The translations under genes were made by a program, and so were the position numbers. 45,163 nucleotides of DNA. Source: a bacterium (GTDB taxonomy: Bacteria; Bacteroidota; Ignavibacteria; Kapaibacteriales; UBA2268). Below, piece by piece: positions 1 through 45,163 of this stretch. Position 1 is the first letter of the stretch. Every line of letters begins with the position of its first letter. The DNA lies in NCBI GenBank assembly GCA_030431515.1, contig JAUIIX010000022.1:1-45163 (forward strand), read 5' to 3'. A model generated the notes under the pieces. The model was given only the letters and a program-made list of their open reading frames with translations. It did no database searches and was not told the DNA's origin.

Positions 1-626
1 CTGGAAATAGTAATTTTTGGTATTATCAACCCTTTATGCATGAATTTAATTTAAAAAGTGATACAACAGGGATTGATTTTGAAATTGTAGATAGAGATAA
101 AGACTATTGCAGAAGAGTAAGTGGCAGAGTAACATTAGATGATAAAGGTATTGCAGATGTTGGAGTTTCAACAATTGTTTTTGACCCACTTCAATTAGAC
201 ATTGCTTACACTGATGAAGAGGGATATTACATCAGCAACTTTTTATGTAGTACAGATATGGAAGTAAGTTTATCAGAGTTTGAATATGAAAAATATAGAC
301 CAACTCCTGAAATATATTCTTTGTTATACAATAAATATCCTGATGGATACGTAAACATCGACTTCGAGTTAAGTCCAATAACATCAGTAGAAACAAAGGA
401 TAATACGCCTTTTCTTTATCCTAATCCTGCAAGAGAAACTGTTACAATTTCAGGAATTGATTTTGGTAGAGTTGAAATATATAATAGTTTAGGGCAGTTG
501 TTAATTCAATCTGAATTACAAGGAACAAGCAATATTAACACAAGCACATTACCCCCTGGCATCTATTTATTAAAAATAGAACACAGAAACGAAGTAACAT
601 TTGAAAAACTAATCATCAACAAATAA
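1..626 (+). CDS. T9SS-sorted secreted protein, 5' partial
   Basis: The reading frame is open from base 3 of the window through the first internal Met at 36, so this is the 3' end of a longer gene. The visible part has a carboxypeptidase-regulatory/CNA-B-like beta domain at about residues 28-75 after that Met (key motifs SGRVTLDDKG and TDEEGYYI). The C-terminal ~70 residues form a T9SS type A sorting domain, with the YPNPARETV signature, the VEIYNSLGQLL strand, PPGIYLLKI and a terminal lysine-containing KLIINK. By family knowledge such a protein crosses the outer membrane through the T9SS and is anchored or released at the surface. The main functional domain lies outside the window, so the activity cannot be named. 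A terminator follows directly. Confidence 0.85.
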   Translation, partial: GNSNFWYYQPFMHEFNLKSDTTGIDFEIVDRDKDYCRRVSGRVTLDDKGIADVGVSTIVFDPLQLDIAYTDEEGYYISNFLCSTDMEVSLSEFEYEKYRPTPEIYSLLYNKYPDGYVNIDFELSPITSVETKDNTPFLYPNPARETVTISGIDFGRVEIYNSLGQLLIQSELQGTSNINTSTLPPGIYLLKIEHRNEVTFEKLIINK

Positions 627-629
627 TTC

Positions 630-654
630 AAGGAGCTTCGGCTCCTTTCTTTTG
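630..654 (+). terminator. Rho-independent terminator after the T9SS partial gene
   Basis: A perfect 7-bp stem AAGGAGC/GCTCCTT closes a stable TTCG tetraloop and is followed by a T-rich tail (TCTTTT). It sits 4 bases after the stop codon of the partial cargo gene. The minus-strand side lacks a good U tract, so it mainly serves the plus strand, although it could also block readthrough from rodA. Confidence 0.8.
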
Positions 655-668
655 TATAATAAAAAGAT

Positions 669-1919
669 TTAATAATCAGCATTTCTTCTTTTGACATGAA
701 CACGGTAAGCATTTAGCAGCAAACCAATAAGAAGCATATTAAATATCATCGAAGTACCACCATAACTCATAAATGGAAGCGGAATACCCATGACTGGCAT
801 TAAACCAATTACCATTCCGATATTAATTATTATGTGATAAAGGAATATAAACAATGCCCCTGCAGATATTATCGAATAAAATCTATCTTCCGAAATATAA
901 GCAATGTTTAGCGTTCGTTTCATTAAAATTAGGTAGAATAATATAATAATTGATGTGCCAATTAATCCAAATTCTTCGGCAGGAACAGAAAAAATAAAAT
1001 CCGTCCATTGCATTGGTATATAACGTAATTGAGTTTGTGTTCCTTCTAAAAATCCTTTACCACTTATACCACCAGACCCAACTGCTACTTTCGATTGAAT
1101 TACATTATAGCCAGCTCCTTGTGGGTCTAAATCGGGATTCAAAAATGAACTAATTCTATTTTGCTGGTGAGGCATTAAATTATCATAAATCATAGGAGCT
1201 ACAAAGCCCAATGAAATAAATAAAATAATCGTAACTGCTATAAAGTAAATCTTTGATTTGAAGAAAAATAACATTATTGTTGAGATAGCTAATGCAGTGT
1301 AATACCACACCATATCTTTTAATGAAAGGACAACTAAAATTGGTGAAAAGACAATCGTAAATAAAAATAAACTACTAAAGCCAGTCCAGAATAATATTCC
1401 AATAAACATAGCAAATAGCACAGATGCAGACCCAACATCTGGTTGCAAAAATATTAATCCTGCGGGTAAAGCAATAATTAAAAAACTAATTCCTAAATCT
1501 CGTAAAGTTCTTATATCTTTCCCTTTACCAGATAAATAAGTAGCAATTGCAAGTAAAGAGCCAATCTTAGATAATTCAGCGGGTTGTAGATTAAAACTAC
1601 CGAGCGAAATCCAACCTTTTGTACCATAAACGCTTTCACCAATAAAAAGCACGGCGACTAAAAGCAGTATTGAAATAATATATGAAGGATAAGAAATCAG
1701 ACGTAAAATACTCTCAGGTATATAAATAGCTATTCCCATCACAACTAATCCAACAATAACTGATACTAATTGTTTTGTAAAATTACTATCTATACTTGAG
1801 CCATAAACAGCTGAATATATTGATATTAAACCAAATGTTATTAATATTAAACAAGAAAATAATAGAATCCAATCAATTTTTGATTCTTTTTTTAATCGGA
1901 TATTTAATCTATTTTCCAT
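669..1919 (-). CDS. rodA: Rod shape-determining protein RodA (SEDS peptidoglycan glycosyltransferase)
   Basis: A 416-residue polytopic membrane protein of the SEDS family (FtsW/RodA/SpoVE), which polymerises lipid II into glycan strands during side-wall growth with a class B PBP partner. About ten hydrophobic segments are visible. Family hallmarks are GWISLGSFNLQPAELSK, LQPDVGSA, the long periplasmic loop with PHQQNRISSFLNPDLDPQG and GYNVIQSKVAVGSGG, the WTDFIFSVPAEEFG motif and the C-terminal GIPLPFMSYGGTS. These favour RodA over FtsW: the loop has the RodA-type HQQNRI and GAGYNVIQSK, and the gene does not lie in a division/cell-wall cluster. The start codon directly abuts the sufE stop codon, so it is probably translated from a tyrS-sufE-rodA message. 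No mreB, mreC or pbp2 gene is visible nearby. Confidence 0.93.
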   Translation of the reverse strand: MENRLNIRLKKESKIDWILLFSCLILITFGLISIYSAVYGSSIDSNFTKQLVSVIVGLVVMGIAIYIPESILRLISYPSYIISILLLVAVLFIGESVYGTKGWISLGSFNLQPAELSKIGSLLAIATYLSGKGKDIRTLRDLGISFLIIALPAGLIFLQPDVGSASVLFAMFIGILFWTGFSSLFLFTIVFSPILVVLSLKDMVWYYTALAISTIMLFFFKSKIYFIAVTIILFISLGFVAPMIYDNLMPHQQNRISSFLNPDLDPQGAGYNVIQSKVAVGSGGISGKGFLEGTQTQLRYIPMQWTDFIFSVPAEEFGLIGTSIIILFYLILMKRTLNIAYISEDRFYSIISAGALFIFLYHIIINIGMVIGLMPVMGIPLPFMSYGGTSMIFNMLLIGLLLNAYRVHVKRRNADY

Positions 1920-2327
1920 TTATTTTGCTTCTAACTTAATACGTTCTACCATAGCACGTAAGCCATTTGCACGATTGCCACTCAGGTTTGATTCGAGATT
2001 AATCTTAGTAAAAATACTTTCTGCATCTATACTTTTAATTTCCTCTGCAGTCTTATTATTAAAAATAATTAAAACCAAAGCAACTAAACCTTTTACAATT
2101 TGAGATTCAGATTCTGCTAAGAAATAATTCAGTCCATTTTTTTCAATACGCTGCAACCAAACTCTACTTGTGCAACCTTCTACCAAATTAGTTGGAACTT
2201 TATAAATTGCTTCAAACTCAGGAATTAAATTTCCTAAATCTATAATATAAAGGTATTTCTGCTCCCAATCGTCTAATATTTCAAAATTTTCGTAAATATC
2301 TTCAAGTTCTACTTCGTCAAGTTTCAT
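1920..2327 (-). CDS. sufE: Cysteine desulfuration protein SufE
   Basis: A 135-residue SufE-fold protein. SufE accepts persulfide sulfur from the SufS desulfurase on a conserved Cys and passes it to the SufBCD scaffold. The Cys is C52 in the LVEGCTSRVWL motif, matching the family's V-x-G-C-x-S-x-V-W pattern. The downstream segment with the SESQIVKGLVAL and NLSGNRANGLRAMVERIK signatures is also typical. Length is normal for the family. It lies between tyrS (3-base gap) and rodA (no gap), about 21 kb from the sufS-sufT-sufA genes in the same window, so its partner desulfurase is encoded at a separate transcription unit. The match at the active-site motif makes the identification strong. Confidence 0.93.
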   Translation of the reverse strand: MKLDEVELEDIYENFEILDDWEQKYLYIIDLGNLIPEFEAIYKVPTNLVEGCTSRVWLQRIEKNGLNYFLAESESQIVKGLVALVLIIFNNKTAEEIKSIDAESIFTKINLESNLSGNRANGLRAMVERIKLEAK

Positions 2328-2330
2328 TTT

Positions 2331-3542
2331 TTACTTTCTAACTAAATAAACAAATTTTCTTTTACCAACTTTTAATAATCTTTTTTCAGATAAATCTATA
2401 TTAAAATACACATCTTCAATTTTTTCGCCGTCAATCGAAACTCCACCTTGCTCAATTACTCTTCGAGCTTCTTTTTTAGAAGGAGTTAATTCAGCATTTA
2501 AAATCGCATCTAAGATCGCTATTTCATTTCCTTCAATTTCAAAATCAGGAATATCGTCTGGAATATCTTTATTTTTAAATACACGCTCAAATTCTTCAAA
2601 AGCAGCTTGCCCAGCATTTTCAGCGTGGTATAAATCAACTATACTCATTGCTACTTTCACTTTTGCATTTCTTGGGTTTTCTCCGTTTTGTAGAGAGTGT
2701 TCCATTGCTTTTAATTCTTCAGTACTTGCATAAGCACCATATTGATAATATTTTACAATTAATTCATCAGGTATAGACATCACCTTACCAAACATATCAA
2801 ATGGCTTATCAGTCAGACCTATATAATTATCAAGCGATTTTGACATTTTCTCTTTACCATCTGTACCCTCCAGAATAGGCATAGTCAAGATACATTGTGG
2901 ATCTTGATTGTGGGCTCTTTGAATATCACGACCTACCATCAGATTAAATTTTTGGTCAGTACCACCTAACTCAATATCAGACTTAATAGCAGCACTATCC
3001 ATTGCTTGAGCAAGAGGATAAAGCAATTCATGAACAGAAATTGGAGTACCTTCTTTATATCTTTTCGAAAAATCATCTCTTTCCAAAAGTTGAGCAACAG
3101 TATAATTTGCAGCTAAAGAAATTACATCAGCAAAATTCATTTTATTTAGCCATTCAGAATTGTGCTTTACTTCAAGTTGGTCGCTTAACAATATCAATTT
3201 TGCTTGGTCTAAATAACTTTGTCCGTATTCTTTAGTTTGTTCAAGAGTTAATTGCGGACGAGTTTTAGATTTACCAGTTGGGTCGCCAATCATTGCAGTA
3301 AAATCACCAATAATCAAGATAGCAGTATGTCCTAAATCTTGGAATTGTCTCATTTTTCTTAGGATAACTGCGTGTCCGATATGCAAATCAGGACGAGAAG
3401 GGTCTGCACCTAATTTAATTCTTAATGGCTTATTATTCTTAATTGAATTAACTATTTTTCTTTCTAATTCTTCTTCAGGAAGTAAATCGACAACATTCTG
3501 ACGAATCAAATCCATTTGTTCATTTAAACTTGGGAAATTCAT
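2331..3542 (-). CDS. tyrS: Tyrosine--tRNA ligase
   Basis: A 403-residue class I aminoacyl-tRNA synthetase that charges tRNA-Tyr with tyrosine. The Rossmann-fold signatures are the HIGH motif at residues 54-57 (PDLHIGH) and KMSKS at 232-236. Tyrosine-pocket and binding segments include IIGDFTAMIGDPTG and IELGGTDQKFNLMVGRD. The C-terminal ~65 residues form an S4 RNA-binding domain (LTPSKKEARRVIEQGGVSI). The PDLHIGH/RQFQDLGH style matches the TyrZ-like subtype of bacterial TyrRS rather than the E. coli TyrS subtype. It is the first gene of a tyrS-sufE-rodA run. A possible minus-strand -7 box (TAATTTTG, 3572-3579) lies about 30 bases before the start, without a convincing -33 partner. Confidence 0.96.
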   Translation of the reverse strand: MNFPSLNEQMDLIRQNVVDLLPEEELERKIVNSIKNNKPLRIKLGADPSRPDLHIGHAVILRKMRQFQDLGHTAILIIGDFTAMIGDPTGKSKTRPQLTLEQTKEYGQSYLDQAKLILLSDQLEVKHNSEWLNKMNFADVISLAANYTVAQLLERDDFSKRYKEGTPISVHELLYPLAQAMDSAAIKSDIELGGTDQKFNLMVGRDIQRAHNQDPQCILTMPILEGTDGKEKMSKSLDNYIGLTDKPFDMFGKVMSIPDELIVKYYQYGAYASTEELKAMEHSLQNGENPRNAKVKVAMSIVDLYHAENAGQAAFEEFERVFKNKDIPDDIPDFEIEGNEIAILDAILNAELTPSKKEARRVIEQGGVSIDGEKIEDVYFNIDLSEKRLLKVGKRKFVYLVRK

Positions 3543-3879
3543 ATTTTTCTATTTTGATAATTCATAATCTTCAAAATTAACAAATATCAAGAACAATTAA
3601 AGTGAATTAATAAAAAATTAGAAAAGATACTCAAAAATTAGTGAAAATTATACCTTATTACGAATAAAGCGTGGAATTCATTTTTTTATTAACCACTCTA
3701 TATCAAAAAATTATTACAATATAAAAGCATAAATTCATATAAAGTTTAAATCTTATCTTTGTTTTATTGCTTTTTCATAAAAAATAAGTAAATTTGTTGT
3801 ATGCGAATTAATTATTTTTAAAAATTCACTCTTGCTAAAGAGGGGAATTTGAAAATGTAGAATAAATGAAAGAAAGAAT
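3543..3879. other. Divergent intergenic region between tyrS and the M1 peptidase gene
   Basis: 337 bases of very AT-rich DNA without a gene. It must hold the outward promoters for the tyrS run and the aminopeptidase run. A Bacteroidota-type promoter for the plus strand is listed separately (3767-3796). On the minus strand a TAATTTTG box at 3572-3579 fits the TAnnTTTG -7 consensus. A second plus-strand -7-like box, TATCTTTG, is at 3754-3761 but has no TTG upstream. I see no RNA gene or strong hairpin here. Confidence 0.6.
3767..3796 (+). promoter_or_regulatory. Candidate Bacteroidota-type promoter for the aminopeptidase run
   Basis: TTG at 3767-3769 is followed after 19 bases by TAAATTTG at 3789-3796. 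This matches the TTG / TAnnTTTG (-33/-7) layout of the Bacteroidota primary sigma factor, with about 80 bases of leader before the ATG at 3880. It is the only candidate in this gap with both elements at the right spacing. The region is so AT-rich that a chance match is possible. Confidence 0.5.
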
Positions 3880-5775
3880 ATGAAATATATAATTTTATTG
3901 ATGATGATGGTGTGTTTTGGGCTTAAAGCCCAAGAAAATACTGTTGATGTAATTCCTTGGAATTATGATGTGCTTTCGTATAAAGCAGATATTGATTTAA
4001 CTAAATATGAGTCGAAGTATATTGATGCTTCTGCAACGATTACTTTTAATGTACTTGATATGGAGGAGTTCACCAGTTTCCAACTTGGACTTGCAAGTTT
4101 GAATATTAACGGGCTTATTTTAAATGATGTTGATATATTAGATAAAGCAAATTTCCTAAACACAACTTATATAATTTCAGAAATTGAAGACATTTTAAAA
4201 TCAGAAAATAATGAGTTAATTGTAAATTATAATGGTGATATGACTATTGAGTTAGGTGGCAAAACTTGGGGTGGTGTTCACTTCAAAGACAGTTTACTAT
4301 ATGCAATGGGTGTGGGCTTTGGATGTTCTTATGTTTCTACTACCCGACATTGGCTACCGGCTTTTGACCACCCTCAAGATAAGGCGACTTTTGATTTATA
4401 CTTTAAAGTTAAAAAACCGAACTTGGCTGTTTCGATTGGGGATTTAGTTTCTAATGTTGAAGATGGTGAAAATTCAATTTATAATTGGAAAACTGATATT
4501 CCAACTGCAACTTATTTAGTTACATTTGGTGTTGGACCTTTGACTAAAACTATAATTTCTGAAGAAAATATTGAAAAAAGTGTTTATCATTTAGAAAATG
4601 ATTCTGAAAATGTAAATAAAATATTCTATAGATTACCAGAAATGGTGGATTTTTACTCACGTCTCTTCGGTGATTATCCTTTTGAAAAATTGGCTTATAT
4701 TATTTCCGAGAAAGGAGCAATGGAACATCAGACTTTAATAAATTATGCACGTGCTTCACTGAATACAAATGCAAAAAATAATGATACTATAGGTAGTGTA
4801 ATTGCTCACGAACTTGCTCATCAATGGTTTGGAGATTTAGTAACGTGCAGATCTTTTTCAGACGCATGGTTGAATGAGAGTTTTGCTACTTTTTGCGAAC
4901 CTCTTTGGATTGGAGAAATTGGTGGCGATAAGGCATATTGGGCCGAAGTTAGAGCTAAATCTAATTCTTATTTAAAGCAAATTGTAAATTCTGAAAAAGT
5001 ATTTCCACTTTATGATTTTCCAAGGGCTTCACCTTCATCTAATTACCCAGCTACGATTTATCAAAAAGGTGCAGTTGTTTTGAGTTTATTAAGGTTTCAA
5101 CTTGGTGGTGAAGTCTTCTTTTCTGGATTAAAAAAATATCTAAATAAATATAGATTTGGGACTGCTAATACTGAAGAATTAAAAGCAATTTTAGAAGCCG
5201 AATCTAAAGAAAACTTAGATTATTTCTTCAATCAGTGGATTTATGGAAGTGGTTGGCCTGTAGTTCATTATAATTTAATCCTTGAAGGAGATGATTTATT
5301 TATAGAGTACAATCAAATTCAAGATCAAATATGGCAAACATTTACTAAAGTTCCCTTTGAAGTTAATTTCAAGTTTAATGATGGAACAGATGGAAACACT
5401 ATGCTTTATTTGAATCAAAAAATGGAGAAATTAAATATTGGGAAAAACATTGATTTGAATACAATTACATTTAACTCAAATGATTTTTATTCAATGATTA
5501 ATTTTGTGAATATAACTGGTGTTAAAAGTGCAAGGGAAAATGGCTACGTTGTTTTTCCTAACCCAGCAACTCAAGATTTTATAATTGATACAGAGCATAA
5601 AAGGCAAAACACATCAGTAAAAATATACAATTCGATTGGCTCATTAGTATATGATGACTCAATGGAAAAAGGTGCATTAAAATTATCTACTAATGAATTT
5701 TCTAATGGTTTGTATATGGTTATTTTCGAGACAGATAGTAGTAAGTATATTGAAAAATTAATAATTAAGAAGTAA
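3880..5775 (+). CDS. Secreted M1-family aminopeptidase with T9SS sorting domain
   Basis: A 631-residue zinc metallopeptidase of family M1, predicted to remove N-terminal amino acids from peptides outside the cell or at its surface. It has a Sec signal peptide (MKYIILLMMMVCFGLKAQ), an N-terminal beta domain and the exopeptidase motif GAMEH at 279-283 (GAMEN in the canonical family). The zinc site is HELAHQWFGD starting at H310, with E333 in NESFA giving the HEXXH-x18-E pattern (ligands H310, H314, E333; catalytic E311). The last ~75 residues are a T9SS type A sorting domain (VVFPNPATQDF, VKIYNSIGSLV, GLYMVIF, KLIIKK). It heads a plus-strand run; the yggS start codon follows its stop codon without a gap. 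The exact peptide substrate cannot be read from sequence. Confidence 0.93.
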   Translation: MKYIILLMMMVCFGLKAQENTVDVIPWNYDVLSYKADIDLTKYESKYIDASATITFNVLDMEEFTSFQLGLASLNINGLILNDVDILDKANFLNTTYIISEIEDILKSENNELIVNYNGDMTIELGGKTWGGVHFKDSLLYAMGVGFGCSYVSTTRHWLPAFDHPQDKATFDLYFKVKKPNLAVSIGDLVSNVEDGENSIYNWKTDIPTATYLVTFGVGPLTKTIISEENIEKSVYHLENDSENVNKIFYRLPEMVDFYSRLFGDYPFEKLAYIISEKGAMEHQTLINYARASLNTNAKNNDTIGSVIAHELAHQWFGDLVTCRSFSDAWLNESFATFCEPLWIGEIGGDKAYWAEVRAKSNSYLKQIVNSEKVFPLYDFPRASPSSNYPATIYQKGAVVLSLLRFQLGGEVFFSGLKKYLNKYRFGTANTEELKAILEAESKENLDYFFNQWIYGSGWPVVHYNLILEGDDLFIEYNQIQDQIWQTFTKVPFEVNFKFNDGTDGNTMLYLNQKMEKLNIGKNIDLNTITFNSNDFYSMINFVNITGVKSARENGYVVFPNPATQDFIIDTEHKRQNTSVKIYNSIGSLVYDDSMEKGALKLSTNEFSNGLYMVIFETDSSKYIEKLIIKK

Positions 5776-6474
5776 ATGAGTATTAAAGAAAATCTAAAAG
5801 AAATAGAAAGTAATATAAGAGAATTTGAAAAGAAGTATAATCGTGAAAGTGGTTCAGCAAAATTAATTCCTGTTTCAAAAGTTCATCCGATAGCAAAAAT
5901 AATCGAAGCTATGGATGAGGGTTATACAATTTTTGGGGAATCTTATGTGCAAGAATTGTCAAAGAAGTATGAAGAATTTGAAGCGAAAGGAATTAAGCAG
6001 CCAATTTGGCATTTTATAGGACATTTGCAATCTAATAAAGTTAAATATATCGCATCATTTATTGATACAATTCATACAGTTGATAAATTAAAACTTGCTA
6101 AAGAAATTAATAAAAGAGCAGAACAAAATAACAGAATAATTAAAATATTAATTCAGATAAATACCTCTGGTGAAGAGTCAAAATTTGGGATTAAAGCAAA
6201 TGAATTAAATGATTTAATTACAGAAATAAAAGACTATAAAAATATAGAAATAATTGGCTTGATGACAATAGCAGGACTCGAAGCAACACCAGAAGAAAAT
6301 GAAGTTGAATTTCAATTATTATCAAATTTATTAAATGAAGTAAATAAGAAATTCAATTTAAAATTAACAGAACTATCGATGGGAATGACCAGCGACTACG
6401 AACTCGCTATCAAGCAAGGTAGTACGATGATTCGTATCGGTACAGCTATTTTTGGAGAGAGGGTTTATGGGTGA
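5776..6474 (+). CDS. yggS: YggS/PROSC-family pyridoxal-phosphate homeostasis protein
   Basis: A 232-residue single-domain TIM-barrel PLP-binding protein of the YggS/PLPBP family, which binds PLP and keeps its free level in balance; no catalytic activity is firmly established for the family. The PLP lysine is K35 in LIPVSKVHP. Other family motifs are WHFIGHLQSNKVK, ILIQINTSGEESKFG, GLMTIAG and, near the C-terminus, LSMGMTSDYELAIKQGST with MIRIGTAIFGER. A small variation is FGESYVQE where most homologues have GENYVQE. It begins immediately after the aminopeptidase stop codon, implying translation from the same message, though no functional link between the two is evident. Confidence 0.94.
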   Translation: MSIKENLKEIESNIREFEKKYNRESGSAKLIPVSKVHPIAKIIEAMDEGYTIFGESYVQELSKKYEEFEAKGIKQPIWHFIGHLQSNKVKYIASFIDTIHTVDKLKLAKEINKRAEQNNRIIKILIQINTSGEESKFGIKANELNDLITEIKDYKNIEIIGLMTIAGLEATPEENEVEFQLLSNLLNEVNKKFNLKLTELSMGMTSDYELAIKQGSTMIRIGTAIFGERVYG

Positions 6475-6498
6475 GATAACTATATTCATAAGGATTTT

Positions 6499-9400
6499 AT
6501 GAAACTTATTATTATTACTATACTTTTATTTCTATCAAATTCAATGTTTAGTCAAGACTTAGATGATTTCTTTGTGGAAACAAATGGAACCGTTTATGAT
6601 ATTGATTCTGATAGTAATTATATTTACTTTGCTGGTGATTTTACAAATGTGATGCATTATACTGGTTCAGGGGTAATTTTTTCAAAAGATAATATTGAAA
6701 TTGATTTTAATAATAAATTTAAAATAACTGGTGAAGTAATTGTAGCAAAACCAGACGGCAATGGTGGATGGTATGTTGGTGGTAAATTTACTAAAATCGG
6801 TAATCAGTATGTAAGCAAATTTGCACATATTTTTTCAGATGGTTCATTAGATACTATAATACTTCCTTTTATTGACTTTGAATTTGTTGACTTTACTTTT
6901 GATGATGAACACATATATATTCCAAATAGTTCAAGAATTATAAAAATTAATATAAAAACTGGTGAAACTACTACATTAATAATTAATAGAACTGGTTATT
7001 ATATAACATATTTACAAGTACATAATGATTATATTTATGCAACTGGTGGGTATCAATATCATAAAGATAATTTTAATTATGGAGGAAGATATTCGAAATT
7101 AACTGGTGAAAAAGATGATGATTTTTCATTTTCTTACTCTGAAATTATTAAAATTTACGAAAATAATTTATATTATATTTCAGATAAAATTATTTTAAGG
7201 AGAATTAATTTAGAAAATAACGAAAAAGATGATAATTGGAAGGTTGAAGTGAGTGGTAATCCAAGGGAAATACATGATATAGCTTTCGATACCGATTATA
7301 TTTATATTGCAGGTAGTTTTAATTCTATTAATGAAGTACCTATGCAGAATTTAGCTAGAATAGATTTGACTACAAATGAAATAGATAAAGAATGGATAAA
7401 TCATTCTATTGGGACAATTTCAAAATTTGATTTGGATAATGATTTTCTATATTTGGTAGGGTTAAATAAAGATGAAATCTATAAAATCAATAAATCAAAT
7501 GGGGAATTGATAGATAGTATTGGCTTTAACACTTATTTCGACAATGATTATGGTAGAAAAACCAAAAGCATTAATACTTTATCATTAAGTAATAATAAAA
7601 TATTATTAGGAGGAAGTTATTCTTCAATTGGGAATGCTGTTGCTGCTAATAATATATTTAGATATGAAATAAAAGAAAATAAAATTAACACGGATATTAA
7701 AATCAAACTTGAAAATAATTATAATAATATTAATTCAATTTATAGAATCAAATTAATAGATAATTATTTATATTTAATTGGAGGATTTAATAAAATTAAT
7801 GATTTAGAAATTGAAAGAGTTGCTAAATATGATTTAGCTAAACTAAAGTTAGTAGAAACATGGAAACCTTTTTCTATTGAAAGCTTTATTACTTCAATCG
7901 AGTTTGATGATAATTATGTTTATTTTGGCGGTGATTTTGTTTTAGAAAATAATATTAAAAATTTGGTAAGATATAAAATTTCAAATGATGAAATAGATTT
8001 GTCATGGAAACCAAATCCAAATCGAGTTGTGAATGCTCTTAAATTGGAAAAGAATAATTTATTTGTTGGAGGAACGTTTGATACAATTTATAATTCTGTG
8101 ATTCCTTATTTTGCTAAATTAGATATTAAATATTCTAAATTAGATAAAGATTTTGACCTTGGTTTTGTTTATGATCCAAACTTTAAATCTAATGATGGCT
8201 CGAAACAAGGAGTTAGTATAATTGAAGTTAATGACAATTATATTTTTTTAACAGCAAGTTTGAAGAGCAAACAAGATGTCAATATTAATGGCTTTGCAAA
8301 AATATCCAAAGATGACTATAAAATTACAAATTTGAATGATACAGTTAAATATTTAAATGTTTCAAATGTTGCTTTTTATAAAAATAAGTTATTTTGTAAT
8401 AATTTTAAAGTTGATTTAGATGAATTTAAAATTGATGACACTTGGAATATAAAATTTAATATAACACAAAATCTCACTTTAAAGGTTGTAAATGATCATA
8501 TTTATTATGGTGGAGGATTTAGTCCTGCTTTTGGTTATATGTCTAACAAAACTATTTATAGGAATTCATTAGTTAAAGTCAATTTAATAGAAGAGAAAAT
8601 TAATACCCCAAAATTAATATCACCACCGAACAACAGTTACAATGTTCCATTATATACTAAACTTGAATGTTCAAATATTGAAAACATTATAGATTATGAG
8701 TTTTGGTTCTCTTATGATAGTGATTTTAAAGAATATAGATATCAAAGTTATGAAGGTCTCGACTATAATCCTATTAAAAACCATTTTCTTATTTGGAATT
8801 TAGAACCATCGAGCAAAGTTTATTGGAAAGCAAGGGCAATAAATGAATTTAATAAATCAGATTGGTCAGAGGTATATTCTTTTTACACTCGATTTAAAGG
8901 ACCTTTATTTATCAATACAGATTATAAAACTTATAATAATAATATTGAGTATAAGTTTTTAAATGTAGAGTGGGAAGATTTTGGAGATAACTTTGTATAT
9001 TATTTAATTGCAAGTGAAGATAAAGATTTTAAAAAAAGATTTATTGATAGTGTGTTAGTAGAAGAAAATAAATATTCAGCTAATAATTTTAAAGATAGTT
9101 CAATTTATTTTTTAAGAGTTTATGCCTTAGAAAATGATAAAATTTCTGATTACTATTCTACTTTAAAAATCAATACTTTATTTAAAAAGGTTCCTGAAAA
9201 AATCAAATTGGTAGTTCCTAAAAATGATTCAATAGAAGTTAGTGCCAAGTCAATGTATTTTATTTGGAACTATACAAGAGATTCTGAAATAAACAACCTA
9301 CAACTTAGTAAAGATCCACTTTTCAAATCTTTTATAATAAATGACGATTCAATTAAAGTTCAAGCAACTGATAATGTAAACACTAAATATTATGAATTAA

Positions 9401-9768
9401 AAAATTTAGACTCTAACACAACCTACTATTGGCGTGTAAAAGCAAAAAATAAATTGGGTGAATCTGAATTTAGTGATACTTGGAAATTTACAACTATGAG
9501 TTCAACTTCCAATGTAGAAGATAGTAAAGATAATTTAATTTCTATTTACCCTAACCCAGCGAACTCAATATTAAATATTGAAAGTAATAACCAATATATT
9601 AATATCGATAAAATTGAAATATTAGATTTGAATGGGAAATCATTTTTAAAGCAAGATGTATTCAAATCTAAAATAGATTTAGATATTAGATTCTTACCAA
9701 CAGGTGCATATTTAATTAAGATTGAAAGCCAAAATGAAAATAAAACTTTTAAATTTATAAAGAATTAA
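6499..9768 (+). CDS. Large T9SS-sorted protein with beta-propeller-like repeats and fibronectin III domains
   Basis: A 1089-residue secreted protein of unknown function. It has a signal peptide (MKLIIITILLFLSNSMFSQ). Residues ~25-700 hold repeated units of the form YIYFAGDF, IYIAGSFNSI, LFVGGTFDTI, YYGGGF, alternating with KIN/YDL-type strands, which look like delta-60-type propeller blades that report values in a 'defined unless' pattern. Two fibronectin type III-like domains follow at ~704-800 and ~898-1000 (YWKARAINEFNKSDWSEVY; YYWRVKAKNKLGESEFSDTW). The C-terminal ~75 residues are a T9SS type A sorting domain (SIYPNPANSILNIE, IEILDLNGKS, TGAYLIKIE). An AAGGA ribosome-binding site at 6490-6494 supports the start. 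The GNAT gene follows 2 bases later. Likely a surface adhesin or structural protein, but this is inference. Confidence 0.85.
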   Translation: MKLIIITILLFLSNSMFSQDLDDFFVETNGTVYDIDSDSNYIYFAGDFTNVMHYTGSGVIFSKDNIEIDFNNKFKITGEVIVAKPDGNGGWYVGGKFTKIGNQYVSKFAHIFSDGSLDTIILPFIDFEFVDFTFDDEHIYIPNSSRIIKINIKTGETTTLIINRTGYYITYLQVHNDYIYATGGYQYHKDNFNYGGRYSKLTGEKDDDFSFSYSEIIKIYENNLYYISDKIILRRINLENNEKDDNWKVEVSGNPREIHDIAFDTDYIYIAGSFNSINEVPMQNLARIDLTTNEIDKEWINHSIGTISKFDLDNDFLYLVGLNKDEIYKINKSNGELIDSIGFNTYFDNDYGRKTKSINTLSLSNNKILLGGSYSSIGNAVAANNIFRYEIKENKINTDIKIKLENNYNNINSIYRIKLIDNYLYLIGGFNKINDLEIERVAKYDLAKLKLVETWKPFSIESFITSIEFDDNYVYFGGDFVLENNIKNLVRYKISNDEIDLSWKPNPNRVVNALKLEKNNLFVGGTFDTIYNSVIPYFAKLDIKYSKLDKDFDLGFVYDPNFKSNDGSKQGVSIIEVNDNYIFLTASLKSKQDVNINGFAKISKDDYKITNLNDTVKYLNVSNVAFYKNKLFCNNFKVDLDEFKIDDTWNIKFNITQNLTLKVVNDHIYYGGGFSPAFGYMSNKTIYRNSLVKVNLIEEKINTPKLISPPNNSYNVPLYTKLECSNIENIIDYEFWFSYDSDFKEYRYQSYEGLDYNPIKNHFLIWNLEPSSKVYWKARAINEFNKSDWSEVYSFYTRFKGPLFINTDYKTYNNNIEYKFLNVEWEDFGDNFVYYLIASEDKDFKKRFIDSVLVEENKYSANNFKDSSIYFLRVYALENDKISDYYSTLKINTLFKKVPEKIKLVVPKNDSIEVSAKSMYFIWNYTRDSEINNLQLSKDPLFKSFIINDDSIKVQATDNVNTKYYELKNLDSNTTYYWRVKAKNKLGESEFSDTWKFTTMSSTSNVEDSKDNLISIYPNPANSILNIESNNQYINIDKIEILDLNGKSFLKQDVFKSKIDLDIRFLPTGAYLIKIESQNENKTFKFIKN

Positions 9769-9770
9769 AT

Positions 9771-10292
9771 ATGATCCTACAAACACAAAACTTAATAATA
9801 AGAGAAATACTTCCGAGTGATGTAGATGGAATTTTTGAGTTAGATTCTAATTCAGAAGTTCATCGATTTTTAGGAAATAATCCAATTTCAAGTAAAGAAA
9901 AAGCTGCAGAAATAATTGAATATATTAGAAAACAATATATTGATAATGGTATCGGTAGATGGGCTGTGATTGAAAAGAAAAGTGGTGATTTTATTGGTTG
10001 GACTGGTATAAAACTAGAAGATATTGAAACAAATGGCTTTACAAAATATTATGATTTAGGATATAGGTTTATACCAAGATATTGGGGCAAAGGATATGGA
10101 TATGAAAGTACTTTTGCTTCTTTGAATTATATTGTTAAAATGCTTGATTTAAAAAAAGTTTGTGGTGCTGCACATATTGATAATATTGGCTCTAATAGAA
10201 TTCTTCAAAAAGTAGGTCTTAAATTCATAAATGAATTTATATATGATGGTGCTAAGCATAATTGGTATGAAATAAATATAGGTGAAAAATGA
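9771..10292 (+). CDS. GNAT-family N-acetyltransferase, RimJ/RimL-like
   Basis: A 173-residue acyltransferase of the GNAT superfamily, moving an acetyl group from acetyl-CoA to an amine. The N-terminus (LIIREILPSDVDGIFEL) is typical of the RimJ/RimL (Acetyltransf_3) subgroup that modifies ribosomal protein N-termini or small molecules. The acetyl-CoA loop is in YRFIPRYWGKGYGYESTFA (R/Q-x-x-G-x-G/A type: WGKGYG). The motif AAHIDNIGSNRILQKVGLKF is the usual end of the fold. It starts 2 bases after the large T9SS gene and overlaps the next gene by 4 bases, so it is translationally coupled. The substrate is unknown. Confidence 0.88.
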   Translation: MILQTQNLIIREILPSDVDGIFELDSNSEVHRFLGNNPISSKEKAAEIIEYIRKQYIDNGIGRWAVIEKKSGDFIGWTGIKLEDIETNGFTKYYDLGYRFIPRYWGKGYGYESTFASLNYIVKMLDLKKVCGAAHIDNIGSNRILQKVGLKFINEFIYDGAKHNWYEINIGEK

Positions 10293-10606
10293 ACACATTA
10301 GAAGTATATGAAAATATTATCGCTTTATGTCCTAGAATCGAAAGAAAAGGTAAAACAGTTCCTTATACTTCTGCAAATGGACACATGTTCTCTTTTATCA
10401 ATAAAGATAATGAATTAGGATTTAGATTTTCAAAAGAAGTGCAAGAGAAATATTTAACTAAATTTGACACAAGTTTATTCAAATCTCATAATTCAATTAT
10501 GAAAGGATATATTTTGATTAAAGATGATATGTATAATAATACTAATTTGTTAGTTGATTTGTTAAATGAAAGTTATGACTATGTTATGTCTTTAAAATCA
10601 AAGTAA
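10289..10606 (+). CDS. Small cytoplasmic protein, TfoX N-terminal/YjbR-like fold (tentative)
   Basis: A 105-residue soluble protein. The segments YTSANGHMFSFINKDNELGFR and LTKFDTSLFKSHNS, then MKGYILIKDDMYNN and a C-terminal helix LLNESYDYVMSLK, resemble a family common in Bacteroidota that is usually labelled TfoX/Sxy N-terminal-like. This is a recognition of pattern, not a proven assignment, and I see no catalytic motif. Competence regulation as in TfoX should not be assumed. Its start overlaps the GNAT stop by 4 bases and the DUF1330 gene begins 2 bases after its stop codon, so the three are one translational unit. Confidence 0.7.
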   Translation: MNTLEVYENIIALCPRIERKGKTVPYTSANGHMFSFINKDNELGFRFSKEVQEKYLTKFDTSLFKSHNSIMKGYILIKDDMYNNTNLLVDLLNESYDYVMSLKSK

Positions 10607-10607
10607 A

Positions 10608-11039
10608 ATGAATAAAAAGTATTTATCACCAACACAAGAATCTGGATATAAGTTTATCAGCCAAGGAATAAAAGGTAATGTTGTTATGTTAAATCTATTA
10701 CGATTTAAAGAAATAGCAGATTACTCTAATTACCCCGATATTAAACCCAAAAAAGAAATAAGTGGTAAAGAAGCTTATGATATTTATATAAAGCATACTT
10801 TGCCATTTTTAGAAAAATCTGGCGGTGAAGTAATATTTATGGGAGAGGCAAGTGCTTATTTAATTGGCCCAAGTGAAGAAAAATGGGATGCGGTTTTACT
10901 TGTAAAACAAAAAAGTGTTGAAGATTTTATTGCATTCGAGCAGAATTCAGAGTATATGAAAGGTATAGGACATCGTACTGCCGCACTTGAAGATTCAAGA
11001 TTACTGCCTATAGTTGAGAGTGAGCTAACTAATAGATAA
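10608..11039 (+). CDS. DUF1330 (dimeric alpha-beta barrel) protein
   Basis: A 143-residue soluble protein of the DUF1330 family, small ferredoxin-like dimeric alpha-beta barrel proteins of unknown biochemical role. Family features are VVMLNLLRFKE, YDIYIKHTLPFLEKSGGEVIFMGEA, WDAVLLVKQKSVEDFIAF and a terminal helix with YMKGIGHRTAALEDSRLLPI. The start codon is one base after the previous stop codon and it is the last gene of the plus-strand run from 3880. A 110-base gap with a promoter-like box separates it from the lipoprotein gene. Confidence 0.85.
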   Translation: MNKKYLSPTQESGYKFISQGIKGNVVMLNLLRFKEIADYSNYPDIKPKKEISGKEAYDIYIKHTLPFLEKSGGEVIFMGEASAYLIGPSEEKWDAVLLVKQKSVEDFIAFEQNSEYMKGIGHRTAALEDSRLLPIVESELTNR

Positions 11040-11093
11040 TTAATTCGTAATTAAGATTTAAAATAAAATCTTACAAAATCGTTATTATTATAA

Positions 11094-11108
11094 TATTTTG
11101 TAATTTAG
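11094..11108 (+). promoter_or_regulatory. Candidate promoter box TATTTTGTAATTTAG
   Basis: The 15-base string TATTTTGTAATTTAG lies 42 bases before the lipoprotein start codon. The identical string occurs on the minus strand upstream of the DUF3160 gene (30232-30246), the shared match extending to 17 bases. It resembles the Bacteroidota -7 element (TAnnTTTG) with one base fewer in the spacer, followed by a conserved TAATTTAG. No -33 TTG is visible at the expected distance, so its role as a promoter is inference. Confidence 0.4.
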
Positions 11109-11149
11109 AGTTTATAAAAAATTCTTAATCTTAAATTGAAACGCTTAAA

Positions 11150-12205
11150 ATGAATAATTGTGATGTAAATAATAAATTCAATTGCTCGCCTTATGTGAAG
11201 TATATTTTCTTAGTTTTTGTCATGGGACTTGCTTTAATGAGCTGTAGCCAAGATGTTAGAGTAGAGAATGACGATTTCTTTAGTTCGGCAGTATTGCTTG
11301 TTGAAGATGATTATTTCTCAAAAGTAATAGATAGAAATACCTCAAAAGTAATAACAAATGATATGTTTGAATCAACTCCTGAGAAAATTCAAAGTAAAAT
11401 TTCTAATGTTTATACTTATCAAGGTGAACTTTACTTTTTGTTAAAAAACGAAAATAAAATCAAAGTATATAAAAAAGATAATTTTGAATTTATTACTGAA
11501 TATGATTTTAACGGAATTGGACAGATTGAAGATGTTGTCTTTCCTAATGTATCTAATTTTTACGTATCTCTATCGGACAAAGATCAAGTTGCTGTAGTTG
11601 ATAGAGTAAATAAGAAAATATCTAACTTCTTGATTTCAGTAAAAGCAAATCCAAATAAATTATTTACAATCGAAAACTTAGTTTATGTTGCTTGTGAAAA
11701 TAGTATAGATATTATTAGAACTGGAACAAAAGAAGTAATTGAAAGTATTGCATTAGATGGTAAACCTTTGTTACTTTCTACTAACTTAGATAAAAATGCT
11801 TTAATAATTTTTACCAAGGAAGAAAGTACATATCAAATGAATATTTATAATGCTGCTACATTTCAGTTTACAAACAAAGTAAAATTAGAATCAGAATTTT
11901 TAACATCAGCGGATGAGATGACTCTAAATCAAATAGCAATAGTTAATAATGAAAAAGAATATAGTTGGTTAGGAACTTCAGTTGGTTTATTTAGAATTGA
12001 TTTAAGAAATCTTGGTGTTTATAAATTTATGTCATCAAGAAAAGAAAATATATTAAATATTTATTTTGAACCAATTTCAGATAAAATTTTAATGCTTTCA
12101 AGTCGAAATCAACTGAAAGATTATATTCATGCAGATTCAAAAACTGGGGAATATACTGCTACTTTCCCACTTCCTGATAATTCTAATTTAATATATCCCC
12201 TTTAA
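11150..12205 (+). CDS. Predicted lipoprotein with YVTN-like beta-propeller
   Basis: A 351-residue predicted lipoprotein. After a 17-residue N-region there is a hydrophobic stretch ending in the lipobox LMSC (L29-M30-S31-C32), so the mature N-terminus would be an acylated Cys followed by SQDVRVENDD. The rest is beta-rich with blade-like repeats (DQVAVVDRVNKKISNF, NSIDIIRTGTKEVIE, SWLGTSVGLFRIDLRN) resembling YVTN or strictosidine-type propellers. No enzyme motif is seen. Its stop codon TAA overlaps the ATG of the next gene by one base, so it is translationally coupled to a SpoIIE-type phosphatase. It may sense or bind something at the membrane surface, but this is inference. An internal ATG at residue 25 is too close to the lipobox to be the start. 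Confidence 0.75.
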   Translation: MNNCDVNNKFNCSPYVKYIFLVFVMGLALMSCSQDVRVENDDFFSSAVLLVEDDYFSKVIDRNTSKVITNDMFESTPEKIQSKISNVYTYQGELYFLLKNENKIKVYKKDNFEFITEYDFNGIGQIEDVVFPNVSNFYVSLSDKDQVAVVDRVNKKISNFLISVKANPNKLFTIENLVYVACENSIDIIRTGTKEVIESIALDGKPLLLSTNLDKNALIIFTKEESTYQMNIYNAATFQFTNKVKLESEFLTSADEMTLNQIAIVNNEKEYSWLGTSVGLFRIDLRNLGVYKFMSSRKENILNIYFEPISDKILMLSSRNQLKDYIHADSKTGEYTATFPLPDNSNLIYPL

Positions 12206-13872
12206 TGAGAAAAGAAAGAATATCAATTAATCTTAAATCAATATTAGATTTAAGTGCTAAGTTAAATAATAGTGTCGATATTAATTTAATATTAAATTCT
12301 ACATTATTATCTATTATGGGAAAATTAGGAATTTCTCGTTCGGCAATTTACACTAAAAATGAAGATAAATTTAATATACTGATTAAGAAAGGAAAATGTG
12401 AAGTTAATGAAATTGATTATTTCGAGATTAGTTCATTAAGAAAAATAGACGAAAAAAGTAAGGTAGAATCAAAACTTTTAGATTGTAATTACAAATATAT
12501 TATTCCACTTTTTATTGCTGATAAATTGGAATATATAATTGTTTTAAGTGAGAGTTTAATTTATCCAGACATCAATGAAGAAGAAATTGAATATTTGAAT
12601 TTACTAACAAATATTGCATCAATTGCACTTCAAAATGCAAAAAATTATCTTCACTTAGATATTCAAAAAGTAAAAGCTGAAAGAAAGAATATTTTACTTG
12701 AAAATTTATTTCAAAATGCAAGATACTTCTTTTCATATTTTCAGAAAGATGAAATACTTAATATCTTATCATATAATTTAATGGGGCAATTAATTGTAAA
12801 TAAATTTGCTGTAATTTTATACAATGAGAATGACCAATTATTTCACGCTAAAAATAAATTTCAGAAAGAAATATCTAAAAATATTATAGATGTATTTATA
12901 AATAAAAAAACGACAAGTCATACTTCTGAAATTACAGATAGCAAAATTAAAAAAGAATTAGAATTAAACGATATTGAACTTGTTACTCCTCTTATTTTTA
13001 AAAATGAAGTGAAAGGTCTAATATTCGTAGCTAAAAGTATGTCTAAAAAGTCTTTTGGAGATGATGACTTACTTTTTATAGAATATTTGGGTAATACTGC
13101 TATTGCAGCATTAGAAAACGATAGACTATTCAAAGAAGAGTTAAAAAAGAAACAACTTGAATCAGAGTTAAATCTTGCCTTAGATATTCAAAAAGGGCTT
13201 TTCCCAAGTGAGGATTTACTTTTGGGGAAATATGAAATTTATGGTAAAAGTATTCCTTCAAAGCAAGTTGGAGGAGATTATTATGATCATATTCAAATGA
13301 ATAAAGATTGTTATTTTTTATTGGTAGCCGATGTATCTGGAAAAGGTATGCCAGCAGCAATGATAATGGCAAACTTACAAGCAGCTCTTAGAGTATTAGT
13401 AAAATTAAATTTACCTTTAAAAGATATTATCACAAATTTGAATTATATAGTTTTTTCAAACACAGCAGAAGATAAATTTGTTACTTTTTTTGGTGGAATT
13501 CTAAATACTAAAGAAAATACATTTGAGTATATAAATGCTGGTCATAATCCACCCTATTTATTTAGAAACAACGAAATTATTGAACTTGACAAAGGCGGTT
13601 TATTTCTTGGTTTGATGGAAGAACCTTTCCCTTACGAAAGTGATAAAATCCAACTACAGCCAAATGATAAAATATTACTTTATACAGATGGAATTACAGA
13701 AGCACAAAATACTCACGAAGAAGAATTTGGGACAGATAAATTACAAGAAATTGCTATTAATCAGTCAGAAGATAAATTATTATTAGAAGAGATTGTAAAT
13801 GCAGTAAAACTATTCTCTTATGGCTCCAATCAATATGACGACATTACTTTACTTTCATTAGTTTGTAAGTGA
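12205..13872 (+). CDS. Cytoplasmic GAF-GAF-SpoIIE (PP2C-type) serine phosphatase
   Basis: A 555-residue RsbU/SpoIIE-type protein phosphatase, the class that dephosphorylates anti-anti-sigma factors in partner-switching pathways. Two GAF-type sensor domains occupy ~18-150 and ~170-305, joined by helices likely to form coiled coil, and a SpoIIE domain covers ~330-553. Metal-binding Asp residues are D358 in GGDYYD, D376 in VADVSGKG and D495 in LLYTDGITEA; NAGHNPPYLF and GLFLGLM are further family marks. There is no transmembrane segment. It starts within the last base of the lipoprotein stop codon. No anti-sigma or STAS gene lies next to it, so its target is unknown. Confidence 0.92.
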   Translation: MRKERISINLKSILDLSAKLNNSVDINLILNSTLLSIMGKLGISRSAIYTKNEDKFNILIKKGKCEVNEIDYFEISSLRKIDEKSKVESKLLDCNYKYIIPLFIADKLEYIIVLSESLIYPDINEEEIEYLNLLTNIASIALQNAKNYLHLDIQKVKAERKNILLENLFQNARYFFSYFQKDEILNILSYNLMGQLIVNKFAVILYNENDQLFHAKNKFQKEISKNIIDVFINKKTTSHTSEITDSKIKKELELNDIELVTPLIFKNEVKGLIFVAKSMSKKSFGDDDLLFIEYLGNTAIAALENDRLFKEELKKKQLESELNLALDIQKGLFPSEDLLLGKYEIYGKSIPSKQVGGDYYDHIQMNKDCYFLLVADVSGKGMPAAMIMANLQAALRVLVKLNLPLKDIITNLNYIVFSNTAEDKFVTFFGGILNTKENTFEYINAGHNPPYLFRNNEIIELDKGGLFLGLMEEPFPYESDKIQLQPNDKILLYTDGITEAQNTHEEEFGTDKLQEIAINQSEDKLLLEEIVNAVKLFSYGSNQYDDITLLSLVCK

Positions 13873-13891
13873 GGATAGTATTATTTAAACA

Positions 13892-13958
13892 GTCATTCAG
13901 AACTTGATTAGGAATCTCGTTCACATTGTCCGGTTATTCAGAGCGATGAGATGAATCT
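13892..13958. repeat. Two degenerate GTCATTC-type intergenic repeats
   Basis: The convergent gap after the phosphatase gene holds GTCATTCAGAACTTG... at 13892-13918 and a second unit at 13933-13958 beginning GTTATTCAGAGCGATGAG and ending GAATCT. Both resemble the GTCATTCTGAGCGAAGCGAA-type elements found scattered in intergenic DNA of many Bacteroidota-related genomes. Similar reversed units occur at 17466-17493 and 17541-17566. They are diverged and carry no gene. Confidence 0.5.
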
Positions 13959-14067
13959 AATTAAAATATATTATAATTATAACAAAGACTTGCAAGCCCT
14001 TGTTTGTAATCTTGTTAGCATGTAGGAGACAGTTTAAAACCGTTCACTACATTTCATTAAATATACT

Positions 14068-16299
14068 TTACTTTTCAACCATTACTTTCTGGGTTCTTGT
14101 TTCTGTTCCGTGTTTTATATTAACTATGTAAATTCCTGCTTGTTCGCTACTTGTGTCCCAGATTATATGTCCGTTATAGTTTGTTTCTTTGTTGATGCTT
14201 AGTTTGTTTTCTATATTAATTTTAATACCTGCTAAATTATAAATCTCTACATCATCAACAGTAAATGGTAATGCACTATCCCAGTAAGTACTAATTTTTA
14301 CTACTTGTTTTGTTGGTTGTGGAAATGGAGGAAAAGTATATAGATAGTTTCGCTCTTCCGTTTTTTCGATGGAGGTGTATTCTATGCCGAGTTCTGAAAG
14401 GGGTAGAGTGAAAATTCCTTGATAGAAGCATATTACAATATTTCTGTCATATAAAATAAGGTCTTTGAATATCCAATTTTTGGAATTATTAAATTGTTCT
14501 ATGCCACTATCGTTTTTTGTCCAATCATTCCCATTATTAGTAGAGAAATAGAATCCATCATTTGTATAAACAAAGAAATTTTCTTTATAATTAATTAGTT
14601 TTCTGTTACTTCCATTATTTTGATAATTTTCAATTATTTTCCAAGTTTTACCATAATCTTCAGATTTGAATAGTGACTTTCCATTTGAACTTGCTATAAT
14701 TACATTATTGTTTTTTGCTATATGTTCAATTCGTTGATTTTTAATAGTATCATCATCAGAAATAGATTTCCAACTATCACCATTGTCAATTGAAAACTTT
14801 ACTCCACTATCTGTTGTTCCCGCAAACAATGTATCATTATAATTTAAGATACTTGTAAAATTTAAAGATGGTAAGGATTTATTTACTTCATTCCAATTAA
14901 GCCAAGTTTCACCAAAATCATCAGAATAATTTATTCCTCTATTAAATGATAATGCAAAAAATCTCTCTTTATTAATAAATACATAAGAAACATAAGTAGT
15001 ACCACCGCTTAGTTTTGAACTGTTCCAAGTTTTACCATAATTTTTAGAATAAGAAATATTCCCATTAGCACTGTATCCAGTCAAAATTAAACTATCTTTT
15101 ACATAAATAGACGATTGCATAAATAAATTTTTATAAAGTGAATCATTGAAAATCTTCCAACCTAAATTTAATCCTAAATTTTTAAAAATACCTCTTCCAT
15201 CACTTATTAAATACAATATATCATTATATTGACTAAGTTGATAGTTGCCACTTTTTGCAAATATTGGTGCATCAATTATTGTTTCACCTAGATCATTTGA
15301 TAATAAAATGCCCCATGGAGAAGCAAAATAAACGTAATTTTCATCTGATGATAAACTCATACTTGAATAGTTTATATTATCAATTATTTTAGTCCAATTT
15401 ATACCTAAATCACTACTTCTATGAACTTGTCCTTGAATATTAGAAACAAAGATATGATTTTTATGATATGTTAAACTAAATGCTCCTTGACCAAATACGG
15501 ACCCTTGTTTTGATATATTTTTTTGCCAAGTTTTTCCAAAATCAGTAGTAAAATTAATAAAATTTTTTGCTACTATTAAAGTATCACCAGTTACACAATA
15601 AGTGCTTAAAAGTTCCTCAAATAAACCCTTTGATCTATGAATAAATACATCTCCATCATCTTCTGAAACTAATACTTTATGTGAAAATTGGCCAGAACCT
15701 TGAGTTAAAGCTGCATCAATAATAATTATTTTTCCTTTAGATAATACTATACTCCTACCATAAATTCTCATACTATCTTTTTTATTTGTATTGTAGTAAT
15801 TGTGAACTTCTTTTTTAATCTCATTATTCTTGTAATTTACATATCCACCATAACTATCGTAAATTAACTCATTATTTTGAAATGAATAAACATCTTCAGT
15901 TAAAAAATGAAAACCATTATTATTAATTTCAAAATCAATTATTTTTCTTTTTTGTAAAACACTATCAACTATATTCCAACTATTACCTTTATCTGTGCTT
16001 ACATATAAACCATGTTTTCCAGAATAAGCTTGAGAATCATTTACTAAAATATATATTTTTTCATTATAATATATACATTTTATAATTATACCTATAGAAT
16101 CAACACTACTGATATTAGACTTATTATAAGTTTTCCACGAATCAAAGCTAAAATAAATATCATGAAATCCATAGGCGGAAATCATTCCATTTGAATTATG
16201 TATTTCTTGTGCACCAGTATATACTATAGGTGATTCGATTTCTTTCCATTGAGAAAATAATGGAATATTAAATATTATTAGTAAAATTATTTTAAACAT
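14068..16299 (-). CDS. T9SS-sorted Asp-box (BNR-type) beta-propeller protein
   Basis: A 743-residue secreted protein with signal peptide MFKIILLIIFNIPLFSQ. It contains about ten Asp-box-like units of the S-x-D-x-G-x-x-W type, such as STDKGNSW, TTDFGKTW, SSDLGINW, SDDFGETW, SIDNGDSW, SEDYGKTW and STNNGNDW, spaced through ~30-640, indicating a sortilin/sialidase-like ten-bladed or double propeller. No sialidase catalytic Arg triad is evident, so an enzyme call is not justified. The C-terminal ~85 residues are a T9SS type A sorting domain (FPQPTKQVVKI, DVEIYNLAGIKI, QAGIYIVNI, KVMVEK). A GGAG element lies just before the ATG. The cysteine-rich gene upstream has its own terminator in the 75-base gap, so this gene needs its own promoter. 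Confidence 0.87.
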   Translation of the reverse strand: MFKIILLIIFNIPLFSQWKEIESPIVYTGAQEIHNSNGMISAYGFHDIYFSFDSWKTYNKSNISSVDSIGIIIKCIYYNEKIYILVNDSQAYSGKHGLYVSTDKGNSWNIVDSVLQKRKIIDFEINNNGFHFLTEDVYSFQNNELIYDSYGGYVNYKNNEIKKEVHNYYNTNKKDSMRIYGRSIVLSKGKIIIIDAALTQGSGQFSHKVLVSEDDGDVFIHRSKGLFEELLSTYCVTGDTLIVAKNFINFTTDFGKTWQKNISKQGSVFGQGAFSLTYHKNHIFVSNIQGQVHRSSDLGINWTKIIDNINYSSMSLSSDENYVYFASPWGILLSNDLGETIIDAPIFAKSGNYQLSQYNDILYLISDGRGIFKNLGLNLGWKIFNDSLYKNLFMQSSIYVKDSLILTGYSANGNISYSKNYGKTWNSSKLSGGTTYVSYVFINKERFFALSFNRGINYSDDFGETWLNWNEVNKSLPSLNFTSILNYNDTLFAGTTDSGVKFSIDNGDSWKSISDDDTIKNQRIEHIAKNNNVIIASSNGKSLFKSEDYGKTWKIIENYQNNGSNRKLINYKENFFVYTNDGFYFSTNNGNDWTKNDSGIEQFNNSKNWIFKDLILYDRNIVICFYQGIFTLPLSELGIEYTSIEKTEERNYLYTFPPFPQPTKQVVKISTYWDSALPFTVDDVEIYNLAGIKINIENKLSINKETNYNGHIIWDTSSEQAGIYIVNIKHGTETRTQKVMVEK

Positions 16300-16319
16300 T
16301 GTAACTCCAAGAAAAATTT

Positions 16320-16353
16320 AAAAAAAAATCAAGTGCTAAAAAAGCACTTGATT
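16320..16353 (-). terminator. Rho-independent terminator of the cysteine-rich protein gene
   Basis: A perfect 11-bp stem, AATCAAGTGCT (16327-16337) with AGCACTTGATT (16343-16353), encloses a 5-base loop. On the minus strand it is followed by a run of nine T residues (complement of the A run 16320-16328). It lies 22 bases after the stop codon of the 16375-17004 gene. Confidence 0.9.
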
Positions 16354-16374
16354 AAACACCAATCTACCAATGAA

Positions 16375-17004
16375 TTAAGGGTAGCACGGATTCGGAACTC
16401 TAAAACATTGCTGATAAACTCCTGGTGGAGTAAATAGAGGGCAAGTTGGCGGTGGACCTTCAGGTAAATTCCATTGTTGGACTGGTTCTAAATCGCCATT
16501 ATTTACACAATAAGTTGTCCAAGTTCTACAAAATGAATCGTCTTCGCAGGCAACCATTCCTGTATATGGAACATGATACCAAGGCACATGGTCAATTTTC
16601 CAACAGTTCGGCCATAATACATGATATTGAATTTTTGATTCTCCACCTTGTCCACCACATGGTGGAATTCTTCCATCATAAAGACAAGCAAAGTACCAAA
16701 TAAACTGGCCTGTATGCATGTAATTATATAGATAATCTATAACGTCATTATCACTCATACCATTAATACAAGGTGGATTTGTTGGAACTTTTATAAAACT
16801 ATTTACAATAATACCGCCTTCATCTGGATAATGAGAAGTTGGAGAAGGACATAAAACACAAACATCAACATAATATTGACATCCACCAACGTTTATGGTC
16901 ATTGTTTGTGAAGTATAATCTGTTGGGCAAGATGCCTTACTCTCCACATTAGATAAAATCAATAATGCAAAAGTAATAATAATAAATGAAACGATTTTTT
17001 TCAT
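16375..17004 (-). CDS. Cysteine-rich small secreted protein of unknown family
   Basis: A 209-residue protein that I do not recognise. It has a signal peptide (MKKIVSFIIITFALLILSNV, probable cleavage near A24) and no T9SS sorting domain. The mature part has 14 cysteines (26, 42, 49, 52, 79, 107, 116, 134, 153, 159, 166, 188, 200, 207), an even number that suits up to seven disulfides, and is rich in Trp, Tyr and Pro (HVLWPNCWKIDHVPWYH, CPLFTPPGVYQQC). C26 is not preceded by a good lipobox (K-A-S-C). It is a single-gene unit with a strong terminator on one side and a long repeat-bearing gap on the other. A disulfide-stabilised extracellular or periplasmic protein is likely; its function is unknown. 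Confidence 0.75.
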   Translation of the reverse strand: MKKIVSFIIITFALLILSNVESKASCPTDYTSQTMTINVGGCQYYVDVCVLCPSPTSHYPDEGGIIVNSFIKVPTNPPCINGMSDNDVIDYLYNYMHTGQFIWYFACLYDGRIPPCGGQGGESKIQYHVLWPNCWKIDHVPWYHVPYTGMVACEDDSFCRTWTTYCVNNGDLEPVQQWNLPEGPPPTCPLFTPPGVYQQCFRVPNPCYP

Positions 17005-17202
17005 AATAAATCCTAAAAAATTTTAAAATAATAAATTAATTTCCCCTCGACTTTCCTTTTATGCCTTTGAAGTTAAATTTATTATTTTACGCCGAAATTT
17101 TTGTTTTATTAAATTATATAAATCCCAAGTTGAGTGAGTTGAATGTGTAAATTTATAGCCATTTTCTTCATTTTTAATTGATTTGTAGTTAGTTAGGGTA
17201 GT

Positions 17203-17278
17203 TGCGTAGCACAAGTATATCGCTATATATATATATATATATAGGGTCTTAGGGCGATATAGTTAGTTTGTGAACGCA
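17203..17278. repeat. (TA)10 microsatellite inside an imperfect inverted repeat
   Basis: Ten TA units run from 17224 to 17243. They are flanked by a perfect 8-base inverted pair, TATATCGC (17216-17223) and GCGATATA (17254-17261). The arms can be extended imperfectly to TGCGTAGCACAA (17203-17214) and the reverse complement of TTGTGAACGCA (17268-17278). The whole could fold as a cruciform or RNA hairpin. A TA run of this length is prone to slippage, so its length may vary between strains. Confidence 0.6.
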
Positions 17279-17406
17279 TAATTATTTTACATTTTTCAAA
17301 ATTATTTTTTTGTTTTTGAATTATCTAATGTTTCAACTTATAAATTTATTTTTATTTAAGCAAATATTTATTAAAACTTATTACATTATTGGGTGGACTA
17401 TTTTAT

Positions 17407-17445
17407 GAATCACAGATAAGGCGGATTACACGGATTTCATAGAAT
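17407..17445. repeat. Dispersed-repeat remnant (CACAGATAAGGCGG / ATTACACGG type)
   Basis: The string beginning AATCACAGATAAGGCGG and continuing ATTACACGGATTTCATAG has the look of the 'cacagat-ggattacacggattt' intergenic repeats seen in many FCB-group genomes. Only one copy is in this window, so repeat status rests on recognition, not on a second copy. Confidence 0.4.
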
Positions 17446-17465
17446 AAGATGGTTCTAATTTCTCG

Positions 17466-17566
17466 GAGATACATTCGCTTCTCTCAGTATGACGTTGTGG
17501 TTTATGGGATTTTAATACAGATTTGAATATTTATTTGACTGGATATTTCGCTTTGCTCAATATGAC
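17466..17566 (-). repeat. Two copies of a GTCATA-TGAG-AAGCGAA repeat
   Basis: On the minus strand, 17493-17466 reads GTCATACTGAGAGAAGCGAA... and 17566-17541 reads GTCATATTGAGCAAAGCGAA..., both then running into TATC. They match over about 26 bases with a few substitutions and are related to the GTCATTC units at 13892-13958. No gene or transposase accompanies them. Confidence 0.55.
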
Positions 17567-17640
17567 AAGATTTTTAGGAACGGTTTTTATTATTCTTAGA
17601 GATATACAGTAAGTTAATGATTATTAGAGTATTAAGATAT

Positions 17641-17660
17641 GATAAGTCGCGCCTCTACAA
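17641..17660 (-). repeat. Fragment of a GTAGAGGCGCGAC-type repeat
   Basis: Reverse complement TTGTAGAGGCGCGACTTATC resembles the 'GTAGAGGCGCGAC' intergenic repeat known from several bacterial groups. It is a GC-rich islet in AT-rich DNA. The assignment rests on recognition only. Confidence 0.35.
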
Positions 17661-17707
17661 AGAAAGAAAACAATGAACTCTGCACTTGGCTCTGAAAGAT
17701 CGAAGGG

Positions 17708-17733
17708 CAAAAAAAAGCCACTCGAAAGTGGCT
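17708..17733 (-). terminator. Rho-independent terminator of the Omp28-like gene
   Basis: The 7-bp stem AGCCACT/AGTGGCT with a 4-base loop (17716-17733) is followed on the minus strand by a run of eight T residues (A run 17709-17716). It lies about 30 bases after the stop codon of the 17763-19775 gene. Confidence 0.88.
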
Positions 17734-17762
17734 ATTTTGTTTAGATTATTTTTAATTACTAA

Positions 17763-19775
17763 TTACTTAGTAATTACAACTGAAAATGCTTCTTTTTTAT
17801 CGCCAATTGTTGCGATAATAAAATATTTTCCATTGCTTAATACATTAGAATTTAAGCTAATTCTTTCATTTGATTTACTCAATCCATTGTAAAGTGTTTG
17901 CACTACTTCACCATTAGAATTGACTAATACTAAGTTTAAATTATCTTGTGTGTTGTTTGTAAATTCAACAGCAGAGTTTGAACTTACTGGGTTTGGAGAA
18001 ATACTCAAATCAAGTAAACCTTGACTTGTTAAATCATTTCCAAATACTGAAGCTATATTTGCAGTGGCTTTTACATCAATCATCAAGTCTTCTTCTTCAC
18101 CAGCAGTAGTTACATTCAATACAGCATTATATTCTTTGCTTTCAGAAGGACTAAATCTAAATGCAACTGTTGTCTCCATTCCTGCAACTGCCCATGTTGA
18201 TGCAGCAGAAATCAATATAAATGCTTTAGAATCATTACTTCCATCTTCTTTGTCTGAAAAAGCTATATTCGTAATTTGAATATCTTCTTTACCATTATTT
18301 TTAATTTTAAGTGTCGCTGTTTTACCACCTTCAAGTTCGCCTAAATCTAAAGCAGTTCCACCAGTACTTAAAACTAAATTAGCATTTGATTTAACATCTT
18401 TACCTCTACCGTCCAAAGAAACTGTCATTTCTGCGTTATCTTTAGAATCTGATTTTATTACAATATCAGAAAAGTAGAATTGTCCTTCTTCTTTAGGTTC
18501 GAAAGTTACAGGCACAGTTAATTTTTCACCAATTGCAATAGTTATATCAGTTAAAGTTTCAATACCTAATGAATAAGCACCTTTTTCATTATCTATTAAT
18601 TCAATTGAATTAATTAGTAATGCACCTGTACCAGTATTACTAATTTCTAAGTCTAAAGTTTTAGATGTGGATACATCACCAAAGACTAAAGAAGTTGCAG
18701 CAGAAATTTGACCAAAAGGAACAATATTAGAAGCTTTACCTTTTAAATCAATTTTATAATTTGCTTTATTTTTAGCATCAGAAATAACAACTAACTCAGA
18801 ATTATAATCTCCATTTTCTTTAGGGAAAAATTCAATTATCATTTTAGCAGAACCATAAGCAGGAATACTTTTGATTGATGAACCAAATTTTATTTTATAA
18901 GCACCAGCGTCATTATTATTTAAAACAATATCTTCTATTGTTAATTCACTCAAGCCATCATTTAAAATGTTTATTTCCATTTCTTTTTTATCAGCAACAT
19001 CGCCAAAATCTAATTCAGGAAGAGAAGAAGAAATCATAGGATCTAAATCAAATTCACCAGTCTGACCAGCTTGAACAACTTTATTATTTTCACCTTGAAC
19101 AAAAGATTGAACAAATGCTACTACATGAATATTTTCTTTATTCCACTCTGGATGCCAAGGAACAGAAAATTTGAATCCTTGTTTTCCACCAGCAGTAGTA
19201 TTTAATATTTGACCACCAGTTTCAGTTGGTAATCCTTTTCTAACTACCCATGAAAAATCTTTAACTCCATTATTTCCTGCATTTGCATAGTATAAGTCAT
19301 TTTCAACTACATATACAAAAAGTCTATGACTAACTAAACTTATATCTGACTCAACTCCCACCGTAATGTCTAATTTATCAGCAAGACGAGTTTCTATTAC
19401 TTTTAAAGTAACTGGAGACATTCCACCAGTAAATGAAGTAAGTGAACCATACTGAGTATAATCTACTTTCGTACCATCTATCCAAACAGAAGGTGTACTT
19501 AATACAGAAATACCATAAATAGCTAAAGTTCTACTACTTACTTGAGGGTTATGTTTATACATAATATCACCAGGAGGATTTCCTGCGTGAAATGAAATTG
19601 GGATTACATCATTCAAATTTGCTTTAGTTATTGATTTAAAAGTTGGGTCAAAAACACCACAAGTACCACAATAAGCACTAGAATATTCTTCTACTAAGAC
19701 CATTTTTTTAGACTCTGCAAAAAGTCCAGTTGCTGATACAATCGCTATCAGAACTATTAAGTAAATTGATTTCAT
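17763..19775 (-). CDS. Omp28-like (thioredoxin-fold) protein with ASH-type repeats and T9SS sorting domain
   Basis: A 670-residue secreted protein with signal peptide (MKSIYLIVLIAIVSATGLFA). The N-terminal ~230 residues resemble Omp28 proteins: a thioredoxin-like fold with the CxxC motif YCGTC (C36, C39), SFHAGNPPGD and STPSVWIDGTKV. Three choice-of-anchor-D/ASH-type Ig-like domains follow, each opening with an LxFGDV or LDLGEL strand (ELDFGDVADKKEMEI, LVFGDVSTSKTLDLEISN, LDLGELEGGKTATLKIKN). The C-terminal ~80 residues are a T9SS sorting domain (LSISPNPVSSNSAVEF, GKYFIIATI, VVITK). The CxxC suggests a redox or disulfide role at the cell surface, but Omp28 activity is not established. It has its own terminator and a conserved upstream element (19861-19911). 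Confidence 0.87.
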   Translation of the reverse strand: MKSIYLIVLIAIVSATGLFAESKKMVLVEEYSSAYCGTCGVFDPTFKSITKANLNDVIPISFHAGNPPGDIMYKHNPQVSSRTLAIYGISVLSTPSVWIDGTKVDYTQYGSLTSFTGGMSPVTLKVIETRLADKLDITVGVESDISLVSHRLFVYVVENDLYYANAGNNGVKDFSWVVRKGLPTETGGQILNTTAGGKQGFKFSVPWHPEWNKENIHVVAFVQSFVQGENNKVVQAGQTGEFDLDPMISSSLPELDFGDVADKKEMEINILNDGLSELTIEDIVLNNNDAGAYKIKFGSSIKSIPAYGSAKMIIEFFPKENGDYNSELVVISDAKNKANYKIDLKGKASNIVPFGQISAATSLVFGDVSTSKTLDLEISNTGTGALLINSIELIDNEKGAYSLGIETLTDITIAIGEKLTVPVTFEPKEEGQFYFSDIVIKSDSKDNAEMTVSLDGRGKDVKSNANLVLSTGGTALDLGELEGGKTATLKIKNNGKEDIQITNIAFSDKEDGSNDSKAFILISAASTWAVAGMETTVAFRFSPSESKEYNAVLNVTTAGEEEDLMIDVKATANIASVFGNDLTSQGLLDLSISPNPVSSNSAVEFTNNTQDNLNLVLVNSNGEVVQTLYNGLSKSNERISLNSNVLSNGKYFIIATIGDKKEAFSVVITK

Positions 19776-19860
19776 ACTAAAATTTCCATTTAAATTTATA
19801 AAAATTATATTTCATATAAAGTAATAATAAAATAAGTGTAATTTTGTTACATTTATTTTA

Positions 19861-19911
19861 TTTTTTAAAGTAACTAACTAATATATACGTAAGAAATATA
19901 TTTTAATTGTA
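19861..19911 (-). repeat. Shared upstream element, copy 1
   Basis: A ~51-base AT-rich block, on the minus strand starting TACAATTAAAATATATTTC and continuing CGTATATATTAGTTAGTTAC. It lies 86-136 bases before the Omp28-like start codon. Copy 2 (21255-21307) upstream of the next T9SS gene differs by about three substitutions and one or two single-base length changes in homopolymer runs. Both copies have the same orientation relative to the downstream gene. Confidence 0.7.
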
Positions 19912-19921
19912 TATGTACTTT

Positions 19922-19937
19922 CCATATTACAAATATA
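19922..19937 (-). promoter_or_regulatory. Candidate -7 box upstream of shared element copy 1
   Basis: Minus-strand TATATTTGTAATATGG matches TAnnTTTG and continues with TAAT as in the boxes at 11094 and 30232. It would place the shared element in the 5' untranslated region of the Omp28-like gene. No -33 TTG is present at 19-base spacing. Confidence 0.35.
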
Positions 19938-19977
19938 AGGAATTTTTAATATAAATTTATTCAGAATGACAATGTAT

Positions 19978-21225
19978 TCACTCTTTTACAAATTTATAAA
20001 AGTCATCATTTACTTTGATGAAATAGACGCCTCTTAGCAAATTGCTAATGTCTATCTCTTGGCTTGTGTTATGATTCGCTTGGTAGCTTTCAATTTTTGA
20101 TAAACTCAAACTATAAAGCTCTAATTTACTTATCAATTCTTCAGAATTTATTACTATCATATCAGCAGATGGATTTGGATATAATCTAACTTTATTCTCA
20201 ATTCTGACGCTGCTTTTTTCTGCAGTATATTTCAAAAGTCCATCTTCAAAATTGAACCAATATTCGTTATCGTATTTTGCTGATAATCTTAAAAAAGTAA
20301 ACTCATATCTAAAATCAATTTCAGAATTTAACTCTTTAAATAGTTTATCCATATCAAAAATTTTTATAAAGTTATTATTTTCTAATTTATAAATTAATTC
20401 TTTACCTTCATTCCTGTACATAAAGTACAATATACCTTCATTATCAATTTGTGCAGAATAAACATAGGATGAATCTAAATTAATTTTATTTTCAAAATAA
20501 TCCCATTCATTTCCATCATTTTTCCAAAGTTCGCTGCTATTTCTATTATACTCTATAAAGAAAATATCATTATTTTTATTAATAAAAACCTCACCTAACC
20601 CATTTCCATCTGTTTTGTAATTTCCTTCTATCCTATGGTAAACTAAAGTGTCAGGATTTAATTTGGTTTCTATTAATGTCCAATAAGTACTTAATATAAT
20701 TTTATCATCATATCCATTTAAATGATTAAATCTTGTACCATATAGACCAGCACCACCTTGATATCGGACATGGTCTTCTGACCAGACTCCATCTTTATAA
20801 GTATATAAATGGGAACTGTTTGCTACCCACAACACATTATTAGTATCGCAGTGCACTTCTATTAAATCAGTATTCCTCAATTTATCTGGTAATACTATAC
20901 TATCTATTGTATTTTCAATATCATTTATTTTTAACTTATATAAAGTTGGCTTGAATAAGTTTTTGCATGTAAAATAAACATTTCCTAAATTATCTTCAGT
21001 ATAATGAAAAGCGAAACTAGGTAATATGCTATTTGATGTATCTATTATCTTCCATTCATTATTTTGATAATAAGATAAACCAGTTAAGTAAAATCTAAAT
21101 GGAATATTGTTTTTTGATACAAATCTAATAGTTGTACCGAAATTTTCATCACTCTCAAATATTTCCCATTTAGAATAAAGTGACAATGTAGAAATAAAGA
21201 TAAATATTATAAGTATAGATTTCAT
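19978..21225 (-). CDS. T9SS-sorted beta-propeller-like protein
   Basis: A 415-residue secreted protein with signal peptide (MKSILIIFIFISTLSLYS). The body has repeated short blades such as NVLWVANSSHLYTYKDGVW, NDIFFIEYN and GILYFMYRN with aromatic-Asn-Asp features, like the reg_prop or two-component-type propellers but without any signalling domain. The C-terminal ~70 residues are a T9SS type A sorting domain (RLYPNPSADMIVINS, LELYSLSLSKIE, RGVYFIKVN). No catalytic motif is visible. It is the last gene of a minus-strand stretch that follows the sufA terminator, and it shares an upstream element with the Omp28-like gene. Confidence 0.82.
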   Translation of the reverse strand: MKSILIIFIFISTLSLYSKWEIFESDENFGTTIRFVSKNNIPFRFYLTGLSYYQNNEWKIIDTSNSILPSFAFHYTEDNLGNVYFTCKNLFKPTLYKLKINDIENTIDSIVLPDKLRNTDLIEVHCDTNNVLWVANSSHLYTYKDGVWSEDHVRYQGGAGLYGTRFNHLNGYDDKIILSTYWTLIETKLNPDTLVYHRIEGNYKTDGNGLGEVFINKNNDIFFIEYNRNSSELWKNDGNEWDYFENKINLDSSYVYSAQIDNEGILYFMYRNEGKELIYKLENNNFIKIFDMDKLFKELNSEIDFRYEFTFLRLSAKYDNEYWFNFEDGLLKYTAEKSSVRIENKVRLYPNPSADMIVINSEELISKLELYSLSLSKIESYQANHNTSQEIDISNLLRGVYFIKVNDDFYKFVKE

Positions 21226-21254
21226 TTAAAATAGTTTAGAAATAATTTGAAATA

Positions 21255-21307
21255 TTTTTTTAAAAGTAATTAACTAATATATACGAGAGAAATATATTTT
21301 AATTGTA
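21255..21307 (-). repeat. Shared upstream element, copy 2
   Basis: A ~51-base block nearly identical to 19861-19911 (minus strand, TACAATTAAAATATATTTC then CGTATATATTAGTTAATTAC), lying 30-82 bases before the start codon of the 19978-21225 gene. A degenerate TTTTATGTAATTTAG box is found just upstream (21319-21333), overlapping the U tract of the sufA terminator. Confidence 0.7.
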
Positions 21308-21329
21308 ACAAATTGATACTAAATTACAT

Positions 21330-21360
21330 AAAAAAAAGCCCAAGCAATAGCTTGGGCTTT
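21330..21360 (-). terminator. Rho-independent terminator of the suf genes
   Basis: A perfect 11-bp stem AAAGCCCAAGC/GCTTGGGCTTT (21335-21360) with loop AATA, followed on the minus strand by eight T residues. It lies 26 bases after the sufA stop codon and ends the sufS-sufT-reductase-sufA unit. Confidence 0.92.
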
Positions 21361-21386
21361 TATATATCCTGCATAATGGAACTAAA

Positions 21387-21770
21387 TTAAGCTCCACCAC
21401 ATCCACAAGCGTGATCATTATTAGGATTGTTAAATACAAATCCAGCACCTTGAGCACCGTCTGTATAATCTAATGTTACACCTTGAAGGTAGAATAATGA
21501 ATGGTTGTCTATTACCATTTTAATACCATTAGTTTCTAAAATTCTGTCGTTTTCGTTAACTTCAGAATCGAAACCTAACATATAACTCATTCCTGAGCAT
21601 CCACCTGGACGAGTACCTAATCTTAAGTAATACTCTTCTGGAACATCATTTGTCTCTTTAATTTGACCAACAGTTTCAATTGCTTTTCTAGTCATTAAAA
21701 AGTCATCTTGTTTTCCAGCACCAACTATTCCAGTTGGTATTCTTTCTATTATATCTAATTCTGCTATCAT
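21387..21770 (-). CDS. sufA: A-type iron-sulfur carrier protein (SufA/IscA/ErpA family)
   Basis: A 127-residue A-type carrier that takes [2Fe-2S]/[4Fe-4S] clusters from the scaffold to client proteins. The three conserved Cys are C58 in RPGGCSGMSY and C122 and C124 in HACGCGG. The core strands (YYLRLGTRPGG, KMVIDNHSLFYLQG, TLDYTDGAQGAGFVFNNPN) match the family. An N-terminal stretch of ~20 residues before the core (ending VGAGKQDDFL) is a little longer than in short IscA proteins. An AAAGGAGC ribosome-binding site lies before the ATG. It is the last gene of the suf run and is followed by a strong terminator. Which A-type subtype it is (SufA, IscA or ErpA) cannot be settled; the suf neighbours favour SufA. 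Confidence 0.9.
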   Translation of the reverse strand: MIAELDIIERIPTGIVGAGKQDDFLMTRKAIETVGQIKETNDVPEEYYLRLGTRPGGCSGMSYMLGFDSEVNENDRILETNGIKMVIDNHSLFYLQGVTLDYTDGAQGAGFVFNNPNNDHACGCGGA

Positions 21771-21798
21771 TTAAAGCTCCTTTAATTTAAAAATTTTA

Positions 21799-22872
21799 TT
21801 AATAATCATAATCAATTTCAACATCATCAGTTATCGGATGAGCTGTACATGTTAAAATATATCCATCTATCTTGTCTTCTTCCATTAGTGCATCATCAGC
21901 TTCCATTTCCACATTGCCTTTGATTACTTTAGCTTGGCAAGTAGCACAAGCTCCAATCTGACAAGAAAATGGAGGATCTAAAGATTGTCTAATTCCAGCC
22001 ATCAAAATTGTTTCATCTGGCTTAACTAATATTTCATGTTCCTCACCGTAAATATGAACTTTCACTTTACGAGTAACATTTGCATTAGACGAACTATCCG
22101 TACTTTTAGTAGAATTATTCTCTTCTACTGTGAATGATTCTTTGTGAATTTTCTTCTTATCAATTTGCAATTCATCTAAAGCAATCTCAACTTGAGACAT
22201 AAATCCAGATGGACCACATAAGAAATATTCAGAATTTTGAATATCAAAATTATCCCAATCTTTCTGTAAATATTTTCTACATTTTTCTGGGTCAATTCTT
22301 CCCATTTCAGATTCTAAACTGCTATCAGGTGTATTTAAAATATGAACTAATTTAAAGTTACTATACTCTTTCGCTAAAGATTCTAATTCATCTCTAAATA
22401 TTATACTTTGTAAGTCTGTATTTGCATAATATAGCAATACTTTACTTTTATTTTCAGTATGTAATATAGTTTTAACTAATGAAATAATTGGAGTAATACC
22501 ACTTCCACCAGCATAAAACACATAGCTGTTTTCATTGCTTGAATTAATATCAAAAGTAAAGTTACCTAATGGGGGCATTACTTCTAATATAGTTCCTTCT
22601 TTTAATACATTATTAATCCAAGGAGAGACTTTTCCACCTTGCACTTCTTTTACAGTTACACCTAATTCTGCACTATTAATTGGCGAAGTAGAAATCGAAT
22701 ACGCTCTTCTTTCTGCTACACCTTGTTTGTCTAATTTGATAGTTAGGTATTGCCCTGCTTTATAAGCAAAGGCATCTTTAAAGTCTGAAGGCACTTCAAA
22801 ATAAACACTTACTGCATCTTTTGTCCTTCTTAATACTTTACTAACTTTTAAATCGTAAAATTGTTTTGCCAT
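21799..22872 (-). CDS. NAD(P)H-flavin-ferredoxin oxidoreductase (PaaE/FNR-like) fused to a 2Fe-2S domain
   Basis: A 357-residue electron-transfer protein: FAD-binding domain (RRAYSISTSP at ~55-65), NAD(P)-binding domain (YAGGSGITPIISL, LCGPSGFM) and a C-terminal plant-type [2Fe-2S] ferredoxin domain with C304, C309, C312 (CQIGACATC) and C342. It resembles PaaE, subunit E of phenylacetyl-CoA epoxidase, and Hmp-type reductases, but no paaABCD gene is nearby. Its place between sufT and sufA suggests a role in supplying electrons for Fe-S assembly or using that pathway, which is inference. Between it and sufT lies a 54-base gap with a promoter-like box, and sufA follows after 28 bases. Confidence 0.9.
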   Translation of the reverse strand: MAKQFYDLKVSKVLRRTKDAVSVYFEVPSDFKDAFAYKAGQYLTIKLDKQGVAERRAYSISTSPINSAELGVTVKEVQGGKVSPWINNVLKEGTILEVMPPLGNFTFDINSSNENSYVFYAGGSGITPIISLVKTILHTENKSKVLLYYANTDLQSIIFRDELESLAKEYSNFKLVHILNTPDSSLESEMGRIDPEKCRKYLQKDWDNFDIQNSEYFLCGPSGFMSQVEIALDELQIDKKKIHKESFTVEENNSTKSTDSSSNANVTRKVKVHIYGEEHEILVKPDETILMAGIRQSLDPPFSCQIGACATCQAKVIKGNVEMEADDALMEEDKIDGYILTCTAHPITDDVEIDYDY

Positions 22873-22895
22873 TCTTTATAAATTTTTGTTTAAAT

Positions 22896-22910
22896 CAGAT
22901 TACCAAATTA
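22896..22910 (-). promoter_or_regulatory. Candidate promoter box upstream of the reductase gene
   Basis: Minus-strand TAATTTGGTAATCTG, 24-38 bases before the start codon, resembles TATTTTGTAATTTAG at 11094 and 30232. It would allow the reductase and sufA to be transcribed without sufS. No -33 element is seen; confidence is low. Confidence 0.3.
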
Positions 22911-22926
22911 ACTATAATTTATTTAA

Positions 22927-23373
22927 TTATAAAAGTCCAAGCTCAAATTTTGCTTCTTCCGACATCATACTCATATCCCAAGCTGGGTCAAAAGTTAAAA
23001 TTACTTTTGCATCATTAATCTCAGGAACAGCTTTGATTGCATCTTCAACTTCAATCGGAAGCCCACCTGCTACTGGGCAGTTTGGAGTTGTAAGTGTCAT
23101 TAATACAACAGCTTCATTGTTTTTAGTAATACTTACATCATAGATTAAACCAAGTTCATAGATATTTACTGGAATTTCAGGGTCAAAAACAGTCTTGATT
23201 GCATCATAAACTTTAGTTTCCATATCCTTATTTTCAGTATCTTCATAATCCATAAAGTTCTGATTTGCAATTGAACTATTGCTTGGATCAGTGTAATCTG
23301 GTTCTTCAGTTTCAACATTGCTATCTACATCATCGAAGATGTTGTCAATGTCTTTTTCTTCTATTTCATTCAT
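22927..23373 (-). CDS. sufT: SufT/MIP18-family (DUF59) Fe-S cluster assembly factor
   Basis: A 148-residue protein whose C-terminal ~95 residues are a DUF59 domain: VFDPEIPVNIYELGLIYDV at ~62-80, MTLTTPNCPVAG with the conserved C99, and LTFDPAWDMSMMSEEAKFELG. SufT proteins help mature or transfer Fe-S clusters. The first ~48 residues are an acidic, low-complexity extension (rich in Asp, Glu, Asn) not found in short homologues; its purpose is unknown. The start codon is 4 bases after the sufS stop codon, so the two are co-translated. Confidence 0.92.
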   Translation of the reverse strand: MNEIEEKDIDNIFDDVDSNVETEEPDYTDPSNSSIANQNFMDYEDTENKDMETKVYDAIKTVFDPEIPVNIYELGLIYDVSITKNNEAVVLMTLTTPNCPVAGGLPIEVEDAIKAVPEINDAKVILTFDPAWDMSMMSEEAKFELGLL

Positions 23374-23377
23374 AATT

Positions 23378-24544
23378 TTAACCTAATAATTTTTTTATTC
23401 TATTTAAAGCATCAAAAAGTATATCAATTTCTTCTTTTGTGTTGTAAAAAGCAAAACTCGCTCTGCAAGTTCCTGGTATTTCGAAAAAGTCCATCAATGG
23501 CTGCGTACAGTGATGTCCTACCCTCATTGCAATTCCATAAGCATTTGCCATAGTTCCTAAATCTGTTGGATGTATTCCATCAATTAAAAACGATAAAACA
23601 CTCGCCTTGTTCTTAGCAGTACCAATAACTCTAAGTCCTTCAATCTGCGTTAGTTTTTGGTGTGCATAATCCAAAAGTTCGCTTTCAACCTTATCAATTA
23701 CATCTATTCCAATTTTGGAGATATAATCTATAGCCGCGCCAAATCCAATAACTCCAGCAATATTTGGAGTCCCAGCTTCAAATTTATATGGTAAAACATT
23801 AAAAGTCGTTTTTTCAAAAGTAACTTTTGCAATCATTTCGCCGCCAGTTTGATATGGAGGCATTTTTTCAAGCAATTCTTTTTTGCCATAAATTACACCA
23901 ACACCGGTTGGACCATATAGTTTATGAGCAGAAAAAACAAAAAAATCACAATCAAGTTCTTGAACATCAATTTTTTTATGTTGGATAGATTGAGCAGCAT
24001 CAATAATTACGTAAGCACCTTGACTATGTGCTAATTCAATAATTTCTTTAATAGGGTTAATTGTTCCAAGCGAGTTAGAAATATGAACAATCGAAACAAT
24101 TTTAGTTTTTTCGGTAATAATTTCATTGATATTATCTAAAATCAATTCACCATTACTATTAATAGGGATAACTTTAAGTTTAGCTTTTTTATCTTCACAA
24201 ATAATTTGCCAAGGAACGATATTAGCGTGATGTTCCATCGCACTTATAACAATTTCATCACCTTCCTTAATCATATATTTGCCAAGAGAGTAAGATAATA
24301 AATTTAAAGAATCAGTAGTTCCTTTAGTAAATATTATTTCATTTACATCATTAGCATTTATAAAATTTTGGACTTTCTTGCGAGTATTTTCGTATTCTTG
24401 AGTAGCATTCTCGGCTAAAGTGTAAGCAGATCTATGAATATTAGCGTACTGACTTGAGTAGAAATTATTTATTCTTTCAAGCACAGATTTTGGTTTTTGA
24501 GTAGAAGCAGCGTTATCTAAAAACACCAAATCCTTACCATTCAT
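23378..24544 (-). CDS. sufS: Cysteine desulfurase SufS
   Basis: A 388-residue (from the first ATG) class V PLP enzyme that removes sulfur from cysteine as a persulfide for Fe-S assembly. The PLP lysine is K208 in FSAHKLYGPTG; the catalytic Cys is C360 in GTCRASFAFYNT, the SufS-type position; HHANIVPW, GHHCTQPLMDFF and TGGEMI are further signatures. The first ATG at 24544 opens with MNGKDLVFLDNAAST, but the same frame continues upstream as DINKIREDFPILSSK (24545-24589), the usual SufS N-terminus, without any ATG, GTG or TTG before the stop codon at 24632-24634. The real start is therefore uncertain, possibly ATT at 24599-24601. SufE is encoded 21 kb away, and SufBCD is not in this window. Confidence 0.93.
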   Translation of the reverse strand: MNGKDLVFLDNAASTQKPKSVLERINNFYSSQYANIHRSAYTLAENATQEYENTRKKVQNFINANDVNEIIFTKGTTDSLNLLSYSLGKYMIKEGDEIVISAMEHHANIVPWQIICEDKKAKLKVIPINSNGELILDNINEIITEKTKIVSIVHISNSLGTINPIKEIIELAHSQGAYVIIDAAQSIQHKKIDVQELDCDFFVFSAHKLYGPTGVGVIYGKKELLEKMPPYQTGGEMIAKVTFEKTTFNVLPYKFEAGTPNIAGVIGFGAAIDYISKIGIDVIDKVESELLDYAHQKLTQIEGLRVIGTAKNKASVLSFLIDGIHPTDLGTMANAYGIAMRVGHHCTQPLMDFFEIPGTCRASFAFYNTKEEIDILFDALNRIKKLLG

Positions 24545-24688
24545 TTTCGATGAAAGAATAGGGAAATCTTCTCTAATTTTATTTATGTCAAAAGTATAAA
24601 TACAATGTCTTTCTATATAATTTCGTTTAGTTTACCATAGACGAAACACTATAATAATTATTCTAAATAGTAAAAGATAAAATTAAAA

Positions 24689-27604
24689 TTATTTGAGAAG
24701 GATAAAATTCTGTTCTCCTAATTGAAGTTTGTATATACCTTTTGAAATGGATATTGCTTCAATTTCAATATTATCTTTGTTGATTAATAATCGATAATTG
24801 TCTTTTTTAATCTCCTCACCTAATAGATTAAATAATTTATAGTCAGTGTTAAAATTTGAAGTCGTGTTGATTTTAAGGAGTCTATCCCAAATATATTTAT
24901 TTTCACCTAATTTTGCTTCTTCTACATCAAGATACATTTCATCTTTTAGGTCGAGTTTCCATAATACTTTTTTATATCCATTATTTAAACCTTTATAATT
25001 CAAACCAAATAAATATAAATAATCATTAACATATAGTGCTGACCCCATACTCCCTACACGCTCATTAAATGTATAATTATAAATCAAATTAGAATCAAGA
25101 ATATTGGATATTGATAAATTTGTATAGGTATGTGGAATATATCCACTAAAAATATCATGATATATGACATCTTTTATTGAAAGCAATTTGTTGTTGTAAT
25201 AATAATAATAAGGTTTTAAATAATGAATATACTTATTAAAAGATACATTATTATTAATTGCCATATTAATTGTGTATTCAAAAACTGAACAATTTTGTTT
25301 TTTATTCTGGACTCGATATATTTTTATAATATCCCCTTCTTTAAAAAGAAATGTTTTAAATTCGGCTGAAGTAAAAGGTGCAGAATTAATTCTTTTATTT
25401 CCAACCCTTTTAAATTCTTTGTCGAAAAATATAATACTAAATATATTATGCTGTCCGGGGTATTTACTATGGTAATATTTTTCTCCATAATAATATGTAT
25501 TATTAATTTTTTTAAGAAATCCAGGTAGTTCATTTGGTCTATTAAATTTATTAATTAAATTACCATATACATCAATAATATAAATTTTAGTTTCTGAAAT
25601 TAAAGCATAATTTAATTCATCTAAATTATCATATAATTCTATTTTATCTTCTCCAATAATTAAATTCAAATCCACACTATCTAGTGTATTTTTGTTATTC
25701 TCTAAATTTACTAAATAAAGAATATTATCTTTTGTGATAAAAGAATAATCGGAATATAATTCAATCTCTTTATTTATTTCATAATATTTATTTTCATCTA
25801 TCATATTATCAATATGAATATATCCATTATTTTCTATTACAGTAATTGGTTCATTTACACTATTTTTAAGCATAAATATATTGTTAACTTGCTGATTCAA
25901 GTTTAATTTTGCATTTTTATTATTTATTATTTTCTCTTCTACTAAATCTTTATTCCAAATATCAAATTCTATATCAGTAATATTATAATACTTATAAGCG
26001 GAATACATTTCATTCCATACTTCAAATATAAAATATCTTGAAAAGTAAGATTTATTTGTTGTAAAAGAGTAGGAACTTGCTTCTAAAGTATCAATAAGAG
26101 GATTCGTAGTTATTTCATCTAAATCATTAAAAGGACTTGTTCTTAATCTATATTTTAATCTACTTCCTGTTGCTCCACTGCTTACATAAAACGAAGCATC
26201 TTTTTCATTCAAAGTCATTGTGTGAGAAACATGCAAGCGAACTGGAGTTGGTATATAAATATGACCTTTTTTAGTATTTGAAGTGCTTTGTCCTGCACCG
26301 CTACAAGTTAAAGTAATATCGTAAGTACCCGAATTTTCATATTTATGTTTTGGGTTTTTTTCAGTTGATGTATTCCCATCACCAAAGTCCCATAGATATT
26401 CTTCTATTTCACCAACAGATTTATTTTCAAAAGTAAACACATAATTAGAATCTGCCATATTTTTATCAGCAGCAAAATCTACTGAAATAAGATTATTAAC
26501 AATACTTGATAAACTTACTCGAGCGATTTTATGTGAAGCTGTTTCCGCATAAAATAAGTTCTTTTCTTCATCTACATATTCATTACTAAACTGTTCTTTT
26601 TTGTGAATATCATTGAGTTTATCTAATACAACTAAATTATTATCAATTAAATTATATATAAAATAGTTAATCGAATCAGAATACATTAAGTAAGTATTAG
26701 GAATAATTTCTTGGATTAATCTTGCCTTGTATTTTCTAATATTTGTGTCAATAGTTTGATTTTCCCAATTCTTAATTTCTCTTGAATTAAAAGTGTAATT
26801 GTTGTATTCAACATTATATTCTTCATTTTTATTAATTGATGTAACTTTTGAAACATAATCTTTATTTTTAATCATTAACTTTAGTGAATCATTTTGAGTA
26901 TCAAATTTATAATAATCTCTTGTTATAATAGAGTATTCAGAATACCAATTGAATGAGCCTTCTTCTGTGCTAAAATAAAATTTAGGTCGTTTGTCTTGAA
27001 AGGTAAATTGATTAATTTTAACATTTGTTAAATTACCTATATTATATAATTTCTTTATATCAATAGTTTTATTATCTAAGTCATAAATAAGAACTATTAA
27101 TTTATCAGCTGGGTAAGCAAAATATGACCTTGTTATAATAATCTGACCATAATTGTTGTTATTTATAATATATAACTTATTATATGATCGGAAAATATAA
27201 TATTCTTCAGAGTGGAAATAAATATCAGCACCACGAAATCCAATATTTCTAAGTTCATCACCCATATTTATTTCATAAATACTATCTGAATTTCTCTCAT
27301 CATATATTTTAATATGGTTTTTATTTATCTTATAATTAACTTTATCAAATTTTGAATCGAATAGTTGATATTTTCCATTGTCAGTTTTTAAAGTATCATC
27401 CACCACCTTCAATTTGTCATTTAATTTTAGATTTTCAATATTATAAAAGTAAGAAGAATCATTACGATGAACTTGCAACTCTCCTTCATAGATTCTCCAT
27501 TCAGCATTTTCAAAACTTTCTTTGGATATAGAATACCCTGTATTATAAACCCATTGGGACTTCAAAGAAATCGAAAATAATATAATCAAAAGTAGTGTTC
27601 TCAT
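24689..27604 (-). CDS. Large secreted protein with PKD domain and degenerate T9SS-type C-terminus
   Basis: A 971-residue protein with signal peptide (MRTLLLIILFSISLKSQ). The first ~370 and last ~450 residues are beta-rich, Asn/Tyr-rich sequence resembling propeller blades; a PKD domain sits at ~380-455 with the signature EYLWDFGDGNTSTEKNPKH and YENSGTYDITLTCSG. The C-terminus (KLFNLLGEEIKK, SISKGIYKLQLGEQNFILLK) fits the final strands of a T9SS sorting domain but lacks the usual YPNP segment. It lies 2 bases downstream of the DUF3160 gene, so the two form an operon. No enzyme motif is seen; PKD domains usually mediate protein or carbohydrate contact. Confidence 0.8.
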   Translation of the reverse strand: MRTLLLIILFSISLKSQWVYNTGYSISKESFENAEWRIYEGELQVHRNDSSYFYNIENLKLNDKLKVVDDTLKTDNGKYQLFDSKFDKVNYKINKNHIKIYDERNSDSIYEINMGDELRNIGFRGADIYFHSEEYYIFRSYNKLYIINNNNYGQIIITRSYFAYPADKLIVLIYDLDNKTIDIKKLYNIGNLTNVKINQFTFQDKRPKFYFSTEEGSFNWYSEYSIITRDYYKFDTQNDSLKLMIKNKDYVSKVTSINKNEEYNVEYNNYTFNSREIKNWENQTIDTNIRKYKARLIQEIIPNTYLMYSDSINYFIYNLIDNNLVVLDKLNDIHKKEQFSNEYVDEEKNLFYAETASHKIARVSLSSIVNNLISVDFAADKNMADSNYVFTFENKSVGEIEEYLWDFGDGNTSTEKNPKHKYENSGTYDITLTCSGAGQSTSNTKKGHIYIPTPVRLHVSHTMTLNEKDASFYVSSGATGSRLKYRLRTSPFNDLDEITTNPLIDTLEASSYSFTTNKSYFSRYFIFEVWNEMYSAYKYYNITDIEFDIWNKDLVEEKIINNKNAKLNLNQQVNNIFMLKNSVNEPITVIENNGYIHIDNMIDENKYYEINKEIELYSDYSFITKDNILYLVNLENNKNTLDSVDLNLIIGEDKIELYDNLDELNYALISETKIYIIDVYGNLINKFNRPNELPGFLKKINNTYYYGEKYYHSKYPGQHNIFSIIFFDKEFKRVGNKRINSAPFTSAEFKTFLFKEGDIIKIYRVQNKKQNCSVFEYTINMAINNNVSFNKYIHYLKPYYYYYNNKLLSIKDVIYHDIFSGYIPHTYTNLSISNILDSNLIYNYTFNERVGSMGSALYVNDYLYLFGLNYKGLNNGYKKVLWKLDLKDEMYLDVEEAKLGENKYIWDRLLKINTTSNFNTDYKLFNLLGEEIKKDNYRLLINKDNIEIEAISISKGIYKLQLGEQNFILLK

Positions 27605-27606
27605 TT

Positions 27607-30150
27607 TTAATCCTTGATGAATTTGAAAGATTCTGAATTACTTTCATTTTTAATATTACAAATATAAACACCTTTTGTTTTAATATTAGTTAAATCAATA
27701 TCAATTATATAATTATTAATTGAATTCACATAAATATTATCTTCAATTAGCAAATTACCCTGTAAATCAAAAATCTCAATATGATATTTACTATTAGATT
27801 TATCAGGAAAAAGTGTAATAAATAGCTTTTCTTTTACAGGATTAGGGTAATATGGTATCTTTAGATTTTCATTTTTACTTTTCACATTACTTGCTTTGTC
27901 TAAGAAAAAATTAGAAAATGAATTATAACTGTTCCCGTTTTTATCACTTGAGTAATATTTTGCAAAATTTTTAATTTGCATATTCTTAGTTTCATCTAAT
28001 AAAAACTCTTTCCATTCATCTTCATCTAATCTTTTAAAATCACGAGTTATATATTCATAATAACTAAAAACAGGACCAACATAAGCTGTTTTCGAGCCAT
28101 CAATATTTTCACTTACTATGAAAGCTAAATTAAGCGGACCAACTCCAGCGTGTAACACCTTACCTACTTGATCTTCGTCTTCTTGAGGGATAGTGTGAAC
28201 ATCTGCCACAGTATAATCTTCTTTGAATGTTGCTTCAACAAAAGTTCCATCATAAATATCATCTATACCATAAAACAATTCATTAAACCATCCCTTATAA
28301 AGATAAGAACCACAATCTTTATATGAAATAGATTGACAAACACTCATTGGTATCATCATGTTTTGTAAAAATGTTGCCTCATCAGAACTTAGTTCAATTA
28401 AATTATATTGCTTTTCTGATATGGATGTGAGTGTATCAATTATACTATCATATTTATCAAAGAAACTATTTCTAAGATTAGATTGAGTACCATATAAATC
28501 AGATAAAGTGCTTCTTAAAAGCAAACTATATGACTTTACTTTTTTAAAAAATTCAACATTTGGTTCAACAATAGATTTAGGAAAACTACATATATAAGAA
28601 TTTGTATAAGGTTGCTTTGCAGATAACAAGAAATCTCTACGAAGTTGAGACCAAGAAGCGAGTTGTGTATTTAAGTTTTTTTGATTCCAAGCAGCGGTTT
28701 GAGCAAATTTTGGAAGTTTTTCTCTTTCAGTTTTGTCGTTAATATTAAAAGTTCTAAGTATATTCAGCCATGAATTATAAATAGTTGAATTCCAAGCGGA
28801 ATCACTATTGTTGTCAAACAAATATCTATTAGCTGCTAAATTACTTCCATAATTATAATTATTCAATTCAGGAACAAGTAATTGAGCAGACGCATTATGC
28901 CCTAATGCAAAAGTAATATCTAAAGTAGAAGGAATCCATCTTTTTACAACATTTCCTTTGTAAGTGATATTACTATAAGTTGTATTTGCAGTTACGTAAC
29001 CATCAAGAATTGGTCTCTGTCCAAATACTTTAAAAACTACTGGTGTTGTACCTTGAACTCCTGGTCCTAAATTTGTCATTACGTTACCACTATAGCTTTG
29101 CTTTGCAGAGTTTAATTCTAATATTTTTTGTTTTAAACTATCACGTACATTTTCATCTAAAAGAGGCATCATATCAGTAATACCCATTTCTTCTAATATA
29201 TTGTTTATTTCAACAGGAGTAATATTATCCTGTCTTCCAATTAGTTTATTATAAGTATTATCACATATTTTATAATTCTCATAATCATTTTTCAGAGCAA
29301 TTGAAAGCATAACTGCTTGTAATAACATAATATCTAAATCTTTCTTGCTATGTTGTTCTACAGTTCCTTTACCATTTTCAATTACTATTTCTGTTCTTCC
29401 TAACCAAGTCATTGATTTAAAGAAATTGTCTGCATTTGCAGCTTTATAATATCCCCTAACTTTAAACTGACTAAAGTCATAAGGAACAAGAAACGATTCA
29501 GAGAATAAATATATATCCATAAATTCTTCCGAAGAAATATAAGAAAGTATTTCACCAACTCTTCCCTCACTGGTAGTAGTATTATCTATTAAGTTTTTAG
29601 TTATAGAAATATAGTCTCTTGTATTATCAAATGCTTTAGAAAATATTTCATAATTATATTCATCTTTAGGTAAATTCACAAAAGCCGAATAAAACAATCC
29701 ATAAGATTTAGGCATTTCTTTGACTATATTATTCCATTTGCTTTGAATAGCATTTAACTCTATTTCTTCCAAAAACTTCTGAAAATTAAAGTGGATAGAA
29801 TATAATATTAAATCGGCTGAGACATAATTTGGTAAATCATTTTGAAATACTTGTTTATAAGCATCAAAAAAAGTTTTATATTGAAATCTATTAGATACAA
29901 AGAAACCATTTTTATTTAATAACTTTAACTCATCTTGTGTTAAATTATATTTTTCAATTACTTTGTCAAAATATTCAATATCATTTAATTTTACATTAAT
30001 ATTCTCTAAATACTCTCCAGCAGGATACATTTCTAACAATTGATTAGTATTCATATCTTTGTTGTTTTCTAAAAACTCTTTATATTTCTCAACATCTAAA
30101 GCTTGTGAAAAGGTGAAATGTGAAATTACAAACATTAATAATATTAACAT
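27607..30150 (-). CDS. DUF3160 protein with T9SS sorting domain
   Basis: An 847-residue secreted protein. Features of DUF3160 include the run VSNRFQYKTFFDAYKQVFQN, LPNYVSADLILYSIHFNFQKFLEE, the central VVFKVFGQRPILDGYVTANTTY, and LVPELNNYNYGSN, LRTFNINDKTER. DUF3160 is an all-helical-rich domain of unknown function, common in secreted proteins of FCB bacteria. The signal peptide MLILLMFVISHFTFSQ lacks a positive N-region, which is unusual; no in-frame upstream start exists because a stop codon lies five codons before the ATG. The C-terminus is a clear T9SS type A sorting domain (PYYPNPVKEKLFITL, IEIFDLQGNLL, GVYICNIKN). AAGGAG at 30156-30161 is a good ribosome-binding site. It is the first gene of a two-gene operon with the PKD protein. 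Confidence 0.85.
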   Translation of the reverse strand: MLILLMFVISHFTFSQALDVEKYKEFLENNKDMNTNQLLEMYPAGEYLENINVKLNDIEYFDKVIEKYNLTQDELKLLNKNGFFVSNRFQYKTFFDAYKQVFQNDLPNYVSADLILYSIHFNFQKFLEEIELNAIQSKWNNIVKEMPKSYGLFYSAFVNLPKDEYNYEIFSKAFDNTRDYISITKNLIDNTTTSEGRVGEILSYISSEEFMDIYLFSESFLVPYDFSQFKVRGYYKAANADNFFKSMTWLGRTEIVIENGKGTVEQHSKKDLDIMLLQAVMLSIALKNDYENYKICDNTYNKLIGRQDNITPVEINNILEEMGITDMMPLLDENVRDSLKQKILELNSAKQSYSGNVMTNLGPGVQGTTPVVFKVFGQRPILDGYVTANTTYSNITYKGNVVKRWIPSTLDITFALGHNASAQLLVPELNNYNYGSNLAANRYLFDNNSDSAWNSTIYNSWLNILRTFNINDKTEREKLPKFAQTAAWNQKNLNTQLASWSQLRRDFLLSAKQPYTNSYICSFPKSIVEPNVEFFKKVKSYSLLLRSTLSDLYGTQSNLRNSFFDKYDSIIDTLTSISEKQYNLIELSSDEATFLQNMMIPMSVCQSISYKDCGSYLYKGWFNELFYGIDDIYDGTFVEATFKEDYTVADVHTIPQEDEDQVGKVLHAGVGPLNLAFIVSENIDGSKTAYVGPVFSYYEYITRDFKRLDEDEWKEFLLDETKNMQIKNFAKYYSSDKNGNSYNSFSNFFLDKASNVKSKNENLKIPYYPNPVKEKLFITLFPDKSNSKYHIEIFDLQGNLLIEDNIYVNSINNYIIDIDLTNIKTKGVYICNIKNESNSESFKFIKD

Positions 30151-30231
30151 AATGACTCCTTGTTAAATATACTTTTTCTAAAAATGTACAATCTATATAT
30201 ACATAGACACAATTTTTAGTAAAACATCTCG

Positions 30232-30246
30232 CTAAATTACAAAATA
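30232..30246 (-). promoter_or_regulatory. Candidate promoter box TATTTTGTAATTTAG upstream of the DUF3160 gene
   Basis: Minus-strand TATTTTGTAATTTAG, identical to 11094-11108 on the plus strand, lies 82-96 bases before the DUF3160 start codon. Downstream of it (30192-30225) is an AT-rich stretch containing GTATATATAG that may be a diverged third copy of the element at 19861-19911. Confidence 0.4.
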
Positions 30247-30982
30247 TTTTTAATATTTTTAATTAAATTATTATAAGTTATTGTAATATTATCAGTAAGC
30301 ATTTTAAATGAAATGATGGTTTTTCTTCTAATTTTATCATTTCTTAAGTTTTTGATAGTTTTGATAAAGAAGTATGAAGAAAAATACACATTCCTATCTT
30401 CATATTTAGATTTATAGATGAATTAGTTGCTCAAATTTTAAGGAGTGAGCTTAATTTCTTAATTTTGTATTTTATAAATTAAAGCAATGGAATATTATGG
30501 AAAAAGAATTTTATTTAAAGAAATCATTTGTTAGAAGAGCATAGGTGAATAACAAATATAGAAAATCACCTTCTGCCATTCCGATAGTTTTCTCTATGAA
30601 ATATAGAATATAAAATTAATTATAAAATAGTTTTTATTATGATTTTTATTTTAAAATATTCGTAAATTATTTTGAAAAAAATGTGGATTGGCATATTAGT
30701 TAGAATTTTATACAACTTTCAAAAAGTAAGAATTTTAGTTTTGAAAGAATTTGGTAATCTTTGAGATTAATAGAAATTTTTTTAATTTTATGAGTTTACA
30801 CAAAAACGAGGTAAAACTATGATTATATTGTATTAAAGTGGAAGCGGAGTAAATTTATCAAAGTAATAATAAAAAATATTTTAAAAATATTAAAAAATAA
30901 TTTGGAAATGTAAAGAAAAGCTTTTAATTTTGAAATTCTCTTTAGGGAGATTGGAAAAAAGTTCTTTGGACTATTAATAACT
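30247..30982. other. Long noncoding AT-rich gap before the tRNA cluster
   Basis: No reading frame of note on either strand. It holds an imperfect inverted repeat at 30421-30457 (GCTCA/TGAGC with flanking AATTA/TAATT) and a TAATTTTG box at 30460-30467. Just before tRNA-Tyr, GTTCTTTG at 30961-30968 is one base off the TAnnTTTG consensus and is placed where a tRNA promoter should be. I cannot assign the rest. Confidence 0.55.
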
Positions 30983-31065
30983 GGGCAGATACCGAAGTGG
31001 TTAAACGGGGCAGACTGTAAATCTGTTGGAGTACTCCTACGGAGGTTCGAATCCTTCTCTGCCCA
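30983..31065 (+). tRNA. tRNA-Tyr (GTA anticodon)
   Basis: An 83-base class II tRNA. The acceptor stem GGGCAGA pairs with TCTGCCC (31058-31064), discriminator A at 31065. The anticodon GTA is at 31017-31019 in the loop of the GCAGA/TCTGT-type stem, and a long variable arm (GGAGTACTCCTACGGA region) is present, as expected for tRNA-Tyr. The CCA end is not encoded. First gene of a four-tRNA cluster. Confidence 0.97.
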
Positions 31066-31084
31066 CGATATAAGGAATAGTAAT

Positions 31085-31157
31085 GCGAAAGTAGCTCAAT
31101 TGGTAGAGCATCAGCCTTCCAAGCTGAGGGTTGCGGGTTCGAGTCTCGTCTTTCGCT
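31085..31157 (+). tRNA. tRNA-Gly (TCC anticodon)
   Basis: A 73-base tRNA. Acceptor GCGAAAG pairs with CTTTCGC (31150-31156), discriminator T. The anticodon stem TCAGC/GCTGA encloses the loop CTTCCAA, with anticodon TCC at 31118-31120. D-loop (AGCTCAATTGGTAGAGC) and T-loop (GGGTTCGAGTC) are standard. CCA is not encoded. Confidence 0.97.
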
Positions 31158-31166
31158 CTAAAATCT

Positions 31167-31238
<72 letters not shown>

Positions 31239-31276
31239 CATCAACTTACGGGGATTTGTAGTTGCTCACTCATTAT

Positions 31277-31349
31277 GCGGGTGTAGCTCAATTGGTAGAG
31301 TGGCGGTCTCCAAAACCGTAGGCTGTGGGTTCAAGTCCTACCGCCCGTG
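31277..31349 (+). tRNA. tRNA-Trp (CCA anticodon)
   Basis: A 73-base tRNA. Acceptor GCGGGTG pairs with CGCCCGT (31342-31348) with two wobble pairs; discriminator G at 31349, the expected identity element for bacterial tRNA-Trp. The anticodon loop CTCCAAA gives anticodon CCA at 31310-31312. It lies 19 bases before secE, as in the standard tRNA-Trp-secE-nusG arrangement. Confidence 0.97.
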
Positions 31350-31368
31350 CTAAACAAGAGAGAAAAAT

Positions 31369-31548
31369 ATGGCGAATTTAAAGAAGTTTATTGAAGAAGT
31401 TAGAGTCGAGATGAAAAAGGTGTCGTGGCCTACTCGAGATCAGCTTAAAGAATCTACAAATGTGGTAATAGGAGTTTCTCTTGTTATCACTCTTATTGTT
31501 TTTGTAATGGACAATATTGTTAGTTCATTACTTGGTTTAATTTTTTAA
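31369..31548 (+). CDS. secE: Preprotein translocase subunit SecE
   Basis: A 59-residue membrane protein, the clamp subunit that holds the two halves of SecY in the SecYEG channel. It reads MANLKKFIEEVRVEMKKVSW..., with the conserved amphipathic helix and KVSWPTRDQL motif (residues 17-26), then one transmembrane helix (VVIGVSLVITLIVFVMDNIV, about 32-51). It is the short single-helix form. The nusG ATG lies 6 bases after its stop codon. Position between tRNA-Trp and nusG confirms the call. Confidence 0.95.
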   Translation: MANLKKFIEEVRVEMKKVSWPTRDQLKESTNVVIGVSLVITLIVFVMDNIVSSLLGLIF

Positions 31549-31554
31549 GGTAAT

Positions 31555-32118
31555 ATGAATACTCCAGATATGGAAAAAGCATCGGAAAACAAATGGTATG
31601 CTCTTAGGATCGTTACCGGCCAAGAGAATGCCGTAAAAGAAAAGATTGAACGTGAATTAACACGTTTGGGTTTCTTTCATAAAGTTGAAGATGTCCTTAT
31701 ACCGGAGGAGACTGTATTTGAAGTCCGAAATGGCAAAAGAAAACAAAGGGTGAAAAGTTTTATCCCAGGATATATCTTCGTTAAATGTGACTTAGATAAA
31801 CGCCTTCAGGAAGAAATTGAAGTCCTTGAATCTGTTGTTAATTTCATTGGTAGGAAAAAAGACCCTACACCACTTCAAGATGCTGAAATTAATAAAATTT
31901 TAAGCAGAGTCGAAGAGCGAAAAGATATTGCTACTGTAGAAACTCAGTTTAGTATTGGTGACCCTATTAAAGTTATAGATGGTCCATTTAATACTTTTTC
32001 TGGTTCTGTAAAAGAAGTCAATAACGAAAAGCAGAAACTCAAAGTTGAAGTTGGTATATTAGGTCGTAAAACTCCCGTGGAATTGGACTTTTCACAAGTT
32101 GAGTTAGAGAATCATTAA
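31555..32118 (+). CDS. nusG: Transcription termination/antitermination protein NusG
   Basis: A 187-residue elongation factor that binds the RNA polymerase clamp and links it to Rho or the ribosome. The NGN domain covers ~13-120 (NKWYALRIVTGQENAVKE, IPGYIFVKCDL) and the C-terminal KOW domain ~130-187 (IGDPIKVIDGPFNTFSGSV, LGRKTPVELDFSQVE). Length is normal. It starts 6 bases after secE and ends 19 bases before rplK. Confidence 0.97.
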   Translation: MNTPDMEKASENKWYALRIVTGQENAVKEKIERELTRLGFFHKVEDVLIPEETVFEVRNGKRKQRVKSFIPGYIFVKCDLDKRLQEEIEVLESVVNFIGRKKDPTPLQDAEINKILSRVEERKDIATVETQFSIGDPIKVIDGPFNTFSGSVKEVNNEKQKLKVEVGILGRKTPVELDFSQVELENH

Positions 32119-32137
32119 TAAATAATACGAACTAAGA

Positions 32138-32566
32138 ATGGCTAAAAAGTTATTGGGAAAATTCAAATTGCAGCTTAAGGCAGGCCAAGCTACAATGTCC
32201 CCACCCGTAGGTCCTGCATTCGGTCAAAGAGGTTTGAACGGTGCTGAATTTGTAAAACAATTCAACGCTAAAACTCAGAAAGAAGGCGGTATGGTTTTGC
32301 CAGTCGTTGTTTCTTTCTTTAGTGACAAATCCTTCGATTTCGAAATTAAATCTCCTCCTGCTGCAGTATTAATCCTTGCCGAGCTTGGATTAAAAAGCGG
32401 TTCTGGTGAACCTAACAAGAAAAAAGTTGGGACTATCACAAGAGCTCAATGCGAGAAAATAGCAGAGATTAAGAAGAATGAATTAACAGCTGGTGATATG
32501 GATGCTGCAGTAAGTATGATTAGAGGTACTGCTCGTTCACTTGGCGTTTTATACAGCGATAATTAA
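32138..32566 (+). CDS. rplK: 50S ribosomal protein L11
   Basis: A 142-residue protein of the GTPase-associated centre; it binds 23S rRNA helices 43/44 and is the stringent-response sensor site. The N-terminal domain has the [18 protein letters not shown] motif (proline pair at ~22-23) and the C-terminal RNA-binding domain [18 protein letters not shown] and GTARSLGV. The start [18 protein letters not shown] is slightly unlike the common MAKKVVGQIKLQ form but the rest is typical. The downstream rplA ribosome-binding site overlaps its stop codon. Confidence 0.97.
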
Positions 32567-32576
32567 GGAGATTGAA

Positions 32577-33269
32577 ATGAAAAAAAGAAGTAAAAGATTT
32601 GACGAAGTTTCAAAATTAATTGATAAGAAAAAACAATATACTTTTGCGGAAGGTATTGAATTAGTTAAAAAATCATCTACAGCTAAATTTGATGAATCTT
32701 TTGAGATTTATTTACGTTTAGGTGTTGATCCTAAGAAAGCTGACCAAATGGTGAGAGGTACTGTATCTCTTCCTAATGGAACTGGTAAAGATGTAAGAGT
32801 TTTAGTATTTGCTAAATCACCTAAAGATCAAGAAGCTCTTGATGCTGGTGCTGATTATGCAGGTCTTGATGAATACGTTGATAAAATTAAGTCTGGTTGG
32901 GCTGATGTTGATGTTATAGTTGCTACTCCTGATGTAATGGGAGAAGTTGGTAAATTAGGTAGAGTATTAGGACCAAGAGGTTTGATGCCTAACCCTAAGG
33001 TTGGAACTGTAACTTTTGATGTTGCTAAAGCTGTAACTGAATTGAAAGCTGGTAAGATTGAGTATAGAGTTGATAAATCAGGAAATATAGCAGGTGCCGT
33101 TGGTAAATGCTCGTTTGATACTGTTAAACTTGAAGAAAATATTAAAGCTTTTTATCAAAGTATTTTAGCTGCTAAGCCGTCAAGTGCAAAAGGTGTTTAC
33201 GTAAAATCTGTATTTTTTGGTTCTACTATGGGGCCATCTGTAAATATAACAGATTCAACAATTAAATAA
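32577..33269 (+). CDS. rplA: 50S ribosomal protein L1
   Basis: A 230-residue ribosomal protein of the L1 stalk; it also binds its own mRNA in many bacteria. Key segments are [74 protein letters not shown] and [14 protein letters not shown]. The start at 32577 is preferred over an in-frame ATG at 32541 inside rplK, because AAGGAG (32565-32570) precedes 32577 at the right distance and the L1 N-terminus then aligns. The frame contains no internal oddity. Confidence 0.97.
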
Positions 33270-33280
33270 GAAAGAATATT

Positions 33281-33337
33281 ACGCACTTCGTTTCAAAAAC
33301 AAGCTTCTCGCACTTTGTGCGTTGTTAGAAACAAAGT
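33281..33337 (+). promoter_or_regulatory. Candidate L10 leader (autoregulatory RNA for rplJ-rplL)
   Basis: Between rplA and rplJ the RNA can fold into one long stem-loop. The outer stem is ACTTCGTTTC (33285-33294) with GAAACAAAGT (33328-33337), 9 of 10 pairs. The inner stem AACAA (33298-33302) with TTGTT (33322-33326) is followed by a 6-base bulge GCTTCT on one strand only, then the hairpin CGCAC-TTT-GTGCG (33309-33321). A one-sided bulge between stems is the general form of known L10 leaders that L10(L12)4 binds to repress its own synthesis. The position, 26 bases before rplJ, fits. An alternative pairing ACGCAC/GTGCGT is possible. Confidence 0.6.
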
Positions 33338-33362
33338 AAAATTAATTTAAAAAAGTGGAATT

Positions 33363-33893
33363 ATGATCAGTTTAAGCCAAAAGAAACAACAAGTTGAAGA
33401 ATTGGTTGAATTGCTAAAAGATGCGACTGGTGTTTACTTGGTAAATTATCGTGCAATGTCTGTGGAGCAAACTAATAATTTCCGTGATGAACTAAGAGCT
33501 GGTGGAATTAAGTACAAAGTAGCTAAAAATACTTTGCTTAGAAGAGCTTTAGAGCAAACGGAAGGTTTAGAGTTTCCTTTAGACAAATTGAAAGAGCCAT
33601 CTGGGTTGGTTATTACAACTGGTGACCCAACAGCTCCTTCGAAGATAATTAAAAAAGCATTCGATAAAAGCGAAAAACCCGTTCTTAAAGCGGCTTTACT
33701 TGATGGTCAATATTTTGATGGCTCAGAACTGAAAACAATAGCTACTCTACCTTCGAAAGAAGATATGATTGCAGCTATTATGGGAAGTTTAAATGCGCCT
33801 GCATCAGGTATAGTTGGATCTATTAATGCTGTAATCAGAGATGTAGCATCATTGATAGAAGAAGTAGCGAAGAAACAAAATAACGCTGCATAA
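33363..33893 (+). CDS. rplJ: 50S ribosomal protein L10
   Basis: A 176-residue protein that anchors L7/L12 dimers to the ribosome. The N-terminal domain has KKQQVEELVELLKDATGVYLVNYRAM, FRDELRAGGIKYKVAKNTLLRRALEQ and LKEPSGLVITTGDP; the C-terminal helix that carries L7/L12 is seen at SINAVIRDVASLIEEVAKKQ. Length is typical. It is preceded by a possible autoregulatory leader and followed by rplL after 43 bases. Confidence 0.96.
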   Translation: MISLSQKKQQVEELVELLKDATGVYLVNYRAMSVEQTNNFRDELRAGGIKYKVAKNTLLRRALEQTEGLEFPLDKLKEPSGLVITTGDPTAPSKIIKKAFDKSEKPVLKAALLDGQYFDGSELKTIATLPSKEDMIAAIMGSLNAPASGIVGSINAVIRDVASLIEEVAKKQNNAA

Positions 33894-33936
33894 TTTATTA
33901 AATATTAGAAACAAAAATTTTTATTAGGAGTTTAAA

Positions 33937-34317
33937 ATGTCAGAAAAAGTAGAAAAGCTACTTGAAGAAATATCAAGCTTAACATTAGTAGAAGCAGCTG
34001 AATTAAAATCAGCTATGGAAGAGAAATTTGGAGTATCTGCTGCAGCACCAATGATGATGGCTGCTGCTGGTGGTGGCGATGCTGCTGCTGCTGCAGAAGA
34101 AAAATCAGACTTTGATGTAGAACTTACTGAAGTTCCTGCTGCTGGTAAAATTGCAGTTATCAAAGCTGTTAGAGAAGTAACTGGTCTTGGTTTAAAAGAA
34201 GCTAAAGATTTAGTTGAAGCTGCACCTAAAGTAGTTAAAGAAGGCGCTAGCAAAGAAGAAGCTGAAGAAATTAAAACAAAATTAGAAGCATCTGGTGCTA
34301 AAATTACATTGAAGTAA
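33937..34317 (+). CDS. rplL: 50S ribosomal protein L7/L12
   Basis: A 126-residue stalk protein that recruits translation factors. The N-terminal dimerisation domain ([28 protein letters not shown]) is followed by an Ala/Gly/Met-rich hinge at ~34-54 and the C-terminal factor-binding domain ([46 protein letters not shown]). AGGAG at 33926-33930 gives a clear ribosome-binding site. Two hairpins separate it from rpoB. Confidence 0.97.
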
Positions 34318-34336
34318 TTTATTATAAGTTATTAAA

Positions 34337-34364
34337 AAGAGGGGTAGTTTTGGCTACTCCTCTT
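34337..34364 (+). terminator. Hairpin after rplL, probable attenuator
   Basis: An 11-bp stem AAGAGGGGTAG (34337-34347) with CTACTCCTCTT (34354-34364), one G-T pair, 6-base loop. It lies 19 bases after the rplL stop codon. The tail (AACTTATTTTAGAGTTTTT) is T-rich but broken, so a partial terminator or processing site like the E. coli rplL-rpoB attenuator is more likely than full termination. Confidence 0.65.
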
Positions 34365-34446
34365 AACTTATTTTAGAGTTTTTCTTAGTAATATAATGGC
34401 ATGTATGAGATTAGCAAATATTTTTATTAATCAGTTGTAGTTTTTT

Positions 34447-34494
34447 AAAAGGATTTTTTGATGTGCATTTTACTGCATTTCAAAAAGTCCTTTT
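34447..34494 (+). promoter_or_regulatory. Second, long hairpin just before rpoB
   Basis: A 15-bp stem (34447-34461 with 34480-34494; one T-G pair, AAAAGGA pairing with TCCTTTT on the outside) whose 18-base apical part contains a further TGCA/TGCA pairing around TTTTAC. It ends 15 bases before the AAGGAGG ribosome-binding site of rpoB. It may be an RNase III-type processing site or help set rpoB translation. Function is inferred. Confidence 0.55.
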
Positions 34495-34521
34495 ATTGTT
34501 TAAAAATTAAGGAGGCAAGTT

Positions 34522-37500
34522 ATGGACTCCGTTACCAAAAATGGAAATCAACCTGTGGAAACTAAAGAATATAAAGAACGTCTATTAAAATCTGGTCAAG
34601 GAATTGTCCGACTTAGGGAAAGAATTAATTTCTCTGATAGAGATTTTTCCGCACATTATCCTGACCTTTTAAATATTCAAGTTGATGCTTATAGTGACTT
34701 CTTGCAAGAAAAAGTACCACCTCACAAAAGAAAAAATATTGGTCTGCAAGCTGCATTTAAAAATAATTTTCCAATTCTTGATAATTCTGAAGTTTTTCAA
34801 TTAGAGTTTTTAGATTATGTTATTGAAAGACCTAAGTATTCTGAAGAAGAATGTAGAGAAAGAGAATTAACTTTTTCTAAACCTTTGAAAGCTAGACTAA
34901 GATTGTCAAGTAAAGCTGAAAAAGAATCAGAAGATTATATTGATGCTGTTGAGCAAGAAGTTTATCTTGGTAATATACCAAGTATGACTGAAAGAGGGAC
35001 TTTTATAATTAATGGTGCTGAAAGAGTTGTTGTAACTCAAATTCACCGTTCGCCTGGTGCATTCTTTGATGATGCACTTCACCCGAATGGAACTAGAATT
35101 TACACCGCAAGAATTATACCTTTTAGAGGTTCTTGGATTGAATTTATCACTGATATTCATGAAGTTTTATACGCATATATTGATAGAAAGAAAAAATTCC
35201 CAGTTACTACTTTTTTAAGAGCTTTAGGATATTCTTCAGATGAAGAAATCTTAAATCTTTTTGATTTAGCTGCTGATCACGATGCTAAAACTTTCGATGA
35301 AACTTTCTTAGGTAGAAGAATTGCATCTGATGTGATTAACCTTGAGACTGGTGAGATTATCGCTATGCGTGATATGGTTATTGATGAAGCTTTCTTAGAA
35401 ATCGCAAAAACAAATTTATTAGCACCTGTTAGATTATTTAATTACACTGATGCTACTGAAGAGCCGTTAATTGCACGTTCATTAACTAAAGATGTTACAA
35501 GAAATAAAGAAGATGCTTTAGAGTTAATTTATCGTACTTTACGTTCGAGTGAGCCACCTGACATGGAAACTGCAGAAGCTTTACTTGAAAAAATGTTCTT
35601 CTCTGATAAGAGATATGATCTTGGTAAAGTAGGTAGATTTAGAATTAATGATAAACTTGGATTAGATTTACCTGAAGATGTTACTTACTTAACTGTAACT
35701 GACATTGTTACTATAATTAAACAATTAATCTTACTTCATAAGAATAAGTGGGGTGGTGATGATATTGACCACTTAGGAAATAGAAGAGTTCGTTCGGTAG
35801 GTGAGCAATTGCAAAATCAATTTAATATTGGTCTTGCTCGTATGTCTCGTACTATCAAAGAAAGATTATCTGTTAACGACGGTGAAAATTTAACTCCATC
35901 TGAATTAGTAAATGCTAGAACTATTACTTCTGTTGTTAATCAGTTCTTCGGAACTAACCAGCTTTCTCAATTTATGGATCAAACTAATCCATTAGCTGAA
36001 TTAACACACAAAAGAAGAACATCTGCATTAGGACCTGGTGGTTTAACAAGAGAAAGAGCAGGATTTGAGGTACGTGACGTTCACTATACTCACTATGGAA
36101 GACTTTGTCCGATTGAGACTCCTGAGGGTCCAAACATTGGTCTAATTTCTTCATTAGCTATCCACTCTACTATTAATGAATTAGGTTTCTTACAATCCCC
36201 ATATTACGTATGTAAAGATGGATATGTAACAGATGAAATAGTTTACTTAACAGCTGAAATTGAAGATGGTCACGTATTAAGTACAGCTTCTACTCCTGTA
36301 GATGAAACTGGAAAAATAATTGGTGATAAGATTAAAGCAAGACAATCTGGTGATTTCGTGTTAGTTCCTCCAACAGATATTGAATATATGGATGTTGCGA
36401 CTGACCAAATTACTTCAATTGCCTCTGCTCACATTCCTTTCTTAGAGCATGATGATGCGAACCGTGCATTGATGGGTGCGAATATGCAACGTCAAGCAGT
36501 TCCACTTTTAAAACCTAATGCTCCTTTTGTAGGAACAGGAATGGAAGCTAAGTCAGCAAGAGATTCTAAAACTTTATTATCTGCTGAAGGTGATGGAGTT
36601 GTTGAATATGTATCTGCTGATGAAATTAGAGTAAGATATATTGATAAAAGAGATGATAATGAGAAATTAATTGATTTCGAATATCAAGAAACTAAAACTT
36701 ATAGATTATTAAAATTCTTTAGAACGAATCAAGATACTTGTATCAATCAAAGACCGCTTGTAAAAGCTGGTGACAAGGTTGTAAAAGGTCAAGCAATAAG
36801 TGACGGAGCTGCTACTGAAATGGGTGAGTTAGCTTTAGGTCAAAATGTGTTAGTTGCCTTCATGCCTTGGCGTGGTTATAACTTTGAGGATGCGATTGTT
36901 ATTTCTGAAAGAATCGTAGCTCAAGACGTATTTACTTCAATTCACATTGAAGAATTTACATTACAAGTAAGAGATACTAAACGTGGGGAAGAAGAGTTTA
37001 CTCGTGAGATTCCAAACGTATCTGAAGAAGCGACTAAAGAACTTGATGAATTTGGTATTGTAAGAGTAGGTGCTAAAGTTTATGAAGGTGATATCTTAAT
37101 TGGTAAGATTACTCCGAAAGGGGAAACTGATCCAACTCCTGAAGAAAAATTACTAAGAGCAATCTTTGGTGATAAAGCAGGTGATGTTAAAGATGTATCT
37201 TTAAAAGCTGGTCCTGGATTGAAAGGTGTAGTAATTAATACTAAATTATTTACTAGAAGACTTCTTACAATGGATAAAGAGACGAGAAAAGAAGAGAAAA
37301 AACGTCAAGATAAAATCAATACTTTAGAAAAAGCTGCAGTTAAAAAGCTTGATGATGAAGTAATCAGAAGAATTTCTAAAATTATTGATGGTCAAAAAAT
37401 TATTTTCTTTAGATTGACTAATAATGTTAATATATTTAGAAAAGGAACATTAGTAAGCGAACAAGATGTTAAAGAAAAATACTATGAAGGTTTATTAAAA

Positions 37501-38388
37501 CCAGAATTATTAGACTTTAACGAACAAATGATTGAAGATGAAGTAAAAGATGATTTACTTCGTGATGTAATCCAAAGTTTCTTGAGAGTTAGAAATGATG
37601 TTAAAGCAGATTTTAGATCTGAAAAAACAAAATTAGCTTCTGGTGATGAATTACAACCAGGTATTTTACAAATGGCAAAAGTATATGTTGCTAAAAAACG
37701 TAAATTACAAGTTGGTGATAAAATGGCAGGAAGACACGGAAACAAAGGTATTGTATCTAAAATAGTACCTGTAGAAGATATGCCTTTCTTACCAGACGGA
37801 ACATCAGTTGATATTATTCTTAACCCACTTGGCGTACCATCAAGGATGAACCTTGGTCAGTTGTATGAAACTGCATTAGGTTGGGCTGCTAGTAAATTAG
37901 GTGTTCATTTTGCAACTCCAATTTTTAACGGTGCAACTTGGGATCAAGTTAAATATTATCTTGATAAAGCTGGATTACCTAATGATGGTAAAACAGTATT
38001 ATTTGATGGTCGAACTGGTGAAAAATTCACTGAAAGAGTTACAGTTGGTTACATTTATATGTTAAAACTAGCTCACTTAGTAGATGATAAATTACACGCA
38101 CGTTCTATCGGACCTTACTCACTAATTACTCAACAACCATTAGGTGGTAAAGCACAATTTGGTGGTCAAAGATTAGGAGAGATGGAGGTTTGGGCATTAG
38201 AAGCTTATGGTGCGGCTCATACTTTACAAGAGATGATTACTGTGAAATCGGATGATGTTCAAGGACGTGCTAAAATGTACGAACACATCGTAAAAGGTGA
38301 TAACTTACCTGACCCGAATATTCCAGAATCATTTAACGTTCTTATTAGGGAACTTCAAGGGCTTTGTCTTGATGTTCATATTGTATAA
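34522..38388 (+). CDS. rpoB: DNA-directed RNA polymerase subunit beta
   Basis: The 1288-residue beta subunit of RNA polymerase. The start is fixed by a strong AAGGAGG at 34509-34515, six bases before the ATG. Conserved segments are the fork/rifampicin pocket (QLSQFMDQTNPLAELTHKRR, SALGPGGLTRERAG), HYGRLCPIETPEGPNIGL, GRHGNKGIVSK and NPLGVPSRMNLGQLYE, and GGKAQFGGQRLGEMEVWALE at the C-terminus. Residues equal to E. coli D516, H526 and S531 are D486, H496 and S501, so none of these three common rifampicin-resistance positions is changed. rpoC follows after 27 bases. Confidence 0.98.
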   Translation: MDSVTKNGNQPVETKEYKERLLKSGQGIVRLRERINFSDRDFSAHYPDLLNIQVDAYSDFLQEKVPPHKRKNIGLQAAFKNNFPILDNSEVFQLEFLDYVIERPKYSEEECRERELTFSKPLKARLRLSSKAEKESEDYIDAVEQEVYLGNIPSMTERGTFIINGAERVVVTQIHRSPGAFFDDALHPNGTRIYTARIIPFRGSWIEFITDIHEVLYAYIDRKKKFPVTTFLRALGYSSDEEILNLFDLAADHDAKTFDETFLGRRIASDVINLETGEIIAMRDMVIDEAFLEIAKTNLLAPVRLFNYTDATEEPLIARSLTKDVTRNKEDALELIYRTLRSSEPPDMETAEALLEKMFFSDKRYDLGKVGRFRINDKLGLDLPEDVTYLTVTDIVTIIKQLILLHKNKWGGDDIDHLGNRRVRSVGEQLQNQFNIGLARMSRTIKERLSVNDGENLTPSELVNARTITSVVNQFFGTNQLSQFMDQTNPLAELTHKRRTSALGPGGLTRERAGFEVRDVHYTHYGRLCPIETPEGPNIGLISSLAIHSTINELGFLQSPYYVCKDGYVTDEIVYLTAEIEDGHVLSTASTPVDETGKIIGDKIKARQSGDFVLVPPTDIEYMDVATDQITSIASAHIPFLEHDDANRALMGANMQRQAVPLLKPNAPFVGTGMEAKSARDSKTLLSAEGDGVVEYVSADEIRVRYIDKRDDNEKLIDFEYQETKTYRLLKFFRTNQDTCINQRPLVKAGDKVVKGQAISDGAATEMGELALGQNVLVAFMPWRGYNFEDAIVISERIVAQDVFTSIHIEEFTLQVRDTKRGEEEFTREIPNVSEEATKELDEFGIVRVGAKVYEGDILIGKITPKGETDPTPEEKLLRAIFGDKAGDVKDVSLKAGPGLKGVVINTKLFTRRLLTMDKETRKEEKKRQDKINTLEKAAVKKLDDEVIRRISKIIDGQKIIFFRLTNNVNIFRKGTLVSEQDVKEKYYEGLLKPELLDFNEQMIEDEVKDDLLRDVIQSFLRVRNDVKADFRSEKTKLASGDELQPGILQMAKVYVAKKRKLQVGDKMAGRHGNKGIVSKIVPVEDMPFLPDGTSVDIILNPLGVPSRMNLGQLYETALGWAASKLGVHFATPIFNGATWDQVKYYLDKAGLPNDGKTVLFDGRTGEKFTERVTVGYIYMLKLAHLVDDKLHARSIGPYSLITQQPLGGKAQFGGQRLGEMEVWALEAYGAAHTLQEMITVKSDDVQGRAKMYEHIVKGDNLPDPNIPESFNVLIRELQGLCLDVHIV

Positions 38389-38415
38389 TTGAAAATAAAT
38401 TCATTAGGAGATCCA

Positions 38416-41400
38416 ATGCAAACTATATCGATCCCTAAAAAAGGTTTTAGTAGCATTACAATTAAGATTGCTTCACCAGACGATATCCTAAACAGATCTC
38501 GTGGGGAAGTTACTAAACCGGAGACGATAAATTATAGATCTTTTAGACCTGAAAAAGATGGTCTTTTTTGCGAGAAAATTTTTGGTCCTATTAGGGACTG
38601 GGAATGTGCTTGTGGAAAATATAAAAGAATCAGATACAAGGGCATCGTTTGTGACAGATGTGGAGTTGAAGTTACTCAAAAATCTGTTCGTAGAGAAAGA
38701 ATGGGTCACATCATGCTTGCTGTTCCCGTAATTCATATTTGGTTTTTAAGATCATTACCTAGTAAAATAAGTGGTGTTCTTGGAATGCCAACTAAAGATA
38801 TTGAAAGAATTGTTTATTACGAATCTTACGTTGTAGTTCAACCTGGTAAAACTGGTTTACAACACAAAGATTTATTAACTGAAGAACAATATCTTGATGT
38901 TATCGATTCATTACCTGATGAAGAATTAGATATGGACGATGATGATCCTAACAAATTCATTGCCTTGATTGGTGGTGAAGGGATAAAAGAACTACTTAAA
39001 AGAGTTGATGCTACAAGTGAGTACTATACTCTTAAAGCTAGATTAAAAGAAGAAACTTCGCAAATTAAAAAAGCTGACTTATTAAAACGTCTTAGAATAT
39101 TAGACGCTTTTAGAAAATCAGCATTAAGTCAATATGAGAATCTTCCTGAGTGGATGGTTCTTGATGTTGTTCCTATTATTCCTCCAGATCTAAGACCATT
39201 AGTTCCATTAGAGGGTGGTAGATTTGCCACTTCTGATTTGAATGATCTTTATAGAAGAGTTATAATTAGAAACAATCGTCTGAAAAGACTTATTGATATT
39301 AAAGCTCCTGAAGTAATTTTAAGAAATGAAAAAAGAATGCTTCAAGAGTCTGTTGATGCACTTTTTGATAACTCAAGAAGAGCAGTTAGAGCAGAATCTC
39401 AAAGAGCATTAAAATCTCTTGCTGATACTCTTAAAGGTAAAGCGGGTAGATTTAGACAGAACTTACTTGGTAAAAGGGTTGACTATTCTGGTCGTTCGGT
39501 TATTGTGGTAGGTCCTGAATTAGAATTACACGAATGTGGTATTCCTAAAGATATGGCTGTTGAGCTATTTAAACCTTTTGTTATCAGAAAATTGATAGAA
39601 AGAGGTCACGTAAAAACAGTTAAATCTGCTAAGAAAATGGTGGAAAGAAAAACGAATGAAGTTTGGGATATCCTTGAGAAAGTTATCGAAGGTCACCCAA
39701 TTATGCTTAATAGAGCCCCTACTCTTCACAGATTAGGTATTCAAGCATTCCAACCAAGATTAGTAGAAGGAAAAGCTATTCAACTTCACCCATTAGTTTG
39801 TACTGCATTTAACGCAGACTTTGACGGTGACCAAATGGCTGTCCATCTTCCAATTAGTTATGAAGCACAATTAGAAGCTATGCTTTTAATGCTTGCACCT
39901 CATAACATTATGCACACTCAAAATGGTGAACCAATTGCCGTTCCTTCTCAGGACATGGTTTTAGGGATTTACTATATTACTAAAATTAGAAAAGGTGCTA
40001 TTGGAGAAAATAGAACTTATTCTTCTTATGAAGAAATGATTGTAGCATATAATAACAAGAAATTAGATTTACACGCTAAAATTAAAATTAGATATAAAGG
40101 TGAAATAGTTGAATCTTCTACTGGTAGAATGATATTTAACAATATTGCACCTGAAGAACTTGGATTTGTAAATGAGTTATTGACTAAAAACAGATTAAGA
40201 CAAATTATTGGTTTATGTTTTAGAAGAGCAGGAATTGCTAAAACAGTTAAATTCCTTGATAAAATGAAAGCTGTTGGATTTGAACACGCTACAATGGGTG
40301 GTCTATCTGTAAGTATTGAAGACGTAGTTGTTCCTGAATTAAAAACAGATATTATCAATAATGCCGAAGGTAAAATTGATAAAATTGAATTTGCATATAT
40401 GAATGGTGTGATTTCATCTGGTGAGAGATACAACAAAATCATCGATACGTGGTCAACTGCTACTAATAGAGTTGCAGATAAACTTTACAATGAAATGTCT
40501 CAACACAATGACGGATTTAACTCATTCTGGATGATGCTTGATTCTAAAGCGAGAGGGTCGAAAGAGCAAATTAGACAGTTAGCTGGTATGAGAGGATTGA
40601 TGGCTAAGCCGAAAAAATCTTTATCTGGTTCTTCTGGGGAATTAATTGAAAACCCAATTATCGCAAACTTTAAAGAAGGTCTATCAGTACTTGAGTACTT
40701 TATTTCTACTCACGGTGCCAGAAAAGGTCTTGCCGATACTGCACTTAAAACTGCCGATGCAGGTTATTTAACAAGAAGACTTCATGATGTTGCTCAAGAT
40801 GCAATTATTACTGAAGTTGATTGTCAAACTGTAAGAGGTATTAATATTTCTGCCCTAAAAGATGGTGAGGAAATCAAAGAATCTTTAGGAGAAAGAATAT
40901 TAGGTAGAGTTGTATTAGATGATATTATTGATCCTTTTACAAATACATTGTTGATTAAAAAAGGTGAAATAGTAACTGAAGATTTAGCTGACTTAGTTGA
41001 AGACTCTTCTGTTGAAAAAGTTAAAATCAGATCTGTTCTTACTTGTGAAACTCGTAGAGGTGTATGTTCTCAATGTTATGGTAGAAATATGGCTACTGGT
41101 AACATGGTTGACCAAGGTGAAGCAGTTGGTACAATTGCATCACAATCAATTGGTGAGCCGGGTACTCAGTTAACACTACGTACATTCCACACAGGTGGTA
41201 CTGCTTCTACTGTTACTTCTCAATCTGAAGTAAAAACTAAATTTGCAGGTAAGATTGAATTTGAAAATATCAAGATTGTAACTTACGAGGAAGCAGGAAA
41301 AGAAGTAAATGTTGTTGTATCTCGTTCTGGTGTTATTAATATTAAAGATACTGAAACAGATAGAATTATTACTCACTATGATGCTACTTATGGTGCTGAA

Positions 41401-42672
41401 ATAAAAATTAATAATGGTGACTTAGTTAATAAAGGCGATTTACTTTATGACTGGGATCCGTACAATGCAACAATTATCGCAGAGCATACTGGGGTTGTTA
41501 GATTTAAGGATTTAATCCTTAATACTACTTACCGTGAAGTAAATGATGAGCAAACAGGACACATCACTAAAGTTGTTATTGACTCTAGAGATAAAACAAA
41601 AACTCCTTCAATTGAAATCGTTGATGCTAATGGCGAAATATTGAAAACTTACAACATTCCTTCTCGTTCTCAATTGAGAGTTGATGATAGAGATGATGTA
41701 AGAATTGGTACTCCTTTAGTAAAAATACCAAGAGATTTAGGTAGAACAAGAGATATTACTGGGGGTCTTCCTCGAGTAACTGAGTTATTCGAAGCAAGAT
41801 CACCTCAAAATCCTTCTGTAGTATCAGAGATTGATGGTATTGTTTCTTTCGAGAAACACAAAAGAGGTCAAAGAATTATTGTTGTTACTTCTGTTGATGA
41901 GAAAACTAAAACTGAATATTCAGTTCCAATTAGTAAATATGTATTAGTTCAAGAAGGTGACTTCGTAAGAGCTGGTGATAGATTAACTGAAGGTTCAATT
42001 AACCCGCATGATATTCTTAGAATTAAAGGGGTTAATGCTGTACAAGAATACTTAGTAAATGAAGTACAAGAAGTTTACCGTATGCAAGGTGTGAAAATCA
42101 ATGATAAACACATTGAAGTTATCGTTAGACAAATGCTTCAAAAAGTTAAAATCTATGATTCTGGTGATACTGACCTTATCGAAAATGATAATGTTAATAA
42201 AAACAGATTCTTAGATGAAAACGAAAGAATGAAAGGAATGGTAGTAGTTACTGATAAAGGTGATTCTAAATTTAACGAAAACCATTTGTATCTAAAACGT
42301 AAAGTAAGAGTAGCTAACTCAGATTTAGAGAAAAAAGATAAGATTGTTGCAGAATATAGAAATGCTGAAGCAGCTATTGGGGAGCCAATTTTACTTGGTA
42401 TCACTCAAGCATCTTTAACTACTGAAAGCTGGTTGTCTGCTGCTTCTTTCCAAGAAACTACTAAAGTTCTTTCTGAAGCATCAATCGGTACTAAAGTTGA
42501 TACATTAAGTGGATTAAAAGAAAACATTATATTAGGTCAATTAATTCCTGCAGGTACAGGATTAAGAGATTACCAAAGAATTGTAGTGAAAAGCAAAATT
42601 GGTAATATTTTCGGTAATAAATTACCAGTTGAAAAACTTAATATTAAAGAAATTCTTGCATCTAAAAGCTAA
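38416..42672 (+). CDS. rpoC: DNA-directed RNA polymerase subunit beta'
   Basis: The 1418-residue catalytic subunit of RNA polymerase. The start at 38416 is preferred over in-frame codons back to 38389 because AGGAG (38406-38410) lies just before it. The N-terminal zinc site is C64, C66, C79, C82 (CACGKYKR...CDRCG). The catalytic magnesium site is NADFDGDQ with D468, D470, D472. The second zinc site lies in the [15 protein letters not shown] segment. The bridge/trigger region ([18 protein letters not shown]) and the C-terminal [19 protein letters not shown] are typical. A strong terminator follows. Confidence 0.98.
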
Positions 42673-42677
42673 AATAT

Positions 42678-42709
42678 AAGTAGCATATTTAAAATATGCT
42701 ACTTTTTTA
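42678..42709 (+). terminator. Rho-independent terminator of the rpoBC operon
   Basis: The stem AGTAGCATA/TATGCTACT with loop TTTAAAA is followed by six T residues, 6 bases after the rpoC stop codon. Hairpin and T run are both strong. Confidence 0.92.
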
Positions 42710-42745
42710 ATTAAAAAAAATTATTAATTATAAATTAGGAATATT

Positions 42746-43444
42746 ATGAAATTTACTTTGTTAATGGTGTTTATGTTAAGCTTTTTTGCTTGTTCTAACG
42801 AAAGTGCAAGTCAAAAAATTGAAGTTAAAACACAATTAGATTCAGTTGCTTATGCGATTGGTTGGAATTTAGGTGAAAATTTACTTAGAGATTCTTTGAT
42901 GATGAATACTAAAATTATCGAAGAAGCTATGAACCAAGCATTAAAAAGCGGTGAAGCGAAATTAAATGAAGAACAAAGAGAAGAAGTTATGCGTGCTTTT
43001 CAAACTATGATGCAAGCAAAACAACAAGAAAAAATTGCTTTACAACAAAAAGCATCTGTAGAAGAAGGGAAGAAATTCTTAGCTGAAAATAAAAACAAAC
43101 CAGGTGTTAAAGTTACCGCTTCTGGTTTACAATATAGAGTTGATAAAGAAGGTAATGGTCCAAAACCATCTAGCCCAGAAACAACTGTAAAAGTTCACTA
43201 TACTGGTAAATTATTAAATGGTAAAACATTTGATAGTTCAGTAGATAGAGGCGAGCCAATTGATTTTCAATTAAACCAAGTAATTAAAGGTTGGACTGAA
43301 GGTGTTATGTTAATGAACGTTGGTTCTAAATATACTTTCTGGATTCCTTCTGAATTAGCTTATGGTGAAAGAGGTGCAGGTCAGGATATCGGACCAAATG
43401 CTACTCTTATGTTTGAAGTTGAATTATTAGAAATCGTAAAATAA
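42746..43444 (+). CDS. FKBP-type peptidyl-prolyl isomerase, predicted lipoprotein
   Basis: A 232-residue Mip/FkpA-like protein that speeds proline isomerisation in folding exported proteins. The signal peptide ends in a lipobox-like SFFAC (C16), followed by SNESASQK. The N-terminal domain (VAYAIGWNLGENLLRD, then a long helix EEQREEVMRAFQTMMQAKQQEK) matches the dimerisation domain of FkpA/Mip. The FKBP domain covers ~118-231 with VKVHYTGKLLNGKTFDSS, VIKGWTEGVMLMNVGSKY and FWIPSELAYGERGAG. Both ends are complete. A terminator follows. Confidence 0.93.
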   Translation: MKFTLLMVFMLSFFACSNESASQKIEVKTQLDSVAYAIGWNLGENLLRDSLMMNTKIIEEAMNQALKSGEAKLNEEQREEVMRAFQTMMQAKQQEKIALQQKASVEEGKKFLAENKNKPGVKVTASGLQYRVDKEGNGPKPSSPETTVKVHYTGKLLNGKTFDSSVDRGEPIDFQLNQVIKGWTEGVMLMNVGSKYTFWIPSELAYGERGAGQDIGPNATLMFEVELLEIVK

Positions 43445-43466
43445 TTGTACTTTCAAGAATTAATTT

Positions 43467-43499
43467 AACCCGTTATTAGTATTAGTAACGGGTTTTTTT
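43467..43499 (+). terminator. Rho-independent terminator after the FKBP gene
   Basis: The stem AACCCGTTA (43467-43475) with TAACGGGTT (43486-43494) and a 10-base loop is followed by a T run (43493-43499). The T run ends exactly at the start codon of the next gene. Confidence 0.88.
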
Positions 43500-44132
43500 A
43501 TGAAAAAAATACTATACATAATATTATCAATATTAATAGTTGCTGCACTTGGTACAATTGTGGCGGATATTATTATTAAAGTAAATAGTTATAATAAAGT
43601 TTATAGTGATATTTATAAAATCCCTCATAATAGAGTTGGTTTACTACTCGGCACATCTAAATACTTTAAAGATGGTACACAAAATCTTTACTACAAATAT
43701 AGAATTCACGCAACTGTAAATTTATTTTTCACTGGAAAAATTGACAGAGTATTAATTAGTGGTGATAATTCTTTATCATACTACAATGAACCAATGGATA
43801 TGAAAAAAGCACTGCTTAAAAAAGGTATTCCAGATGATAAAATATACTTAGATTTTGCTGGTTTTAGAACTTATGACTCTATAATAAGAGCAAATAAAGT
43901 ATTTGGATTAACTTCATATACAATCATCACACAAGAATACCACAATCAAAGAGCAATCTATATAGCAGATGTATTAGGACATAATTCAATCGCTTACAAT
44001 GCTAAAAATGTAAATCAAAAATATGGTATAGGCCAATACTTTAGAGAAAAACTTGCCAGAGTTAAAGTGTTTATTGATTTCATGCTTGGAATTGAACCAA
44101 GATTCCTTGGCAAAAAAATAGAAATCAAATAA
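43500..44132 (+). CDS. SanA/YdcF-family (DUF218) membrane protein
   Basis: A 210-residue inner-membrane protein with one N-terminal transmembrane segment (ILYIILSILIVAALGTIVADI) and a DUF218 domain outside it. Signatures are GLLLGTSKYFKDG, RVLISGDNS...YNEP, the DFAGFRTYDSIIRA motif and IITQEYHNQRAIYIA. E. coli SanA affects envelope permeability and vancomycin resistance at high temperature; the biochemical role is unclear. Its ATG falls immediately after the T run of the FKBP terminator, so its mRNA must either start inside that region or depend on readthrough. No separate promoter is evident. Confidence 0.87.
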   Translation: MKKILYIILSILIVAALGTIVADIIIKVNSYNKVYSDIYKIPHNRVGLLLGTSKYFKDGTQNLYYKYRIHATVNLFFTGKIDRVLISGDNSLSYYNEPMDMKKALLKKGIPDDKIYLDFAGFRTYDSIIRANKVFGLTSYTIITQEYHNQRAIYIADVLGHNSIAYNAKNVNQKYGIGQYFREKLARVKVFIDFMLGIEPRFLGKKIEIK

Positions 44133-44215
44133 ATTAACAAGTTATTTCTTTTTCATAAAACTTTTTATTATCATTTAACGTATTTGGTTAAAACAATAAT
44201 AATAAAGGTGTTCTT

Positions 44216-44692
44216 ATGAAAGTATTAGTTTTCTCTCTTCTAATAATCTTTTCACAAATTCTATCTGCCGAAGATAGCAAATCTTATAATCGTTCTGCCG
44301 AAATTGGAGTTTTAAGTGACAATATCAATGATGGATCGTTTGCAACAATCGGAGTTACTAAGCAATATATGTTTAATGATTTCACTATTGGTATGAATAT
44401 GATGGTGCTAATGGGTGTTGGGAATTTTGAGGATATGGGTGGGATTACAGTGGCTCCTAAATTAGGAATGCGTGCTTATGGAAACGATAAAAGTGATTTA
44501 TTCTTTTCAATGTTTGTGTTTGGTGGATATTCGAATATTAGCAATAATGATATTAATAGGTCTGGAGCAATCACAGGAATTGGCATAGAAGCACGATATA
44601 AAATGATTGGTATAGATCTTGGATATGTATCAATACTCAACCCTGTACTTGCAAATGAGCAGATAAAAGTAGCATTAAAATATTGCTTCTAA
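44216..44692 (+). CDS. Small outer-membrane beta-barrel-like protein
   Basis: A 158-residue protein with signal peptide (MKVLVFSLLIIFSQILSAED). The mature part alternates hydrophobic and polar residues as in beta strands (SAEIGVLSDNIN, FATIGVTKQYMF, FTIGMNMMVLMGVG, MIGIDLGYVSIL) and ends in QIKVALKYCF, the terminal aromatic residue expected for barrels inserted by BAM. It has no T9SS domain. It resembles short uncharacterised outer-membrane proteins; I cannot name a function. It is separated from the SanA-like gene by 83 bases. Confidence 0.75.
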   Translation: MKVLVFSLLIIFSQILSAEDSKSYNRSAEIGVLSDNINDGSFATIGVTKQYMFNDFTIGMNMMVLMGVGNFEDMGGITVAPKLGMRAYGNDKSDLFFSMFVFGGYSNISNNDINRSGAITGIGIEARYKMIGIDLGYVSILNPVLANEQIKVALKYCF

Positions 44693-44760
44693 AAATAATA
44701 TTTTGAAATAAGAAAAGCATTCTTTATTTTAGAGAAATAAATTTAAGAAAATAAATATTT

Positions 44761-45163
44761 ATGAAAATGAAAAGTAGTATAAAACAATATTATAAAGATA
44801 ATGCTTTAGTCATTGCTATATTATTTGCAATTCCTTATATAATTAGAATTGTTAGTGGTGGTACAATTTTAGATGATTTTAGTGATGTTATTTTCTCATT
44901 AGTCTTTCTATTTATTTTATTAATCCCATTTCATATTAATACAATTAGTGATTATCCAAAATGGAATAGTAAGTTAGAAAAAGATGAAGAAATACTTTAT
45001 AATGAACCCGTAAGTTTTAGAAGATTTGTTAATTTTAAATATAATTTAATTATTACTAATAAGAATCTTATTCTTAAAAGTATTTATGGAGAAAATAAAT
45101 ATAATATTATTTTTCCTCTTGAAAAGATATTAAGAATAGAAATAGAAAAAAATAAATTAGTTT
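44761..45163 (+). CDS. Membrane protein with PH-like domain, 3' partial
   Basis: An open frame from ATG at 44761 to the window end (134 codons, no stop). It opens MKMKSSIKQYYKDNALVIAI and has two transmembrane segments (AILFAIPYIIRIV and FSLVFLFILLIPFHI). A cytoplasmic part follows with DEEILYNEPVSFRRFVNFKY, then NLIITNKNLILKSIYG, resembling bacterial PH (bPH/YdbS-like) domains. The gene is cut, so family and length are uncertain. Confidence 0.7.
   Translation, partial: MKMKSSIKQYYKDNALVIAILFAIPYIIRIVSGGTILDDFSDVIFSLVFLFILLIPFHINTISDYPKWNSKLEKDEEILYNEPVSFRRFVNFKYNLIITNKNLILKSIYGENKYNIIFPLEKILRIEIEKNKLV

Follow-up and report, generated by a model that had tools for sequence, protein, structure and literature searches.

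A 51-nt block upstream of two neighbouring T9SS cargo genes, and two candidate ECF-type promoter classes ahead of T9SS cargo, in a Kapaibacteriales genome

Two adjoining genes in the window analyzed here (the whole 45,163-nt stretch of contig JAUIIX010000022.1, from a bacterium of the order Kapaibacteriales) are preceded by nearly the same short block of DNA, which raises the question of whether T9SS cargo genes share an upstream regulatory element or whether one upstream segment was simply copied to a neighbouring gene. Gene A (17763..19775, minus strand) encodes an Omp28-like protein with Ig-like domains and a T9SS sorting domain, and gene B (19978..21225, minus strand) encodes a propeller-like T9SS cargo protein with two paralogues (C42:24669 and C116:9268). 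A further T9SS cargo gene, encoding a DUF3160 protein, is located at 27607..30150 on the minus strand. The PF18962/TIGR04183 C-terminal sorting domain was found in all three proteins, which classifies them as T9SS type A cargo, and no similarity between the A and B proteins was detected by BLASTP at E 1e-3. Over 117 nt, the DNA for the gene B sorting domain agrees at 83% of positions with that of its C42 paralogue (window 19960-20075; C42:24648-24763), while the overall identity between the two proteins is only about 33%; the domain thus looks as if it had been exchanged between these cargo genes.

Copy A of the block is located at 19861..19911 (minus strand), 85 nt from the ATG of gene A, and copy B at 21257..21307 (minus strand), 31 nt from the ATG of gene B. 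The copies lie about 1.4 kb apart in the same orientation, and 47 of 51 positions agree in an ungapped pairwise alignment, in line with an earlier note on this DNA that had described two blocks of about 92% identity, in a shared orientation, 5' of the Omp28-like and propeller genes; its coordinates for the first block were exact, and the second begins at 21257 rather than 21255. In a BLAST comparison against the whole genome, the match between the copies had an E-value of 7.4e-15. For a comparison among upstream regions, 150 of 215 PF18962 candidates were scored, so that the cargo count is a lower bound; 7 of these 150 matches fell in the window, 122 were used to define stretches, and 21 were dropped because of short or broken frames. 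The stretches (100 of the 105 planned) provided 348 ORFs, all starting with ATG, among which 107 cargo starts were recognized. When all pairs of the 348 upstream regions were compared, copies A and B scored 75.2 bits, whereas the best pair in a simulated control (15 sets of 348 upstream regions each, of similar composition) reached only 42.8-49.1 bits. The pair lies far above these simulated maxima and is thus real.

The block was found at two loci only in the 3.55-Mb genome, both by BLAST and by a search allowing three mismatches with part of the block. Its core, with up to three mismatches, was detected in one of 60 genomes, its own, and in none of the 59 relatives, and viral contigs contained no exact match to it. 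Among the 348 upstream regions, no further one exceeded the null expectation against the 51-mer, and the block is absent upstream of both paralogues of gene B and of the three best relatives of gene A (31-37% identity). A candidate role as a genome-wide motif was therefore rejected, and with only two loci and no conservation, the 51-mer fails as a shared regulatory element of cargo genes.

The earlier note had offered, as one of two readings, a conserved 5' UTR or regulatory RNA for surface cargo, and had placed a -7-like box just outside each block, from which such a leader would be transcribed. Part of this description holds: TATATTTG, which matches the Bacteroidota -7 box (TAnnTTTG) exactly, is found at 19930..19937 (minus strand), 18 nt 5' of copy A, and TAnnTTTG is enriched 25-100 nt ahead of ATGs in this genome. 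In the accessible part of a study of Flavobacterium psychrophilum, the SM1-3 classes are likewise TAnnTTTG promoters, assigned to sigma-A (PMC9723704). Next to copy B, however, only TATCAATTTG was found, with an internal spacing that is wrong for a -7 box. Both copies allow a hairpin to be drawn, but they fold no better than shuffled sequences (z -0.6 and -0.4), and no Rfam family reached its gathering score in the block region; the matches below that score mostly surround a terminator hairpin near 21330-21375. Moreover, copy A would remain untranscribed from the candidate promoter of gene A described below, if that promoter is used. Taken with the lack of further copies in the genome or in the 59 relatives, this makes a transcribed leader very unlikely, and the 51-mer is neither a genome-wide nor a family-wide RNA element.

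That the block derives from a small MITE- or REP-like mobile element appears even less likely. Other short repeats are dispersed in this genome, such as GTCATTCTGAGGCGTAGCCGAAGAATCTCCCAGAAATTAC and the perfect palindrome GTAGTGAACGCAAATTTGCGTTCACTAC, which occur in upstream regions of C138, C25, C33, C145, and C15. The 51-mer is not a dispersed multi-copy element of this kind: its two copies lie 1.4 kb apart, in the same orientation, before neighbouring genes, and viral contigs carry no exact match to its core.

Short local duplications of upstream regions occur in bacterial genomes, and the extent of the similarity between the two loci is consistent with such an event. The flanks downstream of copies A and B align with a score of 31 (90th and 95th percentiles for unrelated upstream regions: 30 and 32), and the upstream flanks with a score of 17 (median for unrelated upstream regions: 21), so that they hardly align at all. 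In 0.50 Mb of stretches plus the window, five other blocks of 29-100 nt, counted only outside listed ORFs, are shared with 94-100% identity by the upstream regions of neighbouring genes (40 nt in C119, 29 nt in C14, 100 nt in C10, 48 nt in C110, and 68 nt in C128). Four of these five pairs precede genes without BLASTP similarity at E 1e-3. The C119 block (11728-11767 and 12980-13019) stands before two neighbouring genes whose proteins share 60% identity over their first 30 residues, with no other match reported, and the C10 block contains TGTAAC...GTGTCTATT. With the C128 block as far as 276-300 nt upstream, and with the C110 block possibly forming the last part of a reading frame that was not listed, three clean pairs remain. 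Further repeats seen in the same scan were not counted, as they lie within coding regions or, for one pair (C145), before true paralogues.

The genome thus shows repeated local copying of short upstream segments, and the 51-mer is consistent with such a segment, as the earlier note had suggested in its alternative proposal of a trace of duplicated upstream regions. The pair resembles known local upstream duplications in that adjacent genes share a near-identical non-coding block, and differs from them in that genes A and B encode proteins without similarity (BLASTP, E 1e-3) and in that the flanks align poorly. The best reading of these alignments is that one short upstream segment was probably copied between neighbouring T9SS cargo genes. 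An old duplication in which selection kept the block alone would also account for a core of 92% identity between flanks that align poorly. On its own, the 51-mer is an ordinary and minor finding.

The search of the whole genome and of relatives for gene sets biased toward T9SS cargo, which the earlier note had recommended, gave nothing for the 51-mer itself and led instead to two classes of ECF-type promoter-like sites. We estimate at roughly 0.6 the probability that the explanation as a whole is correct, namely a locally copied 51-mer together with two ECF-type promoter classes that serve cargo genes. In both classes, two boxes with near-fixed spacing are oriented toward the gene (18 sites for class 1 and 10 for class 2). 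The models of these classes (R1 and R2) gave no match to the 51-mer within the window, and the 51-mer was not matched to an ECF class that is shared with an ECF operon.

Class 1 is an ECF-type promoter-like sequence of the form TGTAACAAAAT...GTTAAT. Among the 400 commonest 10-mers of the upstream set, TGTAACAAAA had the widest distribution of those containing two or more G/C; it was found in 11 upstream regions and was commoner before cargo genes (9/107) than in other upstream regions (2/241). The exact 12-mer AATGTAACAAAA occurs at 19 sites in the genome, compared with 4 for a backwards control, and at 9 of the 19 a cargo start follows within 900 nt on the same strand. This association partly reflects how the word was chosen. 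Seven of the eight sites inside the upstream set used for word choice precede cargo genes, whereas only 2 of the 11 sites outside it directly do so (P 0.02 relative to random sites, or P 0.12 under an assumed cargo share of 5.6%). The cargo link in this genome is thus weaker when it is made independent of the choice of motif. In addition, several class-1 sites sit in repeated cassettes: three more of the 11 sites, in C118, C133, and C152, are copies of one cassette, in which a small secreted-protein gene is followed by a PF18962 gene about 1.1 kb away. A further one of the 11 stands before the ECF gene of C141 described below.

The window itself contains a relative of these cassettes. A BNR-type cargo gene (14068-16299), a small gene (16375-17004), and the DNA upstream of them to about 17265 have relatives at C145, C152, C133, and C118. 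The similarity includes roughly 250 nt of upstream sequence (78-95% identity between pairs of copies), and in the four copies elsewhere a class-1 site lies some 400 nt upstream.

The class-1 model R1 was built from 15 sites with the exact 12-mer and 3 further sites of the cargo set (18 in all), and the sites of gene A and C141 were excluded. The model found at least 22 sites at E<1e-3 when 150 of 7405 candidates were scored. Eighteen of the 22 had been used to build the model, and the other four are C118:56, C141, C152:29559, and C57:7477. A cargo start lies within 900 nt of 11 of the 22 sites, all of them model-building, and of none of the other four. The C141 site reached 43.5 bits although it had been left out, and it is located 39 nt before a gene encoding a 190-aa ECF protein with the Sigma70_r2 and r4 domains. 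The next ORF begins 3 nt past the stop codon of the sigma gene; a membrane segment was recognized in its product by eye, and its match to RseA_N (E 0.0046) fell below the cut-off.

In the window, a candidate class-1 promoter of gene A, TGTAAC-N16-TATTATT, was found at 19813..19858 (minus strand), starting 2 nt 3' of copy A. It is a weak match to R1 (14.4 bits, E 0.11 genome-wide) that keeps the exact AATGTAACAAAA core (19842-19853) and the 16-nt spacing, and upstream of the three best relatives of gene A no obvious class-1 site was seen by eye. Gene A may thus belong to class 1, an assignment that we regard as weak. No promoter was recognized for gene B. From the position of the block, we infer that the 51-mer is, or was, promoter-region DNA.

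A more specific function is conceivable at this position. The 51-mer might be an operator or upstream activating site, where a dimeric regulator bound to the dyad AATATAT-N9-ATATATT would co-regulate the adjacent genes A and B. The dyad is present in both copies with its arms unchanged, and copy A ends 9 nt before the candidate ECF -35 box of gene A, where an activator site would sit, so that such a role is possible; in Porphyromonas gingivalis, PorX reportedly binds promoters together with the SigP holoenzyme, according to the accessible part of the report (PMC8265659). Nevertheless, all four changes between the copies would be expected to miss the dyad about a quarter of the time by our own estimate, no promoter was recognized beside copy B, and the block exists at two genomic sites only, with no further upstream region above the null expectation. 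We therefore consider an operator unlikely and retain the local copying of an upstream segment as the preferred explanation of the pair.

A possible third, diverged copy of the block had also been placed before the DUF3160 gene, at 30192-30225. When scored with the 51-mer matrix, this upstream region came only 128th of 348, and its best 28-nt stretch agreed with the block at 16/28 positions, as in random sequence (P 0.61). It was thus rejected as a copy of the 51-mer and reassigned to class 2, a promoter-like sequence with multiple copies.

Class 2 is also ECF-type, of the form CGTGAY...TGTGTCTATGTATATAT, with 9 close sites in the genome. The pattern TGTGTCTNTGTATATAT matched 9 sites with no or one mismatch and 19 with up to two, compared with 6 for the control, and alignment of the sites places a CGTGAY-like box some 14 nt ahead of TGTGTCT. 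The candidate class-2 promoter of the DUF3160 gene, GCGAGATGTTTT...TGTGTCTATGTATATATA, is located at 30182..30236 on the minus strand. With the 10-site model R2, from which the DUF3160 site had been left out, it scored 42.4 bits (E 3.9e-12 in 70 kb), a strong fit of the DUF3160 gene to class 2. The genes downstream of class-2 sites are mixed. Those of the DUF3160 and C11 sites encode PF18962 cargo; the sorting-domain scores for C65 and C15 fell below the cut-off; the gene in C131 encodes an IgGFc-binding protein and is cut by the end of the contig; and the others include a cytochrome oxidase gene, at a distance of about 400 nt, and genes for a sugar transferase and an epimerase-like protein. 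In C116, a site that formed part of the model heads an ORF for a lipoprotein-like protein of 315 aa with no Pfam match, whose stop codon overlaps the beginning of the ECF sigma gene at C116:5351-5896, and an anti-sigma-like ORF is next.

Class 1 was also sought in relatives. The pattern TG[TA][AG]A[CT]-N15-17-GTTA was found within 150 nt upstream of 7 of 19 ECF homologues (the best per genome, in 19 genomes), and in none of the same 19 upstream regions on the reverse strand (0.14 expected). A longer class-1-like pattern gave 48 matches in 25 of 60 genomes, compared with 8 for the backwards control; both patterns were framed post hoc, after the sequences had been looked at. Forty-two of these sites lie outside the genome studied here, and 20 were sampled (12 of the 14 with up to two mismatches, and 8 with three). 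The next gene encoded a protein at or above the PF18962 cut-off for 9 of the 20 sites, including L381 and L394, which are at the cut-off itself (27.1 and 27.0 against 27), and an ECF sigma factor for 2 of the 20. The 9 cargo genes correspond to P 5e-7 or 6e-5 under an assumed cargo share of 5.6% or 10%, respectively. The remaining sampled sites precede other genes, or genes that are cut short (L382 and L387) or unproven, such as those of L385 and L397, whose ends resemble sorting domains with scores below every cut-off; L386 has no ORF downstream. These sites were found without regard to the genes that follow them, and they are thus the best evidence for a link between class 1 and cargo.

ECF sigma factors are typically held by a membrane anti-sigma factor until a signal frees them, upon which the sigma factor transcribes its own operon and its target genes. 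Each class described here was also found, by position, before an ECF gene or operon (C141 for class 1 and C116 for class 2). The recurring signals upstream of cargo genes therefore look like promoters for two specialized ECF sigma factors, and we propose, from the arrangement of these sites, that each class may be recognized by the sigma factor at whose gene it is found and may be autoregulated. A signal would release the sigma factor from its anti-sigma factor, and the freed sigma factor would transcribe its own operon together with a gene set that includes exported cargo, with GTTAAT and TGTGTCTATG as the proposed -10 boxes. The binding of the sigma factors, the signal, and the response of gene A and the DUF3160 gene to different sigma factors are all inferred within this scheme. 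The data support the view that cargo genes share upstream regulatory DNA, through the two ECF-type classes and not through the 51-mer.

A broader proposal, to which we give slightly less than an even chance, is that the T9SS cargo of this family is divided among parallel, self-activating ECF regulons (at least two here), each with its own promoter and anti-sigma factor, and that promoter segments are copied between neighbouring genes. If so, the set of exported proteins could be switched as sub-sets, and copied promoter segments would bring new cargo into a regulon. With two classes that are each positioned at an ECF gene, and one of them recurring across the family, a map from sigma factors to exported proteins becomes testable.

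Related systems are known in other Bacteroidota. In P. gingivalis, the sigma factor SigP directs T9SS component genes under PorX/PorY, a two-component control, and the targets named in the accessible parts of the two reports are the machinery genes porT, porV, porP, and others (PMC4800418, PMC8265659). Our classes are like SigP in that an ECF sigma factor is tied to T9SS-related genes, here by prediction from sequence; unlike in those accounts of SigP, the motif differs, many cargo genes stand among the candidate targets, and anti-sigma-like ORFs lie next to the sigma genes. In F. psychrophilum, the ECF-type promoter class SM6 includes an ECF/anti-sigma pair and T9SS genes, and the genes shown in the accessible part of the paper are those of the machinery proteins GldN and PorU and of membrane proteins, with a CGT box as the -10 element (PMC9723704). 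The classes described here similarly cover an ECF gene or operon and T9SS genes, but their sequence differs and they include many cargo genes, whereas no cargo set is described for SM6 in that part. Our classes thus resemble SigP and SM6, as far as these sources present them, in kind, and differ from them in sequence and in the many cargo genes. No ECF regulon for T9SS cargo was found in the titles and abstract openings of the papers that literature searches listed. The regulators found described in these sources (SigP and SM6) are centred on the machinery, and do not explain how a choice is made among more than 100 T9SS cargo genes.

A TGTAAC...GTGTT-like sequence was also seen just upstream of other ECF genes in this genome, namely those in C54 and C158 and, by eye, in C151, C50, and C86, the pattern itself being found in 2 of 7; this suggests that further related promoter classes may exist. 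Finally, four consecutive tRNA genes (Tyr, Gly, Thr, and Trp) are located at 30983-31350 of the window.
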